Position numbers and translations under genes: made by a program
Shown here: positions 1 to 41,970 of the stretch, piece after piece
Numbering within the stretch: the stretch's first letter is position 1
How the letters are laid out: each line of letters begins with the position of its first letter
Notes under the pieces: generated by a model
Database searches by the model: none
Told to the model about the DNA's origin: nothing
The model's input: only the letters and a program-made list of their open reading frames with translations
Source of the DNA: a virus
Direction: 5' to 3' (one strand)
IMG/VR virus record: IMGVR_UViG_3300044302_005479
Coordinates: 1-41,970 of that record
Length of the DNA: 41,970 nucleotides

Positions 1-72
1 TGACGTTCAATGGGATGGAAGAACACACACAGATCCGATGTTACAAAATCGTCTGATGCTAGAGGAAAACTA

Positions 73-291
73 ATGAAGATAAAGAACAGAATTCTCTGCC
101 CTGAATGCCAAATACCTCTATCAATTATAAAAACATGCCTTACTGAAAAGAATATCCGGCTAAGACGAAGAGTCTGCCCAGCATGTAAATTTGGTTATTG
201 GTCAATGCAATATCCAGAAGTTTCTATTCCTGACGAACGTATAAAATATAATCAAAAATGGTCAGTGACCTTACTTGATTACATTCCATAA
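73..291 (+). CDS. NrdR-like zinc-ribbon protein
   Basis: A 72-aa protein with two Cys pairs, CPEC (residues 9-12) and CPAC (35-38). The second follows a basic RLRRRVCPAC stretch and an aromatic GYW. This is the layout of the N-terminal zinc ribbon of NrdR, the repressor of ribonucleotide reductase genes, but the ATP-cone domain of true NrdR is missing. I infer a small nucleic-acid-binding or regulatory zinc protein. An in-frame ATG exists at 10. I prefer 73 because AGAGGA at 61-66 gives a ribosome-binding site with correct spacing and the extra N-terminus lacks recognisable structure. The stop overlaps the next ATG by one base. Confidence 0.6.
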   Translation: MKIKNRILCPECQIPLSIIKTCLTEKNIRLRRRVCPACKFGYWSMQYPEVSIPDERIKYNQKWSVTLLDYIP

Positions 292-470
292 TGGACGAAT
301 TACCAATCCTTCCAGGAACCGTTGTTATTGTTGATGATGTTACATCTATCTATAATGGCTACGAAGGTTTCATACAACGCATCAGCGATGATCGTGCCGC
401 CTTACTCATTGATAATCATCCATGGGAAAAATTAATTACTATGCCACTCAAACTTCTTAAAAAGAAATAA
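291..470 (+). CDS. Small KOW/SH3-like protein
   Basis: A 59-aa reading frame starting in the TAATG overlap with the preceding stop and ending in another TAATG overlap with the next gene. The pattern LPGTVVIVDD...YNGYEGFIQRISDD...ALLIDN...W.KLITMPLKLLKKK resembles the small beta-barrel KOW/SH3-like folds of cyanobacterial proteins (Gly-x-x-Val plus Gly-x-x-Gly turns). The fold assignment is from motif shape only; function unknown. Coupled translation with its neighbours is likely. Confidence 0.6.
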   Translation: MDELPILPGTVVIVDDVTSIYNGYEGFIQRISDDRAALLIDNHPWEKLITMPLKLLKKK

Positions 471-655
471 TGTATGAACCCTCTACTATTCAATGCAGAG
501 TCTTATTAGATTGCAAAGAAAAAATTGCACTAATGCAAAGAGATCTTTGTACATTAGGAACATCAACAAAGAGCATCTGTGAAGATCTAAGTGTTATATT
601 TCAACAGTTAGAACAAATGCACGAAGATCATCGGCTTGAATTAAAAAGCAAATGA
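470..655 (+). CDS. Hypothetical helical protein
   Basis: A 61-aa protein, mostly alpha-helical and probably coiled coil (DLSVIFQQLEQMHEDHRLELKSK at the C-terminus), with three Cys. Its ATG overlaps the upstream stop by one base and its stop overlaps the next ATG by four. Family not recognised. Confidence 0.6.
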   Translation: MYEPSTIQCRVLLDCKEKIALMQRDLCTLGTSTKSICEDLSVIFQQLEQMHEDHRLELKSK

Positions 656-876
656 AATATGACCTAGTAATCAGAGACTTCTTCGAACACTTTGATCCAG
701 GATGTCCTTATCATTGCGCCAGCATGATGGAGCTACAGGAAGCTATCAATAACGCAGATCCAAATATCTTAAAAAGTGATTCTGATTGGTTCAGAACATG
801 GTCAATAAGTGGCAAAAGAGGAGAAGAAACAACAAGAGGTGAATATATCCATCCTTGGTACAAACATACTAAGTAA
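652..876 (+). CDS. Hypothetical protein
   Basis: A 74-aa acidic, aromatic-rich protein (DWFRTWSISGKRGEE, IHPWYKH near the end). It starts in an ATGA overlap with the preceding gene, so it is the last gene of a tightly coupled four-gene run. No family recognised. A direct repeat follows directly downstream. Confidence 0.6.
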   Translation: MKYDLVIRDFFEHFDPGCPYHCASMMELQEAINNADPNILKSDSDWFRTWSISGKRGEETTRGEYIHPWYKHTK

Positions 877-877
877 A

Positions 878-911
878 TTTACTTTCGTTTTAGGCATTTT
901 ACTTTCGTTTT
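878..911 (+). repeat. Direct repeat TTTACTTTCGTTTT, 20-bp period
   Basis: Two identical 14-base copies at 878-891 and 898-911, exactly 20 bp apart (about two helical turns), in the gap between two gene runs. The position suggests a regulator site or the end/start of a transcription unit. No hairpin is evident. Function is inference. Confidence 0.5.
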
Positions 912-961
912 TCAGGGTTAATGCCAGATAAAGTATCGACAACTAGTCAATACTCTTATCA

Positions 962-1186
962 ATGTTTAAATCGTTCCTACCATTTGCATCAAAAATCATC
1001 AAGGATGCAGTGAAAGCAATACCAGATGACTCCGATATTGGAGAAAGATTAATTGAAATCTGTTTAGTAGTCTTAGCTAAAGCAGTTAAGTCAACTAAAA
1101 CTGATATTGATGACCAGCTATTCGAGCAAGTAGCTAAAGCAATTAGGAATCGTGAAGTAGATACCGTCGATCAATATGTACAATGA
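962..1186 (+). CDS. Hypothetical helical protein
   Basis: A 74-aa protein with amphipathic helices (ASKIIKDAVKAIP; ERLIEICLVVLAKAVKS) and an acidic second half. It opens a chain of very short genes, most with a membrane segment, and overlaps the next ATG by four bases. No clear transmembrane segment of its own. Family not recognised. Confidence 0.55.
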   Translation: MFKSFLPFASKIIKDAVKAIPDDSDIGERLIEICLVVLAKAVKSTKTDIDDQLFEQVAKAIRNREVDTVDQYVQ

Positions 1187-1389
1187 GCGACGAACTAAGT
1201 CTTGATACCAAACAGGAGGTCAGAATTGTCCTCCTTCAAAATAAAGTAGAACGTCTGGAGGAGAAACAAGAAGAACTCCGAGAACGACTCAAAGTTGTTG
1301 AAAAATGGGTAATAGGAGCTGCGGCTGTTATTGCAGCAGGTGTAACAGTTGTAGGATTTGCCACGAACATATCTAAGGCTTATCTCTAA
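1183..1389 (+). CDS. Coiled coil plus C-terminal membrane anchor (XhlA-like)
   Basis: A 68-aa protein with a heptad coiled coil at about 14-42 (LLQNKVERLEEKQEELRERL) followed by one hydrophobic helix at about 43-62 (WVIGAAAVIAAGVTVVGFA). This coil-then-helix layout is that of XhlA-type haemolysin/holin-associated proteins. A lysis or membrane role is therefore plausible but not proven. Overlaps its neighbours by four bases and one base. Confidence 0.6.
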   Translation: MSDELSLDTKQEVRIVLLQNKVERLEEKQEELRERLKVVEKWVIGAAAVIAAGVTVVGFATNISKAYL

Positions 1390-1586
1390 TGAACTTATTT
1401 GCAGCAGCTAGTCTCGATCTTGTAGAGGCATGGGACATGTCCTGGGGAGAAGGTATTCAATTTATCCTTGTCCTGACATTCTTATATTGGTTAAAGAAAA
1501 GGATTGACCTTTCATTCGCAAAGAAAGCTGCGAAAACTACTATCTACAAAGTAAAGATTATCAATGATGCCGACTCCAATCTTTGA
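1389..1586 (+). CDS. Small single-pass membrane protein
   Basis: A 65-aa protein with one hydrophobic segment at about 22-37 (GIQFILVLTFLYWLKKR) followed by a Lys-rich tail, which predicts a cytoplasmic C-terminus. It starts on the last base of the upstream stop (TAATG). Family not recognised. It may belong to a membrane or lysis cassette with its neighbours. Confidence 0.55.
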   Translation: MNLFAAASLDLVEAWDMSWGEGIQFILVLTFLYWLKKRIDLSFAKKAAKTTIYKVKIINDADSNL

Positions 1587-1671
1587 ATCAATTATGTTAA
1601 TCCTTGGCTTAATTTGGCTTTGGGTATTAATATTAGGCGAAGATGATGATGGATCCGGCTATGGCTATTGA
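1567..1671 (+). CDS. 34-aa membrane peptide
   Basis: A very short frame, ATG at 1567. It encodes a hydrophobic helix (SIMLILGLIWLWVLILG) ending in an acidic, glycine/tyrosine tail (EDDDGSGYGY). It overlaps the 3' end of the gene before and the 5' end of the gene after in different frames. The clean single-helix composition supports it, but size and overlaps keep confidence moderate. Confidence 0.4.
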   Translation: MPTPIFESIMLILGLIWLWVLILGEDDDGSGYGY

Positions 1672-2002
1672 AGCTACACTAAGCCCTAGGGCTAGAACTG
1701 ACGCCTTCTTAAACAAACTCTCACAGCCCTCCGAAACAATGACTGACGATTTCAAAATTAAAATTGCACCTCCTAAGAAGATTAAAGTAATTCCTCTTAA
1801 GGATTATGTTGCAGATGCTAAAACCAGATGGAAAGTACACACCCTACACTTCTCAGAATTTATTCAGGACTGCCAATGGATAGCTGAAGAAGTTAGTCCG
1901 TATGTTACAAAAGCCATCGATACAACCAAAGAGTTAGGTAGGTCAGCTAAGACATGGGTAGATCAAGTACAAACTAAAAATGAAAAAGATAACAACGGAT
2001 GA
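1643..2002 (+). CDS. Hypothetical protein
   Basis: A 119-aa soluble protein, basic in the middle (IAPPKKIKVIPLKDYV) with a helical second half (ECQWIAEEV-like region, then TKELGRSAKTWVDQVQ). Several in-frame Met codons (1643, 1646, 1661, 1739) leave the start uncertain; 1661 would reduce overlap with the 34-aa peptide. No family recognised. Confidence 0.5.
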   Translation: MMMDPAMAIEATLSPRARTDAFLNKLSQPSETMTDDFKIKIAPPKKIKVIPLKDYVADAKTRWKVHTLHFSEFIQDCQWIAEEVSPYVTKAIDTTKELGRSAKTWVDQVQTKNEKDNNG

Positions 2003-2006
2003 TTAC

Positions 2007-2159
2007 ATGGTAGATGGATGGGATAGATCTCCTCATTTAGCTGTCCATCCTTATAAACGTGGTTCACGTCATAACAAAATAGGTATGTGGATCATGTGGA
2101 CCTACTATATATTATTCACCGCAATGTTCATTAGAGGATTAATAATCTTCTTAAGGTAA
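2007..2159 (+). CDS. 50-aa single-pass membrane protein
   Basis: A short frame beginning five bases after the preceding stop. The N-terminal half is soluble and basic (HPYKRGSRHNK) and the C-terminal half is one hydrophobic helix (MWIMWTYYILFTAMFIRGL). It continues the run of tiny membrane proteins from 1183. Function unknown. Confidence 0.45.
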   Translation: MVDGWDRSPHLAVHPYKRGSRHNKIGMWIMWTYYILFTAMFIRGLIIFLR

Positions 2160-2202
2160 TCAACCACGTATTTGCGCCACTGTCAAAGACTATATATAAG
2201 GA

Positions 2203-2218
2203 AGATAGAATAGAAATA
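2203..2218 (+). promoter_or_regulatory. AGATAGAAT element, putative late promoter
   Basis: AGATAGAATAGAAATA starts 38 bases before the ATG at 2241. The same AGATAGAAT core lies 38 bases before the ATG at 2911 and 37 bases before the minus-strand ATG at 34082. It contains TAGAAT, close to a bacterial -10 box. The fixed distance before three possible structural genes supports a shared promoter element; activity is inferred. Confidence 0.45.
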
Positions 2219-2240
2219 CTATTAGTTAGCTATTAATAAA

Positions 2241-2855
2241 ATGCCTTCTATCCATGACGATATTGAATGGGATCTAGGACGTTCAGATTATGTTCCTCAA
2301 GAGTATGTTCGGCCATGGGATAGAGAAGGTTGGGGTGGCTCAGATGTAGCAGTAACTCCACCAAGAGAAGGAGCATGGAAGCCAAATAAACCTGGCTTTC
2401 AACAAGGTCAAAGAGACTATCAATACATGGCTACAGAAAAAGAGCAACGTAGAGAAAGAGCTATAGAACTAGCCGATCAAGCAAGAAAAGAAGGAGTTGA
2501 TTGGCGTGAAAGACAGCTACCTAGAGAAGCTATAGTCAATAGAAGGTCAGATCCTCCAGAGAAAGTATATGGGAACTGGAGAGAAGCGGAAATGCCAAAA
2601 AAAAGAGAAGTAAGTATCCAACCAGTCCCTAGCCCACAGGAGGGACGCTGGGGTGAAAGAATAGGTTTTAGAGGAATAGGAACAGCCGACTTTATTGATA
2701 GTGATGGAGATCAAACCGATGATCGTTATCAAAGAGGTCCTGGACAGAAAAGAGAAAGAGCCTTCGATGTAAGGAGAACTGGAAGAGGTGTAAATACATC
2801 TCCTACCCAAAACTTAGGAAGAGACTTGATGATGGCAATTTTTAGAAGACGTTAA
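2241..2855 (+). CDS. Charged disordered protein, possible virion protein
   Basis: A 204-aa, very hydrophilic protein rich in Arg, Glu, Asp, Gly and Trp (for example PWDREGWGGSD, KEQRRERAIELADQ), with no membrane segment and mostly predicted disorder. It precedes another low-complexity protein and shares the upstream AGATAGAAT element with it. I infer a structural or internal virion protein, without a recognised family. Confidence 0.6.
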   Translation: MPSIHDDIEWDLGRSDYVPQEYVRPWDREGWGGSDVAVTPPREGAWKPNKPGFQQGQRDYQYMATEKEQRRERAIELADQARKEGVDWRERQLPREAIVNRRSDPPEKVYGNWREAEMPKKREVSIQPVPSPQEGRWGERIGFRGIGTADFIDSDGDQTDDRYQRGPGQKRERAFDVRRTGRGVNTSPTQNLGRDLMMAIFRRR

Positions 2856-2856
2856 A

Positions 2857-2890
2857 TATAAATAATTAGTTCAGATAGAATCAATAGATA
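2857..2890 (+). promoter_or_regulatory. TATAAATA box and AGATAGAAT element
   Basis: TATAAATA at 2857-2864 matches the late-promoter consensus known from T4-like phages. AGATAGAATCAATAGATA at 2873-2890 is the element also found before 2241 and 34082. Both are upstream of the ATG at 2911. Which one is used cannot be decided from sequence alone. Confidence 0.4.
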
Positions 2891-2910
2891 ACAAAAATTA
2901 AGTTAAGATC

Positions 2911-3864
2911 ATGGGTAGAGGCCGTTCGTCACCACCACCACCACCTCCTAAGACATACACTCAAGCTGAAGTGGATACAATGAAGGAGAAGTGGCACACT
3001 GATCGTGAAGCCAAATATGAGACACGCTTAGCTGGTCAAAGAGACATCTGGACTGCACAAGAAGGACAAAGAAAAGCTGAGTATATAAACGAACAACGAA
3101 ATCTCTATGATGACAGACTAAAAACTGCCAGAGGTGAATGGAGAACAGCAGCAGATGCTAGATATGATCAGCGTTTAGGTGAAGCTAGAACTGGTTGGCA
3201 TACTGAGGCTGAAAAGCGCTATGACACCAGACTTGGTACAGCTAAAGGTCAATGGCAAGGTGAAGCTGACAAAAAAGCAGCAGCAACACAAGAAGAGTTC
3301 AATAAAAAGTATGGAACCTTACAGGGTCAATATGATACCCAAGCAGGTCAGTACACCGATCTTCAAGCTAAATACGGACAACTAGATAGAAATTATCTAG
3401 AAAGAGGTAAGAGGCATGACGATCTAAAAGGAAGATATGGTGATCTAGAAACTAGACACGGAAATCTTCAAGGTAAATACGACAAGACCTATGCAGATTA
3501 TGGCAATCTCAAGGGTCAGTATGAAACCAGAGGTAGAGAGTATGACACTCTTAAAGGTCAGTATGAAACCAGAGGTAGGGACTACAACACTCTTAAAGGT
3601 CAGTATGACACCAGAGGTAGAGACTACAAAACCTTACAAGGACGTTTCGATGAAAGAGGTAGATCCTTAGGTAGAGAAAGAACTAATAGACGTAGGTCTG
3701 ACTTTGGCGGAAATTATACTGCCCCACAAACCTCTCCTAACACTGTTTCAAGTGATCAAGAGAGACATGCTCTACTAACAGGTGACTATTCATTCATGAA
3801 TACAGACAAAGGTAGAGAAAGAGGCAGAGGTGGATCTGATAGCTGGAAGAGATATCTAAGATAA
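2911..3864 (+). CDS. Poly-Pro N-terminus plus repetitive coiled-coil protein
   Basis: A 317-aa protein. It begins MGRGRSSPPPPPPKTYTQAEVD, then has two repeat sets: helical repeats around 20-125 (R.GEWRTAADARYDQRLGEAR type) and tandem units of about 14 residues around 150-250 (LKGQYETRGRDYDT type), ending in a basic Gly/Arg-rich tail. The N-terminus resembles that of the minus-strand protein at 33465-34082. Long coiled coil plus poly-Pro suggests a virion or scaffold-like protein. Nearly identical DNA repeats at 3520-3630 indicate recent internal duplication. Confidence 0.65.
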   Translation: MGRGRSSPPPPPPKTYTQAEVDTMKEKWHTDREAKYETRLAGQRDIWTAQEGQRKAEYINEQRNLYDDRLKTARGEWRTAADARYDQRLGEARTGWHTEAEKRYDTRLGTAKGQWQGEADKKAAATQEEFNKKYGTLQGQYDTQAGQYTDLQAKYGQLDRNYLERGKRHDDLKGRYGDLETRHGNLQGKYDKTYADYGNLKGQYETRGREYDTLKGQYETRGRDYNTLKGQYDTRGRDYKTLQGRFDERGRSLGRERTNRRRSDFGGNYTAPQTSPNTVSSDQERHALLTGDYSFMNTDKGRERGRGGSDSWKRYLR

Positions 3865-3880
3865 TTAGATGTAAAGTTAC

Positions 3881-4159
3881 ATGGCAAACTTGTATACTTA
3901 CATGATCACTGCCATGAAACAGACTAAAGATATGGTCAAGCACCATAAGTCAGTAGTCAATAAATTAGATTCGATATTGATTAGCTTGGATATATTGATG
4001 GAGGATCCTCTCTTCATCAATAATATTCATGGTGAACAAGAGCTTAGTCTCGATCAGACTGTAGAACTGTTCAAAGCAATCAAAGAACAATTTATACCAC
4101 TGAATGTAACGCCTAAATTAGACCCCCTACATGAAGCCGGCGAAATTGATATATCATGA
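3881..4159 (+). CDS. Hypothetical protein
   Basis: A 92-aa soluble helical protein with regular hydrophobic spacing (VVNKLDSILISLDILMED; LDQTVELFKAIKEQFIPL). Starts 16 bases after the preceding gene. No family recognised. Confidence 0.5.
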   Translation: MANLYTYMITAMKQTKDMVKHHKSVVNKLDSILISLDILMEDPLFINNIHGEQELSLDQTVELFKAIKEQFIPLNVTPKLDPLHEAGEIDIS

Positions 4160-4183
4160 GATGGTATAACTGCACCACTAACC

Positions 4184-4348
4184 ATGTTTTTACCAAAAGA
4201 TGACTTCTTAAGTGAATTAAGAGACAATAATCTCAGAGATAAAGCTAGAACTGTATTAGAACGTGATGCTAAACACGCTCTAAATAGTTCTGACCCAGAA
4301 GAAAGACTTTTAGGTATCAGAGCAGTTCAATCTTTCCTCGACTATTAA
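4184..4348 (+). CDS. 54-aa hypothetical protein
   Basis: A short frame, ATG at 4184. The highly charged helical sequence (FLSELRDNNLRDKARTVL; DPEERLLGIRAVQSFLDY) looks protein-like. It is the last gene before the terminator at 4387. Function unknown. Confidence 0.5.
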   Translation: MFLPKDDFLSELRDNNLRDKARTVLERDAKHALNSSDPEERLLGIRAVQSFLDY

Positions 4349-4386
4349 CAGCAAATCTAAAGATTTCGAAGAAGACAAACCCCTTG

Positions 4387-4434
4387 CCACTACTAGACTG
4401 GGATTTCTAAGCCTAGTCATAGCAGTGGTTTTTT
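4387..4434 (+). terminator. Rho-independent terminator
   Basis: CCACT pairs with AGTGG, then CTA with TAG, then GACTGGG with CCTAGTC (one G-T pair, one bulged A), around an 8-9 base loop. TTTTTTATT follows directly. It closes the plus-strand gene block that ends at 4348. Confidence 0.75.
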
Positions 4435-4489
4435 ATTGCACAGCAGTTTGTACTGTAAAGGTTTATTCCCTCCATAATTAAATACGCGA

Positions 4490-4681
4490 ATGAAAAATAA
4501 TCTCATGATAAACATGAATGGATCTAAGCCAGCTAAACGCCTTGCATGGGCTGTACTGACCAAAGGATCACCAACAAGCACTAGTGAAGTAATCAAAGTT
4601 ACAGATCACGAAGAAGCAGATCAGACCGTTAAAGATAACCCAGAGGTATATTACAAGTCAGGTCCATTCTTACTGGCATGA
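4490..4681 (+). CDS. Hypothetical protein
   Basis: A 63-aa protein (KPAKRLAWAVLTKGSPT; EVIKVTDHEEADQTVKDNP; VYYKSGPFLLA) that looks like a compact alpha/beta domain. It starts a new gene run after the terminator and overlaps the next ATG by four bases. Family not recognised. Confidence 0.5.
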   Translation: MKNNLMINMNGSKPAKRLAWAVLTKGSPTSTSEVIKVTDHEEADQTVKDNPEVYYKSGPFLLA

Positions 4682-4920
4682 ACATGAGAGAAACTTTATT
4701 GAAAGCTTTGAGATCACATGCTCAAGGTGAAATTGAGATGCACAAAGCAAATATAGAAGTTTATCTGGCCAACCCAGTTGGTATTGGTGAACATCCTGAT
4801 ATAACCCATGCCATGCAGGAAGAACTAGACAAAATTGCTAGGTGGGATGATCAAATCGCAATGATCAACAAGTATTTCAGACTATATAGGCCAGGTAAAG
4901 AACTAGACAATCTTGATTGA
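4678..4920 (+). CDS. Conserved cyanophage small protein
   Basis: An 80-aa helical protein. The core (RETLLKALRSHAQGEIEMHK, then NIEVYLANPVGIGEHPDI, then a helix ending INKYF) matches, from memory, a small protein conserved in many cyanomyoviruses; its function is unknown. A second in-frame Met three residues in is an equally good start. It overlaps both neighbours. Confidence 0.65.
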   Translation: MNMRETLLKALRSHAQGEIEMHKANIEVYLANPVGIGEHPDITHAMQEELDKIARWDDQIAMINKYFRLYRPGKELDNLD

Positions 4921-5179
4921 TGTACTTGCTTTAGGCACAAGACCTGTTAAGTTTGATCGGTATAAAGACTCATCTATGGGATTTCCAGTAACTGGCTACG
5001 TCGTTTTTGTTTACCACACAGATATAGGTTCACATCATCCCCAGTTCTCCTCGATAGATGAAGCTGAAAAATTTGCTAACGATTTAAGAGCTGTATCCAA
5101 TAATCTCACTGTGAGTGAACCAATACCGGTTATTGCCACTGAATCTCATAAACCAATGGTTGCTGACTTACATAAGTAA
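4913..5179 (+). CDS. Hypothetical protein (TTG start)
   Basis: An 88-aa protein. The frame opens with TTG at 4913, inside the preceding gene; the first in-frame ATG is at about 4976 and would remove 21 residues. Beta-rich middle (VTGYVVFVYHT) followed by a helix (SIDEAEKFANDLRAV), similar in type to the small domain encoded at 5730. Function unknown. Confidence 0.45.
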   Translation: MIDVLALGTRPVKFDRYKDSSMGFPVTGYVVFVYHTDIGSHHPQFSSIDEAEKFANDLRAVSNNLTVSEPIPVIATESHKPMVADLHK

Positions 5180-5215
5180 CGTGCTATCTTTGGTAAGCAT
5201 ATAACTAATTAAGAA

Positions 5216-5473
5216 ATGGCCTCTGTTATAAGCGTCTCTGTACCAGATGACCTAGCTAAGAGATGGAAAGCATCTGGAAAGGATATAAGTCCTTCTGCGC
5301 TCTTTCAAACAGCCTTAGAGACTGAATTAGGAAGTACAAACAAAGCAATGGCACATTGGAGTGATCGAGCACTTAGAGCAGAAAAAAAATTAAAAACAAT
5401 CATGAAGGTTGTTTCTGCTAATGATACGGATGTCAAGAAATTTCTATTGTTTGAAGGTGATCGGGAAGGGTAG
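5216..5473 (+). CDS. Ribbon-helix-helix DNA-binding protein
   Basis: An 85-aa protein. The N-terminus SVISVSVPDDLAKRWKASG (one beta strand, then a helix), followed by DISPSALFQTALETEL (second helix), has the layout of ribbon-helix-helix (Arc/CopG/MetJ) proteins, which bind DNA as dimers through the strand. The C-terminal half is a charged helix. It may regulate phage genes or be an antitoxin-like relic; no toxin gene lies beside it. Confidence 0.6.
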   Translation: MASVISVSVPDDLAKRWKASGKDISPSALFQTALETELGSTNKAMAHWSDRALRAEKKLKTIMKVVSANDTDVKKFLLFEGDREG

Positions 5474-5483
5474 AATTAATCGT

Positions 5484-5681
5484 ATGGAAGTAATCATCAC
5501 GCCTGACCTTTATCCGATGACGAACAACAGAGAAGAACGTAATGAAATACGCTCACTTCTAACAGAACTAAAAGAAGAGCATATCGTACCGATCAACATG
5601 AGCACAGGAGAATTTACTATCGAGTGCTTATCAAGAGGTCTTAATGACTTTAGAAAAGATCTTGTCGTCTACGATTGCTAA
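5484..5681 (+). CDS. Hypothetical protein
   Basis: A 65-aa protein (EVIITPDLYPMTNNREERNE; ELKEEHIVPINMSTGEFTIE). The frame is open from 5409, but 5484 avoids a long overlap with the ribbon-helix-helix gene and GGGAAGGG lies shortly upstream. No family recognised. Confidence 0.45.
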   Translation: MEVIITPDLYPMTNNREERNEIRSLLTELKEEHIVPINMSTGEFTIECLSRGLNDFRKDLVVYDC

Positions 5682-5729
5682 CAACAAGAAATACGCTCAC
5701 ATAAAGTAGAACTAATTACAGTTCTAGTA

Positions 5730-5894
5730 ATGGTTAAGCACTACACTATCGGCTACCACGTAGCTGATCAGTCACACAGAGACATTTGTACCTACGCCAC
5801 AGATTCTTATGAAGCTATACAAGTAGCAAAATCAGATATCAAGGCTTTACAAGAACACCCGAATTACATCGAATCAGTTCTAATAGAAGAGTGA
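5730..5894 (+). CDS. 54-aa hypothetical protein
   Basis: A short frame with strand-helix pattern (KHYTIGYHVADQSHRDICTY; SYEAIQVAKSDIKALQEHP). The stop overlaps the GTG of the following membrane peptide (GTGA), which supports both. Function unknown. Confidence 0.5.
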   Translation: MVKHYTIGYHVADQSHRDICTYATDSYEAIQVAKSDIKALQEHPNYIESVLIEE

Positions 5895-5983
5895 ACGATT
5901 TTACTTACTTAATAATGTGGACGCTAGTAACTAATTTATTATTGGCTTTATTTCTACAAGGACTCTTTCCTAAAGAGGATTAA
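5891..5983 (+). CDS. 30-aa membrane peptide (GTG start)
   Basis: Starts with GTG in a GTGA overlap with the previous gene; an internal ATG at 5915 would leave 22 residues. One hydrophobic helix (YLIMWTLVTNLLLALFLQ) followed by GLFPKED. It converges on the minus-strand gene ending at 5980, so the two stop codons overlap by four bases. Confidence 0.4.
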   Translation: MNDFTYLIMWTLVTNLLLALFLQGLFPKED

Positions 5984-6300
5984 TGATTCTGCCAATTATG
6001 TACACCTCCTTCTCCACCTTGTATTAATTGATCATGCTCATCCTTAGTTATAGTAGGAGCCATGATAGGTCTATTCCATATTTCTTTTAACTTATTACCA
6101 ACAGTCTGCAAAAAGTTAAGAGCAGCAGGATTAGGAGGAGAACTCTCAGCTCCCTGAAGTAAATTATGATACATAGTATTTCCAGAAGCATCCTGACTAT
6201 TAAGCATGTCTCCTAAGCCAAGCTTCCCTTTCTTACTCTCCATTTCCTTTTCAAGTTCCGCTTCAGGATTAAAAGGAATAACAGGTATCGGTACTGACAT
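5980..6300 (-). CDS. Small hydrophilic protein, possible virion component
   Basis: A 106-aa protein starting SVPIPVIPFNPEAELEKEME, rich in Pro, Asn and Gly, with one amphipathic helix (LNFLQTVGNKLKEIWNRP). Last of three similar-sized minus-strand genes downstream of psbA, each with its own upstream AT-rich element. I infer a late virion-associated protein by context only. Confidence 0.5.
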   Translation of the reverse strand: MSVPIPVIPFNPEAELEKEMESKKGKLGLGDMLNSQDASGNTMYHNLLQGAESSPPNPAALNFLQTVGNKLKEIWNRPIMAPTITKDEHDQLIQGGEGGVHNWQNH

Positions 6301-6332
6301 TTTCTAAATTAATAATATCTCTCTAATTTTAC
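6301..6332 (-). promoter_or_regulatory. GTAAAATTA element before minus gene
   Basis: Read on the minus strand, GTAAAATTAGAGAGATATTA begins 32 bases before the ATG at 6300. Closely related blocks precede the genes starting at 6709, 7035, 13359 and 28421. It contains TAAAAT, a -10-like hexamer. Putative promoter or translation enhancer. Confidence 0.45.
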
Positions 6333-6709
6333 TAGAACTGCATTCGAGTATTAACTCCTCCGCCAAAACCTCTAGTCCCATGAGAAACATTAATCTCATA
6401 ATTTGGGGTTCCATATCCAGCATAAACTCGATGATTAGTTGGGAGATTCATAGTCTGTCCTGGAAAAACTTCTGTCTCATAACCAGGCGCAATAGTTCCT
6501 CCTACTGAAAATTGCCCACCACTTTGATTCTGAGGAAAGCGATAATCAATACCTGCATTCTCTATACCACCCTCTGTCGTATTAAGATTAATACTTAAAG
6601 GAGGTCCTAAAGTAGGAGGCCCATCAAACTGTGCTTGATTCTGAGAAGCATTAACTGCGGCTTTTTGAAATAACTTCTTCTTAGTATTATCTAGTTCTAA
6701 ATCTTCCAT
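6332..6709 (-). CDS. Beta-rich small protein, possible virion component
   Basis: A 125-aa protein with a charged helical N-terminus (LELDNTKKKLFQKAAVNASQ) followed by Gly/Asn/Thr-rich beta-type sequence (YAGYGTPNYEINVSHGTRGF) ending in an aromatic residue (MQF), a pattern seen in beta-barrel or fibre-like proteins. No signal peptide. Function unknown. Confidence 0.5.
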   Translation of the reverse strand: MEDLELDNTKKKLFQKAAVNASQNQAQFDGPPTLGPPLSINLNTTEGGIENAGIDYRFPQNQSGGQFSVGGTIAPGYETEVFPGQTMNLPTNHRVYAGYGTPNYEINVSHGTRGFGGGVNTRMQF

Positions 6710-6738
6710 TTAAATAATAATATTTCTTTTAATTTTAC
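6710..6738 (-). promoter_or_regulatory. GTAAAATTA element before minus gene
   Basis: Minus strand GTAAAATTAAAAGAAATATT, 29 bases before the ATG at 6709. The second of three near-identical intergenic elements within 800 bp. Confidence 0.45.
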
Positions 6739-6747
6739 TTGACCTAA

Positions 6748-7035
6748 CTAAACAGAAAAAGATTGTGGATCTGATGCAGGTTGAAGTTTAGCTGCATAAT
6801 TCTTAGCAAATTGAGATGCCTCAGGAGCAGCTGCATAATTAGCCTCATCTAAATTATCCTTATTGCCTCCAACCCAATCTTTTAGGAAACCAAGTCCTAT
6901 TCCTGCTGCTTTCCATTTATTCCAAGGGAGTGCACCAACAACTGCACCTCCTAAAGCTCCAGGAATACCTCCCTTCTTATAGCCTCGGTATGCACCAATT
7001 CCTGCACCTACTAATAACGGGGCTGCCCAAAGCAT
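6748..7035 (-). CDS. Glycine-zipper membrane protein
   Basis: A 95-aa protein with a Gly/Ala-rich hydrophobic N-terminal half (AAPLLVGAGIGAYRGYKKGG, then IPGALGGAVVGALPW) and a soluble C-terminus. Gly-x3-Gly spacing suggests tightly packed helices that insert in or perforate membranes. The KGGI.GALGG block also occurs in the protein at 30187-30717, so the two may be related virion or membrane-active proteins. Confidence 0.5.
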   Translation of the reverse strand: MLWAAPLLVGAGIGAYRGYKKGGIPGALGGAVVGALPWNKWKAAGIGLGFLKDWVGGNKDNLDEANYAAAPEASQFAKNYAAKLQPASDPQSFSV

Positions 7036-7067
7036 CTATCTAATTAATATTACTTCTTTAAGTTTAC
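7036..7067 (-). promoter_or_regulatory. GTAAACTTA element before minus gene
   Basis: Minus strand GTAAACTTAAAGAAGTAATA, 32 bases before the ATG at 7035 and directly after the psbA terminator. It could restart transcription for the three downstream genes. Confidence 0.45.
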
Positions 7068-7080
7068 TTTTAATACTCAT

Positions 7081-7112
7081 AAGAAAAGACCTGAGGAACC
7101 ACCCCCAGGTCT
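7081..7112 (-). terminator. psbA terminator
   Basis: On the minus strand AGACCTG and CAGGTCT form a perfect 7-bp stem with a 12-base loop, followed by TTTTCTT. It lies 75 bases downstream of the psbA stop. Confidence 0.75.
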
Positions 7113-7186
7113 AGATCTTGCACACACGTACATGATCCTGTAAAACCATGCACCTTATTTAACTTAGCCGAGTAACTCTAAAGAGG

Positions 7187-8272
7187 TCAACCTATTGCCG
7201 GAGCAATAAGCGCAACTGCAGATGTCTCAACAGCTGCCAAATCAAGTGGGAAGTTGTGAGCATTACGCTCGTGCATTACTTCCATACCAAGATTTGCCCT
7301 ATTGAGCACGTCTGCCCATGTAGGTACAATCTTGCCGGAGGAATCGACAATTGACTGATTAAAATTGAATCCATTCAAGTTGAAGGCCATGGTACATATG
7401 CCCATTGAGGTAAGCCAGATGCAAACCACAGGAAAAACAGCAAGAAAGAAATGAAGACTACGAGAGTTATTAAAGGAGGCGTATTGGAAGATAAGACGTC
7501 CGAAGTAGCCATGAGCCGCGACGATGTTGTACGTTTCTTCTTCTTGTCCAAATTTGTAGCCATAATTCTGTGATTCTGATTCTGTAGTTTCTCTAATAAG
7601 TGAAGATGTAACCAATGAACCGTGCATAGCACTAAACAGGGCACCGCCAAACATACCCGCCACACCTGCCATGTGGAATGGATGCATGAGGATATTATGT
7701 TCCGCCTGAAAGACAAACATAAAGTTGAACGTGCCTGAAATGCCCAAAGGCATACCGTCACTGAATGATCCTTGTCCGAAAGGATAGACGAGGAATACAG
7801 CAAACGCGGCAGATACTGGTGCAGAGTAGGCAACACAGATCCAAGGACGCATCCCTAGTCGATAGCTAAGTTCCCATTGTCGTCCCATGTAAGCAGAGAT
7901 ACCAATGAGGAAGTGGAAAATGACGAGCTGGTATGGTCCTCCGTTGTAGAGCCACTCATCAATCGTTGCAGCTTCCCATATTGGGTAAAAATGCAATCCG
8001 ATGGCGTTTGAGCTGGGAACAACGGCTCCTGAGATGATGTTGTTTCCATATAAAAAAGAACCTGCTACAGGTTCGCGAATTCCGTCGATGTCAACGGGTG
8101 GAGCAGCAATAAATGCCACGATGAAACAAGTTGCAGCCGCCAGTAGGCATGGAATCATAAGGACTCCGAACCAACCTACGTAGATACGGTTGTTTGTGGA
8201 AGTAACCCACTCACAAAACTCGTCCCATCCTTGCAATAAACTGCTACTTCTCGTTAAAGAAGTTGTTGTCAT
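7187..8272 (-). CDS. psbA: Photosystem II D1 protein
   Basis: A 361-aa complete D1 protein. D1 binds P680, pheophytin, QB and the Mn4CaO5 cluster in the thylakoid membrane; phage copies replace rapidly damaged host D1 during infection. Numbering is +2 relative to Synechocystis. Visible ligands are D172, E191, H192, H200 (P680), H334, E335, D344 and the processing site after A346, all conserved. Residue 130 (here 132) is Gln, as in D1:1 forms. The C-terminal extension after A346 is 15 residues. It has its own promoter (TATAAT at 8368-8373) and terminator. Codon use looks more GC-rich than its neighbours, as expected for a gene acquired from a cyanobacterium. Confidence 0.98.
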
Positions 8273-8345
8273 TGAAAAGTAAGAGTACGATTAACTTGTA
8301 TGATGAGAGACGTATTCCCCATGGTCTCGGTTTGAGGATATGTAT

Positions 8346-8361
8346 AAGCCTTATAAGGCTT
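8346..8361. repeat. Perfect 16-bp palindrome in psbA leader
   Basis: AAGCCTTATAAGGCTT is fully self-complementary and sits where psbA transcription should start, 7 bases downstream of the -10 box. It could be an operator or a 5'-end RNA hairpin that stabilises the message. Confidence 0.6.
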
Positions 8362-8367
8362 AGTATG

Positions 8368-8373
8368 ATTATA
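8368..8373 (-). promoter_or_regulatory. psbA -10 box
   Basis: Perfect TATAAT on the minus strand, about 95 bases before the psbA ATG. No good TTGACA-type -35 is seen at 16-18 bp, which is common in cyanobacterial promoters. It implies use of the host sigma-70-type polymerase. Confidence 0.7.
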
Positions 8374-8474
8374 CAGGGGTTAAAGTTCGCCTCATAAAAT
8401 TAAAAAACTAAAGCATTTTGTAAGCGCGGCAATACTTTTCAGCAACCCTTGTAAAAAATTCGAACCTACTAATC

Positions 8475-8627
8475 ATGACTAATATCAGTAGTCAGGAAGT
8501 GATAAAAGGAATATATCAAGACAATTTCTACTCCCTTCCTGAAAACAGACACAAACGAGACGATCTAATAAAGAAGATACTTCTCGAACAAAATGAACTA
8601 GACAACAAAAAAGCCCCACCGAAGTGA
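8475..8627 (+). CDS. 50-aa hypothetical protein
   Basis: A short frame diverging from psbA. Charged helical sequence (SSQEVIKGIYQDNFYSLPEN; RDDLIKKILLEQNELDNKKA). The stop lies inside the stem of a terminator-like hairpin. Family not recognised. Confidence 0.45.
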   Translation: MTNISSQEVIKGIYQDNFYSLPENRHKRDDLIKKILLEQNELDNKKAPPK

Positions 8628-8644
8628 AGCTTTAATGATTTTTT
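8610..8644 (+). terminator. Imperfect rho-independent terminator
   Basis: AAAGC...GCTTT plus CAC...GTG around a CGAA loop, with two internal mismatches, followed 5 bases later by TTTTTT. It resembles a decayed copy of the GCCCCACC-type hairpins common in picocyanobacteria. Confidence 0.4.
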
Positions 8645-8688
8645 GGGCAGAGCAGTAACCCAGAAAAAGCTTATATCAAACGCTTAAA

Positions 8689-8844
8689 TTAAGCAACTGC
8701 TTTCTTCTTCTTTGACTCATAGTGATAAAGATGTCCACGATAAATACGCTTAGTATCATCAGTGATAATTTTTCTTTCTGAAGCAGATTCCGCTTTATGA
8801 CTCTGATAAACGGTTCCGCGATAAACTAACTTTGAGCAAGACAT
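8689..8844 (-). CDS. DUF4278 protein
   Basis: A 51-aa protein with two copies of the YRGxxY motif: LVYRGTVY (residues 6-13) and RIYRGHLY (33-40), with a basic C-terminus. This is the signature of DUF4278, a small family in cyanobacteria and their phages with no known function. It is close to a probable small RNA and psbA. The start ATG is followed directly by the family-like core. Confidence 0.75.
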   Translation of the reverse strand: MSCSKLVYRGTVYQSHKAESASERKIITDDTKRIYRGHLYHYESKKKKAVA

Positions 8845-8947
8845 GGAAGGATCTCGTGTGTGACTTAAGTCAATTATAACTATTTTGTAGTCATTGATAC
8901 CGTTTATGCGGATACATTAAATGTAAAGAAAACCTTAAAATATTGAA

Positions 8948-9055
8948 GGGGAGTAGCCCCACCGCTGTCTCTCGGCAGGACTCTCGTTCACTAGGTGTAG
9001 GAAACAGTAAAAACTACACCTCCCCCCAGGGCCTGACACTGTTCTTCTGCGGCCC
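8948..9055 (+). ncRNA. Probable Yfr2-like small RNA
   Basis: A gene-free GC-rich segment with strong RNA structure. GGTGTAG (8994-9000) pairs with CTACACC (9014-9020), exposing a 13-base loop; AGGAAACA spans the stem end and loop. As I recall, AGGAAACA in a hairpin loop is the hallmark of the cyanobacterial Yfr2 family (Cyano-1 motif). GGGGAG (8948-8953) can also pair with CTCCCC (9020-9025), and GGGCC (9029-9033) with GGCCC (9051-9055). TAAAAT at 8936-8941 is a -10-like box 7 bases before 8948. Ends are inferred. Confidence 0.5.
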
Positions 9056-9074
9056 ACCGGATATATTAAACTCG

Positions 9075-9263
9075 CTATATCTTGTCTTTCAAAACTAATG
9101 CGGCTTCTTCAGCCTCACTACGTAATTCATAATTAGTACCCCACCAAACTGATTTACCATCAAAATACCAAGGTCTGTACTTATTTAGATACCCATGAGC
9201 AATGGGATTAACTCCACACTTATGTGGATATAGATCGATAGACCTGTAATTATCAAAAGTCAT
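9075..9263 (-). CDS. Hypothetical protein
   Basis: A 62-aa aromatic-rich protein (TFDNYRSIDLYPHKCGVNPI; RPWYFDGKSVWWGTNYELRS) ending in a helix (EEAALVLKDKI). I chose ATG 9263, one base after the upstream stop, rather than the TTG at 9287 that overlaps the upstream gene. It is probably co-translated with that gene. No family recognised. Confidence 0.5.
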   Translation of the reverse strand: MTFDNYRSIDLYPHKCGVNPIAHGYLNKYRPWYFDGKSVWWGTNYELRSEAEEAALVLKDKI

Positions 9264-9264
9264 A

Positions 9265-9858
9265 TTAACTAGGTAGTACTTGACCAACTAACTCAAGCGT
9301 TTGCTCCATGGATAACTCCCCTTCTTTAGGGTAGGCACGGAAACAATTGAAGTAAGCTTCGCCAGCAGTGTTAGCTGCCCAATCAACTGGTGTAATAGGA
9401 ACGACATTAAATGACTTCCAAATTACATCATCATGATAAGGAGGCCGGTACCAATAAAAGATCTTCTTCTCATAATCAATAACCCACTCAGGATGGCGTC
9501 TATGCCAACGACTCCAAGCATGGAATTGTCTTTCAGGATCCCCAGAAGTGCAGTCCAGCTCAATACAGTCTCCTGGCTGAACTATCCAACGTAATTTCAA
9601 CACTTCTTGAAAGCCTTTACGAATAGCCTTCATACCAGCTCGACCAGTTATTTGTTCATGAAGAGACTTAGATCTCTTATTTTTTCTCTCATTAAACCAG
9701 TCATTTAATTGACGATTGGACTTACCAATAGCAAAAGCAACCTTCCAAAACCAATACCCTTTTCGATATTCTCTTTCAGGATTAAACCAGATTTTACAGA
9801 TTTGATCATCGATATAAAATGTAGAACTTGTAAACTTGCGGCGTACTCGATAAGTCAT
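9265..9858 (-). CDS. Hypothetical protein
   Basis: A 197-aa basic, Trp-rich protein (IWFNPEREYRKGYWFWKVAF; KAIRKGFQEVLKLRWIVQ; CIELDCTSGDPERQFHAWSR). Likely globular, no membrane segment or signal. It diverges from the replication genes starting at 9860. I do not recognise the family; basic helices suggest possible nucleic-acid contact, which is speculation. Confidence 0.55.
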   Translation of the reverse strand: MTYRVRRKFTSSTFYIDDQICKIWFNPEREYRKGYWFWKVAFAIGKSNRQLNDWFNERKNKRSKSLHEQITGRAGMKAIRKGFQEVLKLRWIVQPGDCIELDCTSGDPERQFHAWSRWHRRHPEWVIDYEKKIFYWYRPPYHDDVIWKSFNVVPITPVDWAANTAGEAYFNCFRAYPKEGELSMEQTLELVGQVLPS

Positions 9859-9859
9859 C

Positions 9860-10144
9860 GTGGAAGAATTACTAAAACTGATTCAATCAGATCCTAAGCT
9901 CTGGGAAATAGTTGAGCAACTAAAACATCAAGATGAGGAACCTGCAGATTTCTTTCTTAATGTGGCAAACATGCTATCAGTCGAATTTGAAGAACTTCAC
10001 AGGACTGATTTAAGCGACAAACTAAGTGCTCTCTTTGGAGGATTACCCCCAGAAGCATTTAAAATGGTACCGCTTCTTGTTCACATTGCATTAGATATCT
10101 TCTTAATGCGGGCTATACCTGATGCCGAGTCAATCAAGGATTGA
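9860..10144 (+). CDS. Hypothetical protein (GTG start)
   Basis: A 94-aa helical protein starting with GTG directly upstream of MEELLKLI-type sequence, ending with a hydrophobic helix (MVPLLVHIALDIFLMRA). It is the first gene of the plus-strand run leading to DNA polymerase and is one base away from the divergent gene at 9858. Function unknown. Confidence 0.5.
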   Translation: MEELLKLIQSDPKLWEIVEQLKHQDEEPADFFLNVANMLSVEFEELHRTDLSDKLSALFGGLPPEAFKMVPLLVHIALDIFLMRAIPDAESIKD

Positions 10145-10147
10145 ACC

Positions 10148-10381
10148 ATGCATACAGGATACGTCTTATGCACTCCCGAATGTGACAAAGTTCTATGCAT
10201 TGCTGAAGACAGAAAAAGCGTAGAACTTGTTGAGTTAAAAGGAACAAATGGCTTGAATAGAGCCTTGTGCCTACCAAACTTAACGGCAGTTAAAAGCATA
10301 TACGAAAAATTTAAAAAGCTTGGTTTAATCGAAGATCTTGATATAGTGAATATCGCAAGACTTTATAAGTATTCCTATTGA
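10148..10381 (+). CDS. Hypothetical protein
   Basis: A 77-aa alpha/beta protein with four Cys (GYVLCTPECDKVLCIAED...RALCLPNL) and a helical C-terminus. It lies 3 bases before the DNA polymerase start, so it is likely co-transcribed. No family recognised; the Cys spacing does not form a clear zinc site. Confidence 0.5.
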   Translation: MHTGYVLCTPECDKVLCIAEDRKSVELVELKGTNGLNRALCLPNLTAVKSIYEKFKKLGLIEDLDIVNIARLYKYSY

Positions 10382-10384
10382 TCC

Positions 10385-12217
10385 ATGTTGAGATTAGTAC
10401 TGGACTGTGAGACCAACGGTCTAGTCCATCAGTTGGATAAAGTACACAGCCTTGTGCTCAGAGATATTGACACAGGCCATGTTTATAGCTGCTCTAACGA
10501 GGAAGGCTATGAACCAATTGTTAATGGTATTCACCTGATTTCTCAGGCAGATTTACTTATTGGTCACAATATAATCAATTTTGATTTCAGAGCACTAGCT
10601 AAGGTCTATCCCCATCTAACTAAGAAGACTGGTTGCAAAATCTGTGACACTCTCATTATGAGTCGTGTTCTATGGCCTGAATTAGAGCCAGTAGATGAGC
10701 AAAAGTTCTCTCATATCGAAGCTAAATATAAAGGTAAACATTCTCTAGGTGCATGGGGTGCAAGACTGAATGTCAATAAATCTGATTTCCCAGTAGAGGA
10801 TGGGTCTGACAAATGGGATAAATGGACTCCTGAAATGCAAACGTATTGTGAAAATGACACCCTAGTCTCATTAGAACTCTACAATTACCTCAACGCTCAG
10901 GAACTAGACCCACGATGCTACGAGCTAGAACACTCCTTCGCCATCCTTATGACCTTGCAAGAGGATTATGGATTTCCTTTTGACGAAAAGGCAGCGTTCG
11001 CTCTGGTTAACACTCTTAAAACACGACATACGGAGATTGATGAACAGCTACAAAAGGTTTTCCCTCCCATTACGGAAGAACGTATTTCGACGAAAACGGG
11101 GAAGCGACTTAAGGACAAAGTCACAACGTTTAATCCTGCTTCAAGGAAGCAGACTGCCGAAAGACTACGGGAGAAATACCCTGAGATACGGTTCAATAAG
11201 ACGGAAAAAGGGAATGTTAAGGTCGATGATGACGTCTTGGAGATCTTGGGTAAAAAATATCCAGAGGCTGCTCTTCTAGCTGAATATCAACTACTCAACA
11301 AAAGATTAGGCCAAATTGCAGAAGGCAAAGAAGCATGGTTGAAGCATAGTCAAAAATATAAAGATGGAAGAATACACGGATCAGTTATTACAAATGCCTG
11401 TGTCAGCGGTAGATGTAGCCATCGAGGTCCCAATATGGCTCAAATTCCTAGAGTTGGTCATCAATATGGCGCAGAATGTAGAGCCTTATTCCATGCAACG
11501 CCAGGTTGGCTACTAATAGGAGCAGATGCCAGTGGTTTAGAACTGCGTGGTCTAGGTGCCCAATTAGCTTACTTTGATGAAGGAGAATATGCAAAGTTAG
11601 TTAGTACTGATGACTTTGATATTCATACTCATAATGCAAAACTATTTGGCATATTTGATGGTAAAGGAAAAATAGATAAAAAGACGAGAGAGCTTGCAAA
11701 AACTATGATTTATGCGGTACTTTATGGAGCCGGGGCACAGAAACTTGGTTCTATCTTAGATGTCTCTTTAAGTGAACATAAACAAAAAGAATTAGGTTAT
11801 GAAACTATCAATACTTTCTATAAAAATCTTCCTGCTATTAAACAATTAAAAGACAAAGTTGATGAACGTGTCACACAACGAGGATATTTAACTGGGATAG
11901 ATGGTAGACATCTACAAATTAGATCACGACATTCCGCATTAAACCAGTTATTGCAATCAACAGGTGCTATTGCAGTTAAAAAAGCTACATGTATCCTATA
12001 CAAAGATTTGTACGAAGCCGGTTTAAGATGGGCTTGTCACTTTGCCTTTGTTGCTCACATCCATGATGAGATTCAATCTCTTGTTAAGCCACAATTTGAA
12101 GACCTCTATAAAAGCTTAGCGATTGACTCATTCCGTAAAGCTGGAGAGTATTACAACTTGAAATGCCCTCTAACTGGTGAAGCTAAAGAAGGTAAAAACT
12201 GGATGGAGACTCACTAA
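10385..12217 (+). CDS. polA: DNA polymerase A family (T7-like) with 3'-5' exonuclease
   Basis: A 610-aa replicative polymerase. The N-terminal proofreading domain has Exo I (D7, E9 in LDCETNG), Exo II (GHNIINFDF) and Exo III (Y154-x3-D158). Polymerase motif A is GADASGLELR (D381), motif B is RELAKTMIYAVLYG (R435, K439, Y443) and motif C is HDE (560-562). It is much closer in layout to T7 gp5 than to bacterial Pol I. Tyr443 is at the site of E. coli Phe762; Tyr there is linked in marine phages to a virulent lifestyle. Overlaps the next ATG by one base. Confidence 0.95.
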   Translation: MLRLVLDCETNGLVHQLDKVHSLVLRDIDTGHVYSCSNEEGYEPIVNGIHLISQADLLIGHNIINFDFRALAKVYPHLTKKTGCKICDTLIMSRVLWPELEPVDEQKFSHIEAKYKGKHSLGAWGARLNVNKSDFPVEDGSDKWDKWTPEMQTYCENDTLVSLELYNYLNAQELDPRCYELEHSFAILMTLQEDYGFPFDEKAAFALVNTLKTRHTEIDEQLQKVFPPITEERISTKTGKRLKDKVTTFNPASRKQTAERLREKYPEIRFNKTEKGNVKVDDDVLEILGKKYPEAALLAEYQLLNKRLGQIAEGKEAWLKHSQKYKDGRIHGSVITNACVSGRCSHRGPNMAQIPRVGHQYGAECRALFHATPGWLLIGADASGLELRGLGAQLAYFDEGEYAKLVSTDDFDIHTHNAKLFGIFDGKGKIDKKTRELAKTMIYAVLYGAGAQKLGSILDVSLSEHKQKELGYETINTFYKNLPAIKQLKDKVDERVTQRGYLTGIDGRHLQIRSRHSALNQLLQSTGAIAVKKATCILYKDLYEAGLRWACHFAFVAHIHDEIQSLVKPQFEDLYKSLAIDSFRKAGEYYNLKCPLTGEAKEGKNWMETH

Positions 12218-12396
12218 TGAAAAAAAAGAAGCACCAAGTGAAATCTTCTTGGTACTACATCTTCTGGGGAATTATGTCAGCTTCCGTAGTAGCTGGACAA
12301 ATTTATGTTGGAACTGGCTACAGAGAAATGTCAGAGACAATCAAACAGGGTGTACTCCTATTTGATCCTCCTTCAGATGCTCCACGCATACGTTGA
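12217..12396 (+). CDS. Small membrane protein after polA
   Basis: A 59-aa protein starting in the TAATG overlap with polA. Basic N-terminus (KKKKHQVKSS), one hydrophobic segment at about 11-28 (WYYIFWGIMSASVVAGQIYV) and a soluble tail (SETIKQGVLLFDPPSDAPRI). A positive-inside orientation puts the tail outside the cytoplasm. Function unknown. A terminator hairpin covers its stop codon. Confidence 0.6.
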   Translation: MKKKKHQVKSSWYYIFWGIMSASVVAGQIYVGTGYREMSETIKQGVLLFDPPSDAPRIR

Positions 12397-12408
12397 GGCA
12401 TCTTTCTT
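12375..12408 (+). terminator. Probable rho-independent terminator
   Basis: AGATGC (12375-12380) pairs with GCATCT (12398-12403), extendable by a T-G and a C-G pair, with a TTTCTT tail. It would end the polA transcript just after the small membrane protein. Confidence 0.5.
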
Positions 12409-12546
12409 CCTCATCGTCTATATAACAATGAGAGATGCATTCAAAGTAAGTTTCGACTGGATCATGTGTGTTCATCTCAACACTTTATCGTTAATGAGGC
12501 AAAAAAGTCATGAGTAAAATCTCTCAAAAAAATATAAAGAAATAAT

Positions 12547-12867
12547 ATGGACAAACACGATATACCTTTTATAGGTGACTTTTACACTAAAGCTGAAGTA
12601 GATGCCATGGTTGCAGCTGCTCTTGAAGAAGCTAGAGCAATTGATGAAGCTTCAATGGCAGAGCATAATTTCAAAGCCACTATTATTAGTATGATTTTGG
12701 GATTTATTTGTTTAGCACTATTTGTTGATGGACTACTTCGCATACTTGGTATCATTCCACCATTCATGGATATTGACGTTAATATCTTGGACGATATTGC
12801 AGAGAAAACTAAAACAATTGTAGAAAGGGATTTAGCACCAGCCTTAAATAGAATCCCAAGAATTTAA
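12547..12867 (+). CDS. Membrane protein with YTKAEVD motif
   Basis: A 106-aa protein: a YTKAEVDAM motif near the N-terminus (13-21), an Ala-rich helix, a hydrophobic segment at about 46-67 (ATIISMILGFICLALFVDGL) and a soluble C-terminal helix. YTKAEVD-type motifs are common in phage fibre and virion proteins, and the protein at 2911 has YTQAEVDTM. Ends directly against the convergent gene at 12868 with no spacer. Confidence 0.5.
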   Translation: MDKHDIPFIGDFYTKAEVDAMVAAALEEARAIDEASMAEHNFKATIISMILGFICLALFVDGLLRILGIIPPFMDIDVNILDDIAEKTKTIVERDLAPALNRIPRI

Positions 12868-13359
12868 TCACCAACCGGCTGCATCCATTATCTTCTGTAA
12901 TTCTCTATTTCTATTGCTTACACCTCTAAGAAACTGATCCGTAGGACTAACAACAGATTGGTCAGGCTCATACGTTCCTTGCTGCACTTGATCTCCAACT
13001 GATTGATTCTTTCCCCAATTCCAAGGTAGAAGCGGACTAAAAATGTTCTGTGCTATCTGAGTTTCTCCAGGACCATAACCTGCTCCATCCAAAACAGCAG
13101 TTATGGTTTTGTAATCTTTTTTAGGATCCTCTGCCTTCTCATCTGGATATGCTAGCTTCCGAAGGTTTGGATATTCCCACTTTCCATCTATACCTCTCTG
13201 TTCCCATGGCATACCAGGGTCAGGCTGCCAATTATCCTCCGGCTCAGGACAAGGAGCAACATAACAATGACGTTGACCAAGGCCGCCCATATTAACCTCG
13301 CTCCGTCCAGTTTTAGGATTAATCCTTCTTCTTCCTTCCCAAGGATCTACAGCAGTCAC
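12868..13359 (-). CDS. Hydrophilic protein, possible virion component (GTG start)
   Basis: A 163-aa Pro/Gly/Trp-rich protein without membrane segments (DPWEGRRRINPKTGRSEVNM; PEPEDNWQPDPGMPWEQRGI; SPLLPWNWGKNQSVGDQVQQ). A single minus-strand insertion inside the plus-strand replication block, with the TAAAAT-type element upstream like other minus-strand small genes. Start is GTG; no Met codon fits upstream. Function inferred from context only. Confidence 0.5.
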   Translation of the reverse strand: MTAVDPWEGRRRINPKTGRSEVNMGGLGQRHCYVAPCPEPEDNWQPDPGMPWEQRGIDGKWEYPNLRKLAYPDEKAEDPKKDYKTITAVLDGAGYGPGETQIAQNIFSPLLPWNWGKNQSVGDQVQQGTYEPDQSVVSPTDQFLRGVSNRNRELQKIMDAAGW

Positions 13360-13381
13360 AATCTTAAATTTTAAATAGGGG

Positions 13382-13398
13382 TATCTTGTTTATTTTAG
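13382..13398 (-). promoter_or_regulatory. CTAAAATAAACAAGATA element
   Basis: On the minus strand CTAAAATAAACAAGATA lies 39 bases before the GTG at 13359. It matches the GTAAAATTAaAgAgATA element before 6300, 6709, 7035 and 28421 at most positions. Putative promoter. Confidence 0.4.
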
Positions 13399-13435
13399 AT
13401 TATCCAAGTACAGTCCCTATGAACAAAAATATCTC

Positions 13436-13606
13436 ATGCCACCACGAACTAAAAAGCACCACTCACTCTCCGAAATGTCTGATGAAGAATTAAGCTCGCT
13501 CCAAGACGGTTTTCTAGATCTTCGAGATCATGCAAACTGCAACATTGAAGCAATCTTGAGAGAGTTCCAATCTCGCTTAGAAAAAAAATTTGACCTAGTT
13601 GCCTAA
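13436..13606 (+). CDS. 56-aa hypothetical protein
   Basis: A short frame ending two bases before the SSB gene. Basic N-terminus (PPRTKKHHS) and a charged helix (DEELSSLQDGFLDLRDH; AILREFQSRLEKKF), plausible as a small DNA- or protein-binding helical hairpin. Likely first gene of the SSB transcript. Confidence 0.5.
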   Translation: MPPRTKKHHSLSEMSDEELSSLQDGFLDLRDHANCNIEAILREFQSRLEKKFDLVA

Positions 13607-13608
13607 CT

Positions 13609-14331
13609 ATGAACATTATTAATGCATGCGCCAAGTATACCGGAGATTCCGCAATGGAGTCAGGTCTACGAACACTGCGCTTTGAAATTCCAAGTACTGG
13701 GAAAACTCCTATAATCCCAATCTTCGTTATCCCTAGTTATGCAGCTGGAGATAGTTGCGCTCAGGGCACCTTCACAGAAGGTTTAAACGTACTAATAAGT
13801 GGACGTCTTTATCCGAATGAAGATCAAAAGATGTACATCGTTCCAGTGCAGCCTCTACAGATAATCAAAGAAGGCACAACTTTGAATCATGTTCACCTAG
13901 CAGGTGGAGTTGGTTTTATAGGAGAACAACGCAGAGAAGACTGCTTTAACTTTGGCTTAATGTGCCAAGCTCCTAAACAGAAAACCCTTAAGCATGATTG
14001 GCAAGACAGTCTTGGCTTCCGTATTGAAAGCTGGGGTGACGATGCAGGACGTATGAAGAAATTCCTCTTTGTAGGTAGACAAATGTCCTTAGGAGGAACT
14101 CTTAAATTTGATCATTGGACTGACAAAGAAGGCAATGTAAGAACTAACTACAAAATCAGAGTTAGATCTGCTCAGTATTCCTTCTTTGGTAAGAATCAAA
14201 AGACTGAAGAAAAGGATCCACCAATTGCATCATTTGATAAGACTGAGATTTTTGACTCACCTCATCAACAGGCAATTGCAAAACCAGCTACTAATGTCAA
14301 GAAAACTGTCGACGATGGCATACCTTTTTGA
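13609..14331 (+). CDS. ssb: Two-OB-fold single-stranded DNA-binding protein
   Basis: A 240-aa protein. It ends in TVDDGIPF, the acidic tip that lets bacterial SSB recruit partner proteins. Residues 1-95 look like one OB fold (LRFEIPSTGKTPIIPIFVIP; GLNVLISGRLYPNEDQKMYI) and 105-205 like a second (FNFGLMCQAP; MKKFLFVGRQMSLGGTLKFD; YKIRVRSAQYSFFG). Usual SSB is one OB fold of about 110-180 aa. It should coat ssDNA in replication and recombination. Two bases after the preceding gene, upstream of the DUF5895-like gene. Confidence 0.75.
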   Translation: MNIINACAKYTGDSAMESGLRTLRFEIPSTGKTPIIPIFVIPSYAAGDSCAQGTFTEGLNVLISGRLYPNEDQKMYIVPVQPLQIIKEGTTLNHVHLAGGVGFIGEQRREDCFNFGLMCQAPKQKTLKHDWQDSLGFRIESWGDDAGRMKKFLFVGRQMSLGGTLKFDHWTDKEGNVRTNYKIRVRSAQYSFFGKNQKTEEKDPPIASFDKTEIFDSPHQQAIAKPATNVKKTVDDGIPF

Positions 14332-14373
14332 TAGCCTTGTAAAGTCGAACTTTTTAAAACACTCAAACTACCT

Positions 14374-15300
14374 ATGTCTGTATTAGACCGCTTCAAAGAC
14401 ACCTCAAAATATGATCGCGTAATGCGAGAGCTGGGCATGCTTATTGTCCTAAACCGTGCTCAAAGACAAGAGCCTGGTTTATTTCTAAAACAAAAAGATG
14501 CAGATCGCTGCGGCTGGGATGGAGATCCATCTGATTTCCCAGAAGCTGATGAACGTATAGAAACTTTTGGCTCCGATGGGGCAGAAGAAAAAGGAATCTT
14601 CTTCAAGACTCCACGATTAGTAGTTCTTCGTGGTGCCTATAAAGATGACATCACCTTCGTAGAAAACTCGAAGGAAAGAAACATGATTGAAGGTTTATAC
14701 CATGAAGTCAATCATCTCTATGACCAATGGAAAGAGAAGCATCCAAATCAACCTTCTCCTTATAGAAGAAGACGTTTAGTTCTTTGTTTCTTAGTAGACA
14801 AGAATGGAATCCCTCTTCATAAAAAACCTCTTTATATCTCTATGCATGGAGGAGCATCTAAGGTCTTCTGCCAGAGATATGCTCAATTCCTAGAGCAACT
14901 AGAAGGTGCTTACGCAAAAGCAATGAATGATAAATCAGCTCAAGGCTTTGGTGAAAGAATGTGCGCCTCAGTTATTTGGACTCCAACCTATGGAGCTGAA
15001 CAATATGGCGAAACACAAAAATCCCCTATTGCAGTTCCACAATCTTGGTTAATTCCTACCGAGAAAAATATTCTTAGCTTCTGGCCTAAGAAAGATGCTG
15101 ACATCGATCATTTTGAAGATGTCTGGGAGAGTTGCCCAATAAAAGTCTATGCAGCTAAATTCTTTAAGCAATGTGAAGCTGAAATTGGTATCAATGCTCT
15201 AAAACCTGGAGTAGATATTGCCAACTGCACTCTTCCTCCTGCTGAATCCTCAATAGGTGCTAGAGATGAAACAGGTGCACTAGCTGGTGGCCTGAAGTAA
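14374..15300 (+). CDS. DUF5895-like protein, possible ssDNA/recombination role
   Basis: A 308-aa soluble protein. EPGLFLKQKDADRCGW near residues 30-47, then RLVLCFLVDKNGIPLHKKPL and YISMHGGASKVF, then VIWTPTYGAEQYGE, follow the pattern I recall for DUF5895, a family in cyanobacteria and their plasmids. Its molecular role is unknown. Position directly after SSB and before a Gp157-like gene and a nuclease suggests work on ssDNA or recombination, but this is inference. A short RNA-level coupling with the 45-aa gene follows (adjacent stop/start). Confidence 0.55.
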   Translation: MSVLDRFKDTSKYDRVMRELGMLIVLNRAQRQEPGLFLKQKDADRCGWDGDPSDFPEADERIETFGSDGAEEKGIFFKTPRLVVLRGAYKDDITFVENSKERNMIEGLYHEVNHLYDQWKEKHPNQPSPYRRRRLVLCFLVDKNGIPLHKKPLYISMHGGASKVFCQRYAQFLEQLEGAYAKAMNDKSAQGFGERMCASVIWTPTYGAEQYGETQKSPIAVPQSWLIPTEKNILSFWPKKDADIDHFEDVWESCPIKVYAAKFFKQCEAEIGINALKPGVDIANCTLPPAESSIGARDETGALAGGLK

Positions 15301-15438
15301 ATGCTTCAAGAAACAACTCTATACGTTGTCATGACAAAGCTTCTGTTCCTATCCATAGGAGCAGGGGCTGCTGTCTTGATCGTGAGCTTAATTGGACTCT
15401 CTCTTCAAGGACTAACTGAGAAAGATAATTTAGATTGA
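15301..15438 (+). CDS. 45-aa membrane peptide
   Basis: Starts immediately after the preceding stop. One hydrophobic helix (LLFLSIGAGAAVLIVSLIGL) followed by SLQGLTEKDNLD. Similar in type to the other tiny single-pass proteins of the window. Last gene before the terminator at 15499. Confidence 0.5.
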   Translation: MLQETTLYVVMTKLLFLSIGAGAAVLIVSLIGLSLQGLTEKDNLD

Positions 15439-15498
15439 GCCTTATCGGCTTTACTAATAATCTTCTTTGCTTCTTTCCTAGAAAGACATAACTCCGCT

Positions 15499-15524
15499 TT
15501 GGTCGTTAACCTGACCAATTTTTT
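15499..15524 (+). terminator. Rho-independent terminator
   Basis: TTGGTC (15499-15504) pairs with GACCAA (15513-15518) around GTTAACCT and is followed by TTTTTT. It ends the SSB/DUF5895 transcript. Confidence 0.75.
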
Positions 15525-15541
15525 ATGCTGTTTTTTTGGAT

Positions 15542-15790
15542 TCAATCTCTATGTTGTGTTGTAGTAACGCCCTTAGTTTCTAGCTCTGCCAACCTCCTAC
15601 AGAGGCCACGGATAACAGCCTGACGATGCATTGAAATCTTCAATAAGTTCATTGCACCAGCACGTAAATGTTCAATATCTTCCACTGATTCAATCTCATT
15701 TGAGACTGCTTTCATCGTGAACTCATCTTCCAAAGTAGGTTCGAAATCGATGGGCTCAAAGGAAAGTTCTATTAGCTGAAAAGATGCCAT
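15542..15790 (-). CDS. NblA-like small helical protein
   Basis: An 82-aa protein. PTLEDEFTMKAVSNEIESVE, then DIEHLRAGAMNLLKISMHRQ and AVIRGLCRRLAELE, resemble NblA (LEqeF..rs...S.e.A...L.....Q...R...y..ll): a short helix, a turn and a long helix. NblA is an adaptor that triggers phycobilisome breakdown; phage copies are known. Identity is uncertain because the key C-terminal residues cannot be checked here; it could be another small helical family. It is the only minus-strand gene in this part and has no partner gene. Confidence 0.45.
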   Translation of the reverse strand: MASFQLIELSFEPIDFEPTLEDEFTMKAVSNEIESVEDIEHLRAGAMNLLKISMHRQAVIRGLCRRLAELETKGVTTTQHRD

Positions 15791-15877
15791 AAATAAAAGA
15801 CCTATGACTCAGTCTACCTAAGGTTATTGACATCCCCCGAACAAACTCTAAGATTAATGCACATCTTGTAGTAAAGA

Positions 15878-15994
15878 ATGCTTAAGAAAGTCTCAGATAG
15901 TGTACCTAAAAAAACCTCTATCGGGAATGGTAGACGTAAAAGAGGCTCCTATGTATGGAAAGGTAAAAAGAAGTATAGAGGTCAAGGAAAATAG
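15878..15994 (+). CDS. 38-aa basic protein with KKYRGQGK tail
   Basis: Very basic (MLKKVSDSVPKKTSIGNGRR... ending KKKYRGQGK). Tiny basic proteins with a TSIGxG core and a YRGQG end recur in marine phages as I recall; function unknown, perhaps nucleic-acid binding. Its stop abuts the next ATG without a gap, which supports it. Confidence 0.6.
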   Translation: MLKKVSDSVPKKTSIGNGRRKRGSYVWKGKKKYRGQGK

Positions 15995-16597
15995 ATGGCA
16001 GATCCAGTCTCCTATCTACAGCTTTTAGAACAGGGCCAACAAATTGATTATCTATTAGAATTACCCGATCTAAATGAAGAAGAAAAAGCTGAACTAGAAG
16101 AGGTATGGCAAGCTCTAAAATCTCGAGAAGAATCAAAATTTGATGCCATTATTGGTGTTATTAAAGAATGTGATAAATGCTTAGATCAATTAGAAAAGGA
16201 ATCTCGGGAAATCAAAAACACCTATGAATACTGGAAAAAGAAAAGAAAGAATGTTATTAACATTATTAAAATGGCATATGAAAGACAGTTAATAAGCTCA
16301 AAACCGACTGGAAGCAAGTATCAAGCAACAATCAGACCAGTCAAATCAAAACTCGTAGACAACTTTGATAAATGGTCTCGTACTGAGAAAGAAAAATATA
16401 GCCTCTACAAAAGAACCATAATCTCCAGAGCGATCGATAATTCAATACTTGATCAAAAACAAGAGGAACTCCCAGACCGAGATCGCATACGAAAAGTCCT
16501 GTCAAACCATCCAAAAGAAGCACCCGAATCCTCACGTCTAGTCCAAAGAGTCTCACTTATTTATGGCTTAAGAAAAAGAATAAAAAAAGGAGTGTAA
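15995..16597 (+). CDS. Gp157-like protein
   Basis: A 200-aa protein with long charged helices. Order: QQIDYLLELPDLNEEEKAEL, then ESKFDAIIGVIKECDKCLDQ, then EYWKKKRKNVINIIKMAYER, then a beta-like segment. This is the pattern of siphovirus Gp157 proteins, found next to SSB, recombinase and nuclease genes in many phages. A DNA recombination or replication accessory role is likely. The C-terminal 60 residues (LPDRDRIRKVLSNHPKEAPE) are basic. Confidence 0.65.
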   Translation: MADPVSYLQLLEQGQQIDYLLELPDLNEEEKAELEEVWQALKSREESKFDAIIGVIKECDKCLDQLEKESREIKNTYEYWKKKRKNVINIIKMAYERQLISSKPTGSKYQATIRPVKSKLVDNFDKWSRTEKEKYSLYKRTIISRAIDNSILDQKQEELPDRDRIRKVLSNHPKEAPESSRLVQRVSLIYGLRKRIKKGV

Positions 16598-16688
16598 AGA
16601 AATAATTGGCAACTTGTATCAATCCCATATTATTAATAAAGATACAAAAAACCTAAAGGTGATTACACATTCACTGTTACTAAAATCA

Positions 16689-16859
16689 ATGGAACCGCAT
16701 AGGAAAAGAATGCACGACCTCATCGAGAACTCTGCAAAAAAGAAAAATGAAAAGTCTAAGTGGGATCTGACTCCACCTAATAGACCCAGTCAAAAAGCCG
16801 TCGAAATGGCTCAGTCAAACAGAAGTCTTGAAGATCAATACAATCTCTACGACCGGTAA
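16689..16859 (+). CDS. 56-aa basic hypothetical protein
   Basis: Lys/Arg-rich protein (EPHRKRMHDLIENSAKKKNE; KWDLTPPNRPSQKAVEMAQS). The frame is open from a TTG at 16614, which would add 25 residues; I prefer the ATG. Family not recognised. Confidence 0.4.
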   Translation: MEPHRKRMHDLIENSAKKKNEKSKWDLTPPNRPSQKAVEMAQSNRSLEDQYNLYDR

Positions 16860-16901
16860 AGATTAGGCCAGATATTGTAGTCTTGTTGTTGCAGCTCAAC
16901 A

Positions 16902-17129
16902 GTGAGACATTCGAAAAAACTCCGCTATCGAGGAGGACCATCGGAAATCCTCGATTCAATAATATTCTCTGATTATGAAATAAAAAGTTTAAAACATGGA
17001 AACACAGGACACACCCTCTTTAAATATCCCAGCAAAGCCTATGACTGGGAAGACTGTTGGACCATGGATCTTCAAACAGCTAAAAATGGTGTACTAAAAT
17101 ATCAGCAGCGTTCAGAAGAAGAAGAGTAA
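16902..17129 (+). CDS. Hypothetical protein (GTG start)
   Basis: A 75-aa protein opening with GTG; no Met start in frame. Basic N-terminus (RHSKKLRYRGG) then acidic and aromatic sequence (YPSKAYDWEDCWTMDLQTAK) with a Glu-rich end. Function unknown. Confidence 0.4.
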   Translation: MRHSKKLRYRGGPSEILDSIIFSDYEIKSLKHGNTGHTLFKYPSKAYDWEDCWTMDLQTAKNGVLKYQQRSEEEE

Positions 17130-17163
17130 GACAACCGTAGAATCAAAAATACACGAGAAAAAA

Positions 17164-17406
17164 ATGATGGCAAATCTCATGGATGATCTGGCCAAGGACA
17201 TCCATACCTACCTCCTAGAAGTATCGACAGATTTCGAAGGAAATCACTTAGTCCTCATACCTATAACAGAAGTAGTTAAAAAATTTGGTCGCAACCACAG
17301 GACTATTCAACGCCGAATACATGCTCTTAAAGACGAAGGACTGTTAACCCCTGTAATTAGAAGAAGTACCATCGCTTTGTATCACATTCGAAATTTAGAA
17401 GACTAA
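17164..17406 (+). CDS. Winged-helix DNA-binding protein
   Basis: An 80-aa protein. ITEVVKKFGRNHRTIQRRIH followed by ALKDEGLLTPVIRRSTIALYHI reads as a helix-turn-helix with a recognition helix and a beta wing, as in small MarR/GntR-type winged helices. It lies before the nuclease and helicase genes and may regulate them. ATG at 17164 and 17167 are both possible starts; a GAGAAAAAA stretch precedes. Confidence 0.6.
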   Translation: MMANLMDDLAKDIHTYLLEVSTDFEGNHLVLIPITEVVKKFGRNHRTIQRRIHALKDEGLLTPVIRRSTIALYHIRNLED

Positions 17407-17408
17407 TT

Positions 17409-17738
17409 ATGCCTGAACATGCCACCCCTGATCCAAATCTGGAACATCTAGATTTCTTAGTATCCTCCTTCACTGATAACGGTAAATCTCTCCGCGCTTT
17501 CACCATTAATTCTCAAGAATTAGCAATCACGATTTTAACTTCAGGTCTACTTGCTAACTCAAAGTTGATGATTAGCCCAGAAGATGCAATTAAGTCAGCA
17601 TTTGACATCCATGCAAGAATACAATCACACGTAGGACACTTTCAAAACATGCAATTTGCCCAAAACATTGAAAACTGCTTTGTGGAAGGACCAAACGAAG
17701 GTCCAAAAGAAAGACCACCAGAAGTGGAGCATGATTGA
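17409..17738 (+). CDS. Hypothetical protein
   Basis: A 109-aa protein: N-terminal beta-like sequence, a central helical domain (AITILTSGLLANSKLMISPE; AIKSAFDIHARIQSHVGHFQ) and a Pro/Glu-rich tail with a repeated GPNEGPKERPPE motif. Two bases after the winged-helix gene and overlapping the next ATG by one base, so co-translated. Confidence 0.5.
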   Translation: MPEHATPDPNLEHLDFLVSSFTDNGKSLRAFTINSQELAITILTSGLLANSKLMISPEDAIKSAFDIHARIQSHVGHFQNMQFAQNIENCFVEGPNEGPKERPPEVEHD

Positions 17739-17914
17739 TGAATAGCATGCCACAACTACTGTTAACTACTGATAAAGGAGGTACAGTTCATAGTTATCCT
17801 TTAACAGGTGGGAAAACAACATTCGAAAGATATCTCAGCTGCTACACAGGTGTCTGTCAATTCTTTAACAACATAGAAGAAGCTAAAGAACATCTAATTG
17901 AAGTAGAACCTTGA
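17738..17914 (+). CDS. 58-aa hypothetical protein
   Basis: ATG overlaps the preceding stop (TGATG). Beta-type start (PQLLLTTDKGGTVHSYPLTG) and helical end (NNIEEAKEHLIEVEP). No family recognised. Confidence 0.5.
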   Translation: MNSMPQLLLTTDKGGTVHSYPLTGGKTTFERYLSCYTGVCQFFNNIEEAKEHLIEVEP

Positions 17915-17968
17915 GGATAGCCAAGATTTAGTAGGGTTAATCTCCTTTAGATCTATATATCGAGCGAC

Positions 17969-18808
17969 GTGTCTAGTAATGATTTGGATTATCGCTCCAA
18001 AGGAGATACTCGAGTAACAATTGATGGGTCAAGACACTACAAAACTCCCTATGGAGCACTCCCATCTGTTACTACAATTCTTTCAGCTACTTCAGGAAGT
18101 AAAGCAGCCTTAGAAAGATGGGCTAAAAAAAATCCTGGTGGAAGAGAAGCAGCCGCAGCTCGAGGAACTAAAGTTCACTCCTTAATGGAAGAATATCTAT
18201 TAGGTGTTGAAAAAAATCCTCAAATCGACAATCCAGAAATTGCAGAATTTTGGGATGGACTATCAGATAATCTTGATAAATTAGAGAACGTTATATGGGC
18301 AGAGAATCCCGTTAAACCTGATGACTATGGTTGGACAATGGGAAGCGATGGAATCTCCCGTGTATGGCATCCAGGGGTGGATAAAGAGCAGAAACAAGGA
18401 TGGGCAGGTGCACCCGATATCGTCGCTGAATATAAAGGGCAATTAGTACTAGGAGATTTAAAAACAAGTAATGGTCCTTACTACTCCAGATGGCCAGGAT
18501 CAGATACTCCTAAAGCAGAGTATGGGAAGAGGCGAGCAGGATTTATGAAATATACAAAGTGTCAATTACAACTTGCAGCTTATGCATTAGCCCTAGAACA
18601 CACTATTGGTTTTAAGCCTGAATTATGTATGACGTTCGTTGCAACACGAGATAACAGTCAAGTATTTGTAATCCAAAACACAACAATCGAAAAATATAAA
18701 GAAAAATGGCTTGCAGCAGTAGATAAGTACTACAACGAGATCCTCCCAGCTCAAGAAGCAGCCAAAGTTGAAATGGAAGCTATAGATGGAGATACCATGG
18801 AAAATTGA
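17969..18808 (+). CDS. PD-(D/E)XK nuclease (RecB/Cas4-like)
   Basis: A 279-aa protein of the PD-(D/E)XK exonuclease fold. RGTKVHSLMEEYL (about 66-78) is the N-terminal motif, GAPDIV has D150, GDLKTS has D163 and K165, and CQLQLAAYALAL (198-209) is the Q-x3-Y motif. Such phage nucleases resect dsDNA ends for recombination or degrade host DNA. GTG start; no in-frame ATG nearby. It lies directly before the helicase, with SSB and Gp157-like genes upstream. Confidence 0.85.
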   Translation: MSSNDLDYRSKGDTRVTIDGSRHYKTPYGALPSVTTILSATSGSKAALERWAKKNPGGREAAAARGTKVHSLMEEYLLGVEKNPQIDNPEIAEFWDGLSDNLDKLENVIWAENPVKPDDYGWTMGSDGISRVWHPGVDKEQKQGWAGAPDIVAEYKGQLVLGDLKTSNGPYYSRWPGSDTPKAEYGKRRAGFMKYTKCQLQLAAYALALEHTIGFKPELCMTFVATRDNSQVFVIQNTTIEKYKEKWLAAVDKYYNEILPAQEAAKVEMEAIDGDTMEN

Positions 18809-18844
18809 AGGATAAATGCACTCCCTATAAATTAGTGATGCAGC

Positions 18845-18888
18845 ACACCTAGCGCATCGGCGAAAAAGAGCTACGCTACTGCTGGTGT
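18845..18888 (+). other. Intergenic hairpin before helicase gene
   Basis: ACACC (18845-18849) pairs with GGTGT (18884-18888) and TAGCG (18850-18854) with CGCTA (18874-18878), with a five-base bulge CTGCT on one side. No T-run, so not a clear terminator; it may act in the mRNA leader of the helicase. Confidence 0.35.
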
Positions 18889-18916
18889 AATTACCTAATA
18901 TACGAAGAACGACAAA

Positions 18917-21505
18917 GTGCCAATCGCCTCACCAGATCCGAAAAAACCTGATAGCAATTTAAAGCCAGGAGAGATCAATCTTGACCTAATTCCGGCCCAT
19001 TGGCCATTGACACCTCTACGGGATAAAAGAGCTTATATAGCTGGTTGGACATCCCATCCTTACTCCGTAGAACGCATAAAACAAGAACTAGAAGCCGGAA
19101 ATGCAACTGGTGTAGGTCTAATTAGCGGTCAATGCTCTAATGAAGGTGGTCTTATTTGGGTTGATATAGATGGACCTGAAGCTATACCTGAACTTGAAGA
19201 ATTAGCAGGTGCCCCATTAGATGCGATCTTCCCTCCAACATTAACAATTTCATCTGGAAAACCAGGACGTCAGAGGATGCTTTATAGCATTCCATCTTCA
19301 AAGATTCGGTTATTACCAGATAAAGCAACTATTAAGATTGGTATTCCATCGTTTGAAATACTCTTCCGCTCTCGTCAGGGAGCAATCATGGGCAGCCATC
19401 CTGATACAGAAGGTTATCACACAACTGTTAATGGTGGATTTGAACATGCAAAGAATCCTCCTGAGTTACCAGAATGGCTATATCAAGCAATTGCTAAAAA
19501 ATTTCCAACTAATAAATATCGCAAAACTCCCTCAACTGGGGTTGTTACTCAACAAGTTAATATCAGCTATGAAGATGGCTCTGAATATCAGAAGGAAGAT
19601 CTATTAGCTGAAACTAAGGTTTATCTAGATCACCTAAAACCAGAACGAGCAATTGACTATGAGGAATGGATAACTGTTGGAGCTGCTCTACATCAAATTG
19701 ATGAAACCTTATTAGCAGAATGGGTCGAATGGTCTTCTGAGGCACCTAACTTTGAAGTTGGTATCTGTGAACAGAAATGGGAAACTTTTGAGAGAGTACC
19801 TGGTGGGCCAACTCCTGAAGGTGGAGCAGGTCTTCACACACTCAGAGCAAAAGCAAAAGAAGATGGCTTCCTAGAATTTGGTGGCTTTGTAGTTGAATCC
19901 TCTCCTGAAGTACTAGCTCAAAGAGCTAAATCACTATTCAAAGGAAACAAAGAACTACAAAAAGATGCTATCCCAAATATAAATAAAGCATTAAAAGAAA
20001 TAATAGGGAAACCAGATAAGAAGACTAAAGAAGAAGTAGAGCAAAAGATTAAAGGTAAAAGTCGTCCAAAAACTCCACCTGCATCTGAACTAGCAGACTC
20101 CGTTACAGGCATGGTAATTCAATGTGGCTGGCGATATGACCCTAAATTTGACACCTTTATGTTCTATCAAAGCACTAAAGGAACATGGAGAAGAGAAGAG
20201 TATCGCCAAGAATACAAACACTTCGTACAAGACCTCTTTTTAAGGGAAAATATTCCTACGCCAGGTGGTTTCACATCTCATTTACTCAGTGACGTAGTTA
20301 ATCTGACACAGGCATATATCACCCACACCTACTGGGATGACGATGATGATCGTCTAGCTTTCCGTAATGGTGTATTGGAAATTAGTACTGGAGAATTTCT
20401 AGAACATGATCGTGAACATTATCTAACTTGGGGATTAGATTTTGACTATGATCCAAATGCAACCCCAGGTCCCATCATCGACTGGTTGAAGCGTACACAG
20501 TTCGGAGATGAAGAAAGGGTACAAGTTCTACGAGCTTGGTTGAAAGCGTGTCTGATCGGTCAGGGGCATGAACTACAACGCTTCTTAGAAGTAATTGGTC
20601 CAGGTGGTAGAGGAAAATCAACCTTCGCCAATTTATGCTGTGCACTCGTTGGAAATGGAAACTATGCCAGTACAACATTGAATCAGCTAGAGCAAAGTCG
20701 TTTCGAAGTTGCATCCATTAAAGGTAAGCGTCTAACTCTAATTAATGACTCAGAACGTTATGGAGGATCAGCTCAAATTTTCAAAGCGCTGACTGGAGGA
20801 GACAATCTAAGATTTGAAGAAAAAAATAAAAATGTTGGTGAGCCTTTCGTCTATACAGGCATGGTTATGGTCTGCGCCAATGAACCAATCCAGACAACCG
20901 ACAACACCTCTGGCCTGACACGTCGTCGCCTAACTGTCGAGTTTAACCGGTCATTATGGGATAAAAATTCTGAAGCCAAAGAGATGATCAAACTCGAGAA
21001 TGGTATCGTAAAAGGCTTATGGAAGAACTATTTACCAGGATTAGTTAACTGGGTTTTGGAAATGAAGACCGAATCGATGCGCGAATATCTCCTTGATACC
21101 TACGAAAAAGTACATTCATTAAAGAGAGTTCGTAATGAGATTCTTCTCAATAGCAACAACCTAATTGAATGGCTCCAGTCAGAAGTAATTCACAATCCTG
21201 ACGTCGTTTCTTCAGTTGGTAAAAAAATACCAGCTGCGAAAGATGCTAAGGAGCGTTATTGCAATAGTAGCTATCATCTCTATGCAAGTTATTGCTCTTA
21301 CTGTGAAGACACAGGATCAAAACCGGTAGGTCAAAAACGTTTTATTGCACTACTGCTCGATTGCTGTAAGAACCAATTAGATATGAAAAATATAAGCCAT
21401 TTCACCAAGCAGGGACGACCTTTTATCAAAGGTTTAGCCGTCAGAAAGTCAGATCAGAAACATGATGATGCCCCTACCATACTGCCAGAAAATAAATTGG
21501 CATAA
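18917..21505 (+). CDS. PrimPol / SF3 helicase replication protein
   Basis: An 862-aa primase-helicase. Residues about 20-195 are an archaeo-eukaryotic primase (PrimPol) domain with WVDIDG (D83, D85) and SSGKPGRQRMLY where the usual motif-II His is absent. About 230-310 resembles the PriCT-2 linker (YEEWITVGAALHQI...WETFE). The C-terminal half is a D5_N/SF3 helicase with Walker A GPGGRGKST (561-569, K567), a LTLINDSE segment and an arginine-finger region (GLTRRRLTVEF). It should prime and unwind DNA at the fork with the PolA polymerase. GTG start. This differs from T7 (TOPRIM-DnaB). Confidence 0.9.
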   Translation: MPIASPDPKKPDSNLKPGEINLDLIPAHWPLTPLRDKRAYIAGWTSHPYSVERIKQELEAGNATGVGLISGQCSNEGGLIWVDIDGPEAIPELEELAGAPLDAIFPPTLTISSGKPGRQRMLYSIPSSKIRLLPDKATIKIGIPSFEILFRSRQGAIMGSHPDTEGYHTTVNGGFEHAKNPPELPEWLYQAIAKKFPTNKYRKTPSTGVVTQQVNISYEDGSEYQKEDLLAETKVYLDHLKPERAIDYEEWITVGAALHQIDETLLAEWVEWSSEAPNFEVGICEQKWETFERVPGGPTPEGGAGLHTLRAKAKEDGFLEFGGFVVESSPEVLAQRAKSLFKGNKELQKDAIPNINKALKEIIGKPDKKTKEEVEQKIKGKSRPKTPPASELADSVTGMVIQCGWRYDPKFDTFMFYQSTKGTWRREEYRQEYKHFVQDLFLRENIPTPGGFTSHLLSDVVNLTQAYITHTYWDDDDDRLAFRNGVLEISTGEFLEHDREHYLTWGLDFDYDPNATPGPIIDWLKRTQFGDEERVQVLRAWLKACLIGQGHELQRFLEVIGPGGRGKSTFANLCCALVGNGNYASTTLNQLEQSRFEVASIKGKRLTLINDSERYGGSAQIFKALTGGDNLRFEEKNKNVGEPFVYTGMVMVCANEPIQTTDNTSGLTRRRLTVEFNRSLWDKNSEAKEMIKLENGIVKGLWKNYLPGLVNWVLEMKTESMREYLLDTYEKVHSLKRVRNEILLNSNNLIEWLQSEVIHNPDVVSSVGKKIPAAKDAKERYCNSSYHLYASYCSYCEDTGSKPVGQKRFIALLLDCCKNQLDMKNISHFTKQGRPFIKGLAVRKSDQKHDDAPTILPENKLA

Positions 21506-21507
21506 GC

Positions 21508-21532
21508 AAAACCCTTCCTACATCTGGGTTTT
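21508..21532 (+). terminator. Terminator-like hairpin after helicase
   Basis: AAAACCC pairs with GGGTTTT around an 11-base loop, three bases after the stop of the helicase. The T-run is inside the stem, as in many phage terminators. Confidence 0.5.
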
Positions 21533-21579
21533 GGGATGTTAGCGTAGCAGTATCTTAAAATTTTTTGATCAAAAAAACA

Positions 21580-21951
21580 ATGATTAAACCTTTAATGCTT
21601 GCAGCTGCTGCTTCTATAGCTGCCCCTGCTGCTTTTGCTGGTGGACTTTACGTAAATACTGAAGCTAATTCTTCTTATACAGGAACTAACTACACTTCAA
21701 CTACAACTGATCTTCATATTGGATATGAAGGTGGTAATGACGGTTTTGGATATTATGTTCAAGGCGGTCCAGCAATCGTTGCTGCTGATGGCACTGATAG
21801 CGACTGGAGATTCTCTGGTAAAGTAGGCGCCAATGTTGACGCTACAGAAAAGCTAAACTTCTACGGCGAAGTATCACTACTAACTGCTGATTCAGATACT
21901 TCAGATGATTCTGCTTGGGGAACTAAGTTAGGAGCCAAATACAAGTTCTAA
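21580..21951 (+). CDS. Exported outer-membrane beta-barrel-like protein
   Basis: A 123-aa protein with a signal peptide (IKPLMLAAAASIAAPAAFA, cleavage after AFA at about 20) and alternating beta sequence with Gly/Tyr/Asp (TTTDLHIGYEGGNDGFGYYV; GKVGANVDATEKLNFYGEVS) ending in KLGAKYKF, the aromatic C-terminus of outer-membrane barrels. A similar exported protein is known to me from T4-like cyanophages; role unknown, perhaps remodelling the host envelope. A TTG at 21565 is a less likely start. Confidence 0.65.
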   Translation: MIKPLMLAAAASIAAPAAFAGGLYVNTEANSSYTGTNYTSTTTDLHIGYEGGNDGFGYYVQGGPAIVAADGTDSDWRFSGKVGANVDATEKLNFYGEVSLLTADSDTSDDSAWGTKLGAKYKF

Positions 21952-21975
21952 TCAAACTTTAAAAAACAAAAGGTG

Positions 21976-22006
21976 CCCTGCTAATCTTCTTTAGTAGGGT
22001 ATTTTT
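21976..22006 (+). terminator. Rho-independent terminator
   Basis: CCCTGCTAA pairs with TTAGTAGGG (one G-T) around TCTTCT, followed by TATTTTT. It ends the beta-barrel gene; the next ATG follows immediately, so the SET gene would need read-through or its own promoter. Confidence 0.75.
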
Positions 22007-22291
22007 ATGAGCTATCAAGCACTGCCTAAAGAGTTACATATACAAGACAGCCCCATAGCAGGTCAAGGTCTTTTCGCTAAGGAGGAGATCCCTTTCGGAA
22101 CCTACTTAGGTATGTCTCATATCGTCATAAATGAGCTGATATATAGAACACCTCTAGGAGGCTTTATAAATCATTCTGATGAACCTAATTGCCTGAAATA
22201 TTGTGAGGATGATTTCTACTTTATAAGAACTTGTAAAGCTATAAAAAAAGGCGAAGAGTTATTTCTGAAATATACGTTTTATAAGATATAG
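22007..22291 (+). CDS. SET-domain protein (putative lysine methyltransferase)
   Basis: A 94-aa minimal SET domain. AGQGLFAKEEIPFGTYLG (18-35) is the SAM-side N-terminal motif, GGFINHSDEPNCLKY (51-65) contains the NHSxxPNC motif with N55-H56, and KKGEELFLKYTFY (80-92) holds GEEL and the catalytic-type Tyr (Y89). SET enzymes methylate lysines using S-adenosylmethionine. Target unknown; host or phage proteins are possible. It starts one base past the terminator T-run and precedes hli. Confidence 0.8.
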   Translation: MSYQALPKELHIQDSPIAGQGLFAKEEIPFGTYLGMSHIVINELIYRTPLGGFINHSDEPNCLKYCEDDFYFIRTCKAIKKGEELFLKYTFYKI

Positions 22292-22294
22292 TAA

Positions 22295-22310
22295 TAGGTA
22301 TAAATACCTA
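22295..22310. promoter_or_regulatory. Palindrome with TATAAATA before hli
   Basis: TAGGTATAAATACCTA is an inverted repeat with 7-bp arms; it contains TATAAATA, the T4-type late box. It lies 50 bases before the hli ATG. TAATAT at about 22330 is a possible -10. Operator or promoter, unproven. Confidence 0.4.
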
Positions 22311-22360
22311 AACTTAATAAAACTTCATGTAATATAGAAGAGTCAAATTCTCTACTACAA

Positions 22361-22552
22361 ATGACAGTTACTAATGAATCTGGTGGACGCCAGAATGTAT
22401 TCGGCAAAGAGCCTCAAATCGCTGTAATGGAAGGAGAATCCTCCTACATCGAAGCAGCAGAAAAGGCTAATGGCCGTTGGGCAATGATTGGTATTTTTGC
22501 AGCTCTAGGAACCTATGCCTTCACAGGTCAAATTATTCCAGGAATCTGGTAA
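22361..22552 (+). CDS. hli: High-light-inducible protein
   Basis: A 63-aa single-helix chlorophyll-binding protein. EAAEKANGRWAMIGIFAALG (31-50) contains the ExxNGRxAM motif whose Glu, Asn and Arg bind pigment, followed by TYAFTGQIIPG. Hlips sit in thylakoids and protect photosystem II by dissipating excess energy and aiding D1 turnover. Marine cyanophages often carry them beside or together with psbA; here psbA is 14 kb away on the other strand. Confidence 0.95.
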   Translation: MTVTNESGGRQNVFGKEPQIAVMEGESSYIEAAEKANGRWAMIGIFAALGTYAFTGQIIPGIW

Positions 22553-22556
22553 GGGT

Positions 22557-25500
22557 TTATGCTGACTCCAAGGCGGTAACTTTTGCAGATAGTTCTTTAA
22601 TTGCGTTAAGCATGTACCAGAACATCTCATTTGTATCTAAACCTTTAATACCAGTAGATGAGGTTTTTACAAAACCTGATGAAACTGCTTCTGCTTCCTG
22701 TGCAATCAGACCAATTTGTACTCCTGTTTTATTTACAACAGCAGATTTAATTACATCTGTTAATTCAGGATTATCTGTTTTAATTTCATCTTCTGTTTTA
22801 TATTCATAATTTTTTACTTGTAATTGATTTATTATTGATAGTCCAGTATTAAAATCAGTTATATTTTTCTTAATTCTTCTATCAGAAGTTGTTAACCAAG
22901 AAGAGTTATTATCTTGATTATAAGAACCATTAACACCTCCAGCATAGAAAGTTCCTCCTCCTTTACCACCAAGACCTGTTCCAAATACATATTCATCATC
23001 AACACTTGTTGAACTAGAATCAGTAGCTCTTCCTACATAAATACAAGAATTTCCAGTAGCGTGTGTATTTCCAGCATTATCTCCAACATAAACACTATTA
23101 TACCCAGTAGTAACATTATTACCAGCATAAGCACCTACTGATGTATTAGCATAGCCTGTGCTAACCGAAGCCATACAGTCATAACCAACTGCTGTATTAT
23201 CCGATGATGTAGTACTATCACTTAATGCATAATAACCAACAGCTGTATTTGCATTTCCCGTAGTATTAGCGTCTAAAGCACCATAACCTATAGCTACATG
23301 TTTATAGCCTGTTGTGTTATCGTTTAATGCATCCTTACCAATAGCTATATTACTATGTCCTGAAGTAGCTGCTTGCATTGCACCATAACCAACAGCAACA
23401 TTATCATCACCAGTAGCTACACCATATAAAGTATATGATCCAAGACCAATATTACGATTACCAGTAGTTACACCAGCACCTCCATACCTACTTGCGAAAA
23501 GATTATAATCACCAGTAGTAAGATCTCTTCCTGTATTAGCTCCAAGACCAGTATTCATATAACCAGTGGTTACATTCTCTAAAGACAGAGCTCCAAATGC
23601 TGCATTACCGTATCCTGTAGTATTGTCTTGTAATGCACCACTACCAACGGCTGTATTTGATCCTGCTGTAGTATTAGTGGCTAAAGTGTTATAACCAACT
23701 GCAGTATTACTACCTCCAGTAGTATTAGCTCCTAATGAATCCTGACCAATAGCTACATTAGCAGCTGCTGTAGTATTTGCATCTAAAGCTTGATGACCAA
23801 CAGCAACATTACTAGCACCTGTAGTATTAGCGTTTAAAGTTTGAAGACCAAGACCAGTATTATTACCACCTGTAGTAGTAAGTCTTAATGCCTGATAACC
23901 AAAAGCAGTATTATTACCACCTGTAGTAGTTTTTAAAGACTCATAACCTACAGCAGTATTATTATCAGCTGAAACACTTGAAGATAAAGCAAGCCTACCA
24001 ACACCTACATTCTTTTCACCCGTAGTATTAACAGCAAAAGCACTATATCCTACGATAGTGTTTGAACCACCCGTAGTATTCTTCTGTCCAGCAAAAGCAC
24101 CAACAGCAACGTTATTGTCTCCAGTAGTTAAATCTTCTAGAGTTCCTCTACCAACGGCAGTATTGTAATGTCCAGCATCAGTACAAGTTTTTAAAGATTC
24201 ATATCCAATAGCAACATTATCGGTTGCTTCTGTTAAGGCATAACCAGCACTATATCCAATAATAGTATTTCTAGATGCTGATGTACCATTATGCATAGTC
24301 CTATAACCTATGGAAACATTCTGGATTCCGGTATTGATTAACTTCTGAGATTCAAATCCGATAGCAATGGCATAACTTGGATCAGTTGTAGCTGTACTTA
24401 AGGCATGATATCCAATAGCAATGTTGCCGTTTCCATTAGTATTTGACTGCAATGCATGCCTACCTACAGCAACGCTCCAACTACCTGTAGTATTAGCTCC
24501 TAAAGTATTATTACCAAACGCTGCATTATCAGCACCAGTCGTATTGGCATCTAACGAATAAGCACCAAAAGCACTATTACTTGCACCTGTAGTATTAAGT
24601 AATAACGCATAACTGCCTACAGCTGAGTTATAACTTCCTGTCGTATTTGCGGACAAAGATCCATAGCCTAGTCCTGTATTCTGGAAGCCTGTAGTATTAG
24701 CATCTAAGACATAACCTCCAAAAGCAGCGTTATAACTTGCAGTTGTAGATGCCCCAAGAGCTGCAAAACCAACAGCCGTATTTTCAGCTCCAGTTGTATT
24801 TACTTTTAATGCATCTTTACCAATAGCTACATTACTATTACCTGTAGTATTGTCTTCTAAAGATTCATAACCAACCGCTGTATTACCGGTCCCTGTAGTA
24901 GTCAGTTCCATTGACTGATAGCCAATAGCAGTGTTAGCCGCAGCAGTCGTATTAGACTCTAAAGCTTCATAACCAATAGCTACGTTATAAGATCCTGTAC
25001 TGTTAACCTTCAAAGATTCCCAACCTATTGCGACGTTTCTTTCGCCTGTCGTATTTGCAGGTAATGCGTCACTACCTATAGCAGTATTACCATCACCTGA
25101 TGTTATAGCTGTTCCTGCATTGTATCCAAGTAGCGTATTGTTTTCTGCGTCTGTACCAGTAAAGCTATCTCCAGCATTCGTACCAGATACGGTGTTATTC
25201 TGTCCATCTGTAGTAACTAATTTGAGACCAGAAGCAATCATTGCTGCTGTAATAGTTCCAGATCCTGGCGTTGCACTTTGCCAAGAACATGTACCATCTC
25301 CATCTTCTCTTAAAAATTTAGTGCCCCCACTTTCTCCTGTAGACAATACAGCTGTACCTTCCGGTGCATTAGCATCGGAAGCCCACCCTAATGCCCCTGA
25401 GCCATCTGTTTTAAGGACTTGATTAGCCGAGCCATCCGCCGCAGGTAATGTCCAAACTAAGTTGCTACTTACAGTCGATGGTGCTTGTAAACCTACATAA

Positions 25501-25877
25501 TGTGAGCCATCTGAATCTTTAAATCTAACGTCAGCGGGAAAAGCAAAATCCCCACTATTAGCAATCTTAGAAGGTGTAACTGAAGCATCAGCTGGTGAGT
25601 TAATGTCTGAAGTATCACCTTGAATCATCCCCCAGAAACTTAAAGTAGAAGCTGGAGCAGTCGTAAATGTAATTACTGCATCGGCAACCGTAAAGTCAGT
25701 CCCTGGCTTCTGCAAAATACCACCAAGTATGATCCAAAGTTGATTAACACTCGCTGGAGGAGACGATGAACTCGAAACCGTTAAGTTGAAAGCAGTCGTA
25801 CTGCCATTAAAACTACTTGAGATGTCATCAAGAACACGATTCTGACCTCGTACAAGTTGTCTACCGATGTATGCCAT
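22557..25877 (-). CDS. Giant tail-fibre-like protein with YadA-type repeats and S74 chaperone
   Basis: A 1106-aa protein. N-terminus (1-115) looks like a virion attachment domain; a WTLPAADGSAN block follows near 140. Residues about 246-960 are roughly 42 repeats of 17 aa with consensus N[TV]A[IV]GYxALxxNTTGxx, the left-handed beta-roll of YadA/trimeric autotransporter heads. The end (998-1106) is a peptidase S74 intramolecular chaperone (TSDRRIKKNI, GLIAQEAEAV) that trimerises and cuts itself off, and ends in a coil TALESA. It should be a trimeric host-binding fibre. The 51-bp DNA repeats favour recombination and length change. Confidence 0.85.
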   Translation of the reverse strand: MAYIGRQLVRGQNRVLDDISSSFNGSTTAFNLTVSSSSSPPASVNQLWIILGGILQKPGTDFTVADAVITFTTAPASTLSFWGMIQGDTSDINSPADASVTPSKIANSGDFAFPADVRFKDSDGSHYVGLQAPSTVSSNLVWTLPAADGSANQVLKTDGSGALGWASDANAPEGTAVLSTGESGGTKFLREDGDGTCSWQSATPGSGTITAAMIASGLKLVTTDGQNNTVSGTNAGDSFTGTDAENNTLLGYNAGTAITSGDGNTAIGSDALPANTTGERNVAIGWESLKVNSTGSYNVAIGYEALESNTTAAANTAIGYQSMELTTTGTGNTAVGYESLEDNTTGNSNVAIGKDALKVNTTGAENTAVGFAALGASTTASYNAAFGGYVLDANTTGFQNTGLGYGSLSANTTGSYNSAVGSYALLLNTTGASNSAFGAYSLDANTTGADNAAFGNNTLGANTTGSWSVAVGRHALQSNTNGNGNIAIGYHALSTATTDPSYAIAIGFESQKLINTGIQNVSIGYRTMHNGTSASRNTIIGYSAGYALTEATDNVAIGYESLKTCTDAGHYNTAVGRGTLEDLTTGDNNVAVGAFAGQKNTTGGSNTIVGYSAFAVNTTGEKNVGVGRLALSSSVSADNNTAVGYESLKTTTGGNNTAFGYQALRLTTTGGNNTGLGLQTLNANTTGASNVAVGHQALDANTTAAANVAIGQDSLGANTTGGSNTAVGYNTLATNTTAGSNTAVGSGALQDNTTGYGNAAFGALSLENVTTGYMNTGLGANTGRDLTTGDYNLFASRYGGAGVTTGNRNIGLGSYTLYGVATGDDNVAVGYGAMQAATSGHSNIAIGKDALNDNTTGYKHVAIGYGALDANTTGNANTAVGYYALSDSTTSSDNTAVGYDCMASVSTGYANTSVGAYAGNNVTTGYNSVYVGDNAGNTHATGNSCIYVGRATDSSSTSVDDEYVFGTGLGGKGGGTFYAGGVNGSYNQDNNSSWLTTSDRRIKKNITDFNTGLSIINQLQVKNYEYKTEDEIKTDNPELTDVIKSAVVNKTGVQIGLIAQEAEAVSSGFVKTSSTGIKGLDTNEMFWYMLNAIKELSAKVTALESA

Positions 25878-25952
25878 TTAGATATCAAACAAAGATGATA
25901 CTTACCCTTTGCAGAGCTTTCTATTCATTGTAAGATCACTAACCCGTCAACT

Positions 25953-28421
25953 TTATGCGCTTTCTAACGCAGCTACTTTTGTTTCTAAAGTTTTTATCTG
26001 ATCACTTTGACGTTTGAGTAAATTAACAAAGTGTGGTACAAATCTGTCATAAGCAACGTTGTCTGGTTCAGGTTCAGATAAAGGAGTCCTTATTGTTTTT
26101 GTTTGATCGTTTGGATCTGTAGCATAATTAGCAACTTTCCAAGTAACTAATCTTGGATCAATAGCAGCAACTTCTTCTGCAATAAAACCCCAATAGCCCC
26201 AATTATCACCTTGATCTTCTGGGATATTAACTGTAGTCTCATCTTGTTGATACCAAGTAGGACGCATCGTTAATATTTTATCTGCATAGCTATCTTGAAT
26301 AGTTTCTATGTTCTTCTTATATTTACCAGAGGAACTAGCACGACCCATTGAGTCGTTTGAAAAGACAAATATGTTTGCAGACAAGCCAGCATTTGTATTG
26401 GTGTCGTAAAGAGATCCATACCAAACTCCACTTTCTGTAAATTTAAGTCTTCGTGATGGTGATGTACCAGAGTTAGGTCTAGTGTAAAAATGTATTTGTC
26501 CATCGTCTTTATTTGTTGTATCATTTCCAGCGGTTAAGTATATTGAACAAACGTCATTACCATTCCATCTTCCAGCAATAATTCCACAAGCATTCTCTGC
26601 TGAACTTCTATCACCATCTAATGTTAATTGACTATATGTATCAGCATCGGCAACAATCTTTATACCAGTGGCACCACCATCAGCAGTACCTTTTAAGTTA
26701 AGTAAAACAGAAGGAGATGTTTCGCCTATACCAACTCGGCCACTCGAATTGATGGTAAGGCTTTGTGCTCCATTATTAATGAACTCCATATTATTGGTAC
26801 TATGATTCACTTGGATATAAGCAGGAGCCCATGAATCAGAATCACCAAAAACTATTCCACCAGTACCAGTATTGTTATTGACATTTACACTCAACCAACT
26901 ATTTGCACTGGAAGTATTTTTAAATGCTGCAACTTGCCCTGAATTACCTCTTGATGTTTCACCTACACCCATCCACCCAGTCCAATCTATACGCATCCTT
27001 TCACTAGGGGTTGATCCACCATCAGCAGTCGTCTCAAATACGAGCCTACCTGGCATATCAGAAGATCCAGGCGTTCCATCGACAACTCCCATTATTCTTG
27101 CTGTTGGTCTATAAGCAGAACCGTCGTATCCATTCCAAGCTATAGATCCACAAACATCACCACTTTGAACAACGCTTGAACCACGAATTTTTGCCAGTGT
27201 TATGGCATGGCTATTTGCATTTGATTCATCATTGATAAAAGATGCAGATGCTTCTTGATAATCACCTGTAAGCTGTAAGTTACCTTGTCCATAACCCCAC
27301 ATCGTATTAGAAGCAGTGTTATTAATTAATAGTCTTCCACTCGTATCGACGCGGAGTCTTTCTGTATTATTTGTTCTAACTACTAATGGATGATTAGAAG
27401 TAGTTCCTGCATATCCAACAGAACCACCACTTTGAATATGAACAGAACTACCACCTGATTCAACAGTTTCCCATTTAGCACTACTACCAGTAGCTATAGC
27501 TTGTCCTGTTACTGATATTCCGGCTGAACTTGTCTCCATTTTATTTGAATTATCATATCGAAGCTCAACATTTCCATCTTCTCTACAAACAATATTGGAT
27601 TCCCAAGAACCACTGGCATAGTTTTGAATAGATAAAGCAGTACCACCACCATCAGATCTTATCCTCCAATAATCAGCATTATCATCACCATCATCAGAAG
27701 CGAATCTTATAAGAGCTGCTCCATCTTGATTAGTTGATATAATCTTCAATTCTGCATCATTGGACGCACTTGTAATATTTACGCCGTTGACCTGTGTTTC
27801 TAATTTCTTTAAGCCATTATGGTATAATTCAACGGCTCCGTCTTCTACAAATTTAGCTAATTGTTCGTTATTAGCTGCATTTATAATATCCAGATGATTA
27901 GTTTGTATTCTTAATGCTCCAGTACCAGAATCTTTTAGGTACGAGTTAGATCCATCATGATAAACAGATAGATCAGCTCCAGTTCCGAAAGTAGCCTTTG
28001 CATTATCAGCAAATTCAAGAGCATTATCTGACTTATCCCAAACAACGTTATAACTCGCACCAGTAAATGTTACGTCTCCATTAAAAGCTGAAGCACCTGT
28101 CACAGATAGAGGATTACTTGGCGAGCTATCTCCTATACCTACATTGCCTCCTGTGAAATAAATATCGCTACTACTTGTCGTCCATTGCCCAGCTGGATCA
28201 GCAATCCAACTCAAAGTTCCACTACCATCCGTAGCTAATACGTAATTTGCACTGCCATCTGCTGCAGGTAAAGTCCAAGTAACATTACTCGAAACTGTAG
28301 CTGGAGCCTTGAAAGCTACGTAATGACTTGAATCAGTATCAGCGAAACGTAAAGAGTTTCGTGCATCTAGCTGAACATTATCCTTGATATTGTCAAGTAA
28401 TTGTGCTTTTGTTTGTGACAT
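25953..28421 (-). CDS. Tail-fibre-like protein with S74 chaperone
   Basis: An 822-aa protein. The N-terminal block DSSHYVAFKAPATVSSNVTW followed by TLPAADGSAN is shared with the preceding fibre; the middle is Ser/Asn/Gly-rich beta sequence with repeated units (NVGIGDSSP, RVGIGETSPS, LTINSSGR). The C-terminus from about 697 (SSSGKYKKNIETI; GFIAEEVAAIDP) is an S74 self-cleaving chaperone, ending KVAALESA. Host-recognition fibre likely. It lies directly upstream in the same transcript of the giant fibre. Confidence 0.8.
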   Translation of the reverse strand: MSQTKAQLLDNIKDNVQLDARNSLRFADTDSSHYVAFKAPATVSSNVTWTLPAADGSANYVLATDGSGTLSWIADPAGQWTTSSSDIYFTGGNVGIGDSSPSNPLSVTGASAFNGDVTFTGASYNVVWDKSDNALEFADNAKATFGTGADLSVYHDGSNSYLKDSGTGALRIQTNHLDIINAANNEQLAKFVEDGAVELYHNGLKKLETQVNGVNITSASNDAELKIISTNQDGAALIRFASDDGDDNADYWRIRSDGGGTALSIQNYASGSWESNIVCREDGNVELRYDNSNKMETSSAGISVTGQAIATGSSAKWETVESGGSSVHIQSGGSVGYAGTTSNHPLVVRTNNTERLRVDTSGRLLINNTASNTMWGYGQGNLQLTGDYQEASASFINDESNANSHAITLAKIRGSSVVQSGDVCGSIAWNGYDGSAYRPTARIMGVVDGTPGSSDMPGRLVFETTADGGSTPSERMRIDWTGWMGVGETSRGNSGQVAAFKNTSSANSWLSVNVNNNTGTGGIVFGDSDSWAPAYIQVNHSTNNMEFINNGAQSLTINSSGRVGIGETSPSVLLNLKGTADGGATGIKIVADADTYSQLTLDGDRSSAENACGIIAGRWNGNDVCSIYLTAGNDTTNKDDGQIHFYTRPNSGTSPSRRLKFTESGVWYGSLYDTNTNAGLSANIFVFSNDSMGRASSSGKYKKNIETIQDSYADKILTMRPTWYQQDETTVNIPEDQGDNWGYWGFIAEEVAAIDPRLVTWKVANYATDPNDQTKTIRTPLSEPEPDNVAYDRFVPHFVNLLKRQSDQIKTLETKVAALESA

Positions 28422-28459
28422 CTACCAGCCTAATCTTTAGTCTATATATCTAATTTTAC
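28422..28459 (-). promoter_or_regulatory. GTAAAATTA element before fibre gene
   Basis: On the minus strand GTAAAATTAGATATATAG begins 38 bases before the ATG of the 822-aa fibre. The same core precedes four other minus-strand genes. Confidence 0.45.
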
Positions 28460-28477
28460 GCTTAGAAAACCTACTAC

Positions 28478-28705
28478 TTACCCTAACAAACTAGGAGTAA
28501 CTCCAAATTCCTCATATCCATATGGTGCTATGTCGGATCCATCAGTAGCTTCACCCCTCGAATACATACCTCCAGTAGGAATATCTGTACCAGATTGACT
28601 ATATGAAGATGAACCACTTCTATACGACTTCCATTTAGATGCCTTATCTTTGGCTTCATCCCAACCTCCATTAGCCATTACTGCTGGGAAATCATTATCG
28701 CCCAT
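28478..28705 (-). CDS. Small Gly/Ser-rich protein
   Basis: A 75-aa hydrophilic protein (SYRSGSSSYSQSGTDIPTGG; GSDIAPYGYEEFGVTPSLLG). Overlaps the upstream gene by one base. Probable virion or fibre accessory protein by location; family not recognised. Confidence 0.5.
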   Translation of the reverse strand: MGDNDFPAVMANGGWDEAKDKASKWKSYRSGSSSYSQSGTDIPTGGMYSRGEATDGSDIAPYGYEEFGVTPSLLG

Positions 28706-28929
28706 TATCCAAATAAACCTCCAAGTACTCCCCTAGAACCAAACTTAGATCCAAAATTACCAGCGAATCCTCCAACTGGATTATCTAAATTAGATCCTAT
28801 AAAACCTTTAGTAGAGTCATATTTCATAGGTTCATATAAACCTGCAGCTCCTAAGAGACCGCCACCATAAGGAGTATTAGCTGAAGCGCCATATAAACCC
28901 CCTTTCAAAAAATCACCTGCAAATCTCAT
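28705..28929 (-). CDS. Small Gly-rich protein
   Basis: A 74-aa protein with about a quarter Gly (GGLYGASANTPYGGGLLGAA; FGSKFGSRGVLGGLFG). Weakly hydrophobic, no clear membrane helix. Between two similar small genes upstream of the tail fibres. Function unknown. Confidence 0.5.
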   Translation of the reverse strand: MRFAGDFLKGGLYGASANTPYGGGLLGAAGLYEPMKYDSTKGFIGSNLDNPVGGFAGNFGSKFGSRGVLGGLFG

Positions 28930-28931
28930 GA

Positions 28932-29153
28932 CTAACCTAACCGACTAAGAAAATGATCAACCCTATCGCCTATCCCTTGGGAAGCAGCATTCATAGGATT
29001 AGTTTTTGCAGCTGCTGCCTTATTTGCATCCGCATAAGGTGCACTAACTGCTTGCCCCTGAGTTGCATATCCACCAGGTAACTTCGATTGGCGCCGAGGA
29101 TCACCAATATCAGTCATGTCAAAACCAGATGGATCAAATCCTGCGCCGTTCAT
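28932..29153 (-). CDS. Small protein ending in VDHFLSRLG motif
   Basis: A 73-aa protein. The C-terminus IGDRVDHFLSRLG repeats a motif found twice in the next upstream protein (VGEKVDDFLSEKD and VADKVDEFLETV). A shared short helix suggests a common binding partner, perhaps in the virion. A GTAAATAG-type element lies 41 bases upstream. Confidence 0.5.
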   Translation of the reverse strand: MNGAGFDPSGFDMTDIGDPRRQSKLPGGYATQGQAVSAPYADANKAAAAKTNPMNAASQGIGDRVDHFLSRLG

Positions 29154-29195
29154 TACTTTATTAACTATGTTCCTTAATTATAAAGCTATTTACTG

Positions 29196-30182
29196 CTACT
29201 TAATATTAGGTAAAAAATTATCTGACATTATTTTTTCAAGTCTTCTCTTCTTTTCCTCCTCAATTATTTGTTGCGCTGTCTTCTTAACTGGTTCTTCAGT
29301 GGTCGGCGTATTTCCTCCTAATTGAATCTCAATTGGATTAGTAGCTTCTGTAGACGATTCATTATCTCCTCCAAACTGAACCTCAATTGGGTTAGTAGGA
29401 GCTGGTACTGTCTCTAAAAACTCATCAACCTTATCCGCTACAGAAGGATTCCAAGGTTTAACGCTACCCGTGTGGCGGAAGCGGAAAGATTTATTAGTTC
29501 TCATCTTCCTTGCTGTCTGGGAATTTGGATACATCGCAGCAAATTCTCCAAGAGTTCCAGCATTTCTATGTTTTATAAAATCTCTATGCATGAGCTGCTG
29601 GTTCCATCTGGCATCAGGATCGATACCTGCCTGAGCTGCAGGACTATTTGCAGTCTTAGCAAGCCAAGCATCCTTCTCTGATAAAAAGTCATCAACTTTC
29701 TCTCCGACAGGCTTATCAGATTCAACTACGACTGGAGTCTCTTCATCTTGAACACCTGCTTCAATTCCTTTACCAATAATCTCACCTACAGCAGCAGATC
29801 TCTTACCTTTTTCAAAAGGATCATCTGGCTTTCTAGGTGGTGGAGTAATTCCAATATTTCCTAAATCCGTCTCTACTGATGGAACTGTAGCCACTACAGG
29901 AGTATCATCAATTGGTACAGTCGTTGTAGTAGGAGGCTGAGCAATAACTACTCCATTAGTATCAGTAACAGTTCCATCTCTCCACTGGATATTTGTATCT
30001 GCCCTATTCCCAGTAAACGAAGGTATCATGCCACCCAAAGTAGCAATACGCTCAAGTTGTCTATCAATTTTATCCTTATTTGTTAAATAAGTACCTCCTA
30101 AACCTACGGCAGTCATTGCCAAAGGTGCCCAAGCAGGCATGGTAACAACAGGAAGAGCTAAAGCTGGTGCGACTGCAAACAT
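29196..30182 (-). CDS. Pro/Thr-rich protein with repeated KVDxFL helices
   Basis: A 328-aa protein. A hydrophobic N-terminus (AVAPALALPVVTMPAWAPLA) may be a signal or anchor. Then low-complexity Pro/Thr/Val sequence, two KVD[DE]FL helices (VGEKVDDFLSEKD about 163-175; VADKVDEFLETV about 247-258) and a repeated NPIE[VI]Q[FL]GG unit near 266-290, then a charged C-terminal helix (AQQIIEEEKKRRLEKI). No family recognised; context suggests virion protein. Confidence 0.55.
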   Translation of the reverse strand: MFAVAPALALPVVTMPAWAPLAMTAVGLGGTYLTNKDKIDRQLERIATLGGMIPSFTGNRADTNIQWRDGTVTDTNGVVIAQPPTTTTVPIDDTPVVATVPSVETDLGNIGITPPPRKPDDPFEKGKRSAAVGEIIGKGIEAGVQDEETPVVVESDKPVGEKVDDFLSEKDAWLAKTANSPAAQAGIDPDARWNQQLMHRDFIKHRNAGTLGEFAAMYPNSQTARKMRTNKSFRFRHTGSVKPWNPSVADKVDEFLETVPAPTNPIEVQFGGDNESSTEATNPIEIQLGGNTPTTEEPVKKTAQQIIEEEKKRRLEKIMSDNFLPNIK

Positions 30183-30186
30183 TTTT

Positions 30187-30717
30187 CTACCACCCCTGCA
30201 ATCTATATTTAGCTACATTTGCCACTGTTCCTGGCAACTCACTAATAGGACCAAGGTCTGGTCTGTTGAGCCTCTCTTGTCTCTCTTCCTCTGCACTACG
30301 CCGACGCACGTCATTTATATTTTGCAATACATTAAGACCCTTTCCAGCTAAATATCCTCCTAAAGCTCCTTTAATACCACCTTTCCACTTATTATCTGAT
30401 CCAATAGCACCCGCACCACCACCGAGAATAGCTCCTAAAAGACCAGGATTTTTCTCTATCCACTTTTGTAAATGATCAAAACCCTTCTGAAACTTATTTC
30501 CTGGTGTTGCTACTGAACCCTCTTCAGGAGCAGGTGTCTCGGTAGGAGGAATCTGTACTTCTGGATTGGGTAAAGGCATAGTGTCTAGCTGACCTCCGCC
30601 GCCTGGTGGTACAGTTCCTATAGGTGGAAAACCTTCTATAGGTCCATCTACGTCAGGCCATCCGCCTCCTCTAGGAAAAGGTCTTCTTTCTGTAGAAGGC
30701 ATATATTGAATGCTCAT
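30187..30717 (-). CDS. Pro-rich glycine-zipper protein
   Basis: A 176-aa protein. Residues 1-70 are Pro/Gly-rich and disordered; about 88-130 holds a glycine zipper (GLLGAILGGGAGAIGSDNKW, then GGIKGALGGYLAGK) likely to insert in membranes; the C-terminus is basic (DVRRRSAEEERQERLNRP). The KGGIxGALGG block matches the protein at 6748-7035. Possibly an internal virion protein acting on the host membrane at infection. First gene of the minus-strand fibre cluster. Confidence 0.55.
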   Translation of the reverse strand: MSIQYMPSTERRPFPRGGGWPDVDGPIEGFPPIGTVPPGGGGQLDTMPLPNPEVQIPPTETPAPEEGSVATPGNKFQKGFDHLQKWIEKNPGLLGAILGGGAGAIGSDNKWKGGIKGALGGYLAGKGLNVLQNINDVRRRSAEEERQERLNRPDLGPISELPGTVANVAKYRLQGW

Positions 30718-30729
30718 ATCAGCAATCTC

Positions 30730-30758
30730 TTTAAAATTTCATTAGGGCTTCTTATAAT
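30730..30758 (+). promoter_or_regulatory. Putative promoter, TTTAAA-17-TATAAT
   Basis: Perfect TATAAT at 30753-30758 with TTTAAA 17 bp upstream, 27 bases before the ATG at 30785. It lies in the gap between divergent genes. Sigma-70-type. Confidence 0.5.
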
Positions 30759-30784
30759 AATATCATCGGGAAATAGTAGATAAG

Positions 30785-30973
30785 ATGACAATCTTACCGC
30801 ACGGAACAACAATAGAAGTCTTTGAAAATAGAGGACATAAACAACATTTAGTTTGCTCTAACGGAGGTGGAATGTGCCGCTATGCAAAAACCGAAGATGA
30901 AGCCACCAGATTTGCTGATACCTTTGAAGAATTCTCAAAACATGTTGAGGTTAGGTTACGGAGTGCAATATAG
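30785..30973 (+). CDS. Hypothetical protein
   Basis: A 62-aa alpha/beta protein (HGTTIEVFENRGHKQHLVCS; EATRFADTFEEFSKHVEVRL). Its 3' end contains the first copy of the inverted motif described downstream. Family not recognised. Confidence 0.5.
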   Translation: MTILPHGTTIEVFENRGHKQHLVCSNGGGMCRYAKTEDEATRFADTFEEFSKHVEVRLRSAI

Positions 30974-31226
30974 ATTCCATCAAAAATTTAACAGTCAAAC
31001 ACCTAACCCAAAGTACAGATATTTAAAAAGAACCTAAAAATAAACCAAAAACAAGGTTGGGGAAGTCGACTAATCATATCCAATTTCTCTGAAAACTCTT
31101 CCACCGCGTGTAATTTGATATCAACACCCAAGTTTTAAAAAATAAGGGGGGTTTTACTTAAGTACGTATATGTTGTGGTTAGGTATAAGAGTGTATATAT
31201 AAATATTGACAGTCATGTACCTAACC
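30949..31226. repeat. Four-copy motif GGTTAGGTnnnnGA[GC]TG[TC] as two inverted pairs
   Basis: Copies: 30949-30966 (+), 30991-31008 (-), 31177-31194 (+), 31209-31226 (-). All share GGTTAGGT, 4 free bases and GASTG. The two pairs point toward each other; the second spans only AT-rich DNA (TATATAAATATTG). A TTGACA -35 box at 31206-31211 lies inside copy 4. Looks like an operator or origin array before the HNH/HTH gene. Confidence 0.65.
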
Positions 31227-31341
31227 TCACTATCCTTAGAAGTAAATAATATAGGGGTAAAAATTTTCTATTTGACTGTTGAATGATTTCTTTGTCTCTG
31301 ACAGGCTTTTATGCTAGTCTCTATTTCCCACCCTACTCAAC
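30974..31341. promoter_or_regulatory. 368-bp gene-free regulatory region
   Basis: No gene or RNA fold of note. It holds three of the four inverted motif copies, a G-run at 31145-31151, an AT-rich TATAAATA (31198-31205), TTGACA (31206-31211) with weak -10 matches, and TTTGACTGT (31271-31279) that matches the right half of the motif. I see no coding frame of significance. Likely control region of the gene at 31342. Confidence 0.55.
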
Positions 31342-32493
31342 ATGGTTCAATCTGCTCCTTTTTTAGACAAAGACCTTACACCAGAAGACCAGATAGCTTT
31401 TGCTAAGGCATTCCAAATTGCATTCCAAGGTATAGGGAAAGACAGATGTTGGTGTATGAAAAAACACACTCATGCTGTTTTTCAAGGTTTTAAAACAAGT
31501 AAGACAAGAATCCTTCGCTATAAGAATAAAGATGCACGTCCACTAATACTGGCTATGGCAGGTCAATATAGTGAAGGAAATAAATCAATAGTTGTTAGAA
31601 AAGCTTGCTGTAATTCTCAATATTGTTTAAACCCATCTCACTACTATTGGGGAACAAGGAGTGATGTGGCATATGAAAGTGCACAACGAAGGAAAACAGG
31701 TTTAAATAATGACTTAATAACTAAGTTAAGAGTAGAAAATGAAGAAGGTATAAGTAGTTTGAAATTATCAAAGGTTTATAAAGTCCCATATCATACTGTT
31801 AGACGTATCTGCAATAATGAGATATATGAAGAAGTTGCAGATACTACTCAATCCGATAATCTAACGGAAGTATGGGAAAGAGTACTTCTAACATGCGAAG
31901 AAGTAACCGCTGCTTACCCTAATGAAGCTAAAAAATTTAATCTGGCTTATCACATGACAAATGAATTAGAGTGCCCTTGGCATCAAAAAGGAGAATCAAA
32001 ACACAAAGGTAATTTTGGACTTATGGGAGAATGCCTTGACTGTATGGAAGAGATCAAAAAAGGAAGATGCTCTGTAGATGTTACTAATTTTGATTTTCGA
32101 ACGTGGTACTGGCAAGTAAAAAGCTTCTGGGATCAAGTAGACATAAAAGGATCCGACGAATGTTGGGTATGGCAAGGTGCCACAAGAAAAAATAACACTG
32201 AATCAACAGCTTATTTTCCTGGCTCTCCTTTTCACTCAGCTAAAACTCAATCGGCTCCAAGGGTAGCGTTTTGGTTAAGTCGTGGCTATACAGGTAAATA
32301 TAGGATTTTTAGCAGACCCACATGCAAATCCTTTTGTTGTAACCCAACACACCTTACAATCAAAGAACTCAAAAATTATCCGGAGCCAAATGAAATTGAG
32401 AGAATCAGACTTAGTCATGGAGACATCTTCCAACACCACAAGGACAAAGAGGCCAAAAATAGTAGCAAAAAGCAGTCAAGTCTTTCCAAGTAA
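31342..32493 (+). CDS. Double HNH-like zinc protein with central HTH
   Basis: A 383-aa protein. N-terminal part has CCNSQYCLNPSHYYWGT (89-105), the CxNPxH end of an HNH_3 endonuclease; the middle (122-160; NDLITKLRVENEEGISSLKL, then SKVYKVPYHTVRRICNN) is a resolvase-type helix-turn-helix; the C-terminal part has DECWVWQGA (272-280), RVAFWLSRGY and CCNPTH (332-337), a second HNH_3. In this copy the usual AHR is SAPR and the central His is missing, so cleavage may be lost. It may be a homing-type nuclease turned regulator. It follows the inverted motif array. Confidence 0.65.
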   Translation: MVQSAPFLDKDLTPEDQIAFAKAFQIAFQGIGKDRCWCMKKHTHAVFQGFKTSKTRILRYKNKDARPLILAMAGQYSEGNKSIVVRKACCNSQYCLNPSHYYWGTRSDVAYESAQRRKTGLNNDLITKLRVENEEGISSLKLSKVYKVPYHTVRRICNNEIYEEVADTTQSDNLTEVWERVLLTCEEVTAAYPNEAKKFNLAYHMTNELECPWHQKGESKHKGNFGLMGECLDCMEEIKKGRCSVDVTNFDFRTWYWQVKSFWDQVDIKGSDECWVWQGATRKNNTESTAYFPGSPFHSAKTQSAPRVAFWLSRGYTGKYRIFSRPTCKSFCCNPTHLTIKELKNYPEPNEIERIRLSHGDIFQHHKDKEAKNSSKKQSSLSK

Positions 32494-32818
32494 TTATCAT
32501 TTAGATGAAAAACAATATGCAGGTGTAATTACATTAGGAGGGGAATCGCACTACACTGCTTGGTTTGACGCTGCAGATAGAGAAAGGGCTGATTGGGCTT
32601 TAAAACATTTAGAAATTGCTTTAGATTATGATTCTTATCCAACAATTCAAGAAGAAGGAACAGGCATAGAGGGAGTTAAGGCTATGGCTGAACGAGTTAG
32701 AATAATGGATGAACGATATAAAGAATCTGGCAGAGATGACCCTGATCATCCCATGCATGGATTATTTACTGGCTTAAAAGCAGAATATGAGCAGGTATCT
32801 GACGACAATTCCGAGTAA
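32417..32818 (+). CDS. Hypothetical protein
   Basis: A 133-aa protein with acidic helical C-terminal half (DAADRERADWALKHLEIALD; GVKAMAERVRIMDERYKESG). The frame is open from 32282; I chose ATG 32417 to limit overlap with the HNH gene to 77 bases. Overlaps the next gene by 32 bases. Family not recognised. Confidence 0.45.
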   Translation: METSSNTTRTKRPKIVAKSSQVFPSNYHLDEKQYAGVITLGGESHYTAWFDAADRERADWALKHLEIALDYDSYPTIQEEGTGIEGVKAMAERVRIMDERYKESGRDDPDHPMHGLFTGLKAEYEQVSDDNSE

Positions 32819-33464
32819 TACAGGTTTCTATAACTTAGGAACAGTTGAAGCATATCCTACTGGTGGAGCAGGGCCTACTGCTTATGGTCCTAATTCATAT
32901 TATGGTTCAGATCCACTTCCTCAAGAGAGCGGAGATAACCTTAATAACCCCATTGACTTAGGGGATTTCTCATCGGTGTTTCGATCTTTTACGATCAAAA
33001 ACTCTCATGGAGGATTATCTCGTAAGCAAACAACTTTCTATAAAATAAAATTAGTAGAGCCACGCTCTGTCCAATTTACTCAAGATTATTCTCAATTTTC
33101 CTACGAAGAACAGACAAATAAAAATACACTACTAGCTTTTTATCGCATAACTGAAGATAAGCGTCGAGAAGAACTCCCAATTAATGATGATGGCTATGTA
33201 TATAACGAAGGAGCTGTTGACTACTTAGATGATGAAGTCGAAATTGGAACTGATGACTATCCCATTACTAAGTTAAAACCTGGAGAATATCTATTTTTAA
33301 TTACAAACGATATACGTTATCTCGAAACTACCTATTCGATCAGTATTAATGTCAACGTCCTCGACTGGGGATTGGTCAAGGATGGCTATGACTTAGCTAT
33401 AAACTTTGGTCTAATTACGCAGACCTATGACGAAATATTGAACTTTGGAGAAGTTAACGAGTAA
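32787..33464 (+). CDS. Beta-sandwich protein, PPC-like
   Basis: A 225-aa beta-rich protein. YLTTIPSNTGFYNLGTVEAY at the N-terminus, then NNPIDLGDFSSVFRSFTIKN, FYKIKLVEPRSVQFTQDYSQ, and LKPGEYLFLITNDIRYLETT: the order of a bacterial pre-peptidase C-terminal (PPC) domain, a calcium-type beta sandwich often used for binding carbohydrate or protein. The C-terminus NFGLITQTYDEILNFGEVNE contains a short repeat. Possible virion or adhesion protein. Its stop abuts the convergent gene directly. Confidence 0.55.
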   Translation: MSRYLTTIPSNTGFYNLGTVEAYPTGGAGPTAYGPNSYYGSDPLPQESGDNLNNPIDLGDFSSVFRSFTIKNSHGGLSRKQTTFYKIKLVEPRSVQFTQDYSQFSYEEQTNKNTLLAFYRITEDKRREELPINDDGYVYNEGAVDYLDDEVEIGTDDYPITKLKPGEYLFLITNDIRYLETTYSISINVNVLDWGLVKDGYDLAINFGLITQTYDEILNFGEVNE

Positions 33465-34082
33465 TTACTGAATTATTCTTGGTGGAGAATCATCTATTTC
33501 AACCTTATCGCTTCTCTCATTCCACTTATCAATAACTGGATACCAGTCACGATTAGCCCATGAAGGCTCTTCAAAATCAGGGTAACTAAACTTCTCATTA
33601 TTCTTCTGCTGTGCAGCTAACCAATATGCTTTTTGAGCATTAGCAAGACGAGCTTCAGGACCAGTAGCAGCAGATGCTTGAGCAGCAGCCGTCATTGGTG
33701 GCCTAATTCTTGCTTGCCTACTTGCGCTACCTGCAGTTGGTTTTGATGTTAAAGCATTAATAACTGCAGATGTACCAGCCATTCCTGGTGTTGCTTGAGA
33801 ACCAAAATTAGGTGTACCAGGGAAAGAAGATGATTTATCTAAATCATTTGCTAACTCTGCATTTCTTAAATTAATAGCTGCATGACTAGATCTAACAGCA
33901 CCTGGGGTCTCACCAGCTGACCAACGTCTTTCTTCAATTGCCCTCTCACGATCGTCTAAACGTCTTAAGTAATCCGATGCGTCACTATATGTCTCCTGAG
34001 GAGTCACATCCGTCACAATCTGTGGCGGCGGTGGCGGAGGCGGCATTATAATTGTTGGAGGTGGAGGTGACTTCCTACCCAT
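33465..34082 (-). CDS. Poly-Pro N-terminal Ala-rich protein, possible virion component
   Basis: A 205-aa protein starting MGRKSPPPPTIIMPPPPPPP, like the MGRGRSSPPPPPP start of the protein at 2911. Then a charged helix (ASDYLRRLDDRERAIEERRW), an Ala/Ser/Thr-rich middle and a Trp-rich end (EPSWANRDWYPVIDKWNERS). No membrane segment. The shared head may be a virion-targeting tag. It has the AGATAGAAT element at -37. Confidence 0.6.
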   Translation of the reverse strand: MGRKSPPPPTIIMPPPPPPPQIVTDVTPQETYSDASDYLRRLDDRERAIEERRWSAGETPGAVRSSHAAINLRNAELANDLDKSSSFPGTPNFGSQATPGMAGTSAVINALTSKPTAGSASRQARIRPPMTAAAQASAATGPEARLANAQKAYWLAAQQKNNEKFSYPDFEEPSWANRDWYPVIDKWNERSDKVEIDDSPPRIIQ

Positions 34083-34100
34083 TGTCTATTTAAGCTTAAT

Positions 34101-34120
34101 CTCTATACTGATTCTATCTG
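34101..34120 (-). promoter_or_regulatory. CAGATAGAATCAGTATAGAG element
   Basis: Read on the minus strand, the AGATAGAAT core begins 37 bases before the ATG at 34082. Same core and distance as before 2241 and 2911. Putative late promoter. Confidence 0.45.
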
Positions 34121-34136
34121 TCACAAACCCGTGTAA

Positions 34137-34553
34137 ATGCTGGACACCGATAACGCCAACGGGCAAAAGTGCGAGGATCAAGAGCAACTCAGCATAAGTA
34201 ATAGGTCGGCGCATGATGAACAGTATCCTTTCCTTAAAGAGTTTAACCAACTTATAGCACAAGTGTCTATAGAGGACTTGGAAAATAACCTACTTACTCA
34301 TAATCAAAAGAATTTTGCTAAGAGCCTATGGGAAGCTGAGAACTATGGGGGATCAAGAACTAAATGTGAGAAAAGACTAAAGGAAATACATGGACCTAAA
34401 TGGTATTTAGTCACCTCAATAGATGAGAATATGGATGATATTCGAGAATATTATGAATTGGTTCTTCGAATAGATCATAGACAACAATGGGATGAATATT
34501 GGAATAAACAGGAAAACTCCGCTAAGCTTCAAATAACCTCAGACCTCGAATGA
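34137..34553 (+). CDS. Hypothetical protein
   Basis: A 138-aa acidic helical protein (DEQYPFLKEFNQLIAQVSIE; NMDDIREYYELVLRIDHRQQ). Diverges from the minus-strand virion-like gene; overlaps the next gene by four bases (ATGA). No family recognised. Confidence 0.5.
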   Translation: MLDTDNANGQKCEDQEQLSISNRSAHDEQYPFLKEFNQLIAQVSIEDLENNLLTHNQKNFAKSLWEAENYGGSRTKCEKRLKEIHGPKWYLVTSIDENMDDIREYYELVLRIDHRQQWDEYWNKQENSAKLQITSDLE

Positions 34554-35143
34554 CAGTTATAAAAAACGAGGCGTGGATTGAAGCTCTAAATCAAACGGAA
34601 TATGAACCGATAGAAACAGATGAAAATGTCTATCAGAGTTACAGATTCTCCGAATTAGATATAGAAACAGTCACCGTAAAAAATTATAGAGAGCTATTAG
34701 TAGATTCATTAATCGAACAAGTAGAAATCTTTATACCTCCATCTGGTAGCTTTGAAAATCCGGATCTACACAGGTATCTTGAATTAATTTGTAGCTACGA
34801 AACGAGTACAACAGACTTAATGCTAGGTCTATCTTTAGCCGATCAAATCAGATTAACTTTCAGCGATATGAGAACAAGCACTATCTGTGATCGCTACCCA
34901 GAAATCAATCTGGCAGAAAAACGTCGCTATCGGTGCGTCGCTGAATATTTGATACGCCAAGGTGAATTGACAAAATTGAGAGATGAAAATGGCAAATTAA
35001 TAAAAAAAATTGGAAATATGCAGAAAGCGGTAGTCTTATATCAACCTCTACCTAAGCTCTTGGAGACTCTAAAGAAATCAGGGTTAGGACATCTCATTAA
35101 ATCAGTCTTAAAAGAAAAGCCTGGAAATAAAGAGAAAGCTTGA
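34550..35143 (+). CDS. Hypothetical protein
   Basis: A 197-aa protein, mixed alpha/beta at first then basic helices (KRRYRCVAEYLIRQGELTKL; LPKLLETLKKSGLGHLIKSV). No membrane segment. Co-translated with the preceding gene. Function unknown. Confidence 0.5.
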   Translation: MTVIKNEAWIEALNQTEYEPIETDENVYQSYRFSELDIETVTVKNYRELLVDSLIEQVEIFIPPSGSFENPDLHRYLELICSYETSTTDLMLGLSLADQIRLTFSDMRTSTICDRYPEINLAEKRRYRCVAEYLIRQGELTKLRDENGKLIKKIGNMQKAVVLYQPLPKLLETLKKSGLGHLIKSVLKEKPGNKEKA

Positions 35144-35168
35144 TAAACTTAATCAGTTAGAGAATCTC

Positions 35169-35576
35169 ATGACAAACAGACGTAACAAGCTACTAAAAAA
35201 ACTTCTTCATACAGTGAAAAATGAAGATGAAGCAAAACTACTTAAATTAACTATCGAGCGCATCTGTGCCGATATGTGTGAGTTCTATGCCGAGTTTTAC
35301 AAGAAAGAAGGAGCTGGAGCAATGGTCTATGTACCAGATGCACCTGAAAAGAAAAGCATGTTCTACCTAACCGTAGATCACTTAATGAATGCTCTTAATG
35401 ACTTTAATAACAGAGATATGGATGGGGTTGCAGAGGTCATGCAAAAAGCAATCACTCACGCTGAAAAGCTAGAATTTGGGAAAGAATCATTATTTATTAT
35501 TCAAGATCAAGAGAAAATGGAACTTATCCACTACAAACACGACAATGAAGGAGCTGATTTTGTAAAAATGATGTGA
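35169..35576 (+). CDS. Hypothetical protein
   Basis: A 135-aa helical protein (RNKLLKKLLHTVKNEDEAKL; FYLTVDHLMNALNDFNNRDM). Its TGA overlaps the next gene's GTG. Family not recognised. Confidence 0.5.
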   Translation: MTNRRNKLLKKLLHTVKNEDEAKLLKLTIERICADMCEFYAEFYKKEGAGAMVYVPDAPEKKSMFYLTVDHLMNALNDFNNRDMDGVAEVMQKAITHAEKLEFGKESLFIIQDQEKMELIHYKHDNEGADFVKMM

Positions 35577-36199
35577 AGAAGAGAAAACTAAAGTGGGCTA
35601 ACTATAAATTTGTCTTAGGACGAATAGCTCACCTTAATGACGACTGGCTAACTCCTGCTGAATATTTACCCTATATCTATGCTCTTCTAGGTGATATTGA
35701 CTTAGATCCATGTTCCACTCACAGCGCAAATGCTGAGTTTTTAAGGGCTAAAAAAATATATACCCTAAAAGAAGATGGTTTAAATATTCAAGAACCTTGG
35801 ACAGGTAAAACATACTTATTTCCACCAACATATGGCCGTTGTTCGTTCAGTAAGGAAAGAGGTACGTGGAGATGGAGCGTAAGAGCTGGTGCAGCCGCTA
35901 AAGCACCCTCTGTAATTTGGTTTAGACGTTTAGTAAAAGAATGGAAGCTCAGAAATATACCAGAAGCTCTCTTTTATACAATTTATCCGGAAATGATTAG
36001 AACTTGTCCCGAAATGTGGGATTTTCCAGTCTGCATACCGACTGACAGGGCAAATACTATACATGGAAAGAATTTATATACCTTGAAATCACCAATGTAT
36101 TGGGGCTACTTTATATATCTACCAAGTTTGGAGTTTGGTTTTGATCAAACCAAGAGATTTGAAGAAATTTTTTCTAATTTAGGCAGAGTTATCTGCTAA
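35573..36199 (+). CDS. DNA N6-adenine methyltransferase-like protein
   Basis: A 208-aa protein. NDDWLTPAEYL (22-32), DIDLDPCSTHSANAEF (41-56), EDGLNIQEPWTG (67-78) follow the phage Dam-type family (PF05869), in which the LDxxA/C and DGL segments precede the catalytic (D/N)PPY. Here that position is YLFPPTYGR (81-89), so Phe replaces the polar residue and Thr is inserted, and activity is doubtful. GTG start in a GTGA overlap. It may methylate phage DNA against restriction or be a divergent or inactive copy. Confidence 0.65.
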   Translation: MKKRKLKWANYKFVLGRIAHLNDDWLTPAEYLPYIYALLGDIDLDPCSTHSANAEFLRAKKIYTLKEDGLNIQEPWTGKTYLFPPTYGRCSFSKERGTWRWSVRAGAAAKAPSVIWFRRLVKEWKLRNIPEALFYTIYPEMIRTCPEMWDFPVCIPTDRANTIHGKNLYTLKSPMYWGYFIYLPSLEFGFDQTKRFEEIFSNLGRVIC

Positions 36200-36217
36200 A
36201 TTGAGATTTTAAGATCC

Positions 36218-36538
36218 ATGTTAGAAATGACAGGAACTCAACTTGAAATAGCAGCTGTCTGTGATGATGTAAAAGAACTTTTACTGTACAAAAATAAGAA
36301 ATATGGCAATTCTGCTCTTGAACCATCTCGTATATTTAGTAAATCAAGTGCAGTTGAACAGTTATTAGTCAGAATTGACGACAAAATAAACCGAATTCAG
36401 AAAGGAGCGGGGTTGATTGGCGAGGATGAAGACGTCATTATGGACTTAATTGGCTATTTAGTACTGCTTAAAATAGGTTTAAAGAATCAAACAGACCAAC
36501 CAAAAGCTCTCCCTTCATGCAGTACAAAACCTTCATAG
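36218..36538 (+). CDS. DUF1599/MazG-like nucleotide-metabolism protein
   Basis: A 106-aa helical protein. LLYKNKKYGNSALEPSRIFS, then EQLLVRIDDKINRIQKG and EDEDVIMDLIGYLVLLKIGL, match the DUF1599/Nmad1 type, related to all-alpha NTP pyrophosphohydrolases (MazG) by the EExxE-like and DxxGY segments. Probably acts on phage nucleotides or modified bases. It lies next to the methyltransferase-like gene. Confidence 0.65.
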   Translation: MLEMTGTQLEIAAVCDDVKELLLYKNKKYGNSALEPSRIFSKSSAVEQLLVRIDDKINRIQKGAGLIGEDEDVIMDLIGYLVLLKIGLKNQTDQPKALPSCSTKPS

Positions 36539-36891
36539 AAAATTACACTCCTGAACTCCAATTAATGGATGCACTAGATATGCTCAAACATTTCGAGCCC
36601 GAGGCGGCGGAGATCCTAGACCAGTGGGCTTCTGAGTCCAATAACGGAAAAACTGACGAAGAGTCTCTTCAGAAGGATCCCACTGAAGTAACTTTCTCTC
36701 AAGATATTCAATTGCTTTCAACTGATTGGGAGCCCCAGTATAAGTCTCAGGGAGATTTAATAAGCATTTCTTCAACCGACAGCGATGAGGAACAAGAGTG
36801 GGAATATCCTTATCCGCCGAAAAATAGGTATCAAGCTCAACCCGACGTCTATCTCTCATCAGATCCCCACCAGACATCCAAATTCTGTTGA
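36517..36891 (+). CDS. Acidic hypothetical protein, antisense to lysozyme-like gene
   Basis: A 124-aa acidic protein with a helical N-terminus (QLMDALDMLKHFEPEAAEIL) and a Ser/Asp/Glu/Pro-rich rest. It overlaps the preceding gene by 22 bases and lies antisense to the 3' part of the lysozyme-like gene for 308 bases. Both frames look protein-like, so I keep it at reduced confidence. Confidence 0.4.
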   Translation: MQYKTFIENYTPELQLMDALDMLKHFEPEAAEILDQWASESNNGKTDEESLQKDPTEVTFSQDIQLLSTDWEPQYKSQGDLISISSTDSDEEQEWEYPYPPKNRYQAQPDVYLSSDPHQTSKFC

Positions 36892-37351
36892 TATAAGGAC
36901 TCCACTCCTTAATAAGCTTGTTCTTACTGGCAGAACTGTTAATTAGTTCTAATAAACGACAAGTCTTTAACGATGATATTCCAATGCTATGAGCAAAGCT
37001 AAGAACAGCTGCCCTCCTATTCACGTTCAAAGGTACTAAAACATATTTAGCTACTAGATCCGAGAACTCTTTTAAATCTTCTTCAAGTTGTAAATCAATT
37101 TCCTCCCTAGTAGCCTTATCCGAAGCACTAAGCCATCTTTTACCTAATTTTGTACTTCCATATCCAATACGCCAAATATCCTCGCCATAGTCCTTATACG
37201 CAGCATAACGCCCCATACCGATGTGAGTACGAGGCAATGAATGAGCTTTTATTAAATTAATACCTTTCCTAGTGAGAAAAGGATGTTCTTTCCACCTATC
37301 TTGAACTTTCTTTTTCTTATGGGACGACAACGCTTCCGCTGTAGCTAACAC
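36584..37351 (-). CDS. GH24 lysozyme-like protein with altered catalytic residues
   Basis: A 255-aa protein. RKGINLIKAHSLP (28-40), AAYKDYGEDIWRIGYGSTKL (50-69), LNVNRRAAVLSFAHSIG and GGDLMRDRRRVELDTYF follow the GH24 phage lysozyme fold. The catalytic Glu position is His37 and the active-site Thr is Arg61; only D54 is kept. It may be inactive and structural, or use another mechanism. The last 90 residues are an extension outside the fold and overlap the plus-strand gene. GTG start within the upstream gene end; a later TTG at 37330 is possible. Confidence 0.6.
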   Translation of the reverse strand: MLATAEALSSHKKKKVQDRWKEHPFLTRKGINLIKAHSLPRTHIGMGRYAAYKDYGEDIWRIGYGSTKLGKRWLSASDKATREEIDLQLEEDLKEFSDLVAKYVLVPLNVNRRAAVLSFAHSIGISSLKTCRLLELINSSASKNKLIKEWSPYINRIWMSGGDLMRDRRRVELDTYFSADKDIPTLVPHRCRLKKCLLNLPETYTGAPNQLKAIEYLERKLLQWDPSEETLRQFFRYWTQKPTGLGSPPPRARNV

Positions 37352-37700
37352 TAGAATAGCCGTCTAACTTCAAGAGAACAATATAATTCTTGGCTGCATT
37401 AGTTACTGTTACCCCGACTGCTCCCTTACCTTTACCATCTCTAGCAATATTAGTAAATTTTTTATATCCAGTGGGTGCAGTTCCACCTGTATAAGCATCC
37501 TCTTGGAAAATCTCCATAGTATTGATGGAGTTACTGCGGTCAAGTGTTACCTTGATATCGCCAGTACCACCTGGATTTATACGAAACCCTCTAATAGCTT
37601 CGCCAGGATTTGCTGCAGCTGTAGAACCGAGATAAGTAATCTCAGAGCCAGCGTCAACGCTTTGTGTGTCTAGAGTGCCTTCAATGGTGCGAGTAGCCAT
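37317..37700 (-). CDS. Beta-rich protein, possible virion/decoration protein
   Basis: A 127-aa beta-type protein (TRTIEGTLDTQSVDAGSEIT; GDIKVTLDRSNSINTMEIFQ; NYIVLLKLDGYSSVSYSGSV). Gly/Thr-rich with no Cys, typical of capsid decoration or tail proteins; the family is not recognised. Five bases after the preceding gene. Confidence 0.55.
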   Translation of the reverse strand: MATRTIEGTLDTQSVDAGSEITYLGSTAAANPGEAIRGFRINPGGTGDIKVTLDRSNSINTMEIFQEDAYTGGTAPTGYKKFTNIARDGKGKGAVGVTVTNAAKNYIVLLKLDGYSSVSYSGSVVVP

Positions 37701-37705
37701 GGTAT

Positions 37706-38011
37706 TTAGGAGATCTGTCCCATCGTGGAGATGTTGAATTTGATGTCGGCATCAATGCCGTGGTCCTTCAGAATGTTAAAAAACATCTGCTTGTCTAACG
37801 CTTTTTGGTGTAGCATTTCAACGAAAGCCTCCTCTAGATCTGCGCGATCCAGATTTTGAATCGCTAGAGAGGCAGCGTGAATCGTGAATTCTACGTCAAC
37901 CGGAAGCTCTAATGCATCCATAAAAAGTTTGAACCTTATCTTTATATTACCAGCGATGAACTGACGCTGCAATTCCCCGCCTAGAACGGCTACCACTGCG
38001 TTTCCTTTCAC
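37706..38011 (-). CDS. Hypothetical protein (GTG start)
   Basis: A 101-aa alpha/beta protein (LQRQFIAGNIKIRFKLFMDA; EFTIHAASLAIQNLDRADLE; KDHGIDADIKFNISTMGQIS). Starts with GTG after a GGAGGAAG stretch. Upstream partner of the beta-rich protein. Function unknown. Confidence 0.5.
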   Translation of the reverse strand: MKGNAVVAVLGGELQRQFIAGNIKIRFKLFMDALELPVDVEFTIHAASLAIQNLDRADLEEAFVEMLHQKALDKQMFFNILKDHGIDADIKFNISTMGQIS

Positions 38012-38136
38012 TACGAGTAAGAAGAAGCGTACTTATTCCGTAGCTTCCTCCAAATAGTACTATAAAATTGAGAGCAACTAACTCCACTTGCACATATAGT
38101 TACACTTACATATTCTAAGAGTAATGGAACTTAAAA

Positions 38137-38943
38137 ATGAATACCTCTGAATTAGCGTCATTAGTCAAACCTCTTACTAGATCTGCATTATGTGGTGTTA
38201 CTAAGAAACAACTCTTAAGATCTTTTAAAGAAGCCTACGAACTAAGTGATCATGATATTGAAGAATTAGTTCAATTATGTAACTTCAAAGAGGAACCTGA
38301 CTGGATTAACTATGGAGCTTTCTATGACAATCCCATAGAAGAAAAGGCGGATAAACTTAACTATCCCTTTACACAAATGTATGCGTATAATGAATTCCTC
38401 TCACCTGGAGAATGTAAAGACATAATTGAATGTATAAATAAATCTACTAGAAAATCTACTCTTGCAAACGATACTGATTCAGCTCTAACGTCTGACTATA
38501 GAACTAGTGAAACAGCAGATTTACATGACTTTCCAGCAGAATTAATTTTAGATTTAGACGAGAAGCTAGAAGACTTAATGGAGTTGGATCCTTTCTTAGG
38601 AGAAGCTTTACAAGCCCAAAAATATAGTCCAGGTCAATACTATAAAGAGCATTGGGATTTCTTCCCACCGAGGAGTAAAAAACAATACCAAGTATATTGC
38701 GAATGGATGGGGCAACGTACATGGACAACAATGATTTACCTAAATGACGTTGAAGAGGGAGGAGAAACTTATTTCAAACGTCTTAATCTAAAAGTTCAGC
38801 CCGAACAAGGTCTTCTACTTGCATGGAATAATTTATATCATAATGGAAAACCTAACTATAAAACCATGCACGAAGCTTTACCTCCAGTAAGAGGTAATAA
38901 GTATGTAATAACTAAATGGTGGAGAAGTTGGGCTTTAATTTAA
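38137..38943 (+). CDS. 2OG-Fe(II) oxygenase (prolyl 4-hydroxylase-like)
   Basis: A 268-aa protein. The C-terminal double-stranded beta helix has the iron triad H172-x-D174 (YKEHWDFF) and H245, and K255 for 2-oxoglutarate. ARTWTTMIYLNDVEEGGETY-type sequence and PEQGLLLAWNNL between them fit prolyl 4-hydroxylases. The N-terminal 85 residues are helical. Such genes are common in cyanomyoviruses; the substrate is unknown. Its stop overlaps that of the convergent 57-aa gene by four bases. Confidence 0.85.
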   Translation: MNTSELASLVKPLTRSALCGVTKKQLLRSFKEAYELSDHDIEELVQLCNFKEEPDWINYGAFYDNPIEEKADKLNYPFTQMYAYNEFLSPGECKDIIECINKSTRKSTLANDTDSALTSDYRTSETADLHDFPAELILDLDEKLEDLMELDPFLGEALQAQKYSPGQYYKEHWDFFPPRSKKQYQVYCEWMGQRTWTTMIYLNDVEEGGETYFKRLNLKVQPEQGLLLAWNNLYHNGKPNYKTMHEALPPVRGNKYVITKWWRSWALI

Positions 38944-39113
38944 GTAGTTATGACTCTGTCATTCATTTTTTCTCTGACAGTAGCTGGCTTTTCACCTGCA
39001 ATTGCCCGACGTCCAATATTTACGTCTCTTTCAGCTCTATGATCTTCCATTTCATCAGCAACTTTTAACGCTCTTTCACGTAAAAAATCATAGGGATCGC
39101 GCTTAGGTTCCAC
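38940..39113 (-). CDS. 57-aa hypothetical protein (GTG start)
   Basis: Basic, charged helix (DPYDFLRERALKVADEMEDH; RRAIAGEKPATVREKMNDRV). GTG start; no ATG in frame at the 5' end. Last gene of the minus-strand run. Function unknown. Confidence 0.45.
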   Translation of the reverse strand: MEPKRDPYDFLRERALKVADEMEDHRAERDVNIGRRAIAGEKPATVREKMNDRVITT

Positions 39114-39143
39114 GAGAAAAAATAATTAGTCCAATACTTCAGT

Positions 39144-39377
39144 TTAACAAATCTCTGCTTCTTCTGAAATAGTTATAATTTCCTCCTCTATTGGATCATC
39201 CGCATCCTCTAAAAGTTTGAGAAGATAATAATGAATACGATCAGTGACCCAGCGAAGATCTTCTTCACTAATATCACTGACAATTGCGTTAATGGATAGT
39301 TCACGAGATGGAGCACGTACATGCTCCGCTAATAACTCGAGGGCCTTATATCTGCTTTTGTTCAACTCGCCTAACAT
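39144..39377 (-). CDS. 77-aa hypothetical helical protein
   Basis: Helical, Leu/Glu-rich (YKALELLAEHVRAPSRELSI; LRWVTDRIHYYLLKLLEDAD). Five bases after the coiled-coil gene. Family not recognised. Confidence 0.5.
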   Translation of the reverse strand: MLGELNKSRYKALELLAEHVRAPSRELSINAIVSDISEEDLRWVTDRIHYYLLKLLEDADDPIEEEIITISEEAEIC

Positions 39378-39381
39378 GGTT

Positions 39382-39588
39382 CTAGGGGTCTACGACCTCG
39401 GTAGTGGTGGTTTCTTCAGCTGCTACAGCTTGCTGTTTTTGAATTGCAGAAAACTCTTGAGCACCTAAAACTTTTAAATAAGCTTCTTTAGCTCGCATAA
39501 GTTGAGCTTCAAGATCTTTTATTGTTGTCTCTAGTTGCTCACGCTGATCTTGTAACTGATCATCTAATGATTTCGGAGCGTCGGTCAT
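39382..39588 (-). CDS. 68-aa coiled-coil protein
   Basis: Coiled coil over residues about 8-42 (DDQLQDQREQLETTIKDLEA; QLMRAKEAYLKVLGAQEF) with a Thr/Glu/Val tail. Similar coiled-coil proteins are common in cyanophages; role unknown. Confidence 0.5.
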   Translation of the reverse strand: MTDAPKSLDDQLQDQREQLETTIKDLEAQLMRAKEAYLKVLGAQEFSAIQKQQAVAAEETTTTEVVDP

Positions 39589-39650
39589 GATTCGAAAATG
39601 GAAATTAACATCTCAAATGAGTATAACTGTCCAAAGCTTTGAAGGCTACC

Positions 39651-40448
39651 TTAACATTTTCGGAAATTAACCCAACACCAACCGGATGCTCCACCACTAA
39701 CGAATAAACGCTTATCCATCTGCTCAAAATTATATTTAACATTACGACCAGCACTAGAACTTCTATCCGACCATAACCCATTAATTAAATCCATCTCTCC
39801 AAAAGGATCCTGAACTAGCCAGTATCCATCACCATATCCAGTAATAGCTACAAGATGCATTCCTTTATTTGGCCTTGTAATATCTCCCTTAGACAGAAGA
39901 CTAGCAGCTACTGGTAAACCTCTATTTATCTCATCTTTAATATCTTGAGGATCAGCGGAATAAGTAAAAGTAGCCTTTTTACCAAATTCGACTAATGCCT
40001 TCAGATTTGCGTCTCTAGATGTACGTTTACCATGCTTATTAAGTACAGTTAAATAGTCCATAACTCCGTTAATACCTGGTGTTTTAAGATATTTTAAACA
40101 CATAGCAAAAGTAAAAACTGGGCTATCTTCCCACTTATCTGCCTCTTGGTAGAAGTAAGGAAAGTCCTTCAAATAGATCAAATCTCTATCTATTGAATAA
40201 GGAACATCTGGCGTCTCATCAGTTAAACCATACCAATGATCATCAGAAATCCACCACTCCCCTAAACCTGTTTCTAACTGTGTATGGTCATTTTTACGAT
40301 CTAGAACTTTACAACGTCTTATTGGCCTAGCAGGGCATACCTTAGCTTTTTCATCGGACTCAAGATCACTTACATCGACAGGACGCTTCTTTAACCAAGT
40401 ATGGTTCTTGGACACCACAGAAACCCATCCCCAATGAAGATTCGGCAC
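39651..40448 (-). CDS. C39-peptidase-like protein lacking the catalytic Cys
   Basis: A 265-aa protein. The first 90 residues look SH3-like (CKVLDRKNDHTQLETGLGEW); then FPYFYQEADKWEDSPVFTFA (96-115) and GMHLVAITGYG (196-206), VQDPFGEMD (212-220) follow the C39-like cyanophage family. H198 and D214 are kept, but the TCxxSSxAM motif is SPVFTFAM, so the nucleophile is lost (C117 is shifted). Probably a non-catalytic binding protein. GTG start. Confidence 0.65.
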   Translation of the reverse strand: MPNLHWGWVSVVSKNHTWLKKRPVDVSDLESDEKAKVCPARPIRRCKVLDRKNDHTQLETGLGEWWISDDHWYGLTDETPDVPYSIDRDLIYLKDFPYFYQEADKWEDSPVFTFAMCLKYLKTPGINGVMDYLTVLNKHGKRTSRDANLKALVEFGKKATFTYSADPQDIKDEINRGLPVAASLLSKGDITRPNKGMHLVAITGYGDGYWLVQDPFGEMDLINGLWSDRSSSAGRNVKYNFEQMDKRLFVSGGASGWCWVNFRKC

Positions 40449-40473
40449 ATGAAGATGAAATGCTGATCACATA

Positions 40474-40725
40474 TTACAACACTTGAACAACTTCATAAAT
40501 TTCTGGAAAAATATTCTGTATATGTCTTTCAATTCCCATTTTTAATGTTTGAGAACTCATAGCGCATGTAGAGCATGCTCCATGTAGACGAACTTTAACA
40601 ACAGGGCCTTGTTCTACATAATCAATCTCTACAAATTCAAGATATCCACCATCTGCTTCAATATATGGACGAATATCATTGAGGGCTTCATTAACTTTTA
40701 CTGGATCTAATTCTTTTAGTTCCAT
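40474..40725 (-). CDS. nfu: NifU C-terminal-like Fe-S scaffold (Nfu)
   Basis: An 83-aa complete Nfu domain: ALNDIRPYIEADGGYLEFVE, then VRLHGACSTCAMSSQTLKMG with C51 and C54. Nfu proteins bind a [4Fe-4S] cluster between two subunits and pass it to targets such as photosystem I. The start overlaps the end of the DUF1257 gene by ten bases, so the two are co-translated. It is close to plastid and cyanobacterial forms, and acquisition from the host is likely. Confidence 0.9.
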   Translation of the reverse strand: MELKELDPVKVNEALNDIRPYIEADGGYLEFVEIDYVEQGPVVKVRLHGACSTCAMSSQTLKMGIERHIQNIFPEIYEVVQVL

Positions 40726-41114
40726 CTTCCTACGACTAATTCAATAGCACCATCTGATGTAAAGTGCTCTTCTTCTACGCTATATCCCATCTCTTTAGTA
40801 GATTGTAATATATTTTTAAAAGCATAATGTTGATGTAATTTCTGTAAAAATCTCTCTACCGGTAAATTTCTATCCCATGATTGTAAATCGGTAACTAATT
40901 CATAAGATTCTGTTTCTTCATTCCATCGGAATCCAATGTCATTACCAGCAGTGATATGTACCTCAACATTAGGATGTCCTTTAGCATGCTCTTTATCGCC
41001 TACAACCATAACGGATTGCTCATGCTGAGCATCGTCTAACCCAATATCAATTAGAGCTTCTACTAACTGATCTGGGTCTTTAAATTTAGTTTTGATTGTG
41101 CTGAAATGCGACAT
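40716..41114 (-). CDS. ycf35: DUF1257 protein (Ycf35)
   Basis: A 132-aa protein. SHFSTIKTKFKDPDQLVEAL, GNDIGFRWNEETESYELVTD and LQSWDRN...FLQKLHQHYAF match Ycf35/DUF1257 of cyanobacteria and red plastids. No proven function; it is often coded beside DUF2997 and ferredoxin genes. Here it is between DUF2997 and Nfu, overlapping both. Confidence 0.9.
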   Translation of the reverse strand: MSHFSTIKTKFKDPDQLVEALIDIGLDDAQHEQSVMVVGDKEHAKGHPNVEVHITAGNDIGFRWNEETESYELVTDLQSWDRNLPVERFLQKLHQHYAFKNILQSTKEMGYSVEEEHFTSDGAIELVVGRWN

Positions 41115-41286
41115 TTTCTACCTCTTGTTTGTAATAGTCTGATGTATGGATCCTGTGATGTAAATTACCTAATTTTTCTTCTAACTCTTCTGTTATTTTC
41201 TCACAGGAAGAACCATTTATTCCTTCAACTGTTTCTTCAACAGTTCCATCTGGATTACATAGGATAGTTAGTCTGTTCTTTAGAAT
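41086..41286 (-). CDS. DUF2997 protein with no standard start codon
   Basis: An open frame of 66 codons: ILCNPDGTVEETVEGINGSS, CEKITEELEEKLGN, RIHTSDYYKQ. This is the DUF2997 pattern (IxPDGxVeExVeGxxGxxC). It ends within the DUF1257 start and begins within the 3' end of the upstream gene. No ATG, GTG or TTG is present upstream of the domain; ATT at 41284-41286 or ATC at 41263-41265 are candidates. Frameshift from the upstream gene is an alternative. Five-prime end uncertain. Confidence 0.6.
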   Translation of the reverse strand: MLKNRLTILCNPDGTVEETVEGINGSSCEKITEELEEKLGNLHHRIHTSDYYKQEVENVAFQHNQN

Positions 41287-41719
41287 TAGGACTTTCAGCT
41301 TTAATTACTAATGGAGCTTGCTCAATTCTAATAGTTTGTACAGCAGCATTAGCAGCAGCTTTTTGAATCATTGCTTCCATATCTTTCTTACTAACTTGGC
41401 CATTATTATCACCATTCATTTTCATCGTGCCATCACCCTTTTTAGAGGCTGTAGCAATTCCAAAACTGGCCAAAACCCCTGTGAACACTGAAGCTATAAA
41501 AGTTGGATCTATTTTTTGTTGAGGGATTCCTGGGATGGAAACGTAGTTTAAAGTTAAGATCGCACCGGACCACCCAAGTACTACGATTCTCACGCCTGTA
41601 GATATGATTGCAGCTTGTTCTTCTTGATCTGGAAGAAGAGCATCTTTCATTTTTCCAAGAACACTTTTCTTCTTAGAACTATCCTCTTTTATAGGATCTT
41701 TAGTTACATTCTCAGGCAT
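41255..41719 (-). CDS. Two-helix membrane protein, possible holin
   Basis: A 154-aa protein with charged N-terminus, two hydrophobic segments (about 38-61, GVRIVVLGWSGAILTLNYVS; about 73-95, FIASVFTGVLASFGIATASK) and a polar tail. The topology fits a class II holin or a small membrane scaffold; the core seems conserved in cyanophages, as I recall. First gene of the minus-strand run leading to DUF2997 and Nfu. Confidence 0.55.
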   Translation of the reverse strand: MPENVTKDPIKEDSSKKKSVLGKMKDALLPDQEEQAAIISTGVRIVVLGWSGAILTLNYVSIPGIPQQKIDPTFIASVFTGVLASFGIATASKKGDGTMKMNGDNNGQVSKKDMEAMIQKAAANAAVQTIRIEQAPLVIKAESPNSKEQTNYPM

Positions 41720-41740
41720 CGTATAGTAGCAATACGTATT

Positions 41741-41762
41741 AAGTTTAACCTCAGGTAAACTT
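41741..41762. repeat. Inverted repeat in divergent promoter region
   Basis: AAGTTTA (41741-41747) and TAAACTT (41756-41762) are inverted with an 8-bp spacer that is itself nearly symmetrical (ACCTCAGG). It lies between the divergent genes starting at 41719 and 41791 and could be an operator for both. Confidence 0.5.
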
Positions 41763-41790
41763 ATATTGCGCCAAAGAAGTCTTACTCATC

Positions 41791-41970
41791 ATGTGGAAAT
41801 TAATCCCATTATTAATACTGTTTAGTGCCTCTCCGGTAAAAGCAGATCTCGTTCACAGATTGTCAACAAGTACTCAGCTATCTGTAGCAGGCGCAGCAAC
41901 AAGTGGAACTAGGCTTGGAAGCACATATACAGTGTCAGGATCGAATATAAAAGTGGATACATCTAATAGT
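41791..41970 (+). CDS. Exported protein, partial (runs past window end)
   Basis: The first 60 codons are open to the end of the window. A signal peptide (WKLIPLLILFSASPVKA, cleavage after KA at about 18) precedes ADLVHRLSTSTQLSVAGAAT and a Ser/Thr/Gly-rich beta region. Similar exported proteins are known to me from cyanomyoviruses; role unknown. Confidence 0.6.
   Translation, partial: MWKLIPLLILFSASPVKADLVHRLSTSTQLSVAGAATSGTRLGSTYTVSGSNIKVDTSNS

Follow-up and report, generated by a model that had tools for sequence, protein, structure and literature searches.

A viral record of 41,970 nucleotides (IMG/VR IMGVR_UViG_3300044302_005479), analysed here over its whole length and referred to as the window, carries a cluster of inverted sequence motifs directly upstream of a gene for a 383-aa protein. 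This locus raises the question of what the motif cluster does and whether the adjoining protein acts on it. The initial annotation had suggested that the protein may bind the motifs and repress its own gene, or that the array may be an origin or termination site. The following sections describe the lineage in which the locus is found, the architecture of the array, the promoter and protein next to it, and the explanation that best accounts for them.

Genome and gene neighbourhood

The window represents part of a cyanophage genome and carries psbA, a family-A DNA polymerase and a primase. Among isolate phages, only Synechococcus phage S-EIV1 has a primase that matches this one over its full length (34% identity), and several other window genes also match S-EIV1. 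On sequence similarity, the genome belongs to the S-EIV1 lineage. The gene for the 383-aa protein (31342..32493, + strand) is a core gene of this lineage: a homologue is encoded by 30 of the 33 contigs that bear the primase, and the remaining three end within ~6 kb of the primase, before the ~10 kb distance where the gene would be expected is reached. No homologue was confirmed in bacterial and archaeal genomes.

The gene is located between a tail-fibre block and genes without assigned function, ~10 kb from the primase, and its immediate neighbours are constant. Most members have an upstream ORF of 48-66 aa, which in the window encodes 62 aa (30785..30973, + strand), contains the motif GTTIEV...VCS.GG.MCRYA and is conserved and co-oriented in many relatives. 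Downstream ORFs of ~103-142 aa and ~225 aa follow (142 aa and 225 aa in the window, 32390..33464, + strand) in an order that is kept among relatives, and these two genes are possibly in an operon with the putative regulator gene. The 142-aa ORF overlaps the end of that gene by ~100 bases in another frame (32390-32493), in marine and freshwater relatives alike, and a tblastn search with the 225-aa protein gave no match in isolate phages.

Two other roles for the locus were considered and set aside. A packaging end (cos) was rejected, the array being internal in most contigs. In the 81-kb contig G029 the primase is near the right end and the gene near the left, spaced as expected if the genome is permuted; given these two observations, the array is not a fixed genome end. 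A tRNA or attachment-site reading was likewise dropped, as the window contains no tRNA.

Architecture of the array

The motif GGTTAGGTnnnnGASTGY is present as four exact copies, at 30949(+), 30991(-), 31177(+) and 31209(-), and a pattern scan of the whole 42-kb record finds none elsewhere. None of 100 dinucleotide shuffles contains four matches, even with two mismatches allowed. These copies, termed A sites, form two convergent pairs, so that both the motif and its arrangement are as first described. Pair 1 consists of site 1 (GGTTAGGTTACGGAGTGC, 30949..30966, + strand) as its left half and site 2 (GGTTAGGTGTTTGACTGT, 30991..31008, - strand) as its right half, and site 1 has a counterpart at the equivalent position in L005, L015, L033 and L050. 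Pair 2 consists of site 3 (GGTTAGGTATAAGAGTGT, 31177..31194, + strand) on the left, which adjoins a dyad centre at ~31201, and site 4 (GGTTAGGTACATGACTGT, 31209..31226, - strand) on the right. In most relatives the + copies end in GAGTGY and the - copies in GACTGT, so the halves of each pair can be distinguished and the array is not a mere duplicated palindrome. The description of this region as the only long gene-free one does not hold, since the 62-aa ORF runs into site 1 at its 3' end and 8273-9074 is another long gene-poor stretch.

To examine the distribution of the array, contigs were collected from 2.9 million viral contigs by a convergent motif pair alone and then checked for a homologue of the protein. 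One such pair is present on 29 contigs, all of which encode the homologue directly adjoining the motif. The motif is found with at most one mismatch in 21 of 25 whole related records, and essentially all matches are at this locus, the sole exception being one near-match elsewhere in G018. Conservation upstream of the homologues and clustering at one locus were the two points on which the initial annotation had made its reading depend, and both are borne out. In several members (L034, L036, L040 and S-EIV1) the A motif itself is diverged or absent and only the palindromic layout is kept. The upstream region of L160 carries three further A-type sites at -470 to -385, five in total.

The array is larger than was first described. 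GRSTGTTSA half-sites, termed B, flank pair 2 as mirror images, and in aligned upstream regions the conserved element reads TTGGGTGTTSA on either side of the pair in mirror orientation. B_left (GGGTGTTGA, 31121..31129, - strand) ranks with the best half-site matches that are not A sites, and B_right (GACTGTTGA, 31274..31282, + strand) is the best non-A half-site in the window. In G011 exact matches to TTGGGTGTTSA are confined to the array, and in G001 they are found there and at one other place. The likeness between B and A was evaluated with a matrix built from the 3' halves of the A sites, leaving out the genome being tested. Of 30 non-redundant genomes, 23 have their best non-A match inside a B window (expected 20%; binomial p 7e-11), and 15 have matches on both arms (expected 2%). 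By this measure, the B boxes are A-like half-sites.

A motif-free search for inverted repeats points to the same block. In most of 34 non-redundant loci the dyad centre lies at approximately -139 to -166 from the start codon, and the inverted-repeat score at the expected centre exceeds that of genomic control windows (Mann-Whitney p 2e-21). The genomes are related, and the p-values for the half-sites and the block are therefore optimistic, overstating independence. Scores exceed the control 95th percentile in 30 of the 34 loci and the 99th in 21, and in S-EIV1 (19.6) and G015 (23.8) the block score equals the whole-genome control maximum for that geometry; L166 shows no clear inverted repeat. 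The sequence of the block differs between clades, with both arms changing together (TTGGGTGTTCA, TTGGTCGTTTA, TAAGGCTGTTACTTCA). Separate palindromes of the type TGAGTCTCA / GTCTCA..TGAGAC are present near the array in freshwater members (upstream regions of L148, L149, L155 and L163), and S-EIV1 carries the same type twice, at 7998 and 11907.

Predicted promoter ahead of the gene

The flank of site 4 reads TTGACA at 31206-31211. The overlap of such a box with the site was correctly noted in the initial annotation, but its role as a covered promoter element is not borne out: in an alignment of relatives the box is not conserved, most of them reading TTAAACAG, TTTAACAG or similar at this position, and the conserved promoter is instead located ~80 bp downstream. 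In many relatives TTGnCA starts exactly 4 bp after B_right and is followed by 17 bp, TAnnnT and, close by, the start codon. Alignment on B_right in 21 loci places the corresponding predicted promoter of the window at 31287..31315 (+ strand), with a -35 box TTTCTT (31287-31292), a 17-bp spacer and a -10 box TATGCT (31310-31315). The window's -35 box is weak, where many relatives have TTGCCA or TTGTCA, and an unguided promoter scan of the window misses this proposed sigma70-like promoter.

The promoter signal is one-sided. The right arm exceeds shuffles (p 4e-4) and also exceeds the left arm (p 0.002), and a divergent promoter on the left arm was rejected for want of signal (p 0.85). Two further elements were seen near the promoter. 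CCCTAC(T), a few bases 5' of the start codon (31330-31336 in the window), falls in the 5' leaders of homologues and is kept in most marine and some freshwater ones, and a possible third nested dyad, CCSTTGCnnnGCAASGG, may surround the -35 box in freshwater members, as judged by eye only.

The 383-aa protein

The ORF is real, and its description as two degenerate HNH halves around a central HTH is supported, the C-terminal half having HNH-type similarity in profile matches and the N-terminal half being HNH-like in its predicted structure. The order of features is a first pseudo-HNH domain (~30-120), a resolvase/transposase-like HTH (120-160), a zinc-knuckle-like CPWH..CLDC stretch (211-234) and a second pseudo-HNH domain (~260-345). 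In a profile search the C-terminal half matches PHROG 1872 (E 1.1e-11) as well as PHROG 826 and 3593, and PHROG 1872 is matched by all 17 C-terminal halves tested, S-EIV1-type proteins included. A Pfam search with the 383-aa protein gives no HNH match and only sub-threshold HTH-like matches, and a profile search of solved chains (PDB) gives no significant match, NFI and SMAD included. The HTH has weak similarity to the HTHs of the Sleeping Beauty and IstA transposases and resembles that of IstA in the model. Family searches return HNH-type domains only, with no GIY-YIG match, and the models point to HNH/His-Me folds.

Predicted structures were compared with solved ones, where a Z below 8 may reflect a common arrangement only. 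The N-terminal half resembles I-HmuI (Z 4.9, rmsd 3.2, 80 aligned) and I-PpoI (Z 4.4), modest values from models of medium confidence (pLDDT 62-65). For the C-terminal half (pLDDT 62) the best matches are NFI (Z 5.9) and SMAD MH1 (Z 4.5), followed by I-PpoI (Z 3.5), and the 28 best rows are all NFI or SMAD MH1, with Z of at most 5.9.

Among 87 homologues, the catalytic His is absent from 76 of 77 first HNH domains, and 81 of 82 second domains have no His near the position. The cysteines and the NP.H motif are retained despite this absence, and the annotated relatives StAB gp46 and Firecracker gp54 retain the catalytic His. Purifying selection acts on the gene, dN/dS being 0.04-0.12 wherever computed and 0.06-0.12 in four pairs (0.059/0.51, 0.128/1.56, 0.043/0.72 and 0.069/0.93). 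In L040 and G044 (33774-34783) the protein is split into two open frames between its halves, which is either a real split gene or a frameshift error.

A further comparison is provided by S-EIV1 (KJ410740), in which a hypothetical protein at 7027-7704 is a homologue of the C-terminal half. Like the gene in the window, it is preceded by nested inverted repeats that are unique in its genome; it differs in having 225 aa and in lacking the N-terminal HNH and the HTH. Its A motif is also different, GGATATGTAAGAT, of which three copies are found in S-EIV1, only upstream of this gene, and one overlaps the TATAAT -10 box before the start codon. The S-EIV1 array lacks GGTTAGGT and retains GGCTGTTAC half-sites on both arms. 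The joint absence of the N-terminal half and of GGTTAGGT suggests that the C-terminal half would read the GRSTGTTCA half of the site and the N-terminal half GGTTAGGT.

Proposed function and alternatives

The array is probably the operator of the downstream gene, bound by the gene's own product, a putative nuclease-derived DNA-binding protein that most likely acts as a repressor. The product would descend from HNH nucleases, with two His-Me-finger (HNH) domains that lack the catalytic His, a transposase-type HTH and a zinc-knuckle-like stretch, and would now bind DNA only, with no cutting. It would recognise both the full A sites in their two convergent pairs and the B half-sites, which together make up a block with mirror symmetry whose centre lies ~140 bp 5' of the start codon. 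Occupancy of B_right, which adjoins the -35 box, would be stabilised by the central A pair and would set the level of the single rightward promoter, which would most likely be repressed once enough protein has accumulated. Binding of the protein to the sites, the sign of regulation and the assignment of domains to half-sites are inferred. Repression is favoured because the S-EIV1 site lies on the -10 box and because of the precedent of I-TevI, which represses its own promoter (PMC2988022). Of the proposals made in the initial annotation, self-regulation by a nuclease-derived protein is the best-supported reading, with a homologue encoded beside the motif on 29 of 29 motif-bearing contigs and the motif not scattered; a lysogeny-type switch lacks evidence, and a termination site found no support.

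A plain operator would not obviously require a mirror half-site on the promoter-less left arm or a second A pair 220 bp upstream, and this excess leaves room for an origin or a higher-order complex. In the strict form of this alternative, considered unlikely, the block is a replication origin on whose symmetric B-A-A-B layout with A/T-rich arms an initiation complex for bidirectional replication would assemble, the protein being the initiator and its autoregulation a by-product. Autoregulation is common among initiators, there is one block per genome, and the mirror symmetry extends well past the promoter-bearing arm, to an imperfect repeat of 229 bp in the relative L160. The region also ranks with the stretches that melt more easily in the window, G001 and S-EIV1, although it is not the genome melting minimum in G011 or G015 at a scale of 150-300 bp. 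The structural neighbour NFI is also an adenovirus origin-binding factor. Against an origin stand several observations: GC skew does not switch consistently at the array in any of S-EIV1, G011 and G001, the promoter on the right arm is one-sided and position-locked, and the gene lies between a tail-fibre block and function-unassigned genes, ~10 kb from the primase. In animal systems NFI serves both an origin and promoters, and a bacterial-virus counterpart is conceivable in which a protein that joins an HTH and a zinc knuckle to two nuclease-dead HNH domains would assemble on a single block that is both replication origin and control region of its own gene, as a new protein class; this combination is rather more doubtful.

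Regulation could also be positive, with the protein at B_right drawing RNA polymerase to the promoter of its own gene and so closing a positive loop. The location of B_right at approximately -48 to -40 from the predicted start is a class-II activator position, and the weak -35 box of the window would need help. Many relatives have good -35 and -10 boxes that would not, however, and the S-EIV1 site overlaps the -10/start region, a repressor position, which leaves activation improbable. It is highly improbable that the array is a cleavage or homing target whose sites mark the insertion locus of an active HNH endonuclease: the protein is HNH / His-Me-finger-like in sequence and predicted fold, but the catalytic His present in annotated relatives is missing nearly throughout, the gene is core and syntenic instead of sporadic, and an active enzyme would cut its own genome at the several sites kept beside the gene. 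The repeats might instead act at the RNA level, forming an attenuator or terminator hairpin when transcription reads through from the 62-aa ORF. This would fit arms that are complementary and covary between clades, but is likewise highly improbable. A terminator scan finds no terminator-like site at the array, an Rfam search of the array and the whole window gives no match there, and the inward halves mismatch systematically (GAGTGT versus GACTGT). Pairs 1 and 2 of a genome are moreover closer to each other in their genome-specific site sequence than sites from foreign genomes are, in keeping with a trans-acting protein; this is supporting evidence only, since the similarity-based search for inner pairs mis-registers several freshwater genomes.

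Relation to known systems

Self-regulating nuclease-type phage proteins and DNA-binding factors of nuclease-like fold are already known, I-TevI being an example of the former and SMAD and NFI of the latter. The proposed role most resembles that of I-TevI, a GIY-YIG homing endonuclease of phage T4 with a zinc finger and an operator at its own late promoter, through which it limits its own expression (PMC2988022). A conserved candidate operator at the gene's own promoter is shared, B_right being 4 bp from the -35 box and the S-EIV1 site over the -10 box; the intron-borne or sporadic occurrence of a mobile element is not, with 30 of 33 contigs encoding the gene among constant neighbours. I-TevI is active, intron-encoded and served by a single operator, whereas the 383-aa protein has two HNH domains without the catalytic His, a free-standing core gene and a predicted multi-site palindromic operator.

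The predicted fold of the C-terminal half is similar to those of SMAD MH1 and NFI, which bind palindromic DNA without cutting it. Both are eukaryotic, contain a single such domain and share only ~9-17% identity with the C-terminal half (Z 4-6 to the model), and no common ancestry beyond the His-Me-finger fold is claimed from the predicted structures. Homology is detectable with the HNH endonucleases of PHROG 1872, 826 and 3593 (E 1e-11 to the family), among them Corynebacterium phage StAB gp46 and Mycobacterium phage Firecracker gp54. Judged by eye, an HTH-like segment comes after the HNH of StAB gp46, which matches the domain order of the N-terminal half here. These enzymes keep the catalytic His that the 383-aa protein has lost in both HNH copies, and the zinc-knuckle-like stretch between the copies also sets it apart from them.

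A limited literature search found no phage protein that combines a pair of degenerate HNH domains and an HTH with a mirror-symmetric operator of several sites. If the proposed reading is correct, a cutting enzyme has apparently become a regulator that a widespread but little-studied cyanophage lineage keeps as a core gene, in parallel with the nuclease-like fold of the SMAD and NFI domains of animals. With sites that vary between clades in a constant layout, the related phages would offer a natural experiment on the division of labour between two HNH-derived domains and an HTH in reading a single DNA site.

Other features of the window

A G+C-rich stretch between ORFs upstream of psbA (8935-9075, - strand) is 96% identical in G001 (L080) and 79% identical over 113 nt in G011 (L072). 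It folds to -48 kcal/mol (z -1.6), has no Rfam match and is a possible phage structured RNA. Just upstream of psbA, where the PhotoRC-II RNA family is expected, 8288-8353 (- strand) has a weak match to this family (21.5 bits versus a gathering score of 39).

Follow-up and report, generated by a model that had tools for sequence, protein, structure and literature searches.

The DUF2997 frame in the phage sequence IMGVR_UViG_3300044302_005479, all 41,970 nucleotides of which were analysed here (the window), is a truncated remnant, and comparison with a nearly identical contig indicates that it is very probably an ordinary small gene that has lost 37 bases containing its ATG and first 12 codons. 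The first-pass annotation had taken it for an unusual gene lacking a start codon, a view that gives way before contig L002 (IMGVR_UViG_3300044304_005037, 6,585 bases), a near-identical phage sequence that carries a canonical ATG and from which the window differs here by the missing 37 bases. The genes concerned, DUF6450 - DUF2997 - DUF1257 (Ycf35) - Nfu, are a normal cyanophage auxiliary gene run.

Gene content of the run

The features of the locus, in the order of the run, are the following.

41255..41719, minus strand: DUF6450 (phrog_2714) two-helix membrane protein gene, 154 aa, heading the run (PF20048 E 3.4e-32; phrog_2714 E 1.4e-50)
41086..41304, minus strand: stop-to-stop DUF2997 frame, first annotated as a start-less gene
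41250..41252, no strand: putative deletion point, from exact alignment to L002; 37 bases missing in the window
41086..41250, minus strand: DUF2997 remnant, codons 13-66 and stop of a 66-codon gene (PF11211 E 1.6e-15)
40716..41114, minus strand: DUF1257 (Ycf35-like) gene, 132 aa, ATG start (PF06868 E 5e-25)
40474..40725, minus strand: NifU-like (Nfu) gene, 83 aa, ATG start (PF01106 E 9.8e-23; phrog_29737 E 7e-32)

The DUF2997, DUF1257 and NifU families that had been proposed without a database search were all matched in Pfam: DUF2997 at 57.1 bits against a gathering score of 24.1, DUF1257 at 88.2 bits against 22.2 (profile positions 1-103 of 103) and Nfu at 80.5 bits against 27 (positions 1-67 of 67). 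These scores are far above chance, so the family assignments of the three genes are settled. Their overlapping arrangement on the minus strand (41304/41250-41086, 41114-40716 and 40725-40474) is likewise confirmed: the DUF1257 start (41114), which has a GAGG 6 bases ahead of its ATG, overlaps the 3' end of the DUF2997 frame, and the DUF1257 stop in turn overlaps the ATG of Nfu. The Nfu translation contains a CxxC pair (ACSTCA), which in the NifU-like C-terminal domain is the cluster-binding pair. Upstream, as first annotated, the DUF2997 frame does extend into the membrane gene at its 3' end; that gene is DUF6450 / phrog_2714, and its stop lies 3-4 bases ahead of the deletion point.

A 37-base difference from a near-identical contig

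Searched against IMG/VR, the DUF1257 protein of the window returned 58 loci, a single one of which, L002, encodes the identical protein. Window and L002 share all 719 bases on one side of the break. On the other side they agree at 4,898 of 4,903 aligned bases, with the nearest mismatch ~2.1 kb from the break; besides the deletion they have six single-base differences in total (five in the alignment and one just past its end). The 37 bases of L002 that are absent from the window comprise the DUF2997 ATG and codons 1-12; no other deletion length fits the comparison, and the breakpoint falls at 41251/41252 or 41250/41251, with one base of ambiguity from shared sequence. In L002 the open reading frame (1646-1846) begins with an ATG at 1646, spans 66 codons and matches PF11211 in full. 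We place the event in the window, as a deletion, because L002 carries the intact copy and because the motif at the start of the domain is conserved in more distant homologues; a counterpoint is that the intact version of this same phage is seen in one contig, L002.

The first annotation was correct that no ATG, GTG or TTG precedes the core of the frame when it is read codon by codon (stop to stop, 41304-41086), but described the conserved core as intact, whereas the window frame matches PF11211 only from position 6 (6-47, compared with 1-47 and 64.0 bits in L002). A complete domain, with profile positions 1-47 and a start codon, is thus not what the window copy holds, and the first-strand motif I-K-F-x-I-x-Q is absent from its frame. 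What appears in its place as an N-terminus, LKLKVLILKNRLTILCNP, is DNA of the membrane gene in a different reading frame; the stretch 41304-41251 is mostly DUF6450-gene DNA read in this other frame. AlphaFold2 predicts for the L002 protein a strand at residues 5-10, a second strand at 16-21 and a helix at 27-39 (mean pLDDT 76), and on this model the deletion takes out the first predicted strand, residues 5-10 being wholly within the lost part.

The start codon in DUF2997 homologues

Across 49 distinct stop-to-stop DUF2997 frames from virus loci, those of Prochlorococcus phages P-SSM2 and P-SSM7 included, an IKFxIxQDG-type motif is present in 47, and each of these 47 has a Met at most 16 residues ahead of it. 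The two frames without the motif are that of the window and that of the distant locus L059, which has its own ATG, leaving the window as the only copy broken in this manner. By a second count, a start codon stands ahead of the first DG in 64 of 69 rows; the remaining five are L001 and the window (one sequence) together with L049, L051 and L052, in which three an ATG follows directly. The picture is similar in cyanobacteria, where DUF2997 was found in 78 of the best 80 (of 358) loci, with a Met near the start in 76, a TTG in one and a GTG in one; in the other two of the 80, DUF1257 lies at the edge of the retrieved stretch. Since nearly all virus and host homologues have one, a start codon is a normal, conserved part of the DUF2997 gene, and the window is the single exception.

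Translation at the locus

It had been suggested that DUF2997 might be translated from ATT or ATC, or by frameshift from the membrane gene. The frame is indeed open back to 41304, and a non-standard start (ATT 41286, ATC 41265 or CTG 41298) or a frameshift fusion with the membrane protein could in principle use it, but we consider either highly improbable. L002 has identical DNA upstream, including the bases around the ATT, and uses a normal ATG further down, so that nothing marks the ATT as a start site; the resulting N-terminus would moreover stand in place of the conserved first strand, and by eye no ribosome-binding-like sequence is present. A non-canonical start was rejected on the L002 ATG together with the Met ahead of the motif in all motif-bearing frames, and a fusion with DUF6450 on the lack, again by eye, of a classical slippery heptamer in the overlap. 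Close homologues share neither the missing start nor a recoding signal.

An ATG at 41249, after the DUF6450 stop, opens a 10-codon frame in a different register. Because this is the ATG that ribosomes re-initiating after the DUF6450 stop would reach next, DUF2997 would probably not be made. DUF1257 has a ribosome-binding-like GAGG of its own and the ATG of Nfu overlaps the DUF1257 stop, so both should still be produced without DUF2997.

Origin of the deletion

The deletion may have arisen in one of two ways, which are sub-cases of the same reading. It could quite conceivably be a library or assembly error, in which case the real phage of the sample would have an intact gene like that of L002. 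The 30-base junction of the window occurs in no other viral contig in IMG/VR, while a 38-mer of the intact copy is found in L002 only; the 54 remaining codons are unchanged between window and L002, without the decay that might be expected of a dead gene; and no other gene in the window is frame-broken relative to G001, which makes an isolated break odd. On the other hand, misassembly driven by overlaps would not usually give a join that shares one base, the six further single-base differences indicate that window and L002 are not one assembly copied, and there is no notable hairpin at the site (z 0.35). A hairpin-driven deletion was discarded on the same ground, since the intact segment, folded as single-stranded DNA, does no better than shuffles.

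G001, the record of L071, is collinear with the window, and 80 of its frames match window frames. None of these 80 reveals a frame-split window gene, and a general assembly error was rejected accordingly. Two double matches occurred, one G001 frame hitting two window frames and two G001 frames hitting a single window frame; both involve the same long, repeat-rich tail-fibre-like genes.

Alternatively, and with equal likelihood, the deletion could be a recent natural variant, in a phage strain whose DUF2997 is dead and that does without the protein. The six single-base differences from L002 are consistent with real strain differences, and sister contigs L069-L073 are without the whole DUF2997-DUF1257 pair, so that the pair is dispensable in this group of phages. 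The variant is seen in one contig only, however, and elsewhere in virus loci DUF1257 is always accompanied by a DUF2997 frame where the neighbouring DNA is present, so that a DUF1257 on its own would be unusual.

Phage neighbourhoods of the pair and of Nfu

The DUF2997-DUF1257 pair is common in cyanophages, while Nfu directly behind it is rare: the contiguous run was found in L002 and L003, 2 of the 58 DUF1257 loci, a count that includes loci with short flanks (L016 has 261 bases downstream only). In L007 and L030, Nfu lies a few kilobases from the pair. Of 85 Nfu loci, 80 were kept, and among these the pair is present in L068 only, which is L002 again.

Sister contigs L069-L073 resemble the window in having DUF6450 and then Nfu, the latter 86-90% identical, within flanks of about 73-84% DNA identity, but they have neither DUF2997 nor DUF1257 in between; nor does G001 have a counterpart of the DUF2997-DUF1257 stretch. 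With similar flanks and no pair in the sisters, the pair was probably either inserted between DUF6450 and Nfu in the lineage of the window and L002 or lost from the other lineages. Where sister phages have no pair, the Nfu frame is ~30 codons longer upstream of its conserved part and overlaps the DUF6450 stop (L069:1938-2031, L071:2908-3001); it may start at the GTG within ATGTGA. The window Nfu is without this extension. DUF6450 is also near Nfu in all six of the loci L142-L147, and in P-SSM2 the two are <2 kb apart (178.7-180.8 kb). The association of DUF6450 with Nfu seems to predate the insertion of the pair.

L003 (IMGVR_UViG_3300032011_002677) has DUF2997 - DUF1257 - Nfu contiguous and in the same order and direction as the window, but its genes have other affinities: the closest DUF2997 copies are those of L020/L011 (85.5%) and the closest Nfu is that of L122 (85%), compared with L016/L018 and L061-L065 (56-57%) for the intact L002 DUF2997 and L069-L072 (90%) for the L002 Nfu. 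We also built a tree of DUF1257 from 91 rows, with hosts thinned to every second distinct sequence and duplicates, short rows, L001, L060, L068, L058 and the window left out (the window being represented by L002, which has the same protein). Phage and host proteins separate, 51 rows from 40, with support of 100/93; L003 groups with L011 (99/87), and L002 is a long branch (1.38) of unsure placement near the phage-host split. The different nearest relatives of the L002 and L003 genes suggest that the pair was joined to Nfu twice independently, once in the window/L002 lineage and once in L003. This is the simplest reading, although the long L002 branch calls for caution.

Public phage genomes

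In public phage records, tblastn found DUF1257 in 15 and Nfu in 20. With P-SSM2 and P-SSM7 each counted once, DUF1257 occurs in 12 phages or single-cell samples, and 10 of the 12 also have Nfu, on the same record in eight and on another record of the same cell in two (AG-345-D19 and AG-345-E02). The same search gave no Nfu match in the DUF1257-bearing P-SSM7 or in the 2.3-kb AG-345-E08 fragment; P-TIM68 has Nfu without DUF1257. This co-occurrence is a lead and not a test, because the phages in question are either relatives or from a single sample. Six of the Nfu records carry the names of Listeria or Staphylococcus phages (OR849012, OR846842, OR848146, OR846744, OR849983 and OR844991; 42-43% identity) and are kept outside the set; they may represent host DNA in phage records.

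The pair is intact and overlapping in both P-SSM2 (PSSM2_178/179) and P-SSM7 (PSSM7_222/223). Like the window, P-SSM2 also has nifU, but some 33 kb separate it from the pair (147.5 and 180.5 kb). These two phages are Kyanoviridae, whereas the primase of the window is nearest, at 34%, to that of Synechococcus phage S-EIVl. Among 50,697 public phage records, this 862-aa primase-like protein (18917-21505) has a single match with coverage of 80% or more, in S-EIVl; the cyanophage group to which the window belongs is poorly sampled. The window also encodes a full-length, 361-aa psbA-like (D1) gene at 7187-8272 on the minus strand, identified by eye, which fits a phage of cyanobacteria.

The cyanobacterial cluster and a possible role of the pair

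In cyanobacteria, DUF2997, ycf35 (DUF1257) and fed7 form a ferredoxin gene cluster, termed 'cluster g' in a section of PMC4284462. Consistent with this, a ferredoxin frame adjoins DUF1257 in 79 of the best 80 (of 358) cyanobacterial loci, which supports the plausible association of the phage operon with Fe-S metabolism or photosynthesis put forward in the first annotation. The cluster resembles the window in that DUF2997 lies beside DUF1257 and is followed by the gene of an Fe-S protein, but differs in that this protein is the ferredoxin Fed7, whereas in the window it is Nfu, a cluster carrier. The window run includes no ferredoxin, its third gene being Nfu, and no ferredoxin frame of the type CxGCxYC...DTCP was found in virus loci with DUF1257.

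Portions of further papers describe fed7 and ycf35 as both SigD-dependent in Synechocystis (PMC8875361), place Ycf35 among the proteins up-regulated in copper and iron deduction groups (PMC8141849), link retention of plastid ycf35 to habitat (PMC5940233) and, in 2008, note nifU-like genes in marine viral sequences (PMC2186209). The available portions of these four papers and of PMC4284462 assign neither Ycf35 nor DUF2997 a molecular function, and a literature search found nothing treating ycf35 together with cyanophage. Structure comparison was similarly uninformative: the predicted DUF1257 fold (mean pLDDT 83.5) had no Foldseek match at E <= 0.001 and a best VIA-align Z of 5.4, and a sequence search of solved structures gave no match for DUF1257 and one chance-level match for DUF2997 (E 0.08).

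The start-less gene as such is without importance, being a broken copy in one contig. Of more interest is the neighbourhood of two orphan, photosynthesis-linked families, DUF2997 and DUF1257/Ycf35, with a ferredoxin beside the pair in cyanobacteria and Nfu behind it in two phage lineages, which points to a common Fe-S role. The cyanophage genes themselves are known; their arrangement is, as far as the literature searches reach, new, and hints at such a role for Ycf35 and DUF2997. From gene neighbourhood it is possible, and we offer this tentatively, that the two proteins work jointly alongside an Fe-S protein (Fed7 in cyanobacteria, Nfu in the window phage) and so maintain the supply to an Fe-S step tied to photosynthesis while the phage infects its host. 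A bolder and rather unlikely proposal is that DUF2997-Ycf35 is a two-protein device that passes on or inserts Fe-S clusters with a dedicated partner (Fed7 in cyanobacteria, Nfu in phages), the pair having been joined to Nfu at least twice independently. If this were true, it would become testable what Ycf35, an orphan plastid protein, does.
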